NCBI RefSeq assembly: GCF_000226115.1
Contig: NC_016457.1
Coordinates: 9,734,001-9,798,000 of the forward strand
Direction of reading: 5' to 3'
Origin: Thermothielavioides terrestris NRRL 8126
Lineage: Eukaryota > Ascomycota > Sordariomycetes > Sordariales > Chaetomiaceae
DNA: 64,000 bases
A program made the position numbers and the translations under genes. Shown here in pieces: positions 1-64,000 of this stretch (the first letter of the stretch is position 1; each line of letters opens with the position of its first letter). The notes beneath the pieces are model-generated. The model worked only from the letters and a program-made list of their open reading frames with translations. It was not told the origin of the DNA and did not search any database.

Positions 1-1205
1 CAACTTCCTTTTAGAATAGGAACTATCTAAGGCTAATAGCCCCTATACGTACCTATAGAAAGAGGGAGCTCTATACCTTACTAAGGCCTTTATATACCTA
101 TAAGATATAGGCAGGGGGCTCTAGGTTATATAGGTTAGCTACTTCTTTATAGCGTACCTTCTCTAGCCTCCTAGCGTCTATATAGCGTATTTGTAGCTCT
201 CTATACACTCTCTATTCTTCTACTATAGCTATATCTACGTTAGTATAAAGCTAGGGTTCCTAGGGCCCCTAGCCCCTGCCTTCGCTACTCCTGCTCTACG
301 CCTTAGCCGCTATCGCTAGGTAGTACAAAAGGAGCTACTCTTTAGCCTATACCTGCCTCTATTCTATAGAGGACATCTCTATAGGCGGCCTAGCCCCTGG
401 GGCACGACGTATACGACGCCTCTTCTTTAGCTTCGACACTACCTTTGTATATACGTTGAATAGGAGTTATATAAGCCTAGTTCTCTAGAGCCTTTGTTTA
501 GTATATATAGCCTAGTAGTTAAGATATAGGTCGATAGGAGGCACCTAGGTCTTGCTTTCTAGGTTGTAGACTAGTATAGCTTTATATACGCTAGCGATCA
601 CTTGAACGTAGCCCAACTACATTGCGCTAAAGCTATACGCAATCCCCTAGGGGGTTCCCCTAGCTAGTGTGAGGGTATACTATATAGCTACTCTATATAA
701 GAAGATACTCCTAATGACCTTGGTATAGATCTCCTAAGCTTATATAATATATACCCTATACGTCTTCGCTACGAGCTTTATAAGAGCGAACTTCTATATA
801 GCTATCTTCGCCTCTACCGCCTTTTTATACGCTTTGAACAAGAGCTTATAGTCTAGCTATACGCTTAGAAACCTCGCCGACTCCACTGGTGCAAGCCTTA
901 GCTAGCCCTCCCCCAATATATTGACGGCCTCTATATATAGCAGCCGCGTCCTAGTGAAGTAGATAAGCTCGCTCTTCGCTAGTTCGAACTATATCCCCCG
1001 CTCTACTGCCCACTTCTTGCATTCGGCATATCCCCTCTCTAGCGTACAGCAGTACAACAGTGTGTCTCGTCTAAACGCAAGGAGGTTAGTGTCATCTGCA
1101 TATCCGACTGTTAGGAGCCCTATATACGCCTCGAGGGCGCGGTATAGAGGGGTAACGAAAAGGATAAACAGAGCTAGCGACAGCGGTGAGCCTTGCGGAT
1201 ATATA
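1..1205 (-). mobile_element. 5'-truncated Tad-like LINE, reverse transcriptase part, RIP-damaged
   Basis: Read on the minus strand, about 1200 down to 1060 gives the non-LTR RT block PQGSPLSLALF followed by the catalytic motif GYADDTNLLAF, so the catalytic aspartates survive. The frame goes on through the thumb region toward base 1 with TAG codons where Q or W is expected. The LINE begins abruptly at about 1200-1210, inside copia RT coding sequence on the same strand, and runs off the left edge. Loss of the 5' part is normal for LINE insertions, so this is read as a 5'-truncated copy inserted into the copia element. It is related to the plus-strand LINE at 15041-20374, whose equivalent motif has decayed to FANNTNLLAF. 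The exact junction is blurred by an AT-repeat at 1200-1212. Confidence 0.8.
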
Positions 1206-1384
1206 TATATACTACCTAGTTAGTAGCTAGGTTCTAGATATAATAGATATTTAAGGAATTGTATCCTATAAGGTAGCCGATCTAGGCTCTTAGTCGGAGC
1301 CGTTTAAGGCGCCTCTCTTTCTTCTTAGCGGCATTAGTTATAGCGAAAGCTTTGTAGCTATAGACCTTCAAATGCCCCTAGTAC
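1206..1384 (-). mobile_element. Ty1/copia fragment between integrase and reverse transcriptase
   Basis: The minus-strand translation contains LKVYSYKAFAITNAAKKK and, further on, IGYLIGYNSLNIYYI. This is the segment that follows the integrase core and precedes the RT in Ty1/copia polyproteins. Joined across the Gypsy insertion to the minus strand of 14528-15040, the copia frame continues, so both pieces come from one element. It is cut at about 1205 by the truncated LINE. TAG codons stand at expected W/Q positions, as RIP would leave them. Confidence 0.75.
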
Positions 1385-1885
1385 TGAATTGGGGTGATGG
1401 ACTACCTGGACATGGGGGACCTAGTTTTTCTGTTTTTCTATTTGTCTCAGAGCGTTGCATTCGTTGCTAGGGGAGGTCTGACCCTCTGGTTATATATATT
1501 TAAGTGGGCTAAGCCCATCTTCTTCATTATAAAGTAAGACATCAAGTAGTTGTCAATATACGTTCGTTGATACCACGTTGGTGGTCCCTCTTCTTCTAGA
1601 AAGGCTATTGAGCCTCTCCTTCTATTGTTCTACCTCTATCTAGACGATAGGCATTCGAGCTATTGAGCTCTGACTATATTCTTATTGTCCTTTCTTATAT
1701 TTCCGCTATATCCTACTAGACGTATCTGAGCTACGTATCTTCCTTTCGGAAGACAGCCTTCCTACCACTTGATATACACTATCTTTATCCGTCTAGAGAG
1801 ACACTGCATTCCTTTAGAAGCTGTCTTACACGCCTGGTTCTAGGTGTGGTAGGGCAGGTTGGTATAGAGGTTTTACACCACTTCA
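1385..1885 (+). repeat. 5' LTR of the Gypsy element
   Basis: This 501 bp direct repeat pairs with 14025-14527. It starts at the TG of tgaattggggtgatgg and ends ...ttttacaccacttca. Nearly all differences from the 3' copy are C/T or G/A transitions, so the two copies diverged through RIP rather than random mutation. Confidence 0.85.
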
Positions 1886-3049
1886 AATAGGGGCTCAATC
1901 GGGGAGGAGCTCAGCTCTATATCCAAACGGGATAGTATAGACTACGAAGTTTTCCAAGATTGTAGAACTATACGATACTATATTGATGGCTATACAACGA
2001 CGATATAGCCGACTTGTTGAGGCTCTAGTATACCGATACCGGCATCTCCGAGAGGTATAGAGGCCTATTGAGGTATATATGTTCTAGGGGTCTGTTGAGA
2101 CCTTGTCCTAGGAGACCTTCCTTTGCCTAGACGGTATAAGGCATTGAAAAGATATCCTATTATCCTTAATACTTCGAAGACTTATTGAGGCTTCGTTATT
2201 ATCGACGTAGCGGTCGTAAAACGCTAGCCTAATCGAAAGACGATAGTCCTATCCTCCTAAATAGAGACAAGGGTAGAATTTTCATTGATCGTCATTTTCT
2301 TCTTCGGTCTAGCTAAACTAATTATAAAAGCGGTCAAGTATAGTAGCTATTTACAAGCTTCTAAGCTTAGGACTACACCTTTACAATACTTAGCTCCTTT
2401 TAATAGTATATCTAGCACTGTTTTATATTAAATATAAGGTCTTAGCGTAGACGTTTGCTTTTCTTCTTAAGAGCTATACTCTTACTACTATTATATTAGT
2501 TAGGTTTAGTATATTAGTTGCTAGAGATATCTAGGTAATTTGTAAAGAACCTATAGTTATCCTTTAGGGCCTTTAGACTATATATTCTAAAGGAACTTAG
2601 CTACTTAAGAAGTTTTCTTCCTCTAGATAGACGTCGAAAGAGTCGATATTCCTATAGAAGTATATATATCAATCTTTTTATAGTCTATTGATATAGTCGT
2701 TACCTTTCTCGAAGACAATAGCTAAACGCCTAATAACTAGACTCTAGCGATATATATATATACTATCTATAAAAGCTCTAGGAATTCCATTGACCTCTAC
2801 AACATTGTCAATCCTAACGCCAACCTCTAAGGGAGAGTCCAAAGATATATCTGTCTTATAGCCTTTCTAAGGTATACTAAGCGAAGAAGACCTAGCCAAA
2901 GCGGTGTAGATACCTCTTCCGTCTTCGCCAAATACCTCTACTCCGCCTATCTATATAGAGGCATCTACAGTAATATCTTCTAGTTAATCTAAAGTCGAAG
3001 TTCTAAAGAAGATAGCTAAGTATATTCTTACTACTACACTTAGTACGAC

Positions 3050-4500
3050 CTTTCCAACCCTAGCGAAGGCTAGCCTTTAGGGCCGCTTCTCTAGTCAAAA
3101 TGCTATACGATAGATCGAGATCTTTAAAGAGATATATAAGGCTTATTAGGTCACTAATAACAAGACCTATATATATCTGTTCAAGCTTTGGTATAACACT
3201 ATGATCTAGCCTATTATCTGTCATTAGGAGAAAAAGGACTAAGACATCTAAGCTACTTTCAAAGCTAAGTTCCTAAAGTATTAGAAGGGCGATAATCCTA
3301 AGTAGTATAGTAACAGAGATTACCTTTATAATCTAATCAAAGAGAGATACTAGCTAATCAACAAGGTTATCTATAACTACTTCGAGTTGATTAACTATAT
3401 ATATGCTATCGCCTCTACCAAAGTTTATAAGGAGCTATAGTATATAATCGTTCCGATAGTATAGCGTATATTTAATCAACGAATCTAAGTAGCTCTTAAA
3501 GACCACTAGCGTACCCTAAAGAAGGACGACAAGGACTCTATCTGTACTATAAAGTAGATAGACTTCCTTAAGTTCGTTTAGGATACTCTTTAGAAGGGTC
3601 TTAACGTAAGAGACCTCTTCCTTAAGACCTATAAGCGTAAGATCGATCTATAGAAGTACTACTCGCCTTCGGCTACGCCTACTGTCAAGACGACTCCTAA
3701 GCTATAGAAGTAGAAAGAAGAGGAGCCGAAGAGAGCTCTTATACCTACGCCCAACGATATCGACGATCTAGCTAATTAGCTCTAGCGTCTATATATCTAG
3801 AAATAGAAGATCGTCGAGCAGTTTAAACGGAAGATCGAGGCTCTCCGTTTATATAGAATTGATCCTACTTCTAACGAGATCAAGGTTCTCCGAATATATT
3901 TCTAGTAGTAGCGGAGTCGTTTATAGAAAAGATATATTAGCTTTATTACTAGTCTATATATTGATAGTCGTCCCCCTAGCTATAGTAGACCTATAAGTTC
4001 TAGCTATTGCTACTACTATAGTGACTCTGACTATATAGTTCTTAAGTGTATAGAGGCTATAAAAGCTATAGCTATAGGTCTAATATATTGCAAAGATATA
4101 GATTACTACCTTGGTAATAGGAGTAAGAAGGGCTATATACTAGCTAAGACGATCACCTTTACGAAGATAGATATTAACAATGTATAAGAGGTCGGTAAAA
4201 TTAGCTAGCTTATTCTTATATATATAGCCTATTGCCTACAATATAATAGCTACCCTATATACTAAGTGTACTATCGCGAATATAAACGCCTAAATGGTCG
4301 CCTATTCAAGCTAGATATATCTCTAGTATTAAACAAGTACTACCTCTAGTAGCCTAAGCTATATTAAGAACCTACGACCATCTAGACAACGATCAATTGT
4401 CTTATATATAAAGGGGAGCCTAAGCTCATTTTCGCCTTCTATTATATAGCGTCTAATCAGTTATTGTTTTATATAGTCTTATTAAAAGGAGGTCGTATCT
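3050..4500 (+). pseudogene. Gypsy gag-like region
   Basis: A mostly continuous plus-strand frame with TAG at Q/W positions lies upstream of the retropepsin. It is rich in Lys, Gln and Tyr and reads, for example, QRTLKKDDKDSICTIKQIDF near 3510-3550. A charged KQKEEEPKRA-type stretch near 3710-3740 resembles the spacer after a capsid domain. No intact zinc knuckle was recognised; Cys codons (TGT/TGC) are easily changed to TAT/TAC by RIP. The function is assigned from its position between the 5' LTR and the protease, not from a recognised domain. Confidence 0.5.
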
Positions 4501-5319
4501 TGACTTAGAAGGTTGTCCTACGATCTACATTAAAGGCTAACGAATTCCATCGACTACCTCTTCCTCTCTTTAGCTAGACCAAAGAGGAAGCCAAAGGGGA
4601 AGTCAAAGGGGAAGTGGACAAAGAAGCGAAGACTATACTTCAAGGTGCACTACCTACTAAGCGTCGATTTACTAAGGACGAAAGGGAAAACAATATCTAG
4701 ATAGGCGATACTCCTATACCTCTAGTGGAGCCTCCTTATATAATCATCTTCAAGAACCTAGCTATAGCGAATCGTATAAAGAAAGAGGAGCTATAGTCTA
4801 AGCCGCCTACACCGAAAGTTGCTACATTGCCTTCGTATATAAAGGATATAATCTATACTACGATAAAAGCGAAGACTAGTCTAACCTTTAACAACTTAGT
4901 CTATATCTCGCCTAAGTATAAGAACGCTCTAATCGTATATCTACAAAGCATTTCTACCGATATCGAGGTCATCGACTATAAAGGGTCTAGTATCCTTGAG
5001 CCTAATAGGCTAGCTACTACACTGAAAGATATAGAGGTCTATATATAGGCTCTATACACCAATGTAAATATACTTAGTAGCCTTTGCTCTAGTTAGACTA
5101 AGACGATTCCAATAATCTTCAAAGTTACCAAGGACGGTATATAGAGCATCTATATAGGAAGCCTCTAAGAGCACTAGATTCGTGAGGGTCCACCTAGAGA
5201 CGTTGACAATCGTATCTATACCCTACTCTAGAAATCTATTTCGACGCTTTTAGTCTTAGAGCGTATAGAACTCAGTGCAATAATAAGAGTATAGTCGCTA
5301 TCTACTCTATATATCTAGT

Positions 5320-8300
5320 TCGAGAAAGGTTATTATAATAAGTATCTCGCTTTGATCGACTCTAGTTTAGAGTATAACTATATCTCGATAAACGTCGTTG
5401 AGAAATATATACTACTATACTAGTCTACTAAGGTCGTTTCAAAGGGTCTTTACAGCTCGGCACCGTTCCTTAGAGAGACCTAGGTCGCTCTTTACCTAGG
5501 CGGAGTCGACATCAACCTTCACTTCTTTGTAACTAAGGACACTACTAGCGGATACAAAGTAATCCTTGGTATACTGTTTATTAAAGATATTACTCTAACT
5601 TTCGATTACTATAATAGTAATCTAATTACTACTAATCTGCTTATAGAAGGAAAGATAGTCTAGGCGTACATCGTCTCTAAGAAGATTGTCTAGCGGAGCT
5701 ATCTACTATCTCTAATATAACTAGCCGTTTAAAAACAATTCTAAGGATTAACGAAGAGTCCTAAAAGAATCTTTGACTAGGTAGAGATAGAGGAAGGCGA
5801 GACTACCCTTAGTTTCCTCAACGATAATATAGGTAAAGTGGTTTTTTATCTTGTTTTATAAAAGTCCTATATACTACTCCTTAGCACTCTTTTTCACATT
5901 ATACGTTCTTATTCTTTATCTTCTCCGTCTAGATGGACGGAGATCGAATTGTTATCTTATTTAAGAGGGAAGAGGGGGACCCTAGTTAGAAGCCCCTTTT
6001 CCAACCGGAGGCTAAAATAGAGATTTGAACGTAAGGTCAGACGTACCCTAAAGACGTTTATACTCTAGAAGAATGTCGTAAACAAGGTTCAACTAGTCGA
6101 TTTAGTACTATTAGATAGCTCTACGCTAGAGAGAGACCTATTGTAGTAAGAAAAGCGGTTTACAAAGGCTAAGGCAAAGATATAGTTCGAGAAAGAATAG
6201 GACGATCTTATAGTCCCTTGTTTCTTAGATCTTAAGCTAGGCTCGAGGCTTACTGAGGAGCACCTTTAAACGATACTCGCTACTATAGACAAGTTCCTCA
6301 ATGAGCTAGAAAAGGAGATATTTACTAAGATCTTATAAAACTAGGAAGCTACGCTTATATAGGATTTCACTGAGTATAGGCGTATCTATAAGGATATTGT
6401 CCTACCCTAACGTATTAAGACCATCCTATATAAGGCCTAGCAGAGCAAGTCTATTCCAATTCTGAAACTACTAATATAGAAGGTTATTAATCTGCTTAGA
6501 GAGAGGCAAATATATAGGATTATCGAGTATAGCTATATAAGCTACTATAATAACTAGTTCCTTATTCTTAAGAAGGACAGTGGATTATAGTTTATCAATG
6601 ATATTTAAAAGGCCAATGCTATAACGATCTATAACGCTTTCGTCCTACCTATTGTAGAAGAATTTAATAAAGACTTCGGTAACTATAAGCTAATGTCTCT
6701 TCTAGATCTCTTCTCTAATTACAACTAGGTCAATCTCAATAAGCGGAGCTACAATTTAACGACCTTTTCGACGCTAATTAGTCTCTTCTATATATATATA
6801 TTGCCGATAGAGGGTATAAATTCCATTGCCTAATTCTAATAGACTATAACAACGATCTTTAGTAACCTTATCCCAAATGTCTATCGAGTCTACCTAGACG
6901 ATATCGTAGTAAAAGGCCTTTAATCTAATTATAATAGCTATCTAGATAGAGGAGGACGTTACGAATTTGTTATTAAGTATCTTAAGAACATTGATATAGT
7001 GTTACTAAATATAGAGCTAGTAGGTATAACCATTGCTATAGTGAAGTCGAAGTGGGCGTAGCTAAAAGCGGTCTTACTTAGTTATCTTTGTATACCTAAC
7101 GGACACCTTCTTAAGGAAGCAAAGGTAATTAAGATAAAGGAGTAGAAGACCTGTTCTAACGTTAAAGAGGTATATACCTTCGTTAGAATAGTCGAATACT
7201 ATTGGATCTAGATCAAGGGCTTTACAATTATCGCGATTCCTCTTTATACCCTAATAAAGAAGGATACTAAGTGGACTTAGGGGCCTACTAAGTAGAAGGC
7301 GATAGACAAGTTAAAGGAGAAAATCACTACTACTCTAGTCCTTACAACGCTCGTCTATAGCGATCCATAGTATAGTATAATCTTCCTAGTTTACAACGCT
7401 AGTATCCTCGGCTAGGGAGGTATACTCGAGCAGGTTAGTCCCAATAGTAAGAGACACCTATATAGATTTGAGAGCAATATCTAGTTAAAGGTAGAGAAGC
7501 AGTATAATACTATAAAGAGAGAGCTAAGGGGGCTACTCTTCCTCCTAAAGCGTTTTCGCTACTACCTTTTTAATATATATTTCATTATAGAGACCGATAC
7601 TCTAGTTCTAGTCCATTAGCTCAATAGTACTACGAACGATGTTCTAGGTACTCTTATAATATACTAGATTGCCTAGATCCGTCTATTCGACTTCGAGGTC
7701 AAGTATATCCTAGGCCCTAAGAACGTTATAGCCAACGCGTTGTCCTACAAGCCGCCTAGGCCCTCTGACTATATAGAAAAGGAGTTGGAGGAGGATATCG
7801 ACGACTAGGTCGACGTCTAAATCTTTGTTAACTATATAGGTAAAGAGACTTCGTATTCGAAGGGGAGACTAGAACCTATTCGCCTTTGGGATAGTTACTC
7901 CCAATGCTCCTAGGACATTGCCTACTTCCTATCGACGATAGAAGCTCCGTCTAGCTATAGTCTATACTAGAAGCGACGTTAACTTAAAAGGGAAGCGTTG
8001 AAATACTTTGTTGAGGATTATCACCTTTTCCTCCAAAGTACGAATTATATACAGTGCTATAGGTGTATTGTTGATACCCCTAAAGAGAGGCGTCTAATCT
8101 TCGACTAGTGCTATAGCGAGGTTGGCTATTATAGGAGAAAGGCGATGTACCAACGAGTAATAAACCACTACTATTAGTGTAGGATATACAAAGATGTTAT
8201 AGAGTAGATTCGAGCTTATATACTATATCAAGTATACAATACCTAGAGGTTTAAGGAAGTAGTAGGTTAGATAGTGCCTCCGCCTTTTCCTTTTACCAAA

Positions 8301-9945
8301 TGGCACCTCGATATCTAATATATACCGTCTAGCTATAAGGAGAAGAAGTATTTCCTCGTTGAGGCTTACAACGATCTTATAGGATATATCGAGGCTAAGA
8401 TCCTACTAAACAAGTCCTCTAAGGCTATTAAGTCCTTTATTATATAGTATATCCTTTGTCGCTAGGGCTACCCTATTGTTGTAGTTGTCGACGAAAGCTC
8501 TAAGTTCAAGGGCGAAGTTAAAGAGATCCTCTATAAACTACGGATTAAGAGAGTCATTATCTCGCTATACAATTCGTATATAAACGGAGTAAATAAGGCC
8601 GGCTATATCCCGATTACTACCTCGCTTATAAAGATGACTAATAATATAGGAAAGAGGTAGAGGGAGCTCCTTCTATATATTTTATATATAGATCATACAA
8701 TTGTCAAAGGCTCTTATAGAATATCTCCCTTCTTTCTTACCTACAACTATAAGCCTATTAGTCTAATCGAGTTTAATGTTCCTACCTAACGGATTCTTGC
8801 CTAGGACTCTATCTATACCTAGATAGAAGGAGAGGATTCTACTAGACGCTATACGAAGCTCATTGCCCTCTGTACTTATATCCTCTAGGAAGCTAAGTAT
8901 AATTGTGAGATTACTATCGAACAGGTTGCTATAGCTTATAAAAAGCTAGCCAAACGCTATAATAAGGCCTATAAACGTAAATTTCGCCTAGAAAATACGA
9001 TAATATCTATTAGCAATCTCGTCCTTATCTACAATAATATTCGACAACTAGATATAAGCTTAGTCCGGAAACTAGAGTATCGCTAGTTTAGCCTATTCTA
9101 TATTCAGATAATCAAAGACTAAGACATTTACTTCCTAGAGACTTTAGACAATGTACCTATCTAGACACTATATCCTCCGAACTATATAAAGAAGTTCTTT
9201 AAGCTAGATAACGTCTAGTTAAAAGCGGACAATATAAACCTATTCCTCTACTTAGAGGGGTATAGCGACAATAAGTATCGCTACGACGATCGCTATAGTA
9301 AAGCGTAGAATAGTGGAGAAGCTAATCCTAACCCTAGTACTAGCTAAGGCTTAGCTGCCTTAGTATACTACAATAGCGAGATATACTAACTTAATAGTCG
9401 CTTAAGCTCTCGCTATAATAGGGAGATATATACTAGACACTTCTAAGGAGAACACTACCGCCTCGATAGTTGCTCAAGGCTCTATAAGGATAGCGAAAAG
9501 AGGTCTAGTACCGCCGAAAACAACTAGAATACTAACGACTAGACTATAGGTTGTTACCCCTATTAACTAGCTGAGAATTCCGATAGTAGCCAACCGGTTA
9601 AGCTTCCTTATAGCAACGAACTATATAGCGCCTTAACTAGTCGATAATACCGCCTTAGCGATCCTCATTATGCTTATAGCGACGGCCTACTAAGGGAGGA
9701 AACTATGTAAATAGTCGTAAAGGACGCCGCGATTATAGTAGAGGAAGAGGTCCTCGAAGAAAAAACCTTTAGTCGTACTATAGCGCCTTAGGCTAGCTAG
9801 ACTCACTCGACTACGAAGGGGGTAAGGAAGGAGCAACCTCGTTAAGAGCTTATTGTCGAAATCCCCTATAGAAAGCTACCTAGTTTTTAACACTAGCCCT
9901 CTAGACGTATAGAGATATATATTCTAGAAGGGGGGGAAGGTACGA
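5320..9945 (+). pseudogene. Gypsy pol: protease, reverse transcriptase, RNase H, integrase
   Basis: The retropepsin is seen near 5345-5580: ALIDSSLEYNYIS at the active site and later GYKVILGI. RT follows at about 6300-6960, with the catalytic motif VYLDDIVV near 6890. RNase H is near 7390-7750 (NASILGQGGILEQ and an ETDT motif). The integrase region has a zinc-finger-like stretch near 8000-8220 (ending INHYYQCRIYKD) and a core beginning KWHLDIQYIPSS near 8300, with DESSKFKGE near 8490. The domain order PR-RT-RH-IN identifies the Gypsy/Metaviridae type. Many in-frame TAG codons make it non-coding today. Confidence 0.8.
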
Positions 9946-10442
9946 AAGTTACCGCCTCCGATGGTTTCACTAGCGTTTAGCTATATTTCCTTTCTAATAC
10001 CTATTGTTACATTGGTCTCCTACTCGCTAATAATGTCTTTATCAGCTACGTCTTACTTAGTCTTCGTCTATCTATTGTCCTTTACTTGTTTTTAGCCTTG
10101 AGACCTTATTCTTTTTCGCTAGTACCTAAGTTTTCCTCCTAGGGGGTAACCCTACTCTTAGAAGCCTTATAGTCATTTATACCTTTTTCTTTTCACTTCT
10201 GCCCTCTAGGTAGATAGTTTCTATTATATAGGACTAAGTTTCTTAGAGCTAAAGCCGAGGCTAAGAAAAATCTACGATTAGGGTATATAGTCTCTTAATC
10301 TATTATCTATAGGCTAAGCTCCTAGACTATATCCTACCCCTTGCCTATCCTTATCCATTGTCTCTATCCCTTAGTAATATAAGCTTTTACAATTAGCCTA
10401 GTATTACGCTATTTGCTCTCTAATAGTATCCTCTAGTAGGAT

Positions 10443-13400
10443 AAACCACTTTTAGCCTACCTTTTCTAGATGTAGCTTCAGCCTAGGATTATTCTTTGGA
10501 TCGTATAGAAGGTAGCCCTATAAGATCAAGTCCTAAGCTAGGTACTTCTAATCGTTCCTATAAATATAAGTCTAGGTATATTCCTTCTTTAACTAGATGC
10601 AGTTGGTACACTTATTAGTAAAAAGAGGAGTAAGAGAAGCGTAGCTATTGAAGGGCTAAATTATATAGACATCTCCATCTTCGCTAAAAGGAGTTGTTAA
10701 ACGCTAGTATAAAAGTTTATAGCTTTGGCAAAGAACTTTGTTGCTATAGGAATATTAGTCTTCCTCTACCTAGAGGGCGAATATAAAAGGGAAGTATAGC
10801 ACTTATTTACAACCCTATACCTAGATCAAGAGAGCCGAAGCTCAGTTTAGGCGTATAGCAAGATAATATATCCAACGCCTAAGTAGTCTACTATTATAAT
10901 ACTCTACGAATACTAGACAAAGAACCAAAGTGTTATAGTACTATTCGATTATATTAACTAGCCTATCATCGATATAAATCGATTGCTATATCCTATACTA
11001 ATCTTGCTAATTGCTTAATAGGACCTACTAGATATATAGCAATCTAACGTTTAGTCGAAAGATCTTAATTATATCGTAGATAGCCTTATATTCGACCGAG
11101 ATTATAGTATATTTGTTAATATAGCACTTATCTTTCAGCATTGGTAGATCCCTCATCTTACTTTGGACTACCTAGACGTACTTCTAAGCTACGAAGATCA
11201 TTGTTTTTAATACTAGCGAAAGATCGATCTAGCGGTTTATAATCCTATATAATAATGGCCTCTAATCGCTTACTTTATCAGTAATTTCCTATAATATATC
11301 GTAGATACACTAGCTACTTAGCATTATAGTTTCTAGGTTATAAATTCGTATATAGGAGCTATATACGAATTCGAAAGGGAAGTAGAAGACCCGACCACTA
11401 AGAACCTAATCTGCCTAGAGAGACGAGGGCACTAGAATAAAGTAGCGAGAAGGTTGAAGGAAGAAAATGCTTCTAGAATAGTAAGGAGGAGAGGAAGGCC
11501 TTAAGAAATCAAAGGGCGAACGCTTATTTTCAACTAATTAGTAGGCGCTACGAGCCTTATCTATTTTCTTTCGCCTAGTTTAGGAAAGAGCTAAGTAGCC
11601 CTCCTACCTTCGAAGGCTTGCCTACCCCTTTTTCTTAATCCTCCTACTAGCTCTCTTACGATTAACCATTTCTTTCGCCTCGACCACTACACCTTAGATT
11701 TTCTTATAATCGCTTTAATCGGTCTAGATCTTTCTATCTAGAGAGCGACTTTTCTATTGAGCTAAATTTTTATATACTATCGTAAATATTGCTATAGGTC
11801 GTTGTAAGATTCCTAATTTCGTAGGGCCTATATAACCTTAGGCCGATATAACCGCTACCCTAAGATAGAAGTAGCTACTTAGAGAGCTTAAGTTTTATAT
11901 ACTACTAGGTTCGTAGAGGCTTATAGAAGATAGTGATTAAGCGAGGCATTACACCTCCCTTATAGGGCAAGAGCTAGACTTAAAGATACTAAGTTACTCT
12001 AGGGAGACTAGTCCTAAGCTTTTTCTATTTCTATAGACCCTAAAGAAGTATTTATAAAATGTGATCAACCGGTGGCCTAACTAGATTCAAAGCCCTTGGC
12101 TTAGCGTAAACCCTAAGATTATAAGCTACCTATTCCTAGGCTAGCTAGAGGGAAGGTATACGATAGATCGGTTTTTCAAAGTCAGTTTTATAGATATAGG
12201 TATTTCGCTCTTCGATATAAAAGGTATACTATTCGCTAAGGAATAGCTAAAGGGCTAGATAATCCTAGACGTTATATAGTTTTTCTTTCGTCCTTACAAA
12301 GATTGTCTCTAGTTCTACCTATAGCTTGTCTTAGATACTAGTCCTATATCAAAGGAGTTCCACTGGTCTAGCTAGAAGGTCATTGCCAACCGTTGTCGCT
12401 TTTAGGTCTTCCTTTGCTTCGTCGACGGAAGGCATTAGGCCATCGTGATCTTCGACTAAGTCGTAAACTAGCTTTACTACTTCAACTCTATACTTAAGAG
12501 TATAGAGATATATACTAATATCTTATTAAAGGTCTAGATTGCTTTCTAGTCCGTCTATAGATTCCTTTAGTCGTAGCTATATAAGGAGGTCATTATCCAT
12601 TGCCTTTGGCAAAGTTTAGAATAGGAGTATAGATAGTTCGCCCTCGAGTTTATATAGGCCTTTCTTCAAGAGCTCTAGCCCTACCTTCTAGACGAATAGA
12701 CGTAGTTTAGACTACCTTAGCTTCGGCTATACTAGGGAGATAGCGAGATAGTTATATAGCAACGTATATTACACTTATAGTTAGGAGCTTATAGGAATAC
12801 TCTTAGTACCTTTAAGGATTATCTACTCTATACTAAAGGAATCCCTTTATTACAATAGAACGAAGGGAAGATGTACAAGCTCCCTCTAGACCTATTATCT
12901 TCGACCTAAGAACCTATATAGCCTATGCTCTTGGAGTATAACGAAGACGAGGTGATCGAAGTCCTCTAAGCCAACGATATATTCACGTCTAATACCCCTA
13001 AATTCAATAACCTACCTATATATCTTTGCAACTACTTCAGTGATATAGAACTTAGGATTCTAGCTATATACTTAGTAGTGTTTAAGGAAGCCTAGCTCCC
13101 TAGCTAGAGTGAGGAAGGAGTGATCGCCACTATTTAAATTATCTTTACGTCCTAGTCAAAAAAGGATATAATGTACCAAGTATACTATCGTAAGGTTATA
13201 GGACTCCTACTAGATAGACAGTTTAGCAATATACTATCTTTATAAGACCCTATAAGTAACCTTAGACAACAGCTATAAGGTACATTTCTAGCACCTAGCG
13301 TTATTCTACCCCTTCGACTAGAGGACTAGCCAGTTGCTTTAGGTCCATTAGTAGTACTTATAGAGGATCTTAATAATATATTAACCTAGTGGGATATCAG

Positions 13401-14035
13401 AGCTAAGATTATAGAGATTGCTATACTATAAGCAACTACGATATAAAGGCTTGTCGATGCCCCTATAGATAAGATAGACCGTAAGCGCCTTCTCGGCAAT
13501 AACCTAGTTAAGAACCTCGGGGTATCGGTATAAGTAGCTCTTAAGAAGATGGCACTTAATCCCTACCTCTAGGAAAAGGAGACGCTCGTCTATATACTTA
13601 TAAGGAGGCTAGACTACCTTAAGATGCCTTATACTCTAGTATAGAAGTATCTTTAGGCACGAAGATTATCTATATTATCTAGCCGAACGTTACCCTTAGT
13701 GTAGTACTGTAGTAAACGCCCTTGTAAGGAGCTAGCGAAGCCTAGACGTCTACTTCGCCTACTACTATACAACCTATATAACCGTGCCTTTGCCTATAAA
13801 TATAAGTATCTAGTATAGTAGCAAGGCTAGGACGTGTATATTAAGGAGATAGAGGAGTATAAGAGACGGTATAATCAACCACTATAGCTAGCTGGACCTT
13901 TGTAAGCTAAGAGAGCTATATATAGAGAGTAGCTTAAAGAGTAGCGACGATGAGAGGTATATATTAGAGAGCTTTTAAGGTACGAGCTTGCCTATAGGAG
14001 TGTATAGCAAGCTCGAAAGGGAAGTGTAAATTAGG
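10443..14035 (+). pseudogene. Extra coding region of the Gypsy element with a candidate Ulp1/C48-like protease core
   Basis: Two long plus-strand frames, interrupted almost only by TAG/TAA at RIP-type positions, fill the space between pol and the 3' LTR: about 10443-11545 in one frame and about 11500-14035 in another, suggesting an intron or one frameshift near 11.5 kb. The total is near 1190 codons. In the second part, RH followed by TAG (12430-12438) precedes AIVIFD, then YYFNSI (12478-12489). This is the layout of the His and Asp motifs of Ulp1-type proteases. About 45 codons on, tag-gag-tat-aga-tag (12622-12636) precedes FALEF. Undoing single G-to-A changes there would give the Gln-Cys-Gly pattern of that family. 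About 460 codons after this core match nothing I recognise. The protease call is inference from three short motifs. Confidence 0.5.
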
Positions 14036-14527
14036 GTGATAGACTATTTGGATATAGGGGACCTAGTTTTTCTATTTTTCTATTTATCTTAGAGCGTTGC
14101 ATTCGTTACTAGGGGAGGTCTAACCCTCTAGTTATATATATTTAAATGGGCTAAGCCTATCTTCTTTATTATAAAGTAAGATATTAAGTAGTTGTCAATA
14201 TACGTTCGTTGATACTACGTTGGTAGTCCCTCTTCTTCTAGGAAGGCTGTTAAGCCTCTCCTTCTATTGTTCTACCTCTATCTAGACGATGGGCATTCGA
14301 GCTATTGAGCTCTGACCACATTCTTATTGTCCTTTCTTATGTTTTCGCTATATCCTACTAGACGTATCTGAGCTATATATCTTCCTCTTAGAAGATAGCC
14401 TTCCTACCACTCGATACGTACTATCTTCATCCGTCCAGAGGGACACTGTATTCCTTTGGAAGCTGTCTTGCACACCTGGTTCTAGGTGTGGTAGGGCAGG
14501 TTGGTGTGGAGGTTTTGCACTACTTCA
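14025..14527 (+). repeat. 3' LTR of the Gypsy element
   Basis: Direct repeat of 1385-1885, starting tgtaaattagggtgatag and ending ...ttttgcactacttca, preceded by a polypurine tract and followed by gtac. The first part carries more T/A at former C/G sites than the 5' copy, while the last 100 bp are less altered, so RIP acted unevenly on the two LTRs. Confidence 0.85.
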
Positions 14528-15040
14528 GTACAGCTTATACTCTAAGGCTCTTAGGCTATCTCTCTTAGCGAAGAAGGTATAAAACCGATCCTACAGTGTT
14601 ATCTACTCTATTGTTAAGGTTAGCGTCCTATAGTAGAGATATACTATAGCCCTAGTAATTTCTAGCTACAGTTGCTATAGCAACTGCGTACTAATGGCTA
14701 TTGCTCTAGCCTTCTCTTTGATTATACTCCCTAAGCGTTTAGCGCCCCTGTTCTATATAAGTGTATTAGGCGTTGAAGGCTCTATTTGGATGCCTTGTCT
14801 CTCTGCCTAGGTGGTGATAGCGCTTGCCTATATAAATTCGTTGTTATATTCTAGGACCTTGATATATAGCTAATACTACTTTTCAAGTAGTATAGCAAGG
14901 TGTTTAATAGCAACTAGGATACCTAGTGCCTTGCAATTATATAGATAGTAGTCCTATATTATACTTAAATAGCGATCTATTGTTAATAGTAGATATTTAA
15001 AGCTTTATCGGCCTAGCTAGAAGGGGTATAGATCTAGGGC
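14528..15040 (-). mobile_element. Ty1/copia integrase core fragment
   Basis: The minus-strand reading gives IKVLEYNNEF, then AERQGIQIEPSTPNT, then RGAKRLGSIIKEKARAIA, a close match in layout to the C-terminal half of the copia integrase catalytic core. YLYYRTLTLTIE follows, the usual Y-L-YNRTP region. Stops fall where W/Q is expected. The fragment is bounded on the right by the LINE at 15041 and on the left by the Gypsy 3' LTR. It joins in sense to 20375-21853 and to 1206-1384. Confidence 0.8.
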
Positions 15041-15299
15041 AAAAAAAAAACTTTTCTCTTCTTTCTGCTTGCTTGCATCCTTGCCGCAACGCCGACAAAC
15101 CCTTCAAAACCACCACCGTTCGAAAGCTCTCGTCGAGCCCTATCCAGCCGTACCGACCACCACTGCGCGCAGTCCATTGCGCAGGTGTAGGAGGTGGTGG
15201 AAAATAGGGCAATCTAGTATTGGCCGACTAGCGGTTAGACTTTTCGCCCTTACGTAACCTACCCGCCCTATCGGGCTAGCCCGGGCCCCACTACTTGCT

Positions 15300-16560
15300 A
15301 ATGGCTAGCAACGTCGGCTATAGCCGCTAAGCGATAGGTACCAATAACCCCGCCCCCGCAACGCCTAAAGAAGGAAGGCTGGCCTAGGCCGGCCCCCCCT
15401 TAGCTAAATAGACCTAGCCGAAGGCCCACTAGGCCTAGAAGGAAATTCAAAGCCTTTAGAGTAGCTTGCTAGCCCTAGTGCTAGCCAAAGCAAAGGCCTA
15501 GGCCTAGGGTATTATAAGCAAGCTAAAGGAGGCCTATTAGGCTAGCGGTTAGGCCGAAGGCCCTGCCTTAGGGCTTACAAGCCTATTTAAGCAAGGCCTA
15601 TAGAAGCTTATAGCTAAAGAGGCTAAAAAGGCTATTGTAGAATCTAACTAATAGAAGCCGTAGGCCTGAACCTAGGCTAATATAGCTATGGGGGCCCCTC
15701 TAGGGGACCCTGTTGCCCCCTAGAAGGTAGTCCTACCTAGGGCTACTAGAGAGCTTACAATATATAGGGCTAGTATACTAGCTGAACTAGCTAAGAGGAC
15801 CCCGGCTTAGGTGATCTAAGCTGTTAACTAGGCCTTAGAAAGGCCCAACGGGGCTATAGTAGCCTAGAAGCTCCCTAGTAGGGATATTATTCTAACCTTT
15901 AAGGACCTAGCTACTAAGGAATAGTACTTGGCCAACTAGGAAAAGTAGGTCCCAAAGGCCTTTAGCCTATAGGCTTACAAGGCTATAAGGACCTTTGTAA
16001 TCCTAGTCAAAGGGGTATACCGCAAGGACCTAGAAGGGGTCTCGGAGGCTACTTTCCAATAGGAGATTAGCCTTTAGAGCGTCAACAAAGTCAAATTTAG
16101 GCTCCTAGTAGCTAAGGGCTATACTAGGGCTACAATCCTTATTGCCTTAGCCAACTAAGCCAAGGCTACAAAGGCCTACGAAGAAGGCTTGCTTTAGAGG
16201 GCCTAGCTATTCGACTATGAGCTATACTAGCCAACCTTAAACCCTACTTAGTACTTTAAGTGCTAGAAATGGGGGTATATCCAACGCTACTGCCGTAAGA
16301 AGGCCCTATGCCCTAGCTATAGAACCAAGGCCTATAGCTAGGAAGGTAGGTAGGCTAAGACGGACTGCCCTACTTGCAAAGGCCTTTGGCCACCCTACTG
16401 CCTAGCCTATAGGGGAAGGCACTTAGCCTAGGATAAGGGCTGCCTAGCCTAGGTCTAGGCCAAGGCCAAGGCCTAAGAGGCCTACGCTTACTGACCCTAG
16501 ACCTTTGCCTAGGCCCCAGCTACTAGGCCTAGTCAATAGCCTCGAGATAACAGTTGAATC
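15300..16560 (+). pseudogene. LINE ORF1 with zinc-knuckle motifs
   Basis: The plus-strand frame reads through TAG codons as an Ala/Lys/Gln-rich protein and ends in a Cys/His cluster near 16255-16450 (pattern C-x2-W-G-Y-x3-Y-C, then CPTCKGLWPPYC). These are CCHC zinc knuckles typical of Tad/I-clade LINE ORF1 proteins, which bind the element RNA. Some His/Cys positions are now Tyr, as RIP would produce. Its neighbour ORF2 starts about 270 bp downstream. Confidence 0.65.
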
Positions 16561-16650
16561 TTTGCCCTCGACCTAGTTGAACCCAATAGCCCTAGCTTAG
16601 CCTAGCTATTAAAACGGCTCTATAGTAGGCCTAGCGGTATAGCAGTTGCA

Positions 16651-16724
16651 ACCTAGGAAGTAGCTTAGGACCCAATGTAGCGCTAGCTCGATTATAACTT
16701 CGCAAGTTCGATTCCTACCTAGGG
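16651..16724 (+). other. Degraded tRNA-like sequence between LINE ORF1 and ORF2
   Basis: The segment starts cctagg-aagtagcttagga (like a tRNA 5' acceptor strand and D arm) and ends gcaagttcgattcctac-cctaggg (like a T arm with TTCGATT loop and 3' acceptor strand). The mismatches in the T stem (gcaag/cctac) vanish if two G-to-A changes of the RIP type are undone. The anticodon arm is not convincing. It may be a captured tRNA fragment, a structured LINE RNA element or chance. Confidence 0.25.
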
Positions 16725-16829
16725 CTTCGCTTTTCAAGCTAGCTAACCTAGCTAGCTACTTAACTAACCACCTAGCCAACTAGAGGCCTAGAGCCTAACC
16801 TAGCCGACTACCCTCGACTACCTAATAGC

Positions 16830-19800
16830 GCTATAACTATATAGGTCCTATTGTAGAACACCTAGGGTAGCAAAGAGGCTACTAAGGCCCTGCTTAAGGA
16901 AACTAACTTCGATATCCTAGCTATCTAAGAACTATAGATCAACCTGTTTACTAAGTCGACCTACTGCCCTCGAAGTTCCTAATACTACTTAGTCTATAAG
17001 CCTAAGACCTAGGTAGCCCTATACGTTACTAAGCGCTATAGGGTTAACCAATAGGACTATAGTATAGAGGATCTCTAGTGCTAGGTCTAGCTAGAGCAGA
17101 GCCTTAAGGTCTAGTCGGTTTACAACCCTCTAGACTCTAAGGAGGTACTAAGCAGGCTCCTATAGCTGCCTACCCCTATAGTGCCTATGGTCCTAGCGGG
17201 GGACCTTAACCTCTACCACCCCTATTAGGACTAGTATAGCCGGCTAGATCGAAAGGCCAACGAGCTACTCGATCTAGCTATCTAGTAGGACTTTGAACTT
17301 TGTACGCCCTATAGGGCTATAACTTAGGCCCCCCAAGGCTATCGGCTAGCTCGGCTATCGACCATTGACTATATTTAGGCCTCTATAGGCCTACAAGGCA
17401 CCTACTATAGCCTAGACACTAGGGGGCGGTCTAACCACTACCCTTAAGCCCTCGAAGCCCTAGTATCTTAGCCTAGGGGGTACTAGGACAGCTGTCCAAC
17501 AGGGTAGGCCTAGGGTATAATACGGAAGGACGAGGTCGAAGCCAAAGCGAAGACCTTGCCTATTATAATAGGGCTTGCCTTAGGTAAGCTTGCTAGGTAG
17601 GCTACAATAGCCTAGGGCCTATAGGAGGCCTTCGATAAGTTAATAGCTGAGCTATAGGCTATTATAGGTTGCACTACCCCCTAGAAACGGCTCTACTAAG
17701 GCTTCTAAGCCCTATAGTAGTCCCTAGAGATCTAAGATCTTTGAAAATAAGCTAGGTAGGCTAAGAAGGCCTATAAGGCAGTCCCTACCCCCAAGTACTA
17801 GATAAGCTATAATAGGGCTACTAAGGCACTATCGAGGGCTATTAAGGCCTCTAAAATAGCCAACTAGAGGGCTACCCTCTAGGAGGCTAGTAACAACTAG
17901 GCTCTGCTATAGAGGCTAGAAAAGTGGGCCTAGCTCAAGAGCTATACCCCTATCGACCCCCCTAAGCTCCTAGCCCTCTAAGTAGCCTAGGGGGCCCCTA
18001 GCCTAACCACCTTCGAGGCCAAGGCCCAAGCCTTTGCGAGCCGGTTTTTCCTAAACCTACCTATCGACCTCTCGGATATCTAAGACCCTAGCTTTGCCTA
18101 GGACTAGCCTAGCCAGTTTACTATCAAACAAAGGGTAACACCCAAAGACATTAGCCAAGCCCTGTAAGGCGCTACCCTGTAGAAGGCCCTAGGAGAAGAC
18201 CTTCTACCTACTAGCCTACTTAAGGCCTATAGCCAACCACTGGCCCAGATCCTAGCTATATTGGCCACTGGATACCTATAGATAGGGTAGTTCCCCCCAC
18301 GTTTTAAAGTAGCTAAAACAGTAGTGCTATAGAAGTCTAGCAAACCTCTAGTAGCCTACTAGACCCCTGCTAGCAATAGGCCTATCGCTCTATTGCCTAT
18401 TGTTAGTAAGGTTATAGAGGTAGTAGTGGCGAAGAAGGTTATAAAGGCTACTAAAGCCAATGGTCTACTCCCTAAAGAACAAATAGGCAACAGAGCCTAT
18501 AGGTCTATAGAGCTAGCGATATAGCTAGTAGTAGCCTAGGTCTAAGAGGCCTAGAGGCAATAGGTAGCGGCCTTGCTCCTATAGCTTAATATCTCTAGGG
18601 CCTTCGATATAGTCAACTATCTTAGGCTCTTAGCTACCCTTCGAGACCTCGGCTACCTAAGGTAGCTAGTTTTATAGACTAAGGCTTAGCTAGCCAACCG
18701 ATTAGCTATCCTCTATTTTAATAGGAGGGCTATAGAGCCTATCCCAGTAGTGGCGGGGGTTCCCTAAGGCTCTCCTCTATCCCTAGTGCTGTTCCTGCTC
18801 TATATTAGCACCCTATATAGGGTACTAAAAGAGAGGTACCTATACCTAGGTCTAATAGGGTTTGCCAACAATACTAACCTACTGGCCTTTAGTAGAACCC
18901 TAGAAGCTAACGTTCGGCAATTGGAAGGATATATACCTACAGTGGGCTAAAACCTAGGGCATAGCCTTCGCAATTGAAAAAAGCGAACTAGTATACTTCA
19001 ATAAAGGCTAGTAGCAATGAGCTGTCCTAGTGCACTTAGCTCTGCTATAGGGGGGGGGAACTAGGCCTATATAGCCTACCTAGTCGGCTAGGTTCCTAGG
19101 AGCTTAGCTAGACTAGAGGCTATAGTAGAGGGCCTATAGGATAGCTATAGAGGGCAAGCTATAGACCTAGGAGTATACTCTAACTAGGTTAACTGCAAAG
19201 ACTTAGAGCCCTAGCCTAGCCTAGGCTAGGGAAATCTATACTAAGTGTATATATAATGCTATAGCCTACAGTGCCTCTACTGCCTACACTCCTACCCCCC
19301 CCCTAAGGCTAGCCCTAGGGCATTGCCAAAGGCCTAGCCAAGGCCTAGAACTATAGCTTCTAGGTAGTCATTGGGGCCTACTAGGCTACGCCTACCTATA
19401 CCCTCGAGACCAAGGCCTAGGTCCCTCCTCTAGACCTATATCTTAATAAAAGGCTAGCAAACTTTGAGAGGCGGATTCGACGACTAGTCCTCCTAGGGGG
19501 CCAAAGGCCTATCGACATAATAAACAGGGCTTGCTTTAAGCTCTATAAGAGGTTTAGAAAGCCTAGAGGCTAGAGGGGATCCTAGAGGGTGCAAGGGCTA
19601 TAAGAGCCTACAACTATAGAAAAGCAAGCGCTAGCGGCACTATAGTAGGCTAGCTATAGGCCTACTAGGTAGGCGCTTAGGGAGGCTTAGGAGGAGTGGT
19701 AGAAGCAAAAGGTTTAGGTATAGGGTAGGAAGCCTAGGAGGCTAGTTAACTAGGACCCCCCTAACTTCCTCTTTACTAATAGGGCCTTAGCCTAGCATCA

Positions 19801-20200
19801 AGGCCTAACTAAGGCCTAGAGCTCTCTGCTAACCTAGGCCAGGGTAGGGGCTATAGGCCTTCGGGGCTTCCTTTTTAAGGCCTAGGTCCTAGACGTCAAT
19901 ACCCCCCTCTATGCTTATAGTGAAGGTGTAGAAACGGTAGAGCACTTGGTGGTCTAGTGTAGGTACCCCCCGAGGCCTAGACCCTGGGCGCCCTAGGCTA
20001 TATAGACCCGCCTAGACCTCTATTATATACTGTATAGTGGAGGGGCCTAGGCTTGTAGGCTTGCAAGGGGGGTGGTCAACTAGCTCCTATAGTTAGGCCG
20101 GCTTCTAGAGTATAGGCTAGCTGCAAAGCTAGACCTTGCCTAGGAGCCTAGCCCAAGCTAGCCCCGGGCCACTGGGCCTACTTGGCCTAGCTACTCTTTT
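16830..20200 (+). pseudogene. LINE ORF2: endonuclease, reverse transcriptase, C-terminal region
   Basis: Near 16910-17380 the frame shows LAIQEP-type, AGDLN(L)YH and STIDYI-type motifs of an apurinic/apyrimidinic endonuclease, which nicks target DNA. The RT begins near 18080; GVPQGSPLSLVLFLLYI near 18757 and FANNTNLLAF near 18860 mark its palm. The second motif should carry two catalytic Asp, and both now read Asn, a G-to-A change. A late segment near 19900-20000 (VETVEHLVVQC, then RYPPRPRP) is typical of the region after the RT in fungal LINEs. The frame is dead through TAG codons. Confidence 0.75.
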
Positions 20201-20374
20201 TTCCCTTTTCTTTGTAGTATTGGGACTTAGACTCGTTCGTTTATTTCGTTTTCCTTGATTCTAAAGGTCGGATATAGCTTTTTCATCTGGCCCTCGGGGC
20301 ACGGTTTTCCTATATATAAGCGGTAGAAGGACCGGCGAGCCCTGGCCAAGGGTATATCGGAGTAGGAAATAAAA

Positions 20375-21853
20375 TAGATCTAGGGCGATCCTGTTACCTA
20401 GGCCGTAGTTCAATGGCCTAGGAATGCGATTAGGCCTACGTTTCGACTTGCCAAGGCTATAGCTATTATATTCGAACGTTAGTATACCTTTGATACACCC
20501 TCCTTATAAGCAATTAACAAAGTGTTCAAGGGCTCTTAGGCCTATATAGCCGAGGCGCAGATACTAAGTCATAGTATCTACTACGTTCTCTGAGTGGTGA
20601 ACCTAGTAGTCAAGCTTCTTTGTTTAGACAGCAAAGGCTATAGGCATATAGTCTTTAGGCACGTATTTAAAGACGTATTGTTGAAGCTTCTTCGTAGTAT
20701 ACCTAAGGAGGGTGTGATCGTAGCGCCTAAGTAGGTAGTTCGGTACGCTCTCTAGGCTATTGTCCTATTAGATCCCTCGTTAATTAAGTTGCTCTAATAA
20801 CACAATGTTGTATACAAAGGTTGGGCAGTAGGCTACGTTGTATAGCGTAAGGATTATAATGCTCTTATCATTCTTTAGTTTAACGTCTATTTCGCTATAT
20901 CCTTTAATCTAAATAGGGTATTCGTTTACCTAGACACAATTATTAGGCGTAGCCAACTTAGAAAGCCTTTTAAACCTATTTAGATAATTAGCAATATAAA
21001 TGGTTAACCCTAAGTCTAGGATTACTAAGTTGATTAGAGAGTATCTTTAGCCTACTTATAAAACTACTAAGATTATAGCGAAGCTCACTATATACTTGCC
21101 TATAGCTCTCTACTACTATATTCTCGCGATATATTAGTAGCTAAACAATGCTATAATATTAGTACCTACGTTAGGGGCATTGCCCTTATTAGAGACGTTG
21201 CCCTTATCAGAGGCGATGCCTATATTGGGGGCGTTTCTCTATTCCTAAGTAGTACTCTCTTTAGGAGCTATACCCTCTTTAGGGGCTATACCCTCTTTAG
21301 GGGCGTCGCCTATATCGGAGGCAGTACTCTCTTCGGGAGCTATACCCTCTTTGGGGGCTATACCCTCTTTAGGGGCTATACCCTCTTTAAGAGCGTCGCC
21401 TACATAGGGGGCGGTACTCACTTTAGGAGCTATACCCTCTTTAGGGGCATTGGCATTGGCTATTTCTATATTAAGGATCTTAGGCTCTATCGTTAAGAGT
21501 ATAGCTATAGCCTTCCTAGAGTAGTCGGCTAGTTAATATAGTAGCAGTTCTTCGCCTATATCGCTCTTTATATCGCTCTTTATATCGTTAGTAAGGCTAT
21601 TCCTAGACCTCTTTATCTAAAGTCGGTTAGCTTCTATTCGCAGAGTTGAATTAGCCTTTAAATTAGCCTCTATATACGCCCTAATATATTCTCTAGGTTC
21701 CTAGCTAGACAATATATTTTTAGAGTTTAAATAGTAGTACTACTTAGTTGAATAGAAGTGAATATAGGCGTAGCACCTCCTTAATATACTTAAGGACTTT
21801 ATAGAGGTGCTAGGAGCTATAGGCGTATTTAGCTTACGTTTAGAGTAAGACTA
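20375..21853 (-). mobile_element. Ty1/copia fragment: end of gag, protease, pre-integrase
   Basis: On the minus strand, about 21030 down to 20760 gives LVILDLGLTIYIANYLNRF, matching the copia protease active-site region (DSG expected; Ser to Leu is one C-to-T change), and LYNVAYCPTFVYNI. From about 20610 to 20380 it gives a pre-integrase region ending ALEHFVNC...GILTFEYNSYSLGKSK and GNRIALDL. The last residues repeat at 15040 because the LINE duplicated that codon stretch. A minisatellite lies between the gag end and the protease. A plus-strand reading of the same area has fewer stops but matches no family and is taken as a shadow. Confidence 0.75.
21170..21460 (-). repeat. 18 bp minisatellite inside the copia polyprotein gene
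   Basis: About 12-15 imperfect 18 bp units of the type ctataccctctttagggg run in tandem. On the coding (minus) strand they keep the frame and encode six-residue units such as APKEGI or GDALKE. A repeat in the spacer between gag and protease would expand or contract without breaking the frame. Unit differences are mostly transitions. Confidence 0.75.
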
Positions 21854-22113
21854 TGTTACGGACTGGGCTATACCCGGGCTAGGTATGTGGGGCTACGCCC
21901 AAGATCCACAGCGGTCCCATGCCGGGCCTGGCGCAGGCCAGTGGCGGGCCCACCTCGCGCCCGGAATAACATCGGTCCGAGCCCCCTGCACGCGAGCCCC
22001 TGAAAACTCTGCGCGCGAAGGCCGCCACCTGTATTTCTCCTTTTCTCTCCTTAAGGTAGTTGAATAGAACATCGTACGCTTATCTGCAGACGCCATAAGG
22101 CTAGCACGTTACA
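21854..22113. mobile_element. Solo LTR, not visibly RIP-mutated
   Basis: A GC-rich 260 bp block starts TGTTACGG and ends CGTTACA. It is flanked on both sides by GACTA (21849-21853 and 22114-22118), a perfect 5 bp target duplication. It interrupts the AT-rich copia gag region. It has no internal coding sequence, as expected for a solo LTR left by LTR-LTR recombination. It keeps many CpA/TpG dinucleotides that its surroundings have lost, so it arrived after the surrounding RIP or is too short to be a RIP target. No related internal element is seen in the window. Confidence 0.85.
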
Positions 22114-23302
22114 GACTAGCTGATTTAGGCGCCCTCCTTATAGCTAGTTTAGCGCCTAGGGCGATCCTCCTAATCTTCTAGTTGCTTAAGGTCCTTGTTT
22201 TCTTTCTCTCTAGGGCTATACGTTAAGAAGGATTCTTTTCCTATATAGCTAGGGGTCTTGTCGAGGAATAGGTATATACCTTTATAAACTGCTATAGCTA
22301 TATCTCAAAAGGTTAGCTTCTTAAAGATCTCTATCTTACTTATAGTATAGAGGGAAATAAAGCTTAGAAATAGCTTCTCTAGTATAGCTATTAGTTTGTT
22401 GAACTATAGGCTAGGATCCTTCGCCTTACTTATCTTCTAGAGGGAGGCCTTATCTATTAAGCTTTTCTATTTAATAATCTATCTTTTGAAATTAGCCTCT
22501 TTAATATATATATTCCTAGGGTATTTAAACGTATCAAAGTATATACGAATATACGTTCGAAGCTTGGTTATTATCTCAATAGTTGGCTAAGCAGTCTTTT
22601 TAAGATTATTATACTATATTCGAAGGTTAGTACACTCTATAAAGTAGGTAGACTAGTAGTTGGCGGCTACTATAGTAGTTATAAAGGTCAATATCTAAGT
22701 AAGATAGTTGGTTTAACGTTTATAGTCCTTATACTTATAGTCTAGGTCCTTCTCGACCTATATAATAACGATAGTAATATTGCTATTAAACTACTTCTCC
22801 TTCTCTTTATAGAGCTTCCTCAAGCTACTGTTTAACGCTTTAATACTAGGTTGCTCTTATAGGCCCTTGTTCTTAGAGAGGGTCTAGGAATCTATATCGT
22901 TATCCTAGGCTATAGACGTAGTACTAGGCTACTACTCGCCTATAAAGGATACTCCTAGATTGGCTAGAGCTCCTACATTAGCTATAGCTAATGTAGAAGC
23001 CTATAGTTCAACAATATATTCTTAGAGCTTACGCTATATACGCTTATAGGCGAAATTATAGGTATTAGCTAGTATAGGCTTTAGGAGGAGCTCCGCCTTA
23101 TATTCAAAGTAGTTAAGTAGATCGAGATGCTTAGCCTTGTTAATAAACTTATAGTTCTAAGCTACCTAGTTATCTAGGCTAGCTAAGATAATATTAGTCT
23201 TTATATTGGCTTTCAAAGATATAGCAATTGCTATTAAACGCTATATATAGGGCTATATATTTAGAGATAGAAGTAGGTTTTTAAGCTAATAAGACTCTTA
23301 AT
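22114..23302 (-). mobile_element. Ty1/copia gag region and leader
   Basis: On the minus strand this region reads, through TAG codons, as a copia-type gag: LDNWVAWNYKFINKAKHL-like sequence near 23150, then ECTNLRIQYNNLKKTA and later TKLRTYIRIYFDTFKYPRN near 22570 (Q restored at TAG in the first). The leader next to the LTR (from 23302 downward, attaagagtctt) would hold the primer-binding site, but I cannot name the tRNA. The solo LTR at 21854-22113 separates it from the rest of gag. Confidence 0.65.
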
Positions 23303-23513
23303 TGTTAGAACCACTACGTAGGCTTAAGAAGATGAAGCTGTCGCGATATAGGCAATATATACAACTGGGATCAATCGTAGTGGTGATGATATTGTATTGT
23401 GAGAGAGGGAGACTCCTTAGGAGCCTAGTCTTGGGCGGCATTTGGGCATCAAGCTGGTGGATCCTAATCTCGGTGGGCCGGCCCGGAGCCCTGGGCCTGG
23501 GCCGGTTCTGACA
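23303..23513 (-). repeat. 5' LTR of the copia element, inserted at a gene's splice donor
   Basis: A 211 bp block whose ends are near-perfect inverted repeats on the plus strand: tgttagaacc at 23303 and ggttctgaca ending at 23513. On the minus strand it precedes copia gag, so it is the 5' LTR. Its left half looks RIP-mutated and its right half is GC-rich. The next bases outside (23514-23518, actta) should be the target duplication; the partner lies outside the window. It ends exactly 6 bp inside the intron that begins after the fructosamine-kinase-like exon. Confidence 0.8.
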
Positions 23514-23519
23514 ACTTAC

Positions 23520-24362
23520 CAGTGTCCCAGTTCCATTTCGTTGTGGGCAAAGTACGAGCCCGCGTCAAAGAGGATGCTTTGTCCCGTGGCACTGTCGATT
23601 CCCACGTTTCCGTCCCAGAGGTGGCCGTGAATGATGCACGGCTTAAGCTCTCGGCCGTTTGCCTGCAGGGGCTCGAGGAGGCGGGGGATGACCTTGTATG
23701 CCACCTGTTTGATGGCGAGTTCGTACTCCGGCCACGGCCCGTTCCGCTTGAGGTCAAGATCACAGACGCCCAGGAACAGGTTCCTGAAGAACACGGCCCA
23801 GCTGTCCTGCCAGTCGACGACGTGTGCCCTGTCCCCGTCGCAGGTCTGTACGTGGAACCCGAATTTCCCCGTCGGAGACCTGCTCAGCTTGTGCATCTGC
23901 GCAAGGCGGCTGGTGAACTCGGCCGCGTTTGGCGAGCGCACCACGATGTCCACATGAATGAACTCGGAGAGGTAGAAGTAGGTATCCCATTCCCGGGAGG
24001 AATAATACTTGCCGTAGCCGATCGGTTTGGGGATGAAATCCGGCATGATCTGGTAGATCGTCTTCGACGACTCGTACTCGCCGCCAAGCATGATCCGGCC
24101 AGTTTCTCCATACGCGATCTTGAGGAAGTAATACTCCTCGCAGCCATCAGGGTCACGAGCGGTCAGTTTTCCTGTGACTGCCCATGCACCGGTTCCGAAG
24201 TGTGCAACAGAGACGAAGGTTCGGTCGGGCGGGAGGGCTGTCAATGAGTGTTAGATTTGAACTGTGCAACCGGGGGAGCTGCTAACTAAACTGACCATCG
24301 ATGACTGCATCATCTATGGGAAACGCCAGGCCTGGATGGCCAAGGGTCTGCTTGATGGTCAT
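23520..24362 (-). pseudogene. Fructosamine-kinase-like domain, 3'-truncated, catalytic Asp lost
   Basis: This is the last part of the gene above, described separately because it may have been an independent gene starting at the ATG at 24360-24362. Conserved features are TGAWAVTGKL near the start, YYFLKIAYGETGRIMLGGE, MPDFIPKPIGYGKY, GKFGFHV and LFDAGSYFAHNEMELG. The family transfers phosphate from ATP to ketosamines or related small molecules. The catalytic motif normally reads HGDLW; here it is HGHLW (codon 23621-23623), so the Asp that acts as base is replaced by His. After ELGHW a perfect donor GTAAGT (23519-23514) is followed at once by the copia LTR, so the remaining C-terminal part (perhaps 50-80 residues) is missing. 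Confidence 0.8.
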
Positions 24363-26802
24363 GGATTCGAACTTCTCGGTGGACTCAGGCTGCTGGCCGC
24401 CACTGGGCTCCGCCTCGGCCTTCTCATGGGAAGGGGAGGATGTCCTGTCAGGGGATATCGGCGTGTTTGGGGTCTTCAAACCGGAATGTAGGGTCCCTTC
24501 CGAATTCTGGCTCCACAAGGGACTGTCATTGCTGCTGGAGGGCGAGGTTTCCAAGTCCACTGGAGAAGGTAACCCATAGTTTGCGTCTCTGGTGTGAGAA
24601 TCAGCCGGTAGAGCGTGGGAGGAGCCGTTGCCGATCTTCTGGGCCACAGTTCCCGGGACTTCGGTTGCGGTGTCGCCAGCAAGCTTCGCTTCAAGTTGGT
24701 GGTCGATGTACGCTCGAAAGTCAGCGGTGTTACCGTCAATGCGGATCGTCTCCGTGTCCACCAGCTTTGCCAACTTTTGGAACGCCAAAGAGGTCTCATG
24801 CGTATTGCGGCCGACCACCAGAAGCCGAATGGGAAGCGGTGCGAGGCGCAGGTCTGTGAACCGTTTGATGACCGCCGCTGGCTGGTCTGCCTCATCTATG
24901 CCGTCGATGATCAGGTAGAGCGGTCGATCGACCTGGCTCAGTTTGAACAGAGCCTGTACAAACAGCAACTGCCATAGTGTCCGGTAATCTGCCGTCCTAA
25001 GGTCGGTACCTGCAGCCTTCAGCTGCCGGATATTCTCTGCATATGCCGGCGTTGATTGTGCGAGCTGGTGTGCGAGAGATCTCAGAATCATGCTCACGCC
25101 GCGCTTCTCCGGCGATGCAAGACGGATGAAAAAATAGTGACAGGGCAGCCCAGATTGGACGATGTGGTTGATGATGAACGACGTGAGAACCGACTTCCCA
25201 CTGGCAGCATGTCTGTTCATCCAGAGAACTCGCGGCTTGGGCCTGGGATCCTCAAGCCACGCAGTGAAACTCGAGTGACCAAGGATCCAAGCACATGTGC
25301 CAGGGGTCCAACGATCTCGGAAGAAGCTGCAGTCTGCCAAGGGTGATTCAACAAGACCAAGATATTGCGCGAAATCTGACACGGTAGACCTTGCCGGGGA
25401 AACTCCTGTTTCTCGCGCAGTCAGAATCTGCTAATGTCGGCATACGAGCGATGCGGAAGAAGCTTCATTGTGTGTGATCAGAAAATCGACGACATACCGC
25501 TTGAGCTGATCTTTCCCACCACAGCTTTCAGTACGTTCCTCACGCTAATATACCGCGGGTCCGACGGGCTTGTGTACTTGCACACGCCATGGTGGTCCGC
25601 ATCCAACGACCTCGCGATCTCGCCCGGATAGCCCAGCACCGAGGAGTCCCTCTCCAAGACCATCTGAGGAGACGGATATGAGATAAGCCCAGCATCAGAT
25701 GAACTGGATAAACGTACAATTTTTGTTGTATTAAACGCCAGCGCCGTCGGGCGGGTCTCGTAGAACGAGTAAATGTTCAGGGATGGGGCAATGTGCCTGA
25801 ACTTTTCGTTAAGATCCTGGATGGTGTGGGAGCCGGGCGCGAGCTCGGCAATGAACTGCATAGGGCTGGTTGCAAGCGACACTTGCAAGATGCGGTTCAG
25901 AGTCTTGGCTAGATTGGAGCCGCGGTGCGGCGTTGAGAGGAAGATGATGGCCGAGACTGCTCTGGCGATGCACCTGTACGCCGGGTCGCCACGACCGTTA
26001 ACGCAGGCCTACAGACCCGCAGACAAGACAGGCTCAGCAGCGATTCCTGTGTTCCTCGATAAGCTTCCACCAACCTCTTTCACGATTAAGCCGCCCATGG
26101 AATGAGCAATGAATATGATGGGTCTCTGCCCGGAACACCGGTCGCATTAACCACCAGGCCATTCACCGACTTCTTCCTGGAGTAAGGGGTGTCTCACCTC
26201 GCCCATAGGCGGCTCTTCCAGTCCCTCAACAGGCTCGTCTTTGTAGTGTTTCAGATCGCACAACAGATCCATGGCGAATTCAGGGATCGACATCTTGTTC
26301 CTGCCGCTCCCAGGCCGGAAGTTCGCATTGTACCCAAAAGTCAGGATACGCGCTTCATTAATCTCGGGCTCGGAAGGCAGGAACTTCAGAGGCCAGAAGA
26401 GCTCTGGATCGCGGTTATGGGACCATGTCTTGCGACTGCTCCCGCCCAAGCCGTGGACAAAGACGATGTCAGCCCTGCGCTGCCCGCGGGGCCGGTGCAC
26501 CAATGTCAGGCCCAACGGGTCCTCTCCAGAGGGCTCGGCATCCCGGGTTGACGAGTGAGGATTTTGGGACGGGGACAACGTGTCACGCCCTGGAGTTGGA
26601 AGAACCAGGGACGCTTCCTGTTCGCGGGTCGAGGAGTCGGCATTGCTGTCAATGGGAATTCCACTTGGAGAGGGCTCGCGGGACGGGGAAGACGAGCCAG
26701 AGGTCTCGGTAGGTAACGGTGATAGAGTCGTTTGCGCCCGGGCACTATCTTTGTCCTTGACTTTTTTCCGAACCCTGAACGGCCTGAACTAGTGCACGAC
26801 AT
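23520..26802 (-). pseudogene. Damaged SesB-like hydrolase / NACHT / fructosamine-kinase-like gene
   Basis: Six exons are supported by splice motifs and matching phase: 26198-26802, 26075-26125, 25718-26008, 25498-25663, 25405-24296 and 24237-23520. Exons 1-4 encode the SesB-like alpha/beta hydrolase found at the N-terminus of many fungal NLRs: IVFVHGLGGSS, then FIAHSMGGLIVKE across exon 2 (nucleophile Ser), then LDADHHGVCKY (catalytic His). Exon 5 is a NACHT NTPase: RDRWTPGTCAWIL, a degenerate Walker A NRHAASGKS, Walker B LYLIIDGIDEAD. The NACHT is followed not by its usual C-terminal helical part but by a Ser/Pro-rich linker. Intron 5 (GTCAGT...CTAAC...ACAG) then links in phase to a fructosamine-kinase-like domain. 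Damage: the only plausible ATG (26800-26802) is one base out of frame with the conserved N-terminus, probably at a six-T run (26762-26767); the first Walker A Gly is Arg; the 3' end is lost to the copia LTR. Family role: incompatibility/immunity-type receptors. Whether one or two genes existed originally is open. Confidence 0.75.
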
Positions 26803-27502
26803 GACAACGTACGATGATTAGTACACCCGGTCTGTGGGTTAGGCGGGGACGAAAGCAGGCGAAGTGACGCACCATTTGGGTTTCAGTCCCCTCAGTCGCA
26901 TCTGCAGGACGACGGAATACCGGAAGGTATCTAATTAGGTGAAGAGGAAAATCGGGCTCGCTGAAGGCGGTTCCAAGGCCAGAAATCAGACTTGGTTAGT
27001 CTGGGTCTGCAAGGGGAAACTAGAAGGCACCAGGCCTGAGGCGCCGCGCCGGGAGACCTCATGACAGCTGAGCTCTACTCTCATGCTCGCCTGACACTTC
27101 CCCCCTGCTTCTCGCAGGATTGCCGCCAGTCGCCATTGGTGCGACATGCAGGGTCAACATGCACCCGTGGTGTCTCTTCCTAGCCTATGCTTAGCCGCCC
27201 CGGCGGACCCGTTCGGGACCACCCGCAGCCGGGGGCGCGCCGCAGCGGGCAGTCGGGTCAAGACCTGAGGAGGCGCATCAAGGATCGAGAAGAAGTGCTA
27301 CTACCAGAAAATGCCGATGGAATGCTTTTTCTACCTTTTCCCTCCTAAGCTTCGGCGGCAATCCGTGGAGCCAAGGGAATCGTAGATTGTTCAGCACCAC
27401 ATTTCAACACATCGTCGTTGAGCCTCCAGATCTGTGATGTTTCTATTCCACGTAGTGGATCCTAAAAAATCAATGCCGCCCGCGAAGCACCGTGAGCCGG
27501 CT
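26803..27502. other. Intergenic, no gene recognised
   Basis: This 700 bp stretch lies upstream of the NLR-like gene and downstream of the MFS gene's stop. Both genes are on the minus strand, so it should hold the NLR promoter and the transporter's 3' end. No coding frame with family resemblance, tRNA or clear repeat was seen. Confidence 0.5.
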
Positions 27503-28930
27503 TCAACGGCTTCTTGTGAGCCGCCTCCGCCGCCAGTCCGGTCCCTTCCGCCGGCTAACAACAACTGACAGGGCGCAAGAGATGCCTGTAAATAGTGAAA
27601 ACATGGTGAAATACCAACCGCGTCCCACGGCGTCCAACAGGGGCTGAAGAACGGCGGCTGAAGCGGCGCTTAGCCCGCATCTCATGAGCTGCCCAGAGGC
27701 ATATGCTGAGCTTGAGGCATTTGGGAATATGTCGACGAGCAAAGCACTCGCCGTATGGTTTAGTAAAGTCGACAGGGCGCAGGCGAAGAACTGCAAGACG
27801 ATAGGGACGGCAGGGTGGACGCGGGCCCAGACCGCCCAGCCGTAGCCGATGACAACGAGTACCTCGAGCAAAATGAAGGCGAGGCAATGCCGGTACCTGG
27901 CTTCCTCGATCGGGAACTCGAACAAATCGTGCTTTCCCTTATCCTGCGGCTCGAAGCCATGCTTCCTGGCGGTGACGGCGTAGTTCCGGTCGATCAGTTT
28001 TCCGGCTACAATGCCGCCGATGGTCATGCCCGCGAGACCTGGCAGAAACACAAGCCCGATCTCGAGGTTGTTGTAGCCATAGACCTCGTCGAAGATGACG
28101 GGGATGGCTACCTGGAAGGTGTAGTAGATGGAATACGACGACGCCACCATCCACAGGGCCGCGGAGGCGTCTCGGTGGAGGATGATCCGGAACGGCGCGA
28201 TCGCGTCCCTGAAGTTCCATCTCGGTTTCGCTTCCGCGTCGCTCCGCTGCACCGCTGGTCCCCCCTTCTTCTTCTCCTCGCCCAGCCGCTGCCTCTTCCA
28301 CAGCCGGCGCCCGCAAGCCCACCAAGTGCTCCAGACCCCTCCCACAACGACCTCCCCATTCCCCACCACCGCCCTCGCGGTCTCGGGGAGCGTAAACCCC
28401 GCCAGCAGCACGCGCAGGGCCACGAGCGCGGCGTAGGCGCTGCCGGCGGGCGGCGGTGGCTGCTGCTGCTGCTGCTGCTGCTGCTGTGCACAGCGGAGGT
28501 TCAGCGCGAGCAGGGCCAGGCCGAGGCTGGCGGCCGCGTAGAGGGCGACGAGGCCCAGCAGCACGGGCCGGCGGCCCAGGCGGTCGGCCAGTGAGGCGAA
28601 CAGCGCTGGGGCGAGCGCCTGGGCCACGGCGTAGGCCGTCACGGTGAGGTTGATCAGCTGCGTCGAGGTCGCGAATTGGATGCTCAGCAGGGAGATGAGC
28701 GGGAAGTAGATGGTGGCGGTCAGGGTGGAGAGGGTGATGGTGAAGCCGAGGAGATAGGTCAGGTAGGTGCGGGTGGAAGCGGGGAAGGTTGAGTAGGGCT
28801 TGGGCGGCGGGGCGTTGTTGCGGTTGTCGTTGTTGTTGTTGCTGTCGCTGGAGGGAGCGGACTCGCCCGTTGGCGTGGCATGGCTGAGGATGATTGCCGC
28901 TGAATCGGGTGTCTTTGTTCCGGCTGACAT
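27503..28930 (-). CDS. MFS drug:H+ antiporter-like (DHA1/QDR type), apparently missing TM4-TM6
   Basis: A single 475-residue frame from the ATG at 28928-28930. The N-terminal tail is Asn/Pro-rich. TM1 begins near residue 45 (YLTYLLGFTITLSTLTATIYF), and after TM2 comes the MFS signature ADRLGRRP. A nine-Gln tract from a CTG run (28459-28487 on the plus strand) and Pro residues fill a loop. Then AALVALRVLL passes directly into AGFTLPETARAVVGNG. In this family TM4, TM5 and TM6 (roughly 70-80 residues) should lie between RVL and LPET, so an in-frame deletion is likely. TM7-TM12 follow in the C-terminal half. Such transporters export drugs or small organic molecules at the plasma membrane; substrate unknown. 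Without TM4-6 it is probably non-functional or a misassembled allele. The open frame extends upstream of 28930 without a better ATG context. Confidence 0.75.
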   Translation of the reverse strand: MSAGTKTPDSAAIILSHATPTGESAPSSDSNNNNDNRNNAPPPKPYSTFPASTRTYLTYLLGFTITLSTLTATIYFPLISLLSIQFATSTQLINLTVTAYAVAQALAPALFASLADRLGRRPVLLGLVALYAAASLGLALLALNLRCAQQQQQQQQQPPPPAGSAYAALVALRVLLAGFTLPETARAVVGNGEVVVGGVWSTWWACGRRLWKRQRLGEEKKKGGPAVQRSDAEAKPRWNFRDAIAPFRIILHRDASAALWMVASSYSIYYTFQVAIPVIFDEVYGYNNLEIGLVFLPGLAGMTIGGIVAGKLIDRNYAVTARKHGFEPQDKGKHDLFEFPIEEARYRHCLAFILLEVLVVIGYGWAVWARVHPAVPIVLQFFACALSTLLNHTASALLVDIFPNASSSAYASGQLMRCGLSAASAAVLQPLLDAVGRGWYFTMFSLFTGISCALSVVVSRRKGPDWRRRRLTRSR

Positions 28931-30222
28931 GCTTCTTGTTGCTAGCAGAGAAACACGATGCACATGCGGGAGCGGGGTTGGTTGGCAATTACCGTTGTTT
29001 TGTTGGTGCTCACCTTGCATGCTACTCTCATCGAGGTAGTTGACTCTCATCAGGGCTAGAAAAGCAAGCAACAATGTGTGATTAGCTAAATTGGCCACAC
29101 GGTGCCGGGAGACGTAGTTAGAGCCCGTGTCTCTTCCGTAAGTGACTAGCATGAGACCAAGACCTGGTCCTCCTCGATGCCAACCGGCCGGCCTGCAAGC
29201 TGACCGCGCTGTGAGCATTTGTCTGGTGGGGCTGGGCGTCTGCTTCTTGAGGAACTCGCCGAGAAGAGTTTGTACACTAGTGTGCTGTACTCCCCCGGGA
29301 TGCAGGCACCAAATCAAGGGCCCGAAACATACACAGTAGCTACCTTTTGACAGTTACCGACATGGAGCGGAGCGGCTGCTGATTCGCGGCGAGAGTCCGA
29401 TGTCATAACCCTGTCTATGTATAGCGTGGCTATTTAGGTATTGATCGTCAACGACATGGCTAACTAATACGGAGAAACGTGAACGGCAAAAGCTGTGCGA
29501 ATTCTCCGGAGCATCCAGAATGTAAGCTAACATCAACAGGAGGCATCGACCGGCTGAGCGAGGGTTCAGTTGTTCGAACCGCACTTGTCCATGATCCAAG
29601 AGAGGACGTTCTTGGCACGAACTGCAATGAAACAGCAAAGCACTATCTGGGCAACTAGACTTGCCGCGAATGAACGGATAGTTGAGTTCAAAAGAAGTCA
29701 GGCGTGAAACCACAGCTCCTCGATGAAGGGCTACAAAGCCAAGGAAGGAGAAACAAAATATTCCGGAGATTGCCCTCAAGGACTTGTGGATCGCCAAGAT
29801 GCAATTCGTTGCCCAGAGGCGGCACCACCCTGTAGTGCCGATCTGCCAAGTCATTGCCCGTCAACGCACTTACTGCGTAAAGCTGTTCAGGCTAAACACA
29901 GTTGGCACCTTGAGGAAGAACAATGATATGTCGACCAAGACTTCGAGCCACGTCCGGAAAAGCATGAACGGAACACCAGCCGTTTAAGTTACAGGTCTGT
30001 TCTATCCGTGAATGCACCAGCAGCTCTGCCCGCGGATCATACACTGCCGACTCTACTCCGTATGTACAGCCCCCAAAACTGAGAGAGATCTAAACGCCGC
30101 CAAGCCCCAGGTACCCTCCACAACGCCGCCGTAGTCACCCAATTGACGAAATAGTTTCCAGATATCTTCCATCCAGGGTTATGCCAAAATCAACGCATCC
30201 ACCATGGGCTATATACAGAGCG
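28931..30222. other. Intergenic; one weak 166-codon frame
   Basis: About 1.3 kb between the MFS start and the glycosyltransferase stop. A minus-strand frame from an ATG at 29854 to 29354 (166 codons) contains one hydrophobic stretch (SGIFCFSFLGFVALHRG) but has no recognised domain or splice support. It is not called as a gene. Nothing else was recognised. Confidence 0.4.
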
Positions 30223-31626
30223 TCACCTCCGCCGTTGTCGCCACGGCCTGCCGGGCCCCGTTCCACACACCCGCTGCGAAGCGTTGTTAGCAACACCGAT
30301 GTCGTGGGTTCTGTAAGGGTGACACACGTACCTTGCGCCGCTCCGCAAAATCGGCGTATATCCCATTCCATATCTCTCTCTCGGCGCACGACTCCACGCC
30401 GCCGTCCCGCTGATGACACTTGGGCTGGTTAGCCAGCCTCTGCGCCTCGGATACTAGCCACGGCTTCGGCAGGGGCCAGTCAGAAAAGTGGAGGAACTTG
30501 GCCTCGTTGAAGGCGGCAACGGGATCCCACTTCTCGCGCTCGCTGCCGAGGTACGCGGCGTGCTCGTCCGGGTCGTGGCGGAACTCGCCCGTCAGCAGAT
30601 CGTACGGGCGGTGCGGCAGCACCATGGCGCTGTCGCCGTACAGCTGGTTGACGATCTCCATGTCGTAGTCGTCGTCGGCCGCCGCGTTGATCTTGTCCAT
30701 GACGCGCGCGAACTCGGCCTCGCTCGGCTGCAGCAGCATGACCTGCGACGAGAGCACCTTCTTCTCCGGGTATAGCCAGTAGGCGCGCGGCATTGCCATC
30801 GGGCAGGGCGGCAGCAGGAAGAGCTCGTCCATGTGCTGCAAGACAACCGAGTCCGAGTCGAGCGAGAGAACGCGGTCGTACTGCGTCTGGTTGAAGGCGA
30901 GCAGTTTCGTGTAGGATTCGGCCCACGTCTCTGTCCAAGTGACAGGTTCAGTCAGCAAAGGGGTGGGGGGACATGCTATGTGGAGCGGGAGAACTGGAAC
31001 ATACTATCCCCGCCATCTCGGCGCTGTACTTGGATAGGCACCAACCGGACGTTGTACTCGTCGCGCGCCTTCCTCAGCAACCGTGCCTCGACGCTTGTTC
31101 CGCCGTCGGCGGCAGTCGGGTCGAACATGTGCGACGGATACATCATGACGCGGCCGGCCCGGCTCCCGAGATGGTGCAGCCGCTCAAACAGCATGACCGA
31201 GTTGCACAGATAATGCAGGTCGGTGACATATTGGGTATAGGCGAAGCGCGACCAGTCGACGGACCCGGCAAGGGCTGGACCCTCGGGCCAAGACGGGCTC
31301 GGGGGCGCCGGGCTTGGCAAGGGCGGCGGCTTGGATGTCACCGGCGGCGGCTCGGGGCGGCGCTCGTCCGCAGGCGTCCCGTCGGTCGCCGGCCGCCAGG
31401 TGCGCACCGAGGGCGTGTGGAAGCGGCGGCTGCCAGAGACGAGCAGCACCATGGCCGTCAAGAGGACCGGCACCCAGAGGCGCAGTCTCCGGGACGACCA
31501 GACATCGGCGAGGGCGAAGCGCGACCTCGGTGGGGACGCCGTCGCGTCGGTCGCGGATTGGTCTGCCGCAAGGGCATCTCTACGAAGCAGAGAGTACCGA
31601 GGGGCGCCAAATCGCCAGACGGCCAT
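30223..31626 (-). CDS. GT8 glycosyltransferase, GNT1-like, Golgi type II membrane protein
   Basis: Three exons: 31626-31005, 30930-30332 and 30273-30223, phases consistent, giving 423 residues. The ATG at 31624-31626 has a good context (caccATGGcc). Introns are 74 bp (GTATGT, branch CTGAC) and 58 bp (GTACGT, branch GCTAAC). A signal anchor (RLRLWVPVLLTAMVLLVSG) near residues 50-70 is followed by a Pro-rich stem, as in Golgi type II enzymes. The catalytic domain has FAYTQYVTDLHYLCNSVMLF, SYTKLLAFNQTQYDRVLSLD with the metal-binding DSD, MPRAYWL, DMEIVNQLY and KFLHFSDWPLPKPW. This is the fungal family annotated as glucose N-acetyltransferase 1 / GlcNAc transferase. The acceptor in this species is unknown. 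The C-terminus (RVCG...) is short but typical. Confidence 0.85.
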
Positions 31627-32492
31627 GGTGAAGTTGAAGAATGTGGGGTGGGATTTTGAGCGCTTCTGCACCCATCTCACGGAGCTCCACTGGCGACGAC
31701 GGCATTGGGATGGAGGACGGGGGACGGAGGAAACGAAACTCCACGTCGGCTTTGTGCTCGCTTGTCAAAGCAAGCGACTAACGAGTGTACACAGTACAGC
31801 CGCTCTTCAACGGGGCTTGTGGGCCTGTTTGCCCCCCCGAGTGCCTGAGTGCGGGCGCTAACGGAGGACTGTGGCAGACATGCTCCATACACAGTAATCC
31901 GTCGTGTAGATCCCTCGATGGCGCCAATCGAACGCCACGGGACAACAAAGTCCCTCGCGCCGGCCCACTGTCGGCTTCCTGAAGCCCCCGGCGCGGGCCC
32001 GGAGGGCGCCATTCCAGTTTTCCCAGACGAGCCGGCCATGCACATACACGGCCCGAACGGCGCGAGCCGTGCGAGCTGTGCGAGCTCCTTACTGTACGTA
32101 CCTGGTCGTGTGCTTGTGTCATCCGGCGCAACTTGGATCCGTTCTCTCGGGACCCAATCAGCCCGTCAACGCTGACAGATCTCTGGGCGCCAAGACCCTC
32201 CAATGAAAGCTCGGGTTCTTCGGCACCGTGTGCGTGCACTGTACATACGCAATTACCTGTGTGCACACCTTATACGAGCTAGTGTACGGTTAAACGAGAG
32301 TGAATTCTGTGACAATGCTGCATGCTGCCTGCTGAAGATGCGTGGCGCAGCAGCGCTGCGAGGGTCCGTCACTCGCCAACATGAAAAAGCTGGACGGGGG
32401 CATGGGCTCAGGCTTCTGGGAAGGAAGTCTTGACGTTTCACTTGTTTCTTGTTTCCTCTTCCCCATTTTCTCGCATCTGCCTCTCTGGCTAT
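31627..32492. other. Upstream region of the glycosyltransferase, no gene recognised
   Basis: About 870 bp of mixed-composition DNA between the glycosyltransferase ATG and the Mutator-like element. Overlapping short frames exist on both strands but none shows a domain, splice sites or family motif. Promoter elements were not identified. Confidence 0.45.
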
Positions 32493-32500
32493 AAAAAAAT

Positions 32501-32722
32501 GAGACATCCTCCTCGGACCGTAGGCCCTGCCCTCCCGGACCGTATCACATGATATCCGCCCCGCTTTTTTCCCAATTCGCCCACCACACTTTGATCAGTC
32601 TGCCCACCACACTCTGGATCTCTGGCTCTCTAGCACTGGAACTGGCTGAATCGCTCAAGAATACAATAAAATCCAGAGAGCCGAATCTTGTTTTTTTCTG
32701 ACTAAGCAGGATGACTAAGCTA
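32501..32722 (+). repeat. Left terminal inverted repeat of the MULE
   Basis: Complementary to 35256-35456 over nearly its whole length. Differences are a 19 bp extra piece near 32560-32580 and scattered C/T changes (for example cacatg against cacgtg). It keeps its CpA sites, unlike the transposase region. Confidence 0.85.
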
Positions 32723-32727
32723 CAGTC

Positions 32728-32835
32728 TCTACGCCCTGCCCTGCGCCCTGCCCTACTCCCTGCCCTGCTCCCTGCCCTGCTCCCTGCCCTACGCCCTGCC
32801 CTGCGTACAGCCCTGCGTACAGCCCTCTGACCGCC
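32728..32835 (+). repeat. Minisatellite inside the MULE left end
   Basis: Tandem units of about 11-12 bp of the type ccctgccctgc/ccctactccctg, about nine copies, followed by two copies of a gtacagccctgc unit. The right TIR has no equivalent, so it expanded on one side only. Confidence 0.75.
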
Positions 32836-33129
32836 CTGCCCCAGGTGCCTACGCAGGTGCCTGCGCGGCCCCCCCTGCCCCATGTGCTTACGCGCCCCCC
32901 CCTGGCCGCTCTAGTAGTTGGCTAGCTATTAGGGATAACCTCGTTGTCATCTAGTTGGCTCAGGTCGACCCCCTCCTACACCGACGCATTCCGGCGTATA
33001 GACGGCTGGAGGTTTGTCACCTACGAAGGGAGAACAGCCTATGTAGCTCGCGTAGAGAGGGGAGCAGTAGACCATAGTGCCTATACATCGGGAGCGAACA
33101 GCTATAAATGCTGGGGACGACTATGCAAC

Positions 33130-35153
33130 TGATCGACTTAGTCAAACTCGTAGAACCGCAAATAGTGGTCCTCATTAGCTAGAGATCTATCTAGCCACTA
33201 ATATAGATAGAAATCGACCTTTTAAAGCGCCACTTTATCCTCGTAGAGTTGAAGAAGCTTATACTAGTAAGGGATACCAAACTGCTTAGTAAATCTCCCT
33301 ATATAGGGAGCAAAAGGCTATCGTAGTAGCCTAGTTGTCGATAGTAATGATCCTAGTATATATCGATGTTCCTTCGTAACTATCTTCATCGTCTATAAGG
33401 CGATAGCAACTAGGGTATTACCGAGCTACGCCTAGCTAAGGAAATCGCGTCTAAGATAGTTCTTTTAGTATTATTGTACCTCGTAGATCGCTTCCTCTAT
33501 TGCATTAACTATTACAAAGGACTGCTCAATAGCCTATTTAATAGTACTGTTCCCTATGACTAGAAAGCTCTTAAGGAACTAGTTAGTTGACTCGACTAGC
33601 GATATAGTTTGATAGCCGAAATTAGGGTTGTAGTTAGTATAATAGGCTACCTATTGATAAGCTATAGGGAGGTAAGTCATCTTAATATACTAGATAATAG
33701 CTAGCTATATAGCGAAGAAGGCTATTAGCTTTTCCTATATAGTTTGGAAACCTTCTAACGTAGATGTATAAAGTATATAAACCTAAAGCCTATATAAGCT
33801 AGCGTAGGAGTACTCAATAGTCTCTAGAAGAGGGCTAAGATCTTCGCCCTATATAGCTAAGCGGTTGATCCTCTCGACAACTTAGTCATCGTCATCGTCA
33901 AAATTGAGGGCGGTTCTAGAAGGCTAGGTTCTAGGAGGCTAGGCTTGTTGCTAGGCTTGTTACTAGGCTATAAAGACAGCTCTTGCCACCTGTTTATTCT
34001 ACTTACGCTTAATCTGTAAAACGACGTTCTTATTAATATAGAAGATGTAGATCTAGGGCTTTATATCTAGGTAAACGTGTGTAATTGTATTCTTCAACGC
34101 TATATCGAAGTCGGTAATAGTAACCTATAGAGGATTAATTCCAAATTTATAGCGTAGGGCGTTGATTTAGTCTATTAGCTAGTCGAAGCCCTCTTGTCAT
34201 TCGTTGTTGATAAGCCTAAATATATAGCTAAAAACCTTGTTTAAACTACCGATACCGACAACTTAGAAGAACGCTAGCCCCTTATTATTCGTCTTATATA
34301 TATTGTCGTATATTTGAACCTATAGATTTAGAGCCTACTATTGCTTATAGAAGTCGTTGGTCTATACTAGGCCCTTAGGCTTATTAGGATCTTCCATTAA
34401 CTAGAGGACTCTATATAGGACAGCCCAATCGTCGAGCATCTTCATTGTACCTTAGAACAGGGTATACCCATTATCATAAGCCTATTATATATAACGTCGA
34501 ATGTTCTAGAGCTATTTTCTAGTAAATAAGATACCTAGGAACTATACCTAAAGGGCCTTAGTAAGCTAGCGATTCGTAATAGTAGGGCAGTCAATATAGG
34601 TCGCAATAAAGGCCTCATATTCTAGTTTAAACCTTCGAAGTACCGTAATATCCTCGCGGCCTTTAGCGGATAGATAGTTATAGCCTTCGTATCCTTCCTA
34701 GATTTCCAAGGTCCATCAATAGCTATTAGAAGCAAGTGCTTTAGCTATAGCTTGCTAAGGGCAGTTGGTCTTCGTTGTCGATAATAACTACCTAGCAATT
34801 ACTTCGCTAGGCCGTATCTTGTCCTATATATAGGCGAAATCGACCCGTATATAGCCAAAGTCCTTTATATAGTTGTTATAGCGAAGAATCCTAACGCCAA
34901 AGAGAGCTTCTACGGCCTAGTCCTACAGATCGTTGACAAGTTTATCGAGGGAGTCGTAGTAGTAGGAAAGAAGCTTATAACTAGGAGGAGGATTTGACAG
35001 AGGATTAGGCGTAAGCTCGGCAAGGTCGTTGTCGTCTTCGTATCCAGGCACTTGCAAGTCCGCTATAGCTATAGCTATTACAATGGTAAGTAATTGAAGG
35101 CATCTCACGTACGTATAGCCGTTCAGAACCTGGCTTACCAGGCAACTGGCCAA
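33130..35153 (-). pseudogene. MULE transposase, RIP-damaged
   Basis: The minus-strand frame starts with an open part from 35153 (MASCLVSQVLN...) and reads on through TAG codons. The MULE DDE core is visible: IYKTNNKGLAFFQVVGIGS, then FSYIFRLINNEWQEGFDQL (W restored at a TAG codon) near 34300-34170, then TITDFDIALKNTI. The first matches the family's D-x-T-Y-K-T-N region with the leading Asp changed, the last its second-Asp region. The N-terminal part has the ATRKTGCP-like zinc-finger layout with positions decayed. Host role when intact: cut-and-paste of the element. Confidence 0.75.
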
Positions 35154-35255
35154 TCGACGGCTTGGCTATATGCGATTGACTACGATGTAGTAGAACACTG
35201 CGATGGATCGATAGATTGGTTGTTGAACTGCGTTGAACTGAACGAGCGAAGGTTG

Positions 35256-35456
35256 CAGCTTAGTCAGCATTGCTTAGTCAGAAAAAACAAGATTCGGCTC
35301 TCTGGATTTTATTGCATTTTTAAGCGATTCAGCCAGTTCCAGTGCCAGAGAGCCAGAGATCCAGAGTGTAGTGGGCAGACTGATCAAAGTGTGGTGGGCG
35401 GATATCACGTGATACGGTCCGGGAGGGCAGGGCCTACGGTCCGAGGAGGATGTCTC
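35256..35456 (-). repeat. Right terminal inverted repeat of the MULE
   Basis: Inverted copy of 32501-32722. Outer end ...ccgaggaggatgtctc, then the target duplication aaaaaaat at 35457-35464. Confidence 0.85.
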
Positions 35457-35464
35457 AAAAAAAT

Positions 35465-35949
35465 TGGCTCAGTGATACAGTCATGATGGAATGACCCCTC
35501 CCCCCCCCTACCCCAGCCTCCGAGTATCCTGGTTCGCTTTGAGATATATACATACTATTCCAGGTTGTTTTCCCGCTCGGCTCGCAGCCCAAAACCGCTC
35601 TTTTTCCGGGCCGCATGTGGGAGAGCTTCGTCACCACGGCTGGCTACTGCGCGGTCAACAACTCGGTTCCCACTGCGCCTCTTGCACCTACCTCCAAAGT
35701 ACCGATGAAGGGATCGCCAACAAGATATCCTTCAAGCCGCCGTGTCACGGGCTGAAACAGGGCGTCAGGGGACACTCGCTTTCTGTTATCGAGAGCGCGG
35801 ATCAGATCTTCGAATATCCGGACGGAACGTGACACCCCATCTTGACCGGTTATCTCAGTATTGTAGCCCCCAACCGTTTCCAAGACTTCACAGAGGAGAC
35901 GCATCGATTATCAATTCGACCATGGCTTCCTAGGTTCTGAGAGACCAAG
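35465..35949. other. Sequence between MULE and protease pseudogene
   Basis: No intact frame. Fragments such as NNSVPTAPLAPTS in one frame may be remains of the N-terminal lobe of the protease that follows, but this could not be confirmed. Confidence 0.3.
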
Positions 35950-37155
35950 GGACGATTGCGTCCAGCTCTTTCAGGCTTCACATCGACTCTGCAGTGCCCC
36001 GTGCGACAATGTCAGGGTCGCTCCTGTGTGACGGCTGCAACCGCAACCGCGTGCTCAGTGATGTTCTCGCATTCGACGGTGATCTTCTCACGCCTGTCAG
36101 CCTCCAGGAAATCGGCGTTCACCTCTTCCCAGGCGTCTCGCCCTTTGAGTCCCGCCCCGCCGCCATCATCACGGGTCTGCTCGCCCAGGGGAATTCGTCC
36201 ATCACCTTGGCCGGCGTCTCCGTTATCCTCGAACCCTGTAGGTTCCTATCTTACGCTCCCTAAATCTACCTACGATAGTATCGTCTTGCACCTTCCAGTC
36301 TCGTACAACGCCTCCCTTGGCCACTACCTTTGGAACGACTCCTCCCCGCGCTATAGCCGCATCGTCGCGTCGGCCTCGGCCCTCACCTTTGCAATCATGA
36401 GCGCGGCGCGACTAACTCCCAGTCGGCCCCGTCAACGTGCCCTCCCGCCGCCTCAACCTCACGCTTTCGCCGTCATTCACCGCCGCGCCCGTCCTGTACT
36501 TCCCCTGCTTCAACGGCGGCACCGGCGCGTACGTGCTCGGCTCGGCCGCGCCTTCTTTCTTCCGGGACGCCTTCCTCGGCGGGTAACTAGGAGAAGGAAG
36601 AAGGTCTTCCTGACGCTAACATACCCGCCGACCGTCGGCGCCGTGACCGTGCAGCCCCGCCCGGCGACGTCGAGCTCGCGGCCAGCCTCAACGACTGGTA
36701 GCGCTCCTGAAAAGGGTCCTGGACCGCCCTGAGCGCCGAGGATGTCCACGGCACCTACCTCACCGGTTACCGTGGGCAACCTGACGGCCACGGCTGCCTT
36801 CAACTTGGGCGGGAATGATTGTACCGAGTCGTCGGGGTCGCCGTCCACATTCTCGACTGCCGCGATCGCAGACGTTGCCGTAGGTTCGGCCCTGCGCGGA
36901 ATGGCTGTGGTGACGGCTGCCGTGTTGTTCTGGCGCCGGAGAAGAAGGGCTGGGCCGAAGGTCTCTGCAGAAGGGTCGGTGCCACCCGCCATTCAGCCCG
37001 ACGTTGGTGGCTCATATCATGATGTGAAAAAGCTGGCCGAAGAGCCAGGTTGGCTTGGGGTCCATGAAATGCCCCTGCCCCGTAAGGTCTTTGAGATGCC
37101 GCAGGCTAACAGGGTCTTCGAGATGCCGTGTGACCGCCCTGTGAACGAATCATGA
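35950..37155 (+). pseudogene. Membrane-anchored pepsin-like (A1) protease, frameshifted pseudogene
   Basis: Pieces of one protein appear in order in changing frames. First, GDLLTPVSLQEIGVHLFPG and IITGLLAQGNSSITL to SVILEPC (about 36075-36240). One base later the frame moves to SYLTLPKSTYDSIVLHLPV, then SLGHYLWNDSSPRYSRI (about 36240-36400). Next comes NVPSRRLNLTLSPSF, then PVLYFPCFNGGTGAYVLG and FFRDAFLGG (about 36435-36585). Last is an open C-terminal stretch ending 37153-37155 with a hydrophobic segment VAVGSALRGMAVVTAAVLF before five Arg, a membrane anchor with cytoplasmic tail. The C-lobe order (YLTLP..., FPCF, LGRAFL, TM, tail) is that of fungal A1-domain surface proteins. At least three frame changes, one at 36240, make it a pseudogene. 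No RIP pattern is seen; the damage is by small indels. Confidence 0.65.
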
Positions 37156-39060
37156 ACTAATCAACGTAATACCCCCCCTTTTTTTATTTAATCCATACTT
37201 ATATGGCTATTTGTATGGCTATCCGTTTGCGTACTTGGAGTTGCGGTGTAGGCAGAAGCTGATCGGGATCAGTACCCCTTGCGTAACGGAGACTGGGCCT
37301 GTTTTATTCCTTTCACAAGCCTTGCTCTCACACAACTCATGTCATCATCACTTGTCCTCCCAATTCACGGGGGAACGGAAGCTTCCCGGCCTGGATAGTG
37401 TTTTAAAGGATTTTTGGAGTGCTGCCCGAAATAGTAGGCCCGCACGCATGGTCAATGAGCTTTTATCTGCCATCTTCTCTGTATTTACTGTTCCACCCCT
37501 CCTGGACGACTAGTCCGTTGATACCATGGGCGATGAAGATAACCGGATTCAGTCTCGAGTTACAGCCGCCTCCACTCCTCCTATACCCGCCGCTTTCAAT
37601 GTAGTCACTCGACACTTGGCGAGCTCAAAGATTGCTTACCCAAATACAGGCGGGAAGTGGGCATTGCACCTGAACGTCCGCATTATCATTTCCCTGGAAT
37701 TGGTGCTACCGCCAAGCGATGAATATGAACAACGTAGATTCTTGTGTACGTTACCGATTTTGTGTTGTATGTACATGCAATACGCGTACCGGAGTGAAAC
37801 AGGGGCATCCGACTGAGAGAGTCGCGATATGGGAAGGATTCACTCAGTTTTCAGAGCAGTTCCTGAACGCCTAGGGCGGCCACAGCGAATCTGTCAATGA
37901 GAAGAATCCATACCCGAAAGCAAGCTTATCATGGAGGCTTCTGGGCCAAGAGCGGCGGAGGACTGCCACCCTCGGCCAGCCCTCTCAACTCCCGGAATCC
38001 CCTGACTGAGGAGCCCGTAACCCTAACCCTAGCTGTACCGATTTTGCCCCTTTTCCCTTCCTCGCAGACCTGGAGAGCGAGTAGGCGAGTAGGCCAGGGC
38101 TGGAACCCATCTTTCACCATCAGCCTATCAGACATGCTGCCAACATGCCATAGTGACGTGCCAGATACATGCTCTGATCATCACATCGCCCACTGTAGCG
38201 ACGGGCCACATCTGGGCAGGTCAGCTTGTTTATTTTCGCTTTAGCCTATTCCAAGGCCACGGCCAAGTCGCTGGCTCTCGGCGTCGTGGATTCCCCGGAT
38301 TCCTGCCGCCTCCCCCGCTCCCGCAATAAATGAACCTCACTTGCCATTTGCCAGTAACCGGGTTCAGACTCATATATGCGGTCTGCTCTTAACTCTGATC
38401 ATGTGGTCATGTCGCCCGGTGCCCGGTTCCCGGTCCTCTTGGACGGCAGATCATCGCCAACGCGAGAGCGGGCGGTTGAGAGGCTGGGGTTGGTTGCGAA
38501 TTTCCTAGAAGGGAGATCCGGCTGTATGAAGTGCAAGGTATGAAGAGAGGCAGCTCGCCGCGGGGTTTCTCTAATGCTGAGATCTCCTTGGTCGTCGTAT
38601 GTCTGTCTAATATCGGGTTTGCCTGTGTGGTAGCAGCGGTTATTACTCATCGCAGCTGAGATCCGATAGCTCGCAGCAGGAAGGGAAGCTCGTTTGCCGA
38701 AAATAGTACCAAGCAGAGGATAAGGTACGGGAATATATTACCTCGTGGTGGTGCGGCCCCGGTGTGCGGGCCTGTTAATATCCTTCTTTAGATTGCTCTG
38801 CGCCGCTGTGGTCTGCCTCCGTCCTATCGTGCTCCGTCCGTGCCCTAGGAGCAAGCCATCAAGACTCGAAGAACTGACTAGTTTGCGTCTCATGACCTCC
38901 TATCCGCAGTCGGTGGCTTGTCTGTGGTGACATCGTCGCTGGGGGGGTGGACTGACGCTCTCTTTCAACGGGTGTAGACGGCCGAGAATAGCAACATGTT
39001 TGCTACACGAAGAAGACTGCAGCTATGCCAATCGAGACAATCTCCAACGTTGAAATCGCG
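37156..39060. other. Intergenic, no gene recognised
   Basis: About 1.9 kb with only short overlapping frames (the longest plus-strand frames are near 115 codons, 37897-38244). No domain, tRNA or splice-supported gene was seen. A short (CCCTAA)2-like tract is at 38018-38031. The last part is the promoter of the DUF4360 gene. Confidence 0.45.
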
Positions 39061-39066
39061 TATAAA
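39061..39066 (+). promoter_or_regulatory. TATA box of the DUF4360 gene
   Basis: TATAAA lies 93 bp before the ATG at 39159, a normal distance for a filamentous fungal gene with a 5' leader of about 60 bp. Confidence 0.5.
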
Positions 39067-39158
39067 GGGCACAGACATGTCTGTCCTCACTCAGTCAACA
39101 CAGTCTGAACATCACAAGTCATCCAGCTCTCCACGAAGTTCAGTAACAACTCGCCAAG

Positions 39159-40088
39159 ATGCAGCTCACCAACCTCATCGCCCTCTTCTCCGGCCTTGCC
39201 ACGGCGACGCCGATCGTCGTCGACGGCTTTGCCAGCGGCCCCTCGGGGCACGAAGTCTCCATCGAGGGCCTGGCCTTCGCCGGCTCCGGCTGCCCGGCGG
39301 GCTCGGTGTCGGGCCAGCTGTCGTCGGACCTGACGACGCTGACACTGCTGTACGACAGCTTCGTGGCGCAGGCGGGCAACAACATCCCGCCGAGCGAGTA
39401 CCGCAAGAACTGCCAGCTCAACGTCAAGATCCAGTACCCCTCCGGCTGGCAGTTCTCCGTCTTCAAGGCCGACTACCGCGGCTACGCCCAGATCCCCACC
39501 GGCGACACGGGCACCTGCAAGGCGACCTACTACTTTTCCGGCGACTCGCGCCAGGCAAGTGGCTCCCCTTTCCGCATTCTCCCTCCCTGTTTCCGCACAC
39601 TGCTCCCTCTATCAGACCCCACTGGCAGATGTTTTTGTTTGTCACTCTCCCGCTGAGACTAACCGAACCCACCCTTGGGGAATTCCCAAATTAGGTCTTC
39701 TCCACCATGACCATCAAAGGCCCCTTCGACGACAACTACCTCAAGACGGACCAGTTCGGCATCGAGAGCACCGTCTGGTCGCCCTGCGGCATGGAGGGCC
39801 TGCTCAACATCAACTCGGAGGTCCGCATCTCGCCCATGAACGCCACCGAGCCGGCCCTGATGACGGTAAGGTCCCTCGGATCCATCGCCCTGGGGTGGAC
39901 TCGCTGCTTTCCCTCCCCCCTTTCCTTCACAGGCCGCCGTCGATCTGGTTTAATTGAGCCAGAGACGCTCTGTTGTGAGAAATGTGTATGGTTAACGAGA
40001 TTGTCTCTCGTCGTTTGCTGCCGTGTAGGTCGACTCGACGGATCTGCGCTTCACGCAGGTGCACTATCTGCAGTGGCAGACGTGCTAG
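39159..40088 (+). CDS. Secreted DUF4360 family protein
   Basis: Exons 39159-39554, 39695-39865 and 40029-40088 give 208 residues, all phase 0. The N-terminus MQLTNLIALFSGLATATP is a signal peptide. The mature part follows DUF4360: EVSIEGLAFAGSGCPAGSV near the start, ALA/IPPSEYRKNCQLNVKI, then QFSVFKADYRGYAQIPTGDTG and CKATYYFSGDSRQ, and after the first intron TMTIKGPFDDNYLKTDQFGIES, WSPCG and a final YLQWQTC. The family is secreted, Cys-containing and of unknown function, common in ascomycetes. The first intron (140 bp) starts with GC: the exon ends CAG and continues GCAAGT, with acceptor ...AAATTAG; no GT donor nearby keeps the conserved reading. The second intron is GTAAGG...GTGTAG. Confidence 0.85.
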
Positions 40089-40982
40089 GTCTCAAGGGGA
40101 GGACAACGAAGCTCTGGAGGGCCGGGAGAAGTGGGAGAATGGGGCGGTAAAGGGGATCGCGTTGGAGAACAATAGGGGAGGAGAAGGCAAGGGCGAGTGG
40201 ATGGTGAAGCAGAGATGGCAACGCAACGGGGATTTGACGTCAAGTAACTACCTATGTAGGCAGCGTTGAACGTGGGAATGCCCACCCAAACGAGTGATGT
40301 CTGGTATCCGGGATGCTGTGACGCATGTTGCTTGTGGAAGATCAGCAGCGGCGATTCCCCGCTAGAAGAGGTGAGGCTTTCTCACCGTGGCTGGGGCGCA
40401 CGGATGATTTTTGAGACAACGGAATGATCACACTTCAGTTTTGGAAATACGACACATTGAGTCAAGGCGGCAGAAAGACACCCCAACGGCGAGATGAAGG
40501 GACTTGTCATTTCATTTCCAACTATATTTATGGAAGGGGCACTGAGCCCGATTTGCTCTCTAGAAGACTGAATCAAACCACTGACCAGTCCGGTTCCAAG
40601 CCAGCTCCAAATTCCTCACCAAGAGCCCAGCGTTCCGTGCCCAAGAACAGTCCCAGACCTGTCCTCTAATAGTCAATCTCCCAGAACCGATCAGGTCCAT
40701 TCGTAGTCCAAGTGAAAACGCCTCCCGAGCCGTCCAATGCTCCATTCCCAAGACAATTGCCAGGCCTGTCCGTCATGAGTCAATCTCCCAAGAGCCGATC
40801 GAAATCCCTTCCAAACCCATTGCCAATATGCCTCCGAACACTGACCAAAGTTGCGAACCCGAGACCGCGTACCTGTTAAACCTCCGTCCCCCCTCCTATC
40901 CCCAGCCCAGGCCCAGACCCTTCTCCTACCCGGGCTCTCCTCAAATACACCCAAGTTTTGTCGTCTCCATTCCCCGGTTGTA
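40089..40982. other. Convergent intergenic region with an imperfect ~110 bp duplication
   Basis: The region lies between the stops of two convergent genes. 40637-40690 and 40747-40800 share a pattern (cccaaga...ccag.cctgtcc...agtcaatctccca.gagccgatc), an old tandem duplication with about 110 bp spacing. No gene recognised. Confidence 0.45.
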
Positions 40983-41412
40983 TCAACCCCGCCACCCACC
41001 AGTCCCACCGCAGTCTGCGCAGCGCAGCGGGAGCATGCGCTTCTTGAAGCGGGAAGGTTGGCATTGCCGTCCGCGGCACTTCCCGTAGTGCGAGGGGATC
41101 ACGAACGCGAAGTGGCCGCATGCGTACTCGTAGAAGAGGTTTTTGCAGCGCTTCTTGTCTTCTTCAGCGTCTTCGCCAGTCTGCGGTCAACAGTCAGCTT
41201 CAGCTTCACACAAGTTTCGAGAGAGCGAAGGCGACGGGGAAGGGGGATTGTTGGAGACAACTTACCGTGTCGGCGGTGCTCGTTGACGCAAATGTAAAGT
41301 GAATGCGGTTTTGCTGACTGGGTTGTGCGGTCCCGGTCGGGTCGTTTTGGTTCTGTTGTTTTGAAGCTCGAGATGGCCAAGGTCGGAAGCAGAACAAGAG
41401 CCCAAGGAACAT
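40983..41412 (-). CDS. Small Cys-rich protein, 114 residues, function unknown
   Basis: Exon 1 is 41412-41266 (ATG at 41410-41412) and exon 2 is 41180-40983 (TGA). The 85 bp intron has a GTAAGT donor, a CTGAC branch and a CCGCAG acceptor, with phase 0 on both sides. The first 49 residues are polar and Gln/Ser/Thr-rich after a short hydrophobic start (MFLGLLFCF). The rest is Cys/His-rich and basic: KKRCKNLFYEYACGHFAF, then GKCRGRQCQPSRFKKRMLPL, then CADCGG. Six Cys with a His (C-x8-C-x-H ... C-x4-C ... C-x2-C) suggest metal binding like a small zinc ribbon. I do not recognise a named family. Convergent to the DUF4360 gene. Confidence 0.65.
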
Positions 41413-43832
41413 CGCGCGGTGTTCTTTGGCGTTCTGGGGATGTGATGTGAGACTGCCGCGACCGCCGCCGGACTCGAGCTTCGGCGTCCGGGTCCGACCC
41501 AGGCTCGTCCGGGCCGCGAAGACCGCGGAGAGGCCTTGGGAGCAGTGCGGCTGTGGAAATTTGGCTGAAGGGAACAGAGTTGGAAGCGCAGTTGTACGGC
41601 TAGGTTTCTTGATGAGTCCGGAGCACCGCGTTACTGACTGAGTGCCAGTTCGTTTGCGTTACCCAAAAGAAGAAAACAGAGAAAGAATCGAGTTCATCCG
41701 GGCACCTTAAATACATCCATTTGCCTCCTCACCGGGAGGCAGAATCGTGTTATGCCTCTGCTAGCGAGAGCCCGCTCAAGAGCCTATTGAGCCTTCTCAA
41801 CGGCCTAACGGGCCTACAACATCGCGACCCTCCACATAGGAGTTCCCCTAGGGGTTTAATTGTCGTGATGCCCATGTGAATACGACCTCCGCACCATCGG
41901 TCAATGGCCGTTGGGCCACTGTCCCCCCTCGGGAACTGTTCCGAGAGGCTCGATCGAGGCTGGAGCGTGGCTGCCGACCCTTCGAGGACCCGGGGCTGCA
42001 GGTCCAAAAGACATGGCCGGGCCCCTCTCTAATGAATCGACTGCCGTGAGCGACAGACACGTGAGTGGCAGACCTGAAGGTGACTCTGCCCACGTGTCGC
42101 TAGGCTCAACACAGGGGGAAACACCGCCTGGGGAGTGCCTGGGCATTCTGCCTTGGGCCCGGCCACCCATGTTACGTCAGACACTGCGCGGTTACCAGAC
42201 TGTCGGAACCCTACCTGCATAGATCGTTGGCTCTCGTCTCTCGGTTTCGGATACAGGCCAGCAGTCTGACACATAGTGCATGCGTATGCAGTGCCCTGCA
42301 GAGGGACCCCCATGGGGCCCTAGCACAGCCCCACCCCCGAACACATGAGAGCAGCAAGGGGCTCTGGGAAAGTCGTTCCTGTCCCGTGACGGACCTTCTG
42401 GGACCCAATGGGCGGTGGGATGTATAGCTCGCGTGGTGCGCTGGGGCCATGAGATATCTCGCGAGAGAGACCAACCAGACGGCCTCAGGCACAGCCCCTG
42501 AACCCCGAGCGCGAGCCCAAGCCTCGCGCCTGCTGCTTCGAGCCCGCTGCGGTGTGAACTGGAACAATTGCTGGCCGCCTATCAAGTTGAGGTCTCCTTT
42601 CACTTGCGAAGCCAGTTAAGCGCTGATCGTCGGTAAACATGCCATTCTGGACTGGAGGGTGGGGGACGCGGGAGCTGCATGTAAATATGCACGTCGGCGG
42701 CAGGGTTGTTTCGGACTGGCGGCGAACCAGGATTCTTGTGCTATTTACCATACAGTCAACTGCCGGCGCTTAGGTGATTCTCGCCCCTCGCACCCCCTGG
42801 CACCGATGGAAGAGTTGATAGGAGATAAAAAGGATCAATGGGAAGCTGGAGAGGCACGAGAAAACAGACGTCAATGGCGCTGCCAAAACGGAGAACAACG
42901 ATCAAAGCCACCAATCTATAAGCCGCAGGCACCACAGCTCGCCAGACGCTGGATTCCCTCACGGCCGAGCTCACAACCCGACGTTAATTACCTGAACACA
43001 GCGCCCCGCGGATGACCAAGACACGAAAGCAGTTACCCAAGACCCGAAAGCAGTGACATTGCCTCCGACAGGGAAAGGAAAGGGAATCCAGCCCAAAAAA
43101 CACATCCCAATACCCTCATGACACGCAACACCCGCCTGATCCCGCCGCAACCATAGTGTTCCTCACCCCACAGGGACTCGAGCCCGTTGTTGTTGTTGCA
43201 AAACAGCCCTACGGTTATGGTCAGACCGTTACGGTTGCACTTAGACGGTTGCGGCTAAGCCAGGCGCAAGTCAGACACATTGTTCACAGCAACCAACCTG
43301 TCGGCCACAACCAGGGAGAGAGGCAGAATTGAGGATCGTGTTGTCAATCCCAGCGGGCCAGCGCAGACAGATAGATGCCTGGTGATCACGCCAGGCCAGG
43401 ATAGGGGTTGCCGGGAGGGAGGGAGGCAGGACAGCCAGGACAGCGGAGCCGTGAGGGAGATGAGGGGGTGAAAAGAGGGCCGGAAACGGGCGACACACAC
43501 ATCAAGTGACGCATTGTTTTCTATCCCTCGAATACAGTAGCATAGCCGCTCGTTCTATCATGCATGGCATACTCGTACAAGCTCTCAGTGACATCTCCAG
43601 GATTCCGCGTCCGCCACCACCCTTCTCACGCCATAGTCCCAGAATCCATTTTGAGACATCCAGGAACGACTTCCTTCTCAACCGCCCCTTTCCAATCCGA
43701 GAGCCACCACCATCCCCTTAAAAACGCTAAAGCACCCACCCACCAGAAGAACCCCCCATCCCCACCGCCGAGCCCACCACACCCTCCTTCCTCCCTGGTT
43801 ACCCACGCAGAAGTCAGAACTCAGAAGCGCCA
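41413..43832. other. Intergenic, no gene recognised
   Basis: About 2.4 kb. Many short frames overlap on both strands (for example 41901-42170 and 42211-42603), none with domain or splice support. There is a short TTG run near 43188. Nothing resembling a tRNA or transposon end was recognised. Confidence 0.4.
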
Positions 43833-46800
43833 CTAACGCTCCCACGTCCCGCCCTCCACAACCGTCACCGTAGCCGCCGCCGCCGACACAGCCGCGGCAG
43901 CAGCCGCCCTCTCGCGCGCCTCCTGCGCGAGCGCGAACACGCGCTGCCAGGCGTCGAGCCAGCGCTCGTGCTGCGGGGTGAGCGGGCGGCCCGGGTAGCG
44001 GAAGCAGCGGGTGAGCAAGTCGCGCAGGCGGGCGCGGAGGGTCTTGACGACGAGGGCGGACTTCCAGTCGGGCAGGGCGAAGCGGGCGCGGTTGCCGTCG
44101 AGCACGAGCACGCCGGCGTGCAGGTCGGCGCGGGCGTCGCCGCAGAGGAGGGCGATGGCGAACGGGTCAGCCGCAGTGGTCTCGTGCGCGTTGTAGAATC
44201 TGCACGGAAGGCAATTGAAAGAAGGGGGAATGGTTAGTGAAGAGCAGCAGGAGGAGGAGGAGGAGAAGGAGCGTGGGGAGGGTTGGGGAATGTGCGTACG
44301 CTTTGGATTGCATGATGTGGTAGTAGCTCAGCCACCGCAGGTCGGTGAACCCCTTGTTCACGCTGCTCGGGTGCAGGCTGATGGACTGGTTGGTGCCCAC
44401 GTGGCGGAAGCCCTTGCTGCCGGGGTCGCGGACCAGCAGTTTGGGGTAGAAGCTCCAGGCGATGACCGACTGTGCGACCAGCTCGTTGTCGCTGTTGACG
44501 TCGACGCGCTTGGGCACCTCGAAGAAGGCCTGGTGGCGCCGCCGCCCGCTGAAGCGTAGCCTGCTAAGCGTCTGCCGCTCGTCCGCGGTCAGTTGCAGGA
44601 AACCGGAGTCGGCAACTGCGATGAGGAGCTGGCCCTTGAGATCCTCTATGTTGGCTAGGGTTTGCTGCGAGAGGAAGTTCTTGCGGCAGAACTGGAATTC
44701 GGCGCCGCCGCCCGTCGCTGACTGGCACACGCGCTTCCAGGCCGAGTACGCATTGTAGACCGTCAAGAGATCGGAATCGCCCTTGCGGAAGCCCCGGCGG
44801 ACGGAGTCGGCCTGATTGCGCTGGCCAAACGGAGCCACGAAAGGAGACTTGGACGACAGGATGGCTGCCACGGTGATGGCCATATCCAGACACTTGAAAA
44901 CGGTTCCGAGCAGAATGAGCTTGCCCAGGAACACGTCAAGCGGCAGACGCGCAAGCTGGACGCCGAGCGGCGTGAGCTCCTCGGTCGTGGCCGTGAGCGC
45001 TCGGACGTCGACCAGGGCGTCGATTGCGCGGCGGATGTTCTTCGGCGACGGAGGGTCCAGCGCCTGCCTCAGCGTCTCCTCGATGCCACCAATCTTGCAG
45101 ATCTTGACCCGGATGGCCAAGTCTTGCAGCGACAGGCGCAGCATCTCTGGCGTCTGTTGGTCGTTCATGGAGGTGTCGTAACGATATTTCGTGAAGAGGT
45201 GGAAGCAGAGCCCTTCCTGGACACGCCCCGCACGACCACGGCGCTGCTTCGCGTTGGCACGCGAGATGAACGAGTCGACCAGCCGTGACAACTGGCGACG
45301 CTCGTCGAATCGCATTTCTCGGTGCTTGCCCGTGTCTATGACGCATGTCACATCCGGGATGGTGATACCCGTTTCGGCAATATTCGTCGCCAGCACGATC
45401 TTGCGCATGCCCGGCGGAGGTATGAGGAAGGCGGCCTCCTGCTCCTCGGTGGCGATGGTCGAATGCAGCGGGTACACAAGCCAGTTGTCGGCGAAGAAGC
45501 GATCGCCCAGCAGCATGTCGTTGAGTGTCCGGATCTCGGCAATACCGGGAAGGAAGACCAGAATGGCCTTGCTGTAAGGTTCATACTCCGGGTCGACTGC
45601 GATCTTCGATATCAGTTCGACCACTAGATCGAATTCGATGCGGTACTCGTCCATTTGCGCAAGCGTGTTTCGCGTCCGTGCGGAATACTGCCTCAGCTCT
45701 TTCAGCAGCTCCGGCTTGGACGAGGTGTCCACCTCGAGCTCCACGTCGTCGTCCAGCTCGGTCAGCTTCTCCTGTTTGCGCTGATCGACCGTGTACCCGG
45801 TCAACTCGACTGCATCCTCCAGGTAAGCAACGCGGACGGGGAAGGTTCGTCCCGGAACGGTCAAGACCGGTGCGCCGTCGAGATACTCGGAGAAGCGCTG
45901 GGCATCGACGGTGGCCGACATCAGCACGACCTTGAGGTCTTTCCTCCGTGTCAGCAGCTTCTTCAGCACGACGAGGAGGAAGTCGCTGTCGATGGAGCGC
46001 TCGTGAACTTCGTCAAGCACCAGATGGGTTATCTCCTCCAGGTCGTTCGAACCCTCCAGCATCCGCATGACGATACCGGTTGTGGCGTAGACAAGGCGCG
46101 TCTCCCGTGCCGTGTTGGACTCGAGGCGAATTGAGTAGCCGACGAGGGATCTGCTAGTTCCAAGGTCTCCCTTTCCTTCGCCGAGCTCCTCGCTGACACG
46201 GCGAGCCAGCGATATGGCCGAGATACGCCGCGGCTCGGTGCAGTAGATCTTGCACGGCTTGCCCTGGAGCAACTGGTGCTCGAGGAGGAACGCAGGCACC
46301 TGCGTACTCTTTCCACTGCTTGTTGTCAGCGGGGTCAGAGGAAAAAGGCATGAATGCTCACCATCCCGTCTCGCCGCAGATGATGACGACCTGGTCCCTC
46401 TCGACCGCGTCAACGACCTGCTGGCGGAACTGCCACATAGGCAGTTGCATGCGCGATTCCTGCGCAAGTCAGAAGCCGCCACGGACATCTAATCACTCGA
46501 ACGTCGAACTCACCAACATCTGTCGAAACTTGGGCGTGCTGCTCTTCTGCAGCCAGATATTTCGGTAGTATTCGGGATCGTGCGGCTGCCGCTTCGCCCG
46601 TTCCTGGTCTGATTGCTCCGAATCTGTCTGGTTCTTGGCCAGGCCGCGCCCCTTGAAGCCTTGGACGAGCACGCCGTCCTCGAGCTCCTGCTCCATCCGC
46701 GTGCGCACCAGGTCTCGAAGACGCCTGAGGACGGCCCGATCTTGCTCGTCGGCCTTGTCTTTCTTTGCCTCCGCATACTCAGACCATAGGTCCTTGAACG

Positions 46801-48646
46801 GGCCAGGCAATCGCAACGCGACCTTTTCATCCTTGGCCGAGGATCCAAAGATACAGAACAACGCTGCGGTCGCAATGTAGGCCTCGGACTGCTTCGCATC
46901 TGGGGTGGCAACGGATATCATTTTGTAGACGAACTGCGTAGGCGACGTGAACACTTCGAGTTCTGCGATCTCGGGGGCAGGTGGAATCTCCTGCGGCTTC
47001 GACCAGACGATGTTGACCGCATGGCGCCTCGCAAAAACGACGTCGGATAGGACATGGTACGATATTCTCACGGAGGAGTCCCTGTATGGCATCAGCACAT
47101 CCGGAGTGGTGGTCAGGCTGGGAGGAGCTACCTTGAGCGGCAGGCCTCTTCCAGAGCCCGCATCGGAGTCACCCCGGTCCATTCTCCAAAGTCCCGGATG
47201 GTGATCTTGGCACCGTCGGTTCCTTGCACCACCGTGTTTGTCTTGCCCGTTTCGGGATCAACCTCGCTCACGGGGAGACTCGCGAACAAGCCGGCGATCG
47301 CGTCGTCGTCGTCGTCGCCCTCGGCAAGAACTTCGGCCGCGATACGTTCAGCTTCCGCATTGACATCATCTGGCTCGCTTGGTGGGGGAGGAGGCTCTTC
47401 TGCTGCCTCCTTTTTCTTCTCCTCGGCCCTCGCCGAGGCGTACTCCTTCTCCAGTTCGATCTTCTTCGCCCGCCATTGCTGTTCGGCCACGTATTTGTCG
47501 AACAGCACATCTCTTTCGATCCGGTCTATCTTCGCTAGCAGTAGCGCTTCCTCCTGATCGCTCGGGTTCTCCGGTTTCTCCTTCGGCCCCTTGCGCTTGG
47601 CGGTGTCCTGGCGTGGGCGCTGGATGGCAAACAGCTTCGTCTTGGCGTCGAGATAGAAAGGAAGCAGCTGGTCGGGTTCAATATCTTCATCGAATGTCAC
47701 GGTCGGCCGTTTCGGCGAGGGCGGGTGAGACCGGTTGAGCGCGGCCCCCTTGGCCTTGGAGCCGGGCCGGGGCCCGAACTCGACCGGAGTGCCTGACCTG
47801 GAGGGAGTGTCTCTCGGGGTGCCTATGAGGTGTAAGACCAGCTAGCTCTAGGAGAAGTGCAAGTAAGTATCCTTAATTACCGTTTTGCGATTTGCTGCCT
47901 GTTTTGCGCCCCGAGTAGTCCGGCAGCTCCTCGGGGGAACACTCCCTTGCCAGCCAGTCGAGCACCTCTTCGAGACCCCAGATGGAATCCCCCTTGCCAT
48001 TCGGCGAGAGACTGGGCGCAATATCCAAGACGAATTGCAGCGCTGGCTGTATCCTGTCGGCTGGAAAGCCAGCGCCCTCGAGCGTCTCCTGCAGGGTCCA
48101 CAGCTTCACGATGAGGTCCTGCTCGGGGGGCAGCCTACTAGATGCTCCCTCAGAGGAAACGCTAGAGGCGGCAAACCGGCCCTCCGCTTGGATCATGCCC
48201 ATGATATGGTCCAACAGCTCCTGCGGCAGCCATTTTTTGATGTTTATGGGCTCTGCTGCCGCCCGGAGCAGGCGCCTGTCGGTTTCGAGGCGTGCCTTCT
48301 GCCGCTGCACATCCCGCCGCACTTTCTGGGCATACTTTTCGACTAACTGCTGCAACTCCGACTCTTCCAGGTGCCTCTCGAACTCCTCGGGGGTCAGGTC
48401 CTGCTTCGGCGCATTTTGTGCTGCCGTGTTGGCATCGGCATTGGAGGCGGCGGTTGGCGGGGCATCGGTGCTCGGCGGGGCCGCAGCATCGCCGTTGGGC
48501 TTGCCTGCCGGGGTGCCAAGGTTAGCGGCATCGCTGCGGCCGGCAGCTTCAGCGGGGTCGACTCTAGGCTTCGACGCTATGGACGTGGTCGCAAACCCAC
48601 GCGCCGGGTTTGCAGCGGGCTTTTTGGTCTTCTTCTTGCCGGCCAT
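43833..48646 (-). CDS. DHX29: DHX29-type DEAH/RHA RNA helicase (translation initiation)
   Basis: Six exons: 48646-47881, 47822-47132, 47081-46514, 46459-46362, 46315-44300 and 44199-43833. All phases fit, giving 1501 residues. ATG at 48644-48646 (MAGKKKTKKPAANPARGF, the N-terminus typical of this family). The N-terminal third is helical and Lys/Glu-rich with an acidic run. Then comes a domain before the helicase (residues roughly 490-690), then GETGCGKSTQ (motif I, split by the 46 bp intron 4), TEPRRISAISLA (Ia), DEVHERS (II), SATVD (III), ATNIAETGITIP (V) and QRRGRAGRV (VI). The winged-helix, HA2 and OB-fold domains follow, ending in FYNAHETTAADPFAIALLCGD and an Ala-rich tail. Animal DHX29 binds the 40S subunit and helps scanning through structured leaders; the fungal homologue is expected to act there too. 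It is divergent from GCN1. Confidence 0.9.
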
Positions 48647-49403
48647 AGCGCGACGATGCTGTGCCGGAAGGGTGCAAAGCAAACATCGAGTCGTGGAGCA
48701 GGATGACGCTAATGTTGCTGGCTGCCCGATGTTCTAGGTTGTTTCCACAGGCCGAAGACGTTTAGGCCTGCAAACCCTGGAAATTTTCCGGCTTGGTTCG
48801 GTGGGAGGAGCCGCTGGCAGGCGGATTGACAACACGACCGCCTGCCGTTTCAGGTGCTGGACCCCACCATACGGCTCTCCTTTCACTATCCTCACAGTGC
48901 TGGCGGGCTGCTCAATTCCTCAGACTGCCCTGTTGGGTGGAGGGGGATTCTGGGCTGACACCTAAGTCAGTCGCAGGAAGTGGACGTGAGAAATAACCTG
49001 TGAGCTAGGTACTTCTCAGTAGATTGGCCATCTGCCGCTCTCTGCAGTTGTCTCCTTCTCCTGATTCAGTTCGGGCGTGGAACTGAGCGGGGAGAGAGCG
49101 CTGAATATATGGATCTGAGGTGGGTTGTTTTCTGAGAGGCGAGGCCCAGAGACAGCCAATGAAGTGAAATGGATGCACTGTCCGTTTATGGTTTCTGGGC
49201 CTTGCAGTGGTTTACCCCATGTAACCATGCAACGACAACCCACTCTCGAAATGTGAGTCCCCGCCGAAAATCAGCTTCCGTCCAGCAACCGGATCACGGC
49301 CCAAACAAAACCTAGACGGGGCTCCCACCACACATCCGGATTGCGGGTATCTGCCGCCCGACCATGTCATTATACGACCCCATAGGAGGACTGCAGCACT
49401 ATC
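48647..49403. promoter_or_regulatory. Shared upstream region of DHX29 and GCN1
   Basis: 757 bp separate the two divergent start codons. The region has no frame with support and should hold both promoters. No TATA box was recognised near either ATG, as is common for housekeeping genes. Confidence 0.5.
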
Positions 49404-52400
49404 ATGGCTGAAGCAGCTGCCAACGGCACGCCGGGCAGCGTCGAGCTTGATCTCGCCCAGGCGAGCGCCGCGCTGACCTCGTCGTCGACGCCTGCGCGCA
49501 TCGCCCAACTGCGGGCGATCGACGAGAAACTCTCGCAGAAAGGTGAGTAGTGGGTGCATGCGCTGCAGCCTGGCTTGCAGTCCTGCTTGGGCGGCTCTCA
49601 ACTGACACCCAATTGCTCCCCGCAGCCCTCGACCGGCCATCCACGCTCGCCGTCCTCAAGCTGCTCTTCTGGACCCACGCCTTCTATACCGACCGGCCCT
49701 CGCGACAAGCAGTCCAACGATGTCTGGCCTCGATCTGCCACACACAAGATGCCGAAGTCCTTACACCGCTTGTCGCCGCCGTCCGTCAAGAGACGCAGAA
49801 GCCCGGCATTGCCCCCCACAGCGCCTTCGTCCTGGTGGAATGGTGCAGCCTCCTCATGCAACACTTTGCGGGTACACCGCTTTGGGAGAAATTCGGCAAG
49901 GACATTGTATTGGCCACAGCCGACGGCTTGGAAAAGTGCCTGCAGCCAACTGCGAGGAGCACCATCGGTAGTTCGGCGCTGGTGATTACCAGGAGGGGCC
50001 TGCGGAAGCTGGTGTCGGCGGATCAGAAGGCTGTCGAAACGGCCGTCCAACTCCTCGCAGCCAAGGGCCCGCAACCTTCTGCCAAGAACGCCGTATTGCT
50101 CGGCACGATAGCTGGCGTTTGCTCACGAAAAGCCGAGGCGAAACCCGTCGTGGAGGGCTTGAAGGCCCAGTATTTCTCCTTTTATACGCGTGAGATCGTT
50201 GGCTCCCGCACGCCGGTCCCAGCTCATCTCGCAGACGGGCTCAAGGACTTTTTCTCTGCCTTTGCCTCGTTGGAGGATCTCGACAAGGAGGTCTTCCCGG
50301 CCCTGGAGAAGGGATTGTTGAGAGCCCCTGAAGTGGTGCTGAACGACCTGATCAGCCCGCTTGTCCAGGCCCTGCCACAGTTTGACCTCTCCAAAGCTCT
50401 GAGCGGACGCTTCGTCAAACCGTTGCTGTCCAATATCAAGTCGACGAATGCTGTCATCCGCAGCGGCGCCGTCGCCGCTTTCAGGGTGATCGCCTCGACC
50501 TGCCAGGATTTCTCGCTGCTGGAGCAGGTCGCTGACGAGGTGCTCGGGCCGCTGAAGTCTGGCAAGCTTTCGTCTGCCGACCACAGAGCCCTCCACTCAG
50601 AGATGTTGGAAGCTCTGCCCACCTCAGCAGAAATTGCGGCCAAGGTCGCTACCGGCCTTCCTCCCGTGGTGGGCAAGGAGGCCAACGAGACCGCCCTGAA
50701 CGTCGAAACTCTCGCCCTCAATAAAAGCGCAATCGTTCTTCTTCGCAGTGCCGAGGAGCCAAAATCCCTTCTGGATGCCTACGCGAAGGGCTTGGCAGAC
50801 AAGAAGATCCCAGTGCGGCGCATCTGGACTCTCCGTACCGGAGAGCTGCTTCAAACTTTTGCCGAGGATCCTCAGACAAACCTTCCCAAGGCGGTTGTGA
50901 GCTTCGCAGCGGCTGTTGTGCCACCTTTGTTATCTTCATTCAGCGAAGTCGTTGCGAACCCCGTAGCAGCTGCACAGAGCGGACTTGTCACAAGCGCCTT
51001 GGTTGTCTGCGGCCTGGGGCCGCTGCTCAACCGGCTTGAGAATGATAACCTGCAGTCCCTGCTGGCGAAGGCTTCGATACAGAAGAGCAGTTTAGCACTG
51101 GACCCCAAGCCATCGTTCCTGCTTAGCCAGCGAATCTACAGCAAATTCGCCGAGGACGACCTCAGGTGGTTCTGTCGTGCTCTGTCCGCGATTGCTCCTG
51201 CTCTCGGCTCAAGCAGCGAGGCGATCAAGGTTGCGTGGGCTCAAGCATACATCTACCTCGTTTGCTCCGCCGCCACATCCCCCGCTGTGCGTCGGCAAGC
51301 TGTTGATACTCTCTCTGACCTCTGCGCCCGCTCCGTCGACGGTGAGGGTGTCTCGGTTGCGGCAGAGATCATCAACGGCATGTGGCATTGGGTTGAGGCT
51401 ACGGAGTCCGCTGACAAGGAGAGCGCTGCTGCGCTGGCCAAGTCAGGCAACTCTGAGCTGCATTTGGTGCTCAAATCGATCTGTCTCACCCCCAAGCAAC
51501 ATGCGGACCGGGCAGGCGCTGAACCCAACAAGGACAAATTGGCGGCTCAGATGTGCTCTCTGCTCGTGCTTGCCAAACCTGAGGTCATCCCCCGCGCGAG
51601 TTGGATAGATCTTTGCTTGAGAGTCAGGCTGGATCCGGGTGAGCTGGCACAGAAATACGAGGACGCCTTGATCCAGGAAATTATTGGGCGAACGGGATAT
51701 GGACAAAAGGTGAGACTCTTTCCCGTAGTGCTAGGTACCGACTCCTACTAACCGACACAGTCCGAGCGCATCAAGAACGCAGCGTACAGAGCCGCTGCAG
51801 AACTCGTGTTCGTCGCCCCGGAAACCATGACTCCGCGCATCGTCGCTCTCATCCAGCAAGATCTGGACGCTGCCCAGCTCCAAACTGTTGGTCCTCTCGA
51901 AGCAGCCATCTTCCGCACCCCGGAAGGGACAACTTTTGTAGATGTCCTCGCGAAGAAGCAGAATACCGTTCCGAACAAGAACGTCAAGGACTATGATACG
52001 CTGAAGTGGGAAGAGGAACTCCGAGCACAGCTTGCGGAAAAGAAGGGCACGCAGAAAAAGCTCACGGCCGACGAAACCGCAAAGGTCAATGCCCAGCTGA
52101 AAAAGGAAGCGGAAATTCGCGAAAATGTCAGGCTGATCGCGGCCAAGTTACTGCGCGGCTTCGGCGTTGTTAAGGCTCTGGCGACTGGCCCGCCCAGCGA
52201 TGCCAGCCGGTGGATGGGCGCTGCCGTCGCCACCACGCTGGCTGCTATCGACGCTGGAGCGACCCTGATCACGGCGGAGACCGGGCCGATGGCATTCATC
52301 TCATGCGCGGACCAAATCTCTCCACGTCTCGGATCTGCCCGCCCGTTCATTGGGGCGGCCACTCTGCGTGCTCGCGAGGTTTCTGCACTCCCCGAGCATC

Positions 52401-55400
52401 TAACCCAAGAGCCATTCGAAGACCTCGTCACCCGAGTGCTGTACCGTCTGCGTTTTGCTGGTGAACAGCTCCCTTTCGACACCGTCACGCTGATCTACGT
52501 GCTTCCGCTTGTACTGCACGTTCTCGGAAAAGGCGGTTTCGGCGACAATGTCGAGGACCAGGATGCCCAACTGGTGCTCGCCATCGAGTTCCTTGCGTTC
52601 CACACGGACGCCTCATCCGACGAGGCAATCCCGCGTGCCGAGATCCTGTCAGTCCTGATCTCGTCTATGCAAAAATACAGACAACACTACAAGATCTTGA
52701 AGGACTGCTTCTCGGACATGGTCCGCTGTGTCGCCCCGAATATGACCGCTGACGAGATCGGCGTTCTCTCGCGTGGCGCCATCGTTCCCCAGGCCAGCGT
52801 ACGGACGGCCGTGCTCCAGGCCATCAGCGCCGAAGTTGATATGACCGACGTTGGCACATCGGAGGAGATATGGCTCGCCTGCCACGATGACATCGAAGAG
52901 AACGTCGATCTGGGGCGCGAGATCTGGGAGGAGAGCGAGTTCCAGACCTCTGACAGCCTCGCGCACAAAATGCTTCCCTATCTCGAGAGCAAGGATGCCC
53001 AGCTCCGCCGCGCTGCTGCGAAGGGCCTTGCAGAAGCAGCTAGCCAGCATTCCGCCGTCATCACTGCCATCCTCGAGAAACTCGAGTCATCGTATGTTGA
53101 ACTCGCCAAGCCCCGCGTCCAGCAACTTGACGAATTCGGCATGCCCAAGAAGATGGACCTGTCCGACCCCTGGGAGGCGCGGCACGGCATTGCCCTTGCC
53201 TTCAAACACCTCGCCCCTCATTTCGAAAAGGTCCTCCTCGAGCCTTTCTTCAACTTCCTTATCGAGCAGGGCCCGCTGGGCGATCAGAACCCAACAGTTC
53301 GTGCCGAGATGCTCGAGGCAGCCAACACGGCCATCGAGGTTCACGGCAAGGGCATTCTGGATCGGCTCATGAAGACGTTTGAGAAAACTCTTGAGGCGCC
53401 AGACAAAAACTCCGCGGCGGCGGACCGTGTCAACGAGGCCGTGATCATTATGTATGGCGCCCTCGCTCGGCACCTGAAGCCCGGAGACAAGAAAATTCCG
53501 GTGGTCATCGAGAGGCTGCTCGCGACGCTCAGCACGCCATCTGAGACAGTCCAGTACGCCATCGCAGAGTGTCTTCCGCCGCTCGTCCGCACATGCGGTG
53601 ACAAGTCGTCTAAGTATTTCGACCAGGTTATGGAGACGCTTCTGACGTCCAAGAAGTACCCGGAGCAGCGAGGCGCGGCTTATGGGCTGGCGGGTCTCGT
53701 GCTCGGCAGAGGCATCTGCGTGCTGAGAGAGTACCGTATCATGATCGCTCTCAGCAGCGCTCTCGAGAACAAAAAAGAGGCCCACCAACGGGAATCCGCC
53801 ATGCTTGCCTACGAGCTCCTGTCGACTATTCTGGGCCGCCTCTTCGAGCCCTATGTGATACAAATCGTGCCGCATCTCCTTGCAGGCTTCGGTGATGGCA
53901 ACCCCAATGTCCGTGATGCTGCATTGGCGGCAGCTAAGGCATGCTTCGCTCAGCTCACCTCCTATGGTGTCAAGACAATCCTGCCGACACTGCTCGACGG
54001 CCTCGAGGAGGACCAATGGCGCAGCAAGAAGGGAGCGTGCGACCTCCTCGGTGCCATGGCCTACCTTGACCCGCAGCAGCTTGCGCAAAGCCTGCCCGAG
54101 ATCATTCCGCCTTTGACGGCCGTCCTGAACGACAGTCACAAGGAGGTGCGGTCCGCCGCTAACAAGAGCTTGAAGAGATTCGGCGAGGTCATCACCAACC
54201 CCGAGATCAAGGGCCTCGTCGACATTCTCCTCAAGGCACTCAGCGACCCGACCAAGTACACTGACGAGGCTCTCGACTCGCTCATCAAGGTTCAATTCGT
54301 GCACTACCTCGACGCCCCCTCGCTGGCACTCGTCAGCCGCATTCTGCAGCGCGGCCTGGGCGACCGTTCCAACACGAAGCGCAAGGCGTCCCAGGTCATC
54401 GGCAGCCTGGCACATCTCACGGAGCGCAAGGACCTCGTCGCTCATCTGCCGGTCCTCGTGGCAGGCCTCAAAATCGCGGTTGTCGATCCTGTGCCGACGA
54501 CTCGTGCCACTGCGTCCCGCGCGCTCGGGTCCCTGGTGGAAAAGCTCGGCGAGGACGCGCTGCCGGATCTCATCCCCAACCTCATGCAGACTCTCAAGTC
54601 CGAAACGGGCGCCGGCGACAGGTTGGGCTCCGCCCAAGCGCTCAGCGAGGTCCTCGCCGGTCTGGGCACTTCCAGGCTGGAGGAGACTCTCCCGACCATC
54701 TTGCAGAACGTCGAGTCGCCCAAGGCGTCTGTCCGCGAAGGCTTCATGTCGCTCTTCATCTTCTTGCCCGTCTGCTTCGGCAACAGCTTCGCCAACTACC
54801 TCGGCAAGATCATCCCGCCCATTTTGTCAGGGCTTGCCGACGACGTCGAGGCCATCCGAGACACCGCGTTGCGTGCCGGCCGGCTGCTGGTCAAGAACTT
54901 CGCCGTGCGGGCAGTGGATCTGCTCTTGCCCGAACTCGAGCGCGGGCTGGCCGACGACAACTACCGCATCCGTCTCAGTTCCGTGGAGCTGGTCGGCGAC
55001 CTGCTCTTCAACCTTGCGGGTGTCAAAGCCAACGCGGAACCTGGGGAGGAGGAGGATCACGACGTTACGAAAGAGGCGGGCGCGTCGCTTCGCGAGGTCC
55101 TCGGAGAGGAGAAGCGGAACAAGATCCTTTCGGCGCTCTATGTGTGCCGGTGCGACACTTCCAGCGCGGTGCGTGCCGCTGCGGTCGGCGTGTGGAAGGC
55201 GCTGGTGCACAGCCCGCGGACGCTCAAGGAGTTGGTGCCCACGCTCACGCAACTCATTGTTCGCCGACTGGGCATCGCAAACATGGAGCACAAGGTCATC
55301 GCCAGCAACGCCCTCGGCGAGCTCATCCGGAAGGCGGGCGACGGCGTCTTGGCCACGCTGCTCCCCACGCTGCAAGAAGGACTGCAGACGTCGCGCGATG

Positions 55401-57675
55401 TCGATGCCAGACAAGGTATCTGCTTGGCCCTCAAGGAGCTCATCTCGTCGGCCTCGCCGGAGGCGCTCGAGGACCACGAGAAGACGCTCATCTCGGTCGT
55501 GCGCACCGCCATCACCGACTCAGACGGCGACGTCCGCGACGCCGCCGCCGAGGCCTTCGACTCGCTGCAGCAGATCCTCGGCAAGAGGGCCGTCGATCAA
55601 GTCCTACCCTACCTTCTCAACCTGCTCCGCTCCGAAGAAGAGGCCGACAACGCGCTCGCTGCGCTTCTCACGCTCCTTACGGAATCCACCCGCTCCAACA
55701 TCATCCTGCCGAACCTTATCCCAACACTCATCACGCCACCCATCTCAGCCTTCAACGCCAAAGCATTGGCTTCGCTGTCCAAGGTTGCCGGTGCGGCTAT
55801 GAACCGCCGGCTTTCCAACATCATCAACTCGCTCATGGACAACATTGTCAACTGCGCGGATGACGAGCTGCGGGCAGAGCTCGACGAGTCCTTCGACATC
55901 GTCATCCTCTCCATCGACGAGTACGATGGCTTGAACGTGGTCATGAACACGCTGCTGGCGCTCAACAAGCATGAGGATCACCGCAAGAGAGCAGCCACGG
56001 GCCAGCATCTCGCTAAATTCTTCGCGGCGGCCACGGTCGACTACTCCAGGTACAACCAGGACATCATTCGTGCGCTGCTGATCTCGTTCGACGACCGGGA
56101 TCCGGCGGTCGTCAAGGCGGCATGGAGCGCGCTGAACGAATTTACCAAGCGGCTGAAGAAGGAGGAGATGGAAGCTCTCGTGCCGTGGACACGGCAGACG
56201 CTGCTGCTGGTCGGCGTCGCGGGCCACAACCTGGCCGGCTTCGAACTGCCCAAGGGCATCAACGCCATCCTGCCCATCTTCCTGCAGGGCCTCATGAACG
56301 GCACGGCAGACCAGAGGGTTCAGGCTGCGCTGGGCATCTCGGACATCGTGGACAGGACCAGCGAGAACTCGCTCAAGCCGTTCGTCACGCAGATTACCGG
56401 TCCGCTGATTCGCGTGGTCTCGGAGCGCTCGACCGAGGTCAAGTCGGCCATCTTGCTCACGCTCAACAACCTGCTCGAGAAGATGCCCACGGCGCTCAAG
56501 CCGTTCTTGCCTCAGCTACAGCGTACATTCGCCAAATCGCTAGCGGATACCTCGAGCGACATACTGAGAAGCCGGGCGGCGCGCGCTCTCGGCACGCTCA
56601 TCAAGTTCACCCCGCGCGTGGACCCTCTCATCGCCGAGCTCGTCACAGGCTCGAAGACGAGCGACGCCGGAGTCAAGACGGCCATGCTCAAGGCTCTGTA
56701 CGAAGTCATCAGCAAGGCGGGCGCCAACATGGGCGAGAGCTCCCGCGCGGCCGTGCTGGGGCTGATCGACACCGAGACGGACGAGCGCGACAACGCCATG
56801 ACCATCACCTACGCCAAGCTGTTCGGGGCTCTGGTCAAGAACGTGTCGGCCGACGTGGCCACCGGGCTGCTGAAGAACAGGGTGATGACGAGGGACTTTA
56901 GCAACGCCAGCGTCCTCGCGCTGAACGCCGTGCTGGCTGAGAGTCCGGATACCCTCCTGGGCTCGTCCCTGGCCGACGACCTTCCCGAGCTGCTCTGCCA
57001 GGGCATGGAGAGCAAAGACGTGAGTGCCTACTTGCTCCTCTTATCTTTTTGCTTTTCCTATTCCTTTCTCTTTGTCTCCCGCTCACTTGTACCGTTAACT
57101 AACTATCCGCTCAGCCGTTCATCACGGACAACTTCATCATGGCCGCGGGCAAGTACCTCCTCAGCGACGCGTCGAAGTCGTTCGAGGCCACGAAGCCCAT
57201 CTTCGCCGCGCTGTCCAAGCTCATCCCGCCCGGCGGGCCGACCGACTCGCGGCGGCTGGCGCTCGTGCTCGTCCGCACGCTCGCGCGCACGCACCCGGAC
57301 ATGGCGCGCCCGCACCTCGGGCTGCTCGCGCCGCCCGTCTTCGCGTCGGTGCGCGACATGGTCATCCCCGTCAAGCTGGCCGCCGAGGCCGCCTTCGTGC
57401 AGCTGTTCGCCGTCGCCGACGAGGAGAGCAGGGTGTTCGACAAGTGGCTCGCCGCGCCCGGCGGCGGCGGGGAGCTGCCCCCGGCCGTGAAGCGCAGCAT
57501 GCAGGACTACTTCAAGCGCGTCGCGCTGCGGCTCGGCGCGCAGGTGAGGGAGAGGAGGGAGGCGGAGGGCGGGGCCGGCGGGTTGGGGTTGGCGAATGAC
57601 GAGGTGGAGGATGAGAAGGAGATCATGGCCGTCGGAAAGGTTGATGTGGGAGCGGATGTGTTCGCTGCGGAGTAG
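49404..57675 (+). CDS. gcn1: GCN1, activator of the eIF2-alpha kinase GCN2
   Basis: Exons 49404-49542, 49626-51709, 51761-57019 and 57115-57675 give 2680 residues, close to yeast Gcn1 (2672). The ATG (49404) opens a short first exon; introns are 83, 51 and 95 bp with clear GTGAG donors and CAG acceptors. The protein is HEAT repeats throughout. The eEF3-like segment is at about 53.9-54.5 kb (NPNVRDAALAAAKACFAQL, LLDGLEEDQWRSKKGACDLL). The following stretch (GAGDRLGSAQALSEVLAGLG, YLGKIIPPILSGLADDVEAI; about 54.6-55.6 kb) belongs to the part that in yeast binds the RWD domain of Gcn2. Gcn1 with Gcn20 senses stalled or colliding ribosomes and passes uncharged-tRNA stress to Gcn2. The C-terminal exon is Gly/Arg/Glu-rich and more variable. 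The gene looks intact. Confidence 0.93.
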
Positions 57676-58242
57676 CGGAGTAGATGGGGTGTTGCGGTGG
57701 TGTTGGTTGTGTTGTGTGGCGAAGGTAACTACCTACATGTAGAGGGTAGAGGTGAAAAAGCATTGCATCAGAGTCGAACTTCAATGGTATTTACGGTTCG
57801 TCAAGTTATCCAGAACATTTCAGCCATATCGAGATGGTGCGCAAAGGCGAAGTGGTTCACTGCTCGTTTCGTTCAACTCAGGCCGGTGCCCAACGGGTTG
57901 GGGTCAATCCTCCCATTTGATATCAACACCAAAGTTAACTACGCAGTATGGCATCCCGAGTCCATCAGTTGCATGGCAACGCCAGTCCAAGTCTGTTGGG
58001 CGAAATTGATGTTTGGAAAAGGAACAGAAAGCCGGCCTACCGGATTGGGAGCACGGCCCCACGTGCGAGGGCGCATGACCCAGCTAGCCCTCACCAATCG
58101 CAGGCTGCGGTTCGCCCCACCAGCGAAACCCACAAACTGCAGTGTGCTCGAGAAATTCTGATGCCGAACTTCCCCTCAGCGGAAATCCCAAACCCATCGA
58201 CACCCTCGACATACTAACCATCTACAGCATCAATCAGTCAAG
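57676..58242. promoter_or_regulatory. Intergenic GCN1 3' end and eL19 promoter
   Basis: CACGTG (58060-58065) lies 178 bp upstream of the eL19 start codon and could be an E-box/Cbf1-type site. TACTAAC (58212-58218) followed by TCTACAG (58221-58227) looks like the 3' end of an intron, so the 5' leader may itself be spliced. No other gene recognised. Confidence 0.35.
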
Positions 58243-59245
58243 ATGTGAGTAGCCCGAATGCCCTCCCATTGAATAGCCTCCAGCCGAGGCATTTTCACGA
58301 TGGATTTGCCGTCGGATTTCTGGCACAGGTCCCCCTGCAGTCTCGATGCACCGACGAAACTATCCATCCATGACGACTGCACATCGAACCCAACTCCACG
58401 CTCCATCGAACCGCCCGACCTCGAAGCTCAAGTCGGAATGCTGACTTTCTCTGTCCCGGCTGTAGGGTTAACCTGAGGACCCAGAAGCGCCTGGCGTCGT
58501 CCGTGCTGGGCTGCGGCCAGCGCAAGGTCTGGCTCGACCCCAATGAGGTCAGCGAGATCTCCAACGCCAATTCGCGCCAGACGATCCGCAAGCTCGTCGC
58601 CGATGGCCTCATCATCAAGAAGCCCGTCACCATGCACTCGCGCTCGCGCGCGCGGGAGCTGAACCTCGCCCGCCGGATCGGCCGCCACCGCGGCTTCGGT
58701 AAGCGCAAGGGTACCGCCGACGCCCGCATGCCTCAGTACGTACCATCCCGCCACCGTCACCACCAGCCCCGGAATCGAGCCACGGGAGGCGAGAGCAGCA
58801 GCTCCTATTTGGGGAGGAAACGAGAGAAGGGAAACAAGCTAGACGGCATGCTGACTGCTGCTACAGACAGGTCCTGTGGATGCGTCGCCAGCGGGTCCTC
58901 CGCCGCCTGCTCGTCAAGTACCGCGCCAGCGGCAAGATCGACAAGCACCTCTACCACGAGCTCTACCACCTCGCCAAGGGTAACACCTTCAAGCACAAGC
59001 GGGCGCTCGTTGAGCACGTACGTTTTTGCTCGCCTGATCCGTCTTTCTGCTGGCTATGGTCATGCTGACAAAATGCTCCCTTGCAGATCCACCGGGCCAA
59101 GGCGGAGAAGGCGCGCGAGAGGCAGATCAAGGAGGAGATGGACGCCAAGCGTGCGCGGACCAAGGCTGCTCGCGAGCGCAAGCAGGAGAGGCAGGCGGCG
59201 AAGCGGAACGCGATGCTGGGCGGGGCCGAGGAGGAGTCCAAGTAG
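58243..59245 (+). CDS. rpl19: 60S ribosomal protein eL19
   Basis: The protein starts [18 protein letters not shown] and runs 193 residues in four exons: 58243-58244, 58466-58735, 58867-59017 and 59087-59245. The first coding exon holds only AT; the G of the start codon is the first base of exon 2 (58466), after a 221 bp intron (GTGAGT...CTGAC...TGTAG). Exon 2 ends CCTCA before GTACGT; exon 3 begins ACAGGTC, restoring [18 protein letters not shown]. Conserved parts include [28 protein letters not shown] and [11 protein letters not shown], with a basic helical tail ending EEESK. eL19 sits in the large subunit and its C-terminal helix bridges to the small subunit. It lies 567 bp after GCN1. Confidence 0.93.
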
Positions 59246-60554
59246 ATGTCATCCCCGGGGACGATGTGAAATGGATCTCGGGATTTCTCGGCAGCCTTGC
59301 ATTCGGAGTAACGGGTTGGGCTTCTTTCTGGGCACGCTTTCTCTCTACAACGCACATCTCGGCTCCTTGCACGTCGTGGCCTGTGGGCGTGAGCCCCTCC
59401 GGCCGTGCGCTGTTCTCTGGCGACAGTGGCGAGGTCTTCTAGACTCGAGACGTTTCGGGCTTGCATGTACGGCAGTATGGCATTGAAAACGGAATCAATG
59501 GGTTTGCCAGGTCTGACAAAGTGGGCTGTCCGAGGGGTGGTCTGCCGGCGGCTCCGCGGAAGCCGAAACTGACAATGCCGTTTTTACGAGATATCAGGGC
59601 AACGGGGCACTCTGGCAGCGGAGCAGTCTAACCCATGAGCTCGACTGGAATTGGGATGGTAAACGCAAGCCCATTTCTCTAGTTACAGACAGTCGAGTCG
59701 AGTCGAACGAGTCCAGCGACGGTACACTGAAAGAGAAAACAAGAAAAGAAAAGAAAAACACTAGAGACCATCACAGACCGGCTGCTTCGCCGTGCATCAA
59801 CGCAAACTTGGGTCAGAGGCTTCACATTGTCCCTCTCGAGAGTGGTGAGGTTGTGCCAGGACATGTCAGCATGTCCCCCCAGAGGCCGTGTGACCGGCCG
59901 GAGGACCGTGCATCTGCCGTTTGGAAGCGTGCTCATCACCCCCAATTTAGTTGATTGCAGAAGGAAAAAGAGGAGAGAAATCAGAGCGGCCGGAAATTTT
60001 TGGCGTTGATATCCTCCCGCCTGTGGACTGTGGACTGTGGCTTGGTGGTCTGTGCATGTTCGTTGATAAGCGAAGATTCGCTGGGGAAAGCCACAGCACG
60101 AACCCCGGATTATGGTGTGGGTGAGTGGCTGACGGTCCTGAGCTTCCCTGCCCCACACAAACCTTGGCCGACAAGGGCGTCATACCGGGCAACTGTCGCC
60201 AATCAGATCACACGATCCTCCTCGGCTCTCCGTAGCTATCCGAGCCTCTCTCTCCACTCAACCCTGGAGCGGAACAGATACAGGACGCAGGACACGGGAC
60301 TGGACAATTCAACCCCGAGTTGAAGGAGATCAGGCCATTCTCCTCCTTCCTGTCTTTCCTTCCGGGCAACCAACCAGGCAGGCAATTGGTATGCTCCCTG
60401 CATCCGAATTGGCACCTCCCCGCTTCGACTCTCCGTGCCTGCCTTACCTATCTTACCCGACCTCCCCTCCTCCGTTCTGCTGACTCAGTAGTAACCTCCC
60501 AATCCCGTGCGATATCCGCTCCCTAGCAAGCCATCCATCCGTCACCACACCGCC
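59246..60554. other. Intergenic, no gene recognised
   Basis: 1.3 kb between eL19 and the SHMT gene, both on the plus strand. It holds the eL19 3' end and the SHMT promoter. The frames in it (up to 159 codons, minus strand 59679-60158) show no domain. Confidence 0.45.
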
Positions 60555-62518
60555 ATGTCGGCCTCCGCGGTCCCTTCTTCGCTGCGGGGCACGGCGCTGC
60601 GCGCATGCGCTGCAGCCGGTTCGCTCCGGACGACGACGCCGGTGGCGGCGGCGATATCCACCGCAGGCGCGCTCGCCACCGGCCCGCGGCTGCGGAGCTC
60701 GGCGGCGCAGAAGAGACAATGGCTTGGCGCTGGCGTCGGTGCGAGGAGGAGCGTCGGGTCGTTGAGTGGTGATTCTCAGCAGCGGGTAGGTTGCATGGGT
60801 GGTTACATAGATGGCCTGCCGGGTGTACTGGATCTTAACTGCTGACTGACGATGTCTCTCGGGGATATTTCTAGATGCTCGCTTCGCATTTGCAGCAGGC
60901 CGACCCGATCATGTACGATATCATCGAGAAGGTGGGTTTCTCCAGCACCCAACCGGCAGAAACGCGGCCGAAGTGGGAGGACGTCAATTGCTGATGATGC
61001 TCCGGCGGCGGTGTGCAGGAGAAAATCAGGCAAAAGCAGTTCATCAACCTGATTCCCTCCGAGAACTTCACCTCGCAAGCGGTGTTGGATGCGCTAGGGA
61101 GTCCGATGCAGAGTGCGTGTTTCGAGCGAGACGGGCGGCCACTGCTAGGACAGGACATGGCTGATGGGAAGCAGATAAATACTCCGAGGGGTATCCGGGC
61201 GCAAGGTACTACGGCGGCAACGAGTTCATCGACGCTTCCGAGAGACTATGTCAACAACGGGCGCTGGAGACGTTCGGGCTCGACCCCAGGGAGTGGGGTG
61301 TCAACGTCCAGGGTGAGCTGCGGTGATGGTACATGTTTGCAGGGACGAGTGACACTGACGGCTGCAGCTCTGTCCGGCGCGCCGGCGAACCTCTACGTCT
61401 ACTCGGCCCTGATGGAGACACACGACCGCCTCATGGGCCTCGACCTGCCGCACGGAGGGCACCTGTCCCACGGCTACCAGACACCGACGAAGAAGATCTC
61501 GTTCGTTTCCAAGTACTTTGAGACGGTGCCATACCGGCTCGACGAGTCGACCGGCTACATCGACTACGACAAGCTCGAGGAACTGGCGGGTATCTACCGC
61601 CCGAAGATCATCGTGGCTGGCGCGTCGGCGTACAGCCGGCTGATCGACTACGCGCGCATGCGCGACATCTGCGACAAGGTGAACGCCTATCTCCTCGCCG
61701 ACATGGCGCACATCTCGGGCTTGGTCGCTGCCAAGGTCCTGCCCGGCCCTTTCTCGCACGCCGACATCGTCACCACCACGAGCCACAAGTCGCTCCGCGG
61801 GCCCCGCGGCGCCCTCATCTTCTTCCGCCGCGGCGTCCGCCGCACGCACCCCAAGACGGGCGCCGAAGAGCTCTACAACCTCGAGAACCCCATCAACGCG
61901 TCCGTCTTCCCCGGCCACCAGGGCGGGCCGCACAACCACACCATCGCCGCCCTCGCGGTGGCCCTCAAGCAGGCCCAGACGCCCGAGTTCCGCGCGTACC
62001 AGTCGCAGGTCCTGGCCAACGCCAAGGCCCTGGCGCGGCGGCTGGGCGAGCCCAAGGAGAAGGGCGGGCTCGGCTACCGGCTGGTCAGCGGCGGCACGGA
62101 CAACCACCTGGTGCTCGTGGACCTGAAGCCGCAGGGCGTCGATGGCGCGCGGGTCGAGCGCGTGCTGGAGCTCGTCGGCGTGGCCGCCAACAAGAACACG
62201 GTGCCGGGCGACAAGTCGGCGCTCACCCCCGGCGGGCTGCGCATGGGCACGCCCGCCATGACGACCCGCGGCTTCGGCGAGGACGACTTCGAGCGCGTCG
62301 CCGACATCGTCGACCGCGCCGTCTCCATCGCCGTGCGCGTCGACAAGGCCGCCCGCAAGGCCGCCGAGGACAAGGGCGAGGCCAAGACGGCCGGCCGCCT
62401 CAAGACCTTCCTCGACTACCTCGGCACCGGTGAGACGGACACCGAGATCGTGCAGCTGCGCAGCGAGGTCGCCGACTGGGTCGGCACATATCCCCTGCCG
62501 TGGGACCCGAAGGCGTAG
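60555..62518 (+). CDS. shm1: Serine hydroxymethyltransferase, mitochondrial
   Basis: Five exons: 60555-60785, 60875-60931, 61019-61112, 61175-61312 and 61368-62518, phases consistent, giving 556 residues. The first about 75 residues are Ala/Ser/Arg-rich with no acids near the start ([20 protein letters not shown]), a mitochondrial presequence. The enzyme body starts [19 protein letters not shown]. Conserved blocks are [34 protein letters not shown] (across intron 3), [28 protein letters not shown], and the PLP-lysine motif [13 protein letters not shown] (Lys codon 61787-61789), then [15 protein letters not shown]. It converts serine and tetrahydrofolate to glycine and methylene-THF, feeding one-carbon metabolism. 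Fungi usually have a second, cytosolic copy; the presequence marks this as the organelle form. Confidence 0.92.
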
Positions 62519-63091
62519 CGCGGGAGACAGGAGTGGGGGGGGGGGAAGTGTCGGCCGAGCGAAAAAGGAAGGTTTGCTAGCGCGGGTGGATGGAAGAATA
62601 AGATGATACTGTCTCTGTAACTGTTATGTAGTTCGGGTTCGGAGGCGTAACACCGGGCGAGCGGGTTTAACAGTCCACTTTGCCCCGATTCATCTCTTGG
62701 TTGGTTTTCTGCGGCACGACAGCAGCATATTGCATGTTCAACCTGGCATGTGGTCGGTGGTCTCGCAATGGATGAAGTGCTTGATCGGGCGTCCGTTGTT
62801 CAAGGGTGATGATTCATGCTGTATCACGACTTTTTCCAATTCCGTTCGTCCAGTGATCCAACACCGCACCTTTTTCCATTCCCAAATCCTCCCGCAATGT
62901 CCAAGAAGAAAAATTACTAGATGTAGGAGCGAAATATCTTCCCTTGCACGCTTCCGGCCTGCATATCCATCCATCCATTCCATCGTCCACCCAACGATAA
63001 ATCCAGGTTTCTGCGCTTGCGTAACTCCCGCTGATGATCATCACGAGATCAAAATCACTAAAACCAGAAACGAGATCATGCCCGGCCCTCC
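62519..63091. other. Convergent intergenic region
   Basis: 573 bp between the stops of the SHMT gene and the GST-like gene. A G run (62535-62545) follows the SHMT stop. No gene, terminator motif or repeat of note was recognised. Confidence 0.5.
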
Positions 63092-64000
63092 TCACTCCGA
63101 CTCAGCCTTCGCCTGCCCCCGTGGCTGGAGCGCCCCCGGGACTGCCAGCGCCTTGGCCACCGCGCTCCGCGCCCCGAACGCCGCGTAGTACCGCGCCAGG
63201 TGGTGATGCTTGCTCAGCACGCCCGACCCGCACACCGCCACCATGTCGTGCAGCACTGGCCACAGCGCAAAGTCGGCGGGCGAGGGCTGGCTGCCGCCTG
63301 CAATGAAGAAGCTTGCGCTGTTGCCGCTGCCGGCGTCGCTGCCGCTACCCGTTTTGCGGGGTGGCTTGTTGTCGCCTGCTGCCGAGGCGGGCAAGGCTGG
63401 TGCTGCTGCCGCTGCTGCGGGAGTGGTGGTGGCAGCGGCCGTGGTGGTGGTGGTGGGAGTAGCAGCGGCAGCTTCCTCCGCCGCCCAGCACTCCCACACA
63501 GCGAGCTCGTCCCCCAGCAGCCGCACAACCGTCTCCGTCTGCTCCTTACTCGCCGCACCCTCGCTCCCACTACCACCACCACCACCACCACCACCACTAC
63601 CATCCCGCACCGGCAGGCCAGCCTCCCCCAGCACCGCAGTCCACCGCCCCAGCAGATCCAGCGCGCGCTGCAACCGCACCACCCGCCGCGCCACCTCCGC
63701 GGGCGGCATCTGGTCGCACCGCCGGCCGGGGCCGTACACGGCGTCCAGGTAGCGCAGCACCGACGCGTGGCCCTCGACAACGACAGGGGCGCCGGCGACA
63801 GCCGCCGGCCGCCGGCCCGGGTCGTTGCTGTAGTTATTGTTGTCCTCGAACCGCACGGGCGCGCCCTCGACGCTGCCGCGCGCGCAGCCCACGCCCAGCT
63901 CCGCCAGCGCGAGCGCCACGCGCGTGTTGGCGATCGCGCCCTCGCCGCCGCCGCGGGAGCCATTTGGGTTGACGCTGGAGCTGGCGCTGGAAGAAACATG
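63092..64000 (-). CDS. GST-like protein with low-complexity inserts, 5' end outside the window
   Basis: The frame is open from the window edge to the TGA at 63092-63094 (about 300 codons visible). NTRVALALAELGVGCA resembles the start of a glutathione transferase thioredoxin fold. EGHASVLRYLDAVYGPG fits its end (the usual S-x-A-I-x-x-Y-L region). After a helical part (RALDLLGRWTAVLGE) comes an eight-Gly run, then a Thr/Ala/Pro-rich insert of about 60 residues, then the C-terminal helical part FFIAGGSQPSPADFALWPVL, in which the conserved PSxADF/L-W motif is clear. Ends YYAAFGARSAVAKALAVPG. A detoxification role is possible; eEF1B-gamma-like or Ure2-like relatives are alternatives. Start codon not visible. 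Confidence 0.6.
   Translation of the reverse strand, partial: HVSSSASSSVNPNGSRGGGEGAIANTRVALALAELGVGCARGSVEGAPVRFEDNNNYSNDPGRRPAAVAGAPVVVEGHASVLRYLDAVYGPGRRCDQMPPAEVARRVVRLQRALDLLGRWTAVLGEAGLPVRDGSGGGGGGGGSGSEGAASKEQTETVVRLLGDELAVWECWAAEEAAAATPTTTTTAAATTTPAAAAAAPALPASAAGDNKPPRKTGSGSDAGSGNSASFFIAGGSQPSPADFALWPVLHDMVAVCGSGVLSKHHHLARYYAAFGARSAVAKALAVPGALQPRGQAKAESE

Follow-up and report, generated by a model that had tools for sequence, protein, structure and literature searches.

A RIP-mutated Ty3/Gypsy family of Thermothielavioides terrestris carries a third region with a candidate Ulp1/SENP-like protease domain

A 13.1-kb family of Ty3/Gypsy elements appears to have carried, behind gag-pol, a third coding region (ORF3) whose protein would have included an Ulp1/SENP-type cysteine protease (clan CE, either C48 or a closely related family), with a His-Asp-Cys triad and an oxyanion-hole Gln. 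Judged from the alignments below, the core of ORF3 is very probably C48-like; to the whole explanation, a Gypsy ORF3 with an Ulp1-type protease that opposed modifier-dependent restriction, we give a probability of roughly one half.

The family consists of Ty3/Gypsy LTR retrotransposons, now dead and RIP-mutated, in the genome searched, that of Thermothielavioides terrestris (36.9 Mb, 6 contigs). The copy in the window (the whole 64,000-nucleotide stretch analysed; coding and LTR features all lie on its + strand) has paired LTRs of 501 bp at 1385-1885 (TG...CA ends) and 14027-14527 (TA...CA ends), separated by 49 differences that are all transitions (0 transversions), and a 4-bp target-site duplication, GTAC, at 1381-1384 on the left and 14528-14531 on the right, as in Ty3/Gypsy elements. 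A purine-rich stretch directly before the 3' LTR (14005-14026), picked by eye, is a candidate polypurine tract. A purine/pyrimidine coding signal marks the pol frame in one phase from about 2900 to 9700, and Pfam scans of pol (stops read as X, pieces in one phase) gave the Ty3/Gypsy order of domains: a reverse transcriptase piece at 6666-6911 (RVT_1, 20.5 bits, below the Pfam cut-off), an RNase H domain at 7284-7634 (RT_RNaseH_2, 48.8 bits, and RT_RNaseH, 47.5 bits, both above cut-off) and the zinc-binding and core parts of an integrase at 8079-8573 (Integrase_H2C2, 18.9 bits, and rve, 13.8 bits, below cut-off). In its LTRs and this domain order the element resembles the fungal Ty3/Gypsy elements of the survey 'LTR Retrotransposons in Fungi' (PMC3248453), which traces extra domains to chromodomains and to complex multiple insertions; its main text uses neither the word Ulp1 nor the word C48.

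A long stretch separates the pol frame from the 3' LTR, and it is shared by the family. Of the 40 pol places listed, 37 have an ORF3 place at the distance expected (the remaining 3 were unread), 39 copies, those with a placeable LTR end, continue into the 3' LTR and have 38 different flanking sequences, and six LTR pairs, among 40 of 41 LTR rows, are spaced 12.60-12.64 kb apart. The region is found in three subfamilies and in independent insertions, which confirms that ORF3 belongs to the element family. An earlier note, made from the window alone, had proposed to check whether the region lies between the LTRs in independent insertions, and it does; copies lacking it, which that note had named as evidence against its reading, have so far not turned up.

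How the region was read is suggested by its indels, mapped in 42 copies against the window copy. Between 10443 and 11500 the sole indel shared within subfamilies is a loss of 3 bases (at least 20 copies), and between 11743 and 13600 the shared indels are again multiples of three (+9 in 3/3 subfamily-C copies, and a -3 common to the twin copies L021 and L022), whereas frame-breaking shared indels fall at 11500-11743 (+11, +1 and -1) and at about 13964 (+1). Because shared indels are multiples of three inside both, two coding blocks are plausible: a first at 10443-11500, its frame unsettled, and a second at 11743-13963, with codon starts at remainder 1 on division by 3, which holds the C48-like domain; between the two blocks are some 240 bases in which frame is not maintained. 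The earlier claim of two long frames filling 3.6 kb after pol thus keeps its two blocks and loses its end, 14035 being 9 bases inside the 3' LTR. Its further argument, that nearly all the breaks in these frames are RIP-type stops, has no force, since RIP can give rise to every kind of stop codon: the frame of the C48-like domain has 62 stops in 751 codons, and the counts do not single it out. Shared-stop counting was likewise rejected as a frame picker: between 11800 and 13600, columns with a stop in all copies number 18 in the C48-like frame vs 8 and 22 in the others, and columns with a stop in some copies 77 vs 93 and 83. The purine/pyrimidine score that finds gag-pol is weak in ORF3. In a codon-position test of fixed transversions the pol control shows the pattern of coding sequence (0/11 and 0/12 at position 2); the protease stretch shows no third-position excess, so that the test lends no support to purifying selection on the ORF3 frame. 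Between subfamilies the protease segment has changed much faster than pol.

The case for C48 similarity comes from RIP-tolerant alignments of single copies to a 7-sequence C48 profile, over a stretch (12031-12870) that is colinear in 39 copies (L010 and L047 have +1 at 12280). In 39/39 copies the profile places His at 12433, Asp at 12484, Gln at 12610 and Cys at 12628, with scores of 24.9-37.4; the maximum was 22.0 over 48 codon-order shuffles and 17.4 over 40 runs of other frames. Across six frames of the whole window the ORF3 place is best (34.0), ahead of a partial match at the same place (23.9) and the best match elsewhere (22.3), and no score above 26.8 came from 60 block-shuffled elements. 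With L046, a host C48-like protein, removed from the profile, ORF3 scores 24.5 and is still the top place, in a comparison with window places only. A 127-sequence profile, mostly of fungal Ulp1, maps all four residues in 26/39 copies, with a mean score in single-copy alignment (19.7) below the shuffle maximum (23.7); with hhalign it gives 25.6, a value reached by 0/300 shuffles (maximum 24.0). For the 39 copies with stops as X, hhalign gives 29.6 vs a maximum of 20.2 in 400 column shuffles and 10.5-13.8 in the other five frames. Of single templates, L046 (mean over 39 copies 27.6 vs at most 22.4 in 200 shuffles) and human SENP8 (22.0 vs at most 18.1 in 200) stand out as the nearest to the ORF3 domain; the host Ulp1, L042, is slightly below its shuffle maximum (21.1 vs 21.5), and the means of L041, L044, yeast Ulp1 and SENP1 fall inside their own shuffle ranges. 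A RIP-tolerant motif pattern with spacings, written after the motif was seen and not used by the profile tests, has a single match over the six frames of the 13-kb element; its strict form is found in 0 and its loose form in 1 of 300 dinucleotide shuffles, and the loose form occurs once also in the remaining 49 kb of the window.

These comparisons point to a similarity of ORF3 to C48 beyond chance, and with the 7-sequence profile the His-Asp-Gln-Cys order and spacing of C48 are apparently recovered. The least probable of the readings we considered, and a very improbable one, is a chance resemblance in low-complexity, RIP-mutated sequence: it could draw on the missing plain database match, on the hhalign alignment, which covers the His-Asp half only (a forced extension does not put the template Cys on 12628), and on the number of copies, which are not independent tests because they have one common ancestor; it is opposed by the shuffle and frame controls throughout, with hhalign, profile, window scan, single templates and pattern alike. 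Against the same controls the Ulp1/C48-like reading of the earlier note is upheld, as are its motifs in order and in one frame (H at 12433, LYYF-N/D-S with D/N at 12484, the Cys/Tyr codon at 12628); of its Gln/Cys site the Cys codon stands, and the Gln, set at 12622, is moved by the C48 profile to 12610, six residues before the Cys, as in Ulp1.

The candidate catalytic residues survive unevenly in the 43 copies read. The His codon (12433-12435) encodes His in 26 and Tyr in 17, and the next codon (12436) Trp in 15 and a stop in 28; the Asp codon (12484-12486), 17 residues after the His, encodes Asp in 37 and Asn in 6, followed by Ser in 42; the oxyanion-hole codon (12610-12612) encodes Gln in 29 and a stop in 14; and the Cys codon (12628-12630), 48 residues after the Asp (49 in L046, by eye), encodes Cys in 2 and Tyr in 41. 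His-Trp, Asp-Ser and these spacings would be those of Ulp1/SENP (Peptidase_C48, PF02902), and each key residue (H, W, D, S, Q, C) is present in some real copy, with no copy read holding all four of His, Asp, Gln and Cys. Set against Ulp1/SENP there are also differences: (i), the domain is carried by an LTR retrotransposon; (ii), the residue after the Cys codon is Arg or Lys in 43/43 copies, where Ulp1/SENP have Gly; (iii), ORF3 is RIP-mutated and has no plain Pfam match. The loss of Cys in 41/43 copies, the Gly found in 0/43 and the missing codon-position evidence for purifying selection would fit a C48-like fold without catalysis, either a binder of a SUMO-like modifier or an accessory protein encoded where an envelope gene would be. 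We consider this improbable, because RIP-type transitions are expected to turn both Cys and His into Tyr, because the true residues occur in some copies and because transitions make up 95% of the differences between the window copy and the others.

Searches with the decayed copies returned little. Plain Pfam scans of ORF3, with stops read as X, Gln or Trp, found no match in any reading to Peptidase_C48, the family for which the earlier note had suggested a search; a single reading produced two matches, both weak and unrelated. Reverse transcriptase and integrase of the same element, as a control, are also below their Pfam cut-offs, and an intact host C48 member scores 15.7 bits vs the PF02902 cut-off of 20.7. 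Nothing was found at E 1 in protein-collection searches with 8 and 25 ORF3 copies, nor by a viral-contig scan for an ORF3 homologue (hence no intact relative in either), nor by a solved-structure sequence search with the read-through window copy; AlphaFold on 25 copies gave an unusable model (pLDDT 32.9). A genome-wide C48 search listed 6 matches, which fall at 5 loci because one gene has two of them; none is an ORF3 copy. All are in open frames in DNA of 57-60% GC. Judged by these matches, a C48 transposon surviving intact at another locus of this genome was considered as a source and rejected.

Ulp1-like domains in mobile elements are not new: as the earlier note had stated, they occur in DNA transposons, among them Mutator and Ginger1 (PMC2836005) and Cryptons (PMC3212892). 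Ginger1 combines a Gypsy-like integrase with an Ulp1 domain, and Mutator also has one; both are DNA transposons and not LTR retrotransposons, and Ginger1 has its domain C-terminally on the transposase instead of in a separate region (PMC2836005). CryptonF and CryptonS of oomycetes carry a C48 peptidase as an accessory gene, as ORF3 might be, in tyrosine-recombinase elements that differ from ours in having neither LTRs nor reverse transcriptase (PMC3212892). Such precedents would suit a passenger, either a C48-bearing DNA transposon, as the earlier note had also suggested, or a host gene, that entered the ancestor by a single insertion. We regard this as quite improbable: no convincing terminal inverted repeats frame ORF3 (23 pairs, all weak and none longer than 30 nt), three subfamilies retain the region, its shared indels in 11743-13600 are three or nine bases long, and the Pfam pieces scanned hold no transposase or tyrosine recombinase, though RIP may hide one. 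Literature searches listed no fungal Gypsy element with a C48 gene.

If ORF3 was instead a resident protease gene, the live protein would most likely have stripped SUMO or a ubiquitin-like modifier from proteins of the element or the host (the proposed substrates are integrase, Gag and factors of silencing or transcription), and modifier removal would have shielded the element from modifier-dependent restriction. Catalytic activity, substrate and benefit to the element are parts that we infer, and this role of a deconjugase against host control is put forward tentatively, at somewhat less than even chances. Clan-CE proteases also serve in maturation, in adenoviruses and Polinton/Maverick elements, with the same triad order. 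The ORF3 enzyme could by analogy have cut the element's own proteins and not SUMO conjugates, a reading that shares clan and triad order, that suits a domain in the element's own coding region, and for which Gypsy-like Polinton integrases make exchange between such elements conceivable (PMC2836005). It too seems improbable: the pol frame contains, by eye, an aspartic-protease-like motif, ALIDSSLEYNYIS, at 5349-5387, which argues against mere replacement of a maturation protease, and the Gln and Cys six residues apart and the Asp followed by Ser are as in Ulp1/SENP. The usual retroviral-type protease thus seems to be also present in pol, where the piece scanned around 5349-5387 gave no Pfam match to an aspartic protease. 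For the deconjugase, a fungal LTR element does meet the SUMO pathway, since transcription of yeast Ty1 is restricted by Ulp1 anchored to the nuclear pores (PMC8585004).

For the repeated presence of Ulp1-type proteases among DNA transposons, reasons such as a role in DNA repair are only proposed (PMC2836005). We think it rather unlikely that this Gypsy lineage gained its own deSUMOylating or deNEDDylating counter-defence enzyme in an arms race in which protease versions changed repeatedly while pol stayed the same, spreading among subfamilies by recombination; if true, this would make an LTR retrotransposon the bearer of an enzymatic antagonist of modifier-dependent silencing. A resident Ulp1-type gene in an element that replicates through RNA would point to host SUMO- or ubiquitin-like control as the common need, and would argue against a step of cut-and-paste transposition; the question of what Ulp1 is for in mobile elements would thereby become testable in model fungi.

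The element is an LTR retrotransposon with a resident C48-like region, located in the third coding region (ORF3) behind pol. In the window copy, two LTRs of 501 bp (1385-1885 and 14027-14527, forward strand) are bounded on both sides by GTAC, a 4-bp duplication, and the 49 sites at which they differ are all transitions (49/49). Within the element the two RIP indices are 1.65 (TpA/ApT) and 0.46 ((CpA+TpG)/(ApC+GpT)), in contrast to 0.45 and 1.27 in gene-rich parts of the window. With stops read as X, Pfam finds RT, RNase H and integrase in pieces of pol, all in the same phase and ordered as in Gypsy elements; a purine/pyrimidine signal, which is insensitive to transitions, keeps the pol phase between about 2900 and 9700 and has gone faint ahead of ORF3. 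The stretch between integrase and ORF3 (9225-9717) does not align with three loci of subfamily C (L047-L049) and thus differs between subfamilies.

The genome spans 36.9 Mb in 6 contigs, the window being C1:9734001-9798000. Searching it with the window ORF3 gave at least 40 places in 41 rows; an ORF3 of a second subfamily added at least 11 further places and a third-subfamily query at least 20 further plus one more, at least 72 distinct places combined, each count being a lower bound from the best 40 of 107-112 candidates per query. ORF3 lies at the expected distance from pol in 37 of 40 pol places (the best 40 of 86 candidates); among the matches listed, C1:3170595, C2:106842 and C1:4240396 have no ORF3 place at that distance. 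Of 40 copies, 39 allowed the end of the 3' LTR to be located, with 38 distinct flanks, and six LTR pairs stand 12.60-12.64 kb apart on the same strand (40 of 41 LTR rows); the region therefore lies between the LTRs in independent insertions, a point that the earlier note asked to check. The sole shared flank belongs to the copies L021 (C3) and L022 (C1), which also have the same alignment values and protease-stretch reading; this sameness suggests a duplicated segment rather than two insertions. In the third subfamily ORF3 is present in all three loci read, cut at 13127 in one and, in another, missing from 13611 almost as far as the LTR end.

Does ORF3 encode a protease? We put the probability that it carries a C48-like region at roughly 0.85, judging from sequence profiles. 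A profile of 39 copies (stops as X) matched a profile of seven C48 sequences with a score of 29.6 (E 1.1e-3 for one comparison), a match limited to the hairpin that runs from His-Trp to Asp-Ser; 400 column shuffles all stayed below this value (maximum 20.2) and the other five frames scored 10.5-13.8. A profile of 127 sequences, most of them fungal Ulp1, gave a score of 25.6, which none of 300 shuffles reached, by a small margin (maximum 24.0), and forced extension did not put the template Cys on 12628. When each copy was aligned singly, with codon scores permitting C-to-T and G-to-A, the seven-sequence profile placed the catalytic His, Asp, Gln and Cys on 12433, 12484, 12610 and 12628 in 39/39 copies (scores 24.9-37.4, versus at most 22.0 in 48 shuffles and 17.4 in 40 other-frame runs). 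The triad order claimed by the earlier note was therefore found, with Gln at 12610 and not at 12622. The 127-sequence profile recovered all four residues in 26 of 39 copies, Gln and Cys only in nine and His and Asp only in four, at a mean score (19.7) below the highest shuffle (23.7). Because the copies share ancestry, such agreement amounts to one good observation, not 39.

When all six frames of the window were scanned, the C48 site was the best match (34.0, versus 22.3 elsewhere and at most 26.8 in 60 block-shuffled elements). It stays best without L046 in the profile (24.5 versus 19.4) and scores 29.1 versus 21.8 without SENP8 and L044, in both cases compared with the rest of the window alone. 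Among single templates, clear matches come from L046 and SENP8; host Ulp1 (L042) scores 21.1 and its best shuffle 21.5; L041, L044, yeast Ulp1 and SENP1 do not rise above background. L046 (C1:3148270-3151563) is a host ORF of 719 aa, present once in the genome and ending in a low-complexity tail; its C48-like domain is below the Pfam cut-off, and of the single templates it comes closest to the protease of the element. The host Ulp1 gene is found on two contigs, at L042 (C1:6053870-6057418) and L043 (C6:2166009-2169557), in 3549 bases of gene and surrounding DNA without a difference, which suggests that it was duplicated recently or that the assembly contains it twice. Over a query of 215 residues, a host Ulp1 of this genome is 100% identical to a protein of Thermothielavioides terrestris, so that the host should be this fungus or one very near to it.

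Plain Pfam searches gave no C48 match in the window copy, in eight copies (alignment A1), in the domain piece of six copies or in seven domain readings (stops as Gln or Trp). This failure says little, since RT (20.5 bits) and integrase core (13.8 bits) of the same element are also below cut-off, as is an intact host C48-like protein (15.7 bits versus 20.7 for C48). The Pfam test proposed earlier finds no match in the copies as they stand; RIP-tolerant alignment to the seven-sequence profile scores beyond its shuffles, and with the corrections made here the reading as a Gypsy element with a C48-like third region stands. AlphaFold on 25 read-through copies was unusable (pLDDT 32.9). In 43 copies, the His column reads His (26) or Tyr (17), followed by Trp (15) or a stop (28); the Asp column Asp (37) or Asn (6), followed by Ser (42) or Phe (1); the Gln column Gln (29) or a stop (14); and the Cys column Cys (2) or Tyr (41), followed by Arg (42) or Lys (1). 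All four residues occur together in 0/43 copies, the two Cys-bearing ones missing Gln in one case and His in the other.

The two long frames proposed for this region are made plausible by indels mapped in 42 copies, each aligned singly to the window copy. Those that copies share have lengths divisible by three in 10443-11500 (-3) and also in 11743-13600, where subfamily C has +9 and L021/L022 have -3; frame-breaking ones shared within subfamilies occur in 11500-11743 (+11, +1, -1), with a shared +1 at about 13964. In 11743-13600, 8/42 copies have any indel, frame-breaking ones are confined to single copies (+1 each in L010, L016 and L047) and L027 has a 396-base insert. Such a pattern is expected if two coding blocks flank non-coding sequence, and 11500-11743 may accordingly be intergenic, an intron or a site of frameshifting.

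The copies fall into three subfamilies, A, B and C. Across 2 kb of pol, no fixed transversion separates the three copies of B from the three of C at 1964 sites, and A differs from the other two at 11/1977 and 12/1979, never at the second position of a codon. For ORF3 (11743-13100; C being two copies, L047 and L049, and B overlapping the pol set in L029's element only) the counts are 49/1351 for B-C, 40/1354 for A-B and 12/1353 for A-C, about even over codon positions; that third positions show no excess is compatible with diversifying selection or with a complete lack of constraint. The absence of B-C change in pol is more than neutral drift by itself accounts for. Over all copies, 29/47 A-B transversions lie within 12000-12899 and 40/47 A-C transversions from 12600 onward: in 11400-13600, A groups with C to about 12600 and then with B, and in pol B groups with C, changes that point to recombination between element lineages.

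The ORF3 product would be an active enzyme removing SUMO or a ubiquitin-like modifier, and a deconjugase acting against host control is a tentative reading, somewhat short of even odds. A less probable alternative is a maturation protease like that of Polintons; the family comparison was made against C48 profiles. An aspartic-protease-like motif in the pol frame, assigned by eye, makes a second protease for polyprotein cutting seem unneeded. In yeast, Ulp1 held at nuclear pores is reported to restrict Ty1 transcription (PMC8585004), which shows a fungal LTR element to be sensitive to SUMO state; in the present family the effect might run either way.

The pattern N-TA-N stands directly 3' of the 3' LTR in 37/39 copies (two of the 39 being one duplicated segment), compared with a TA frequency of 0.148 in these 3' flanks, so TA seems to be the integrase target. 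RIP-mutated DNA is enriched in TA, and the family may therefore steer itself into already silenced DNA. Among the literature titles and abstracts listed (few subscription papers covered), none describes a fungal Gypsy element that carries a C48 gene. C48-bearing mobile elements are known; the variant here is a Ty3/Gypsy element with a C48-like accessory gene.
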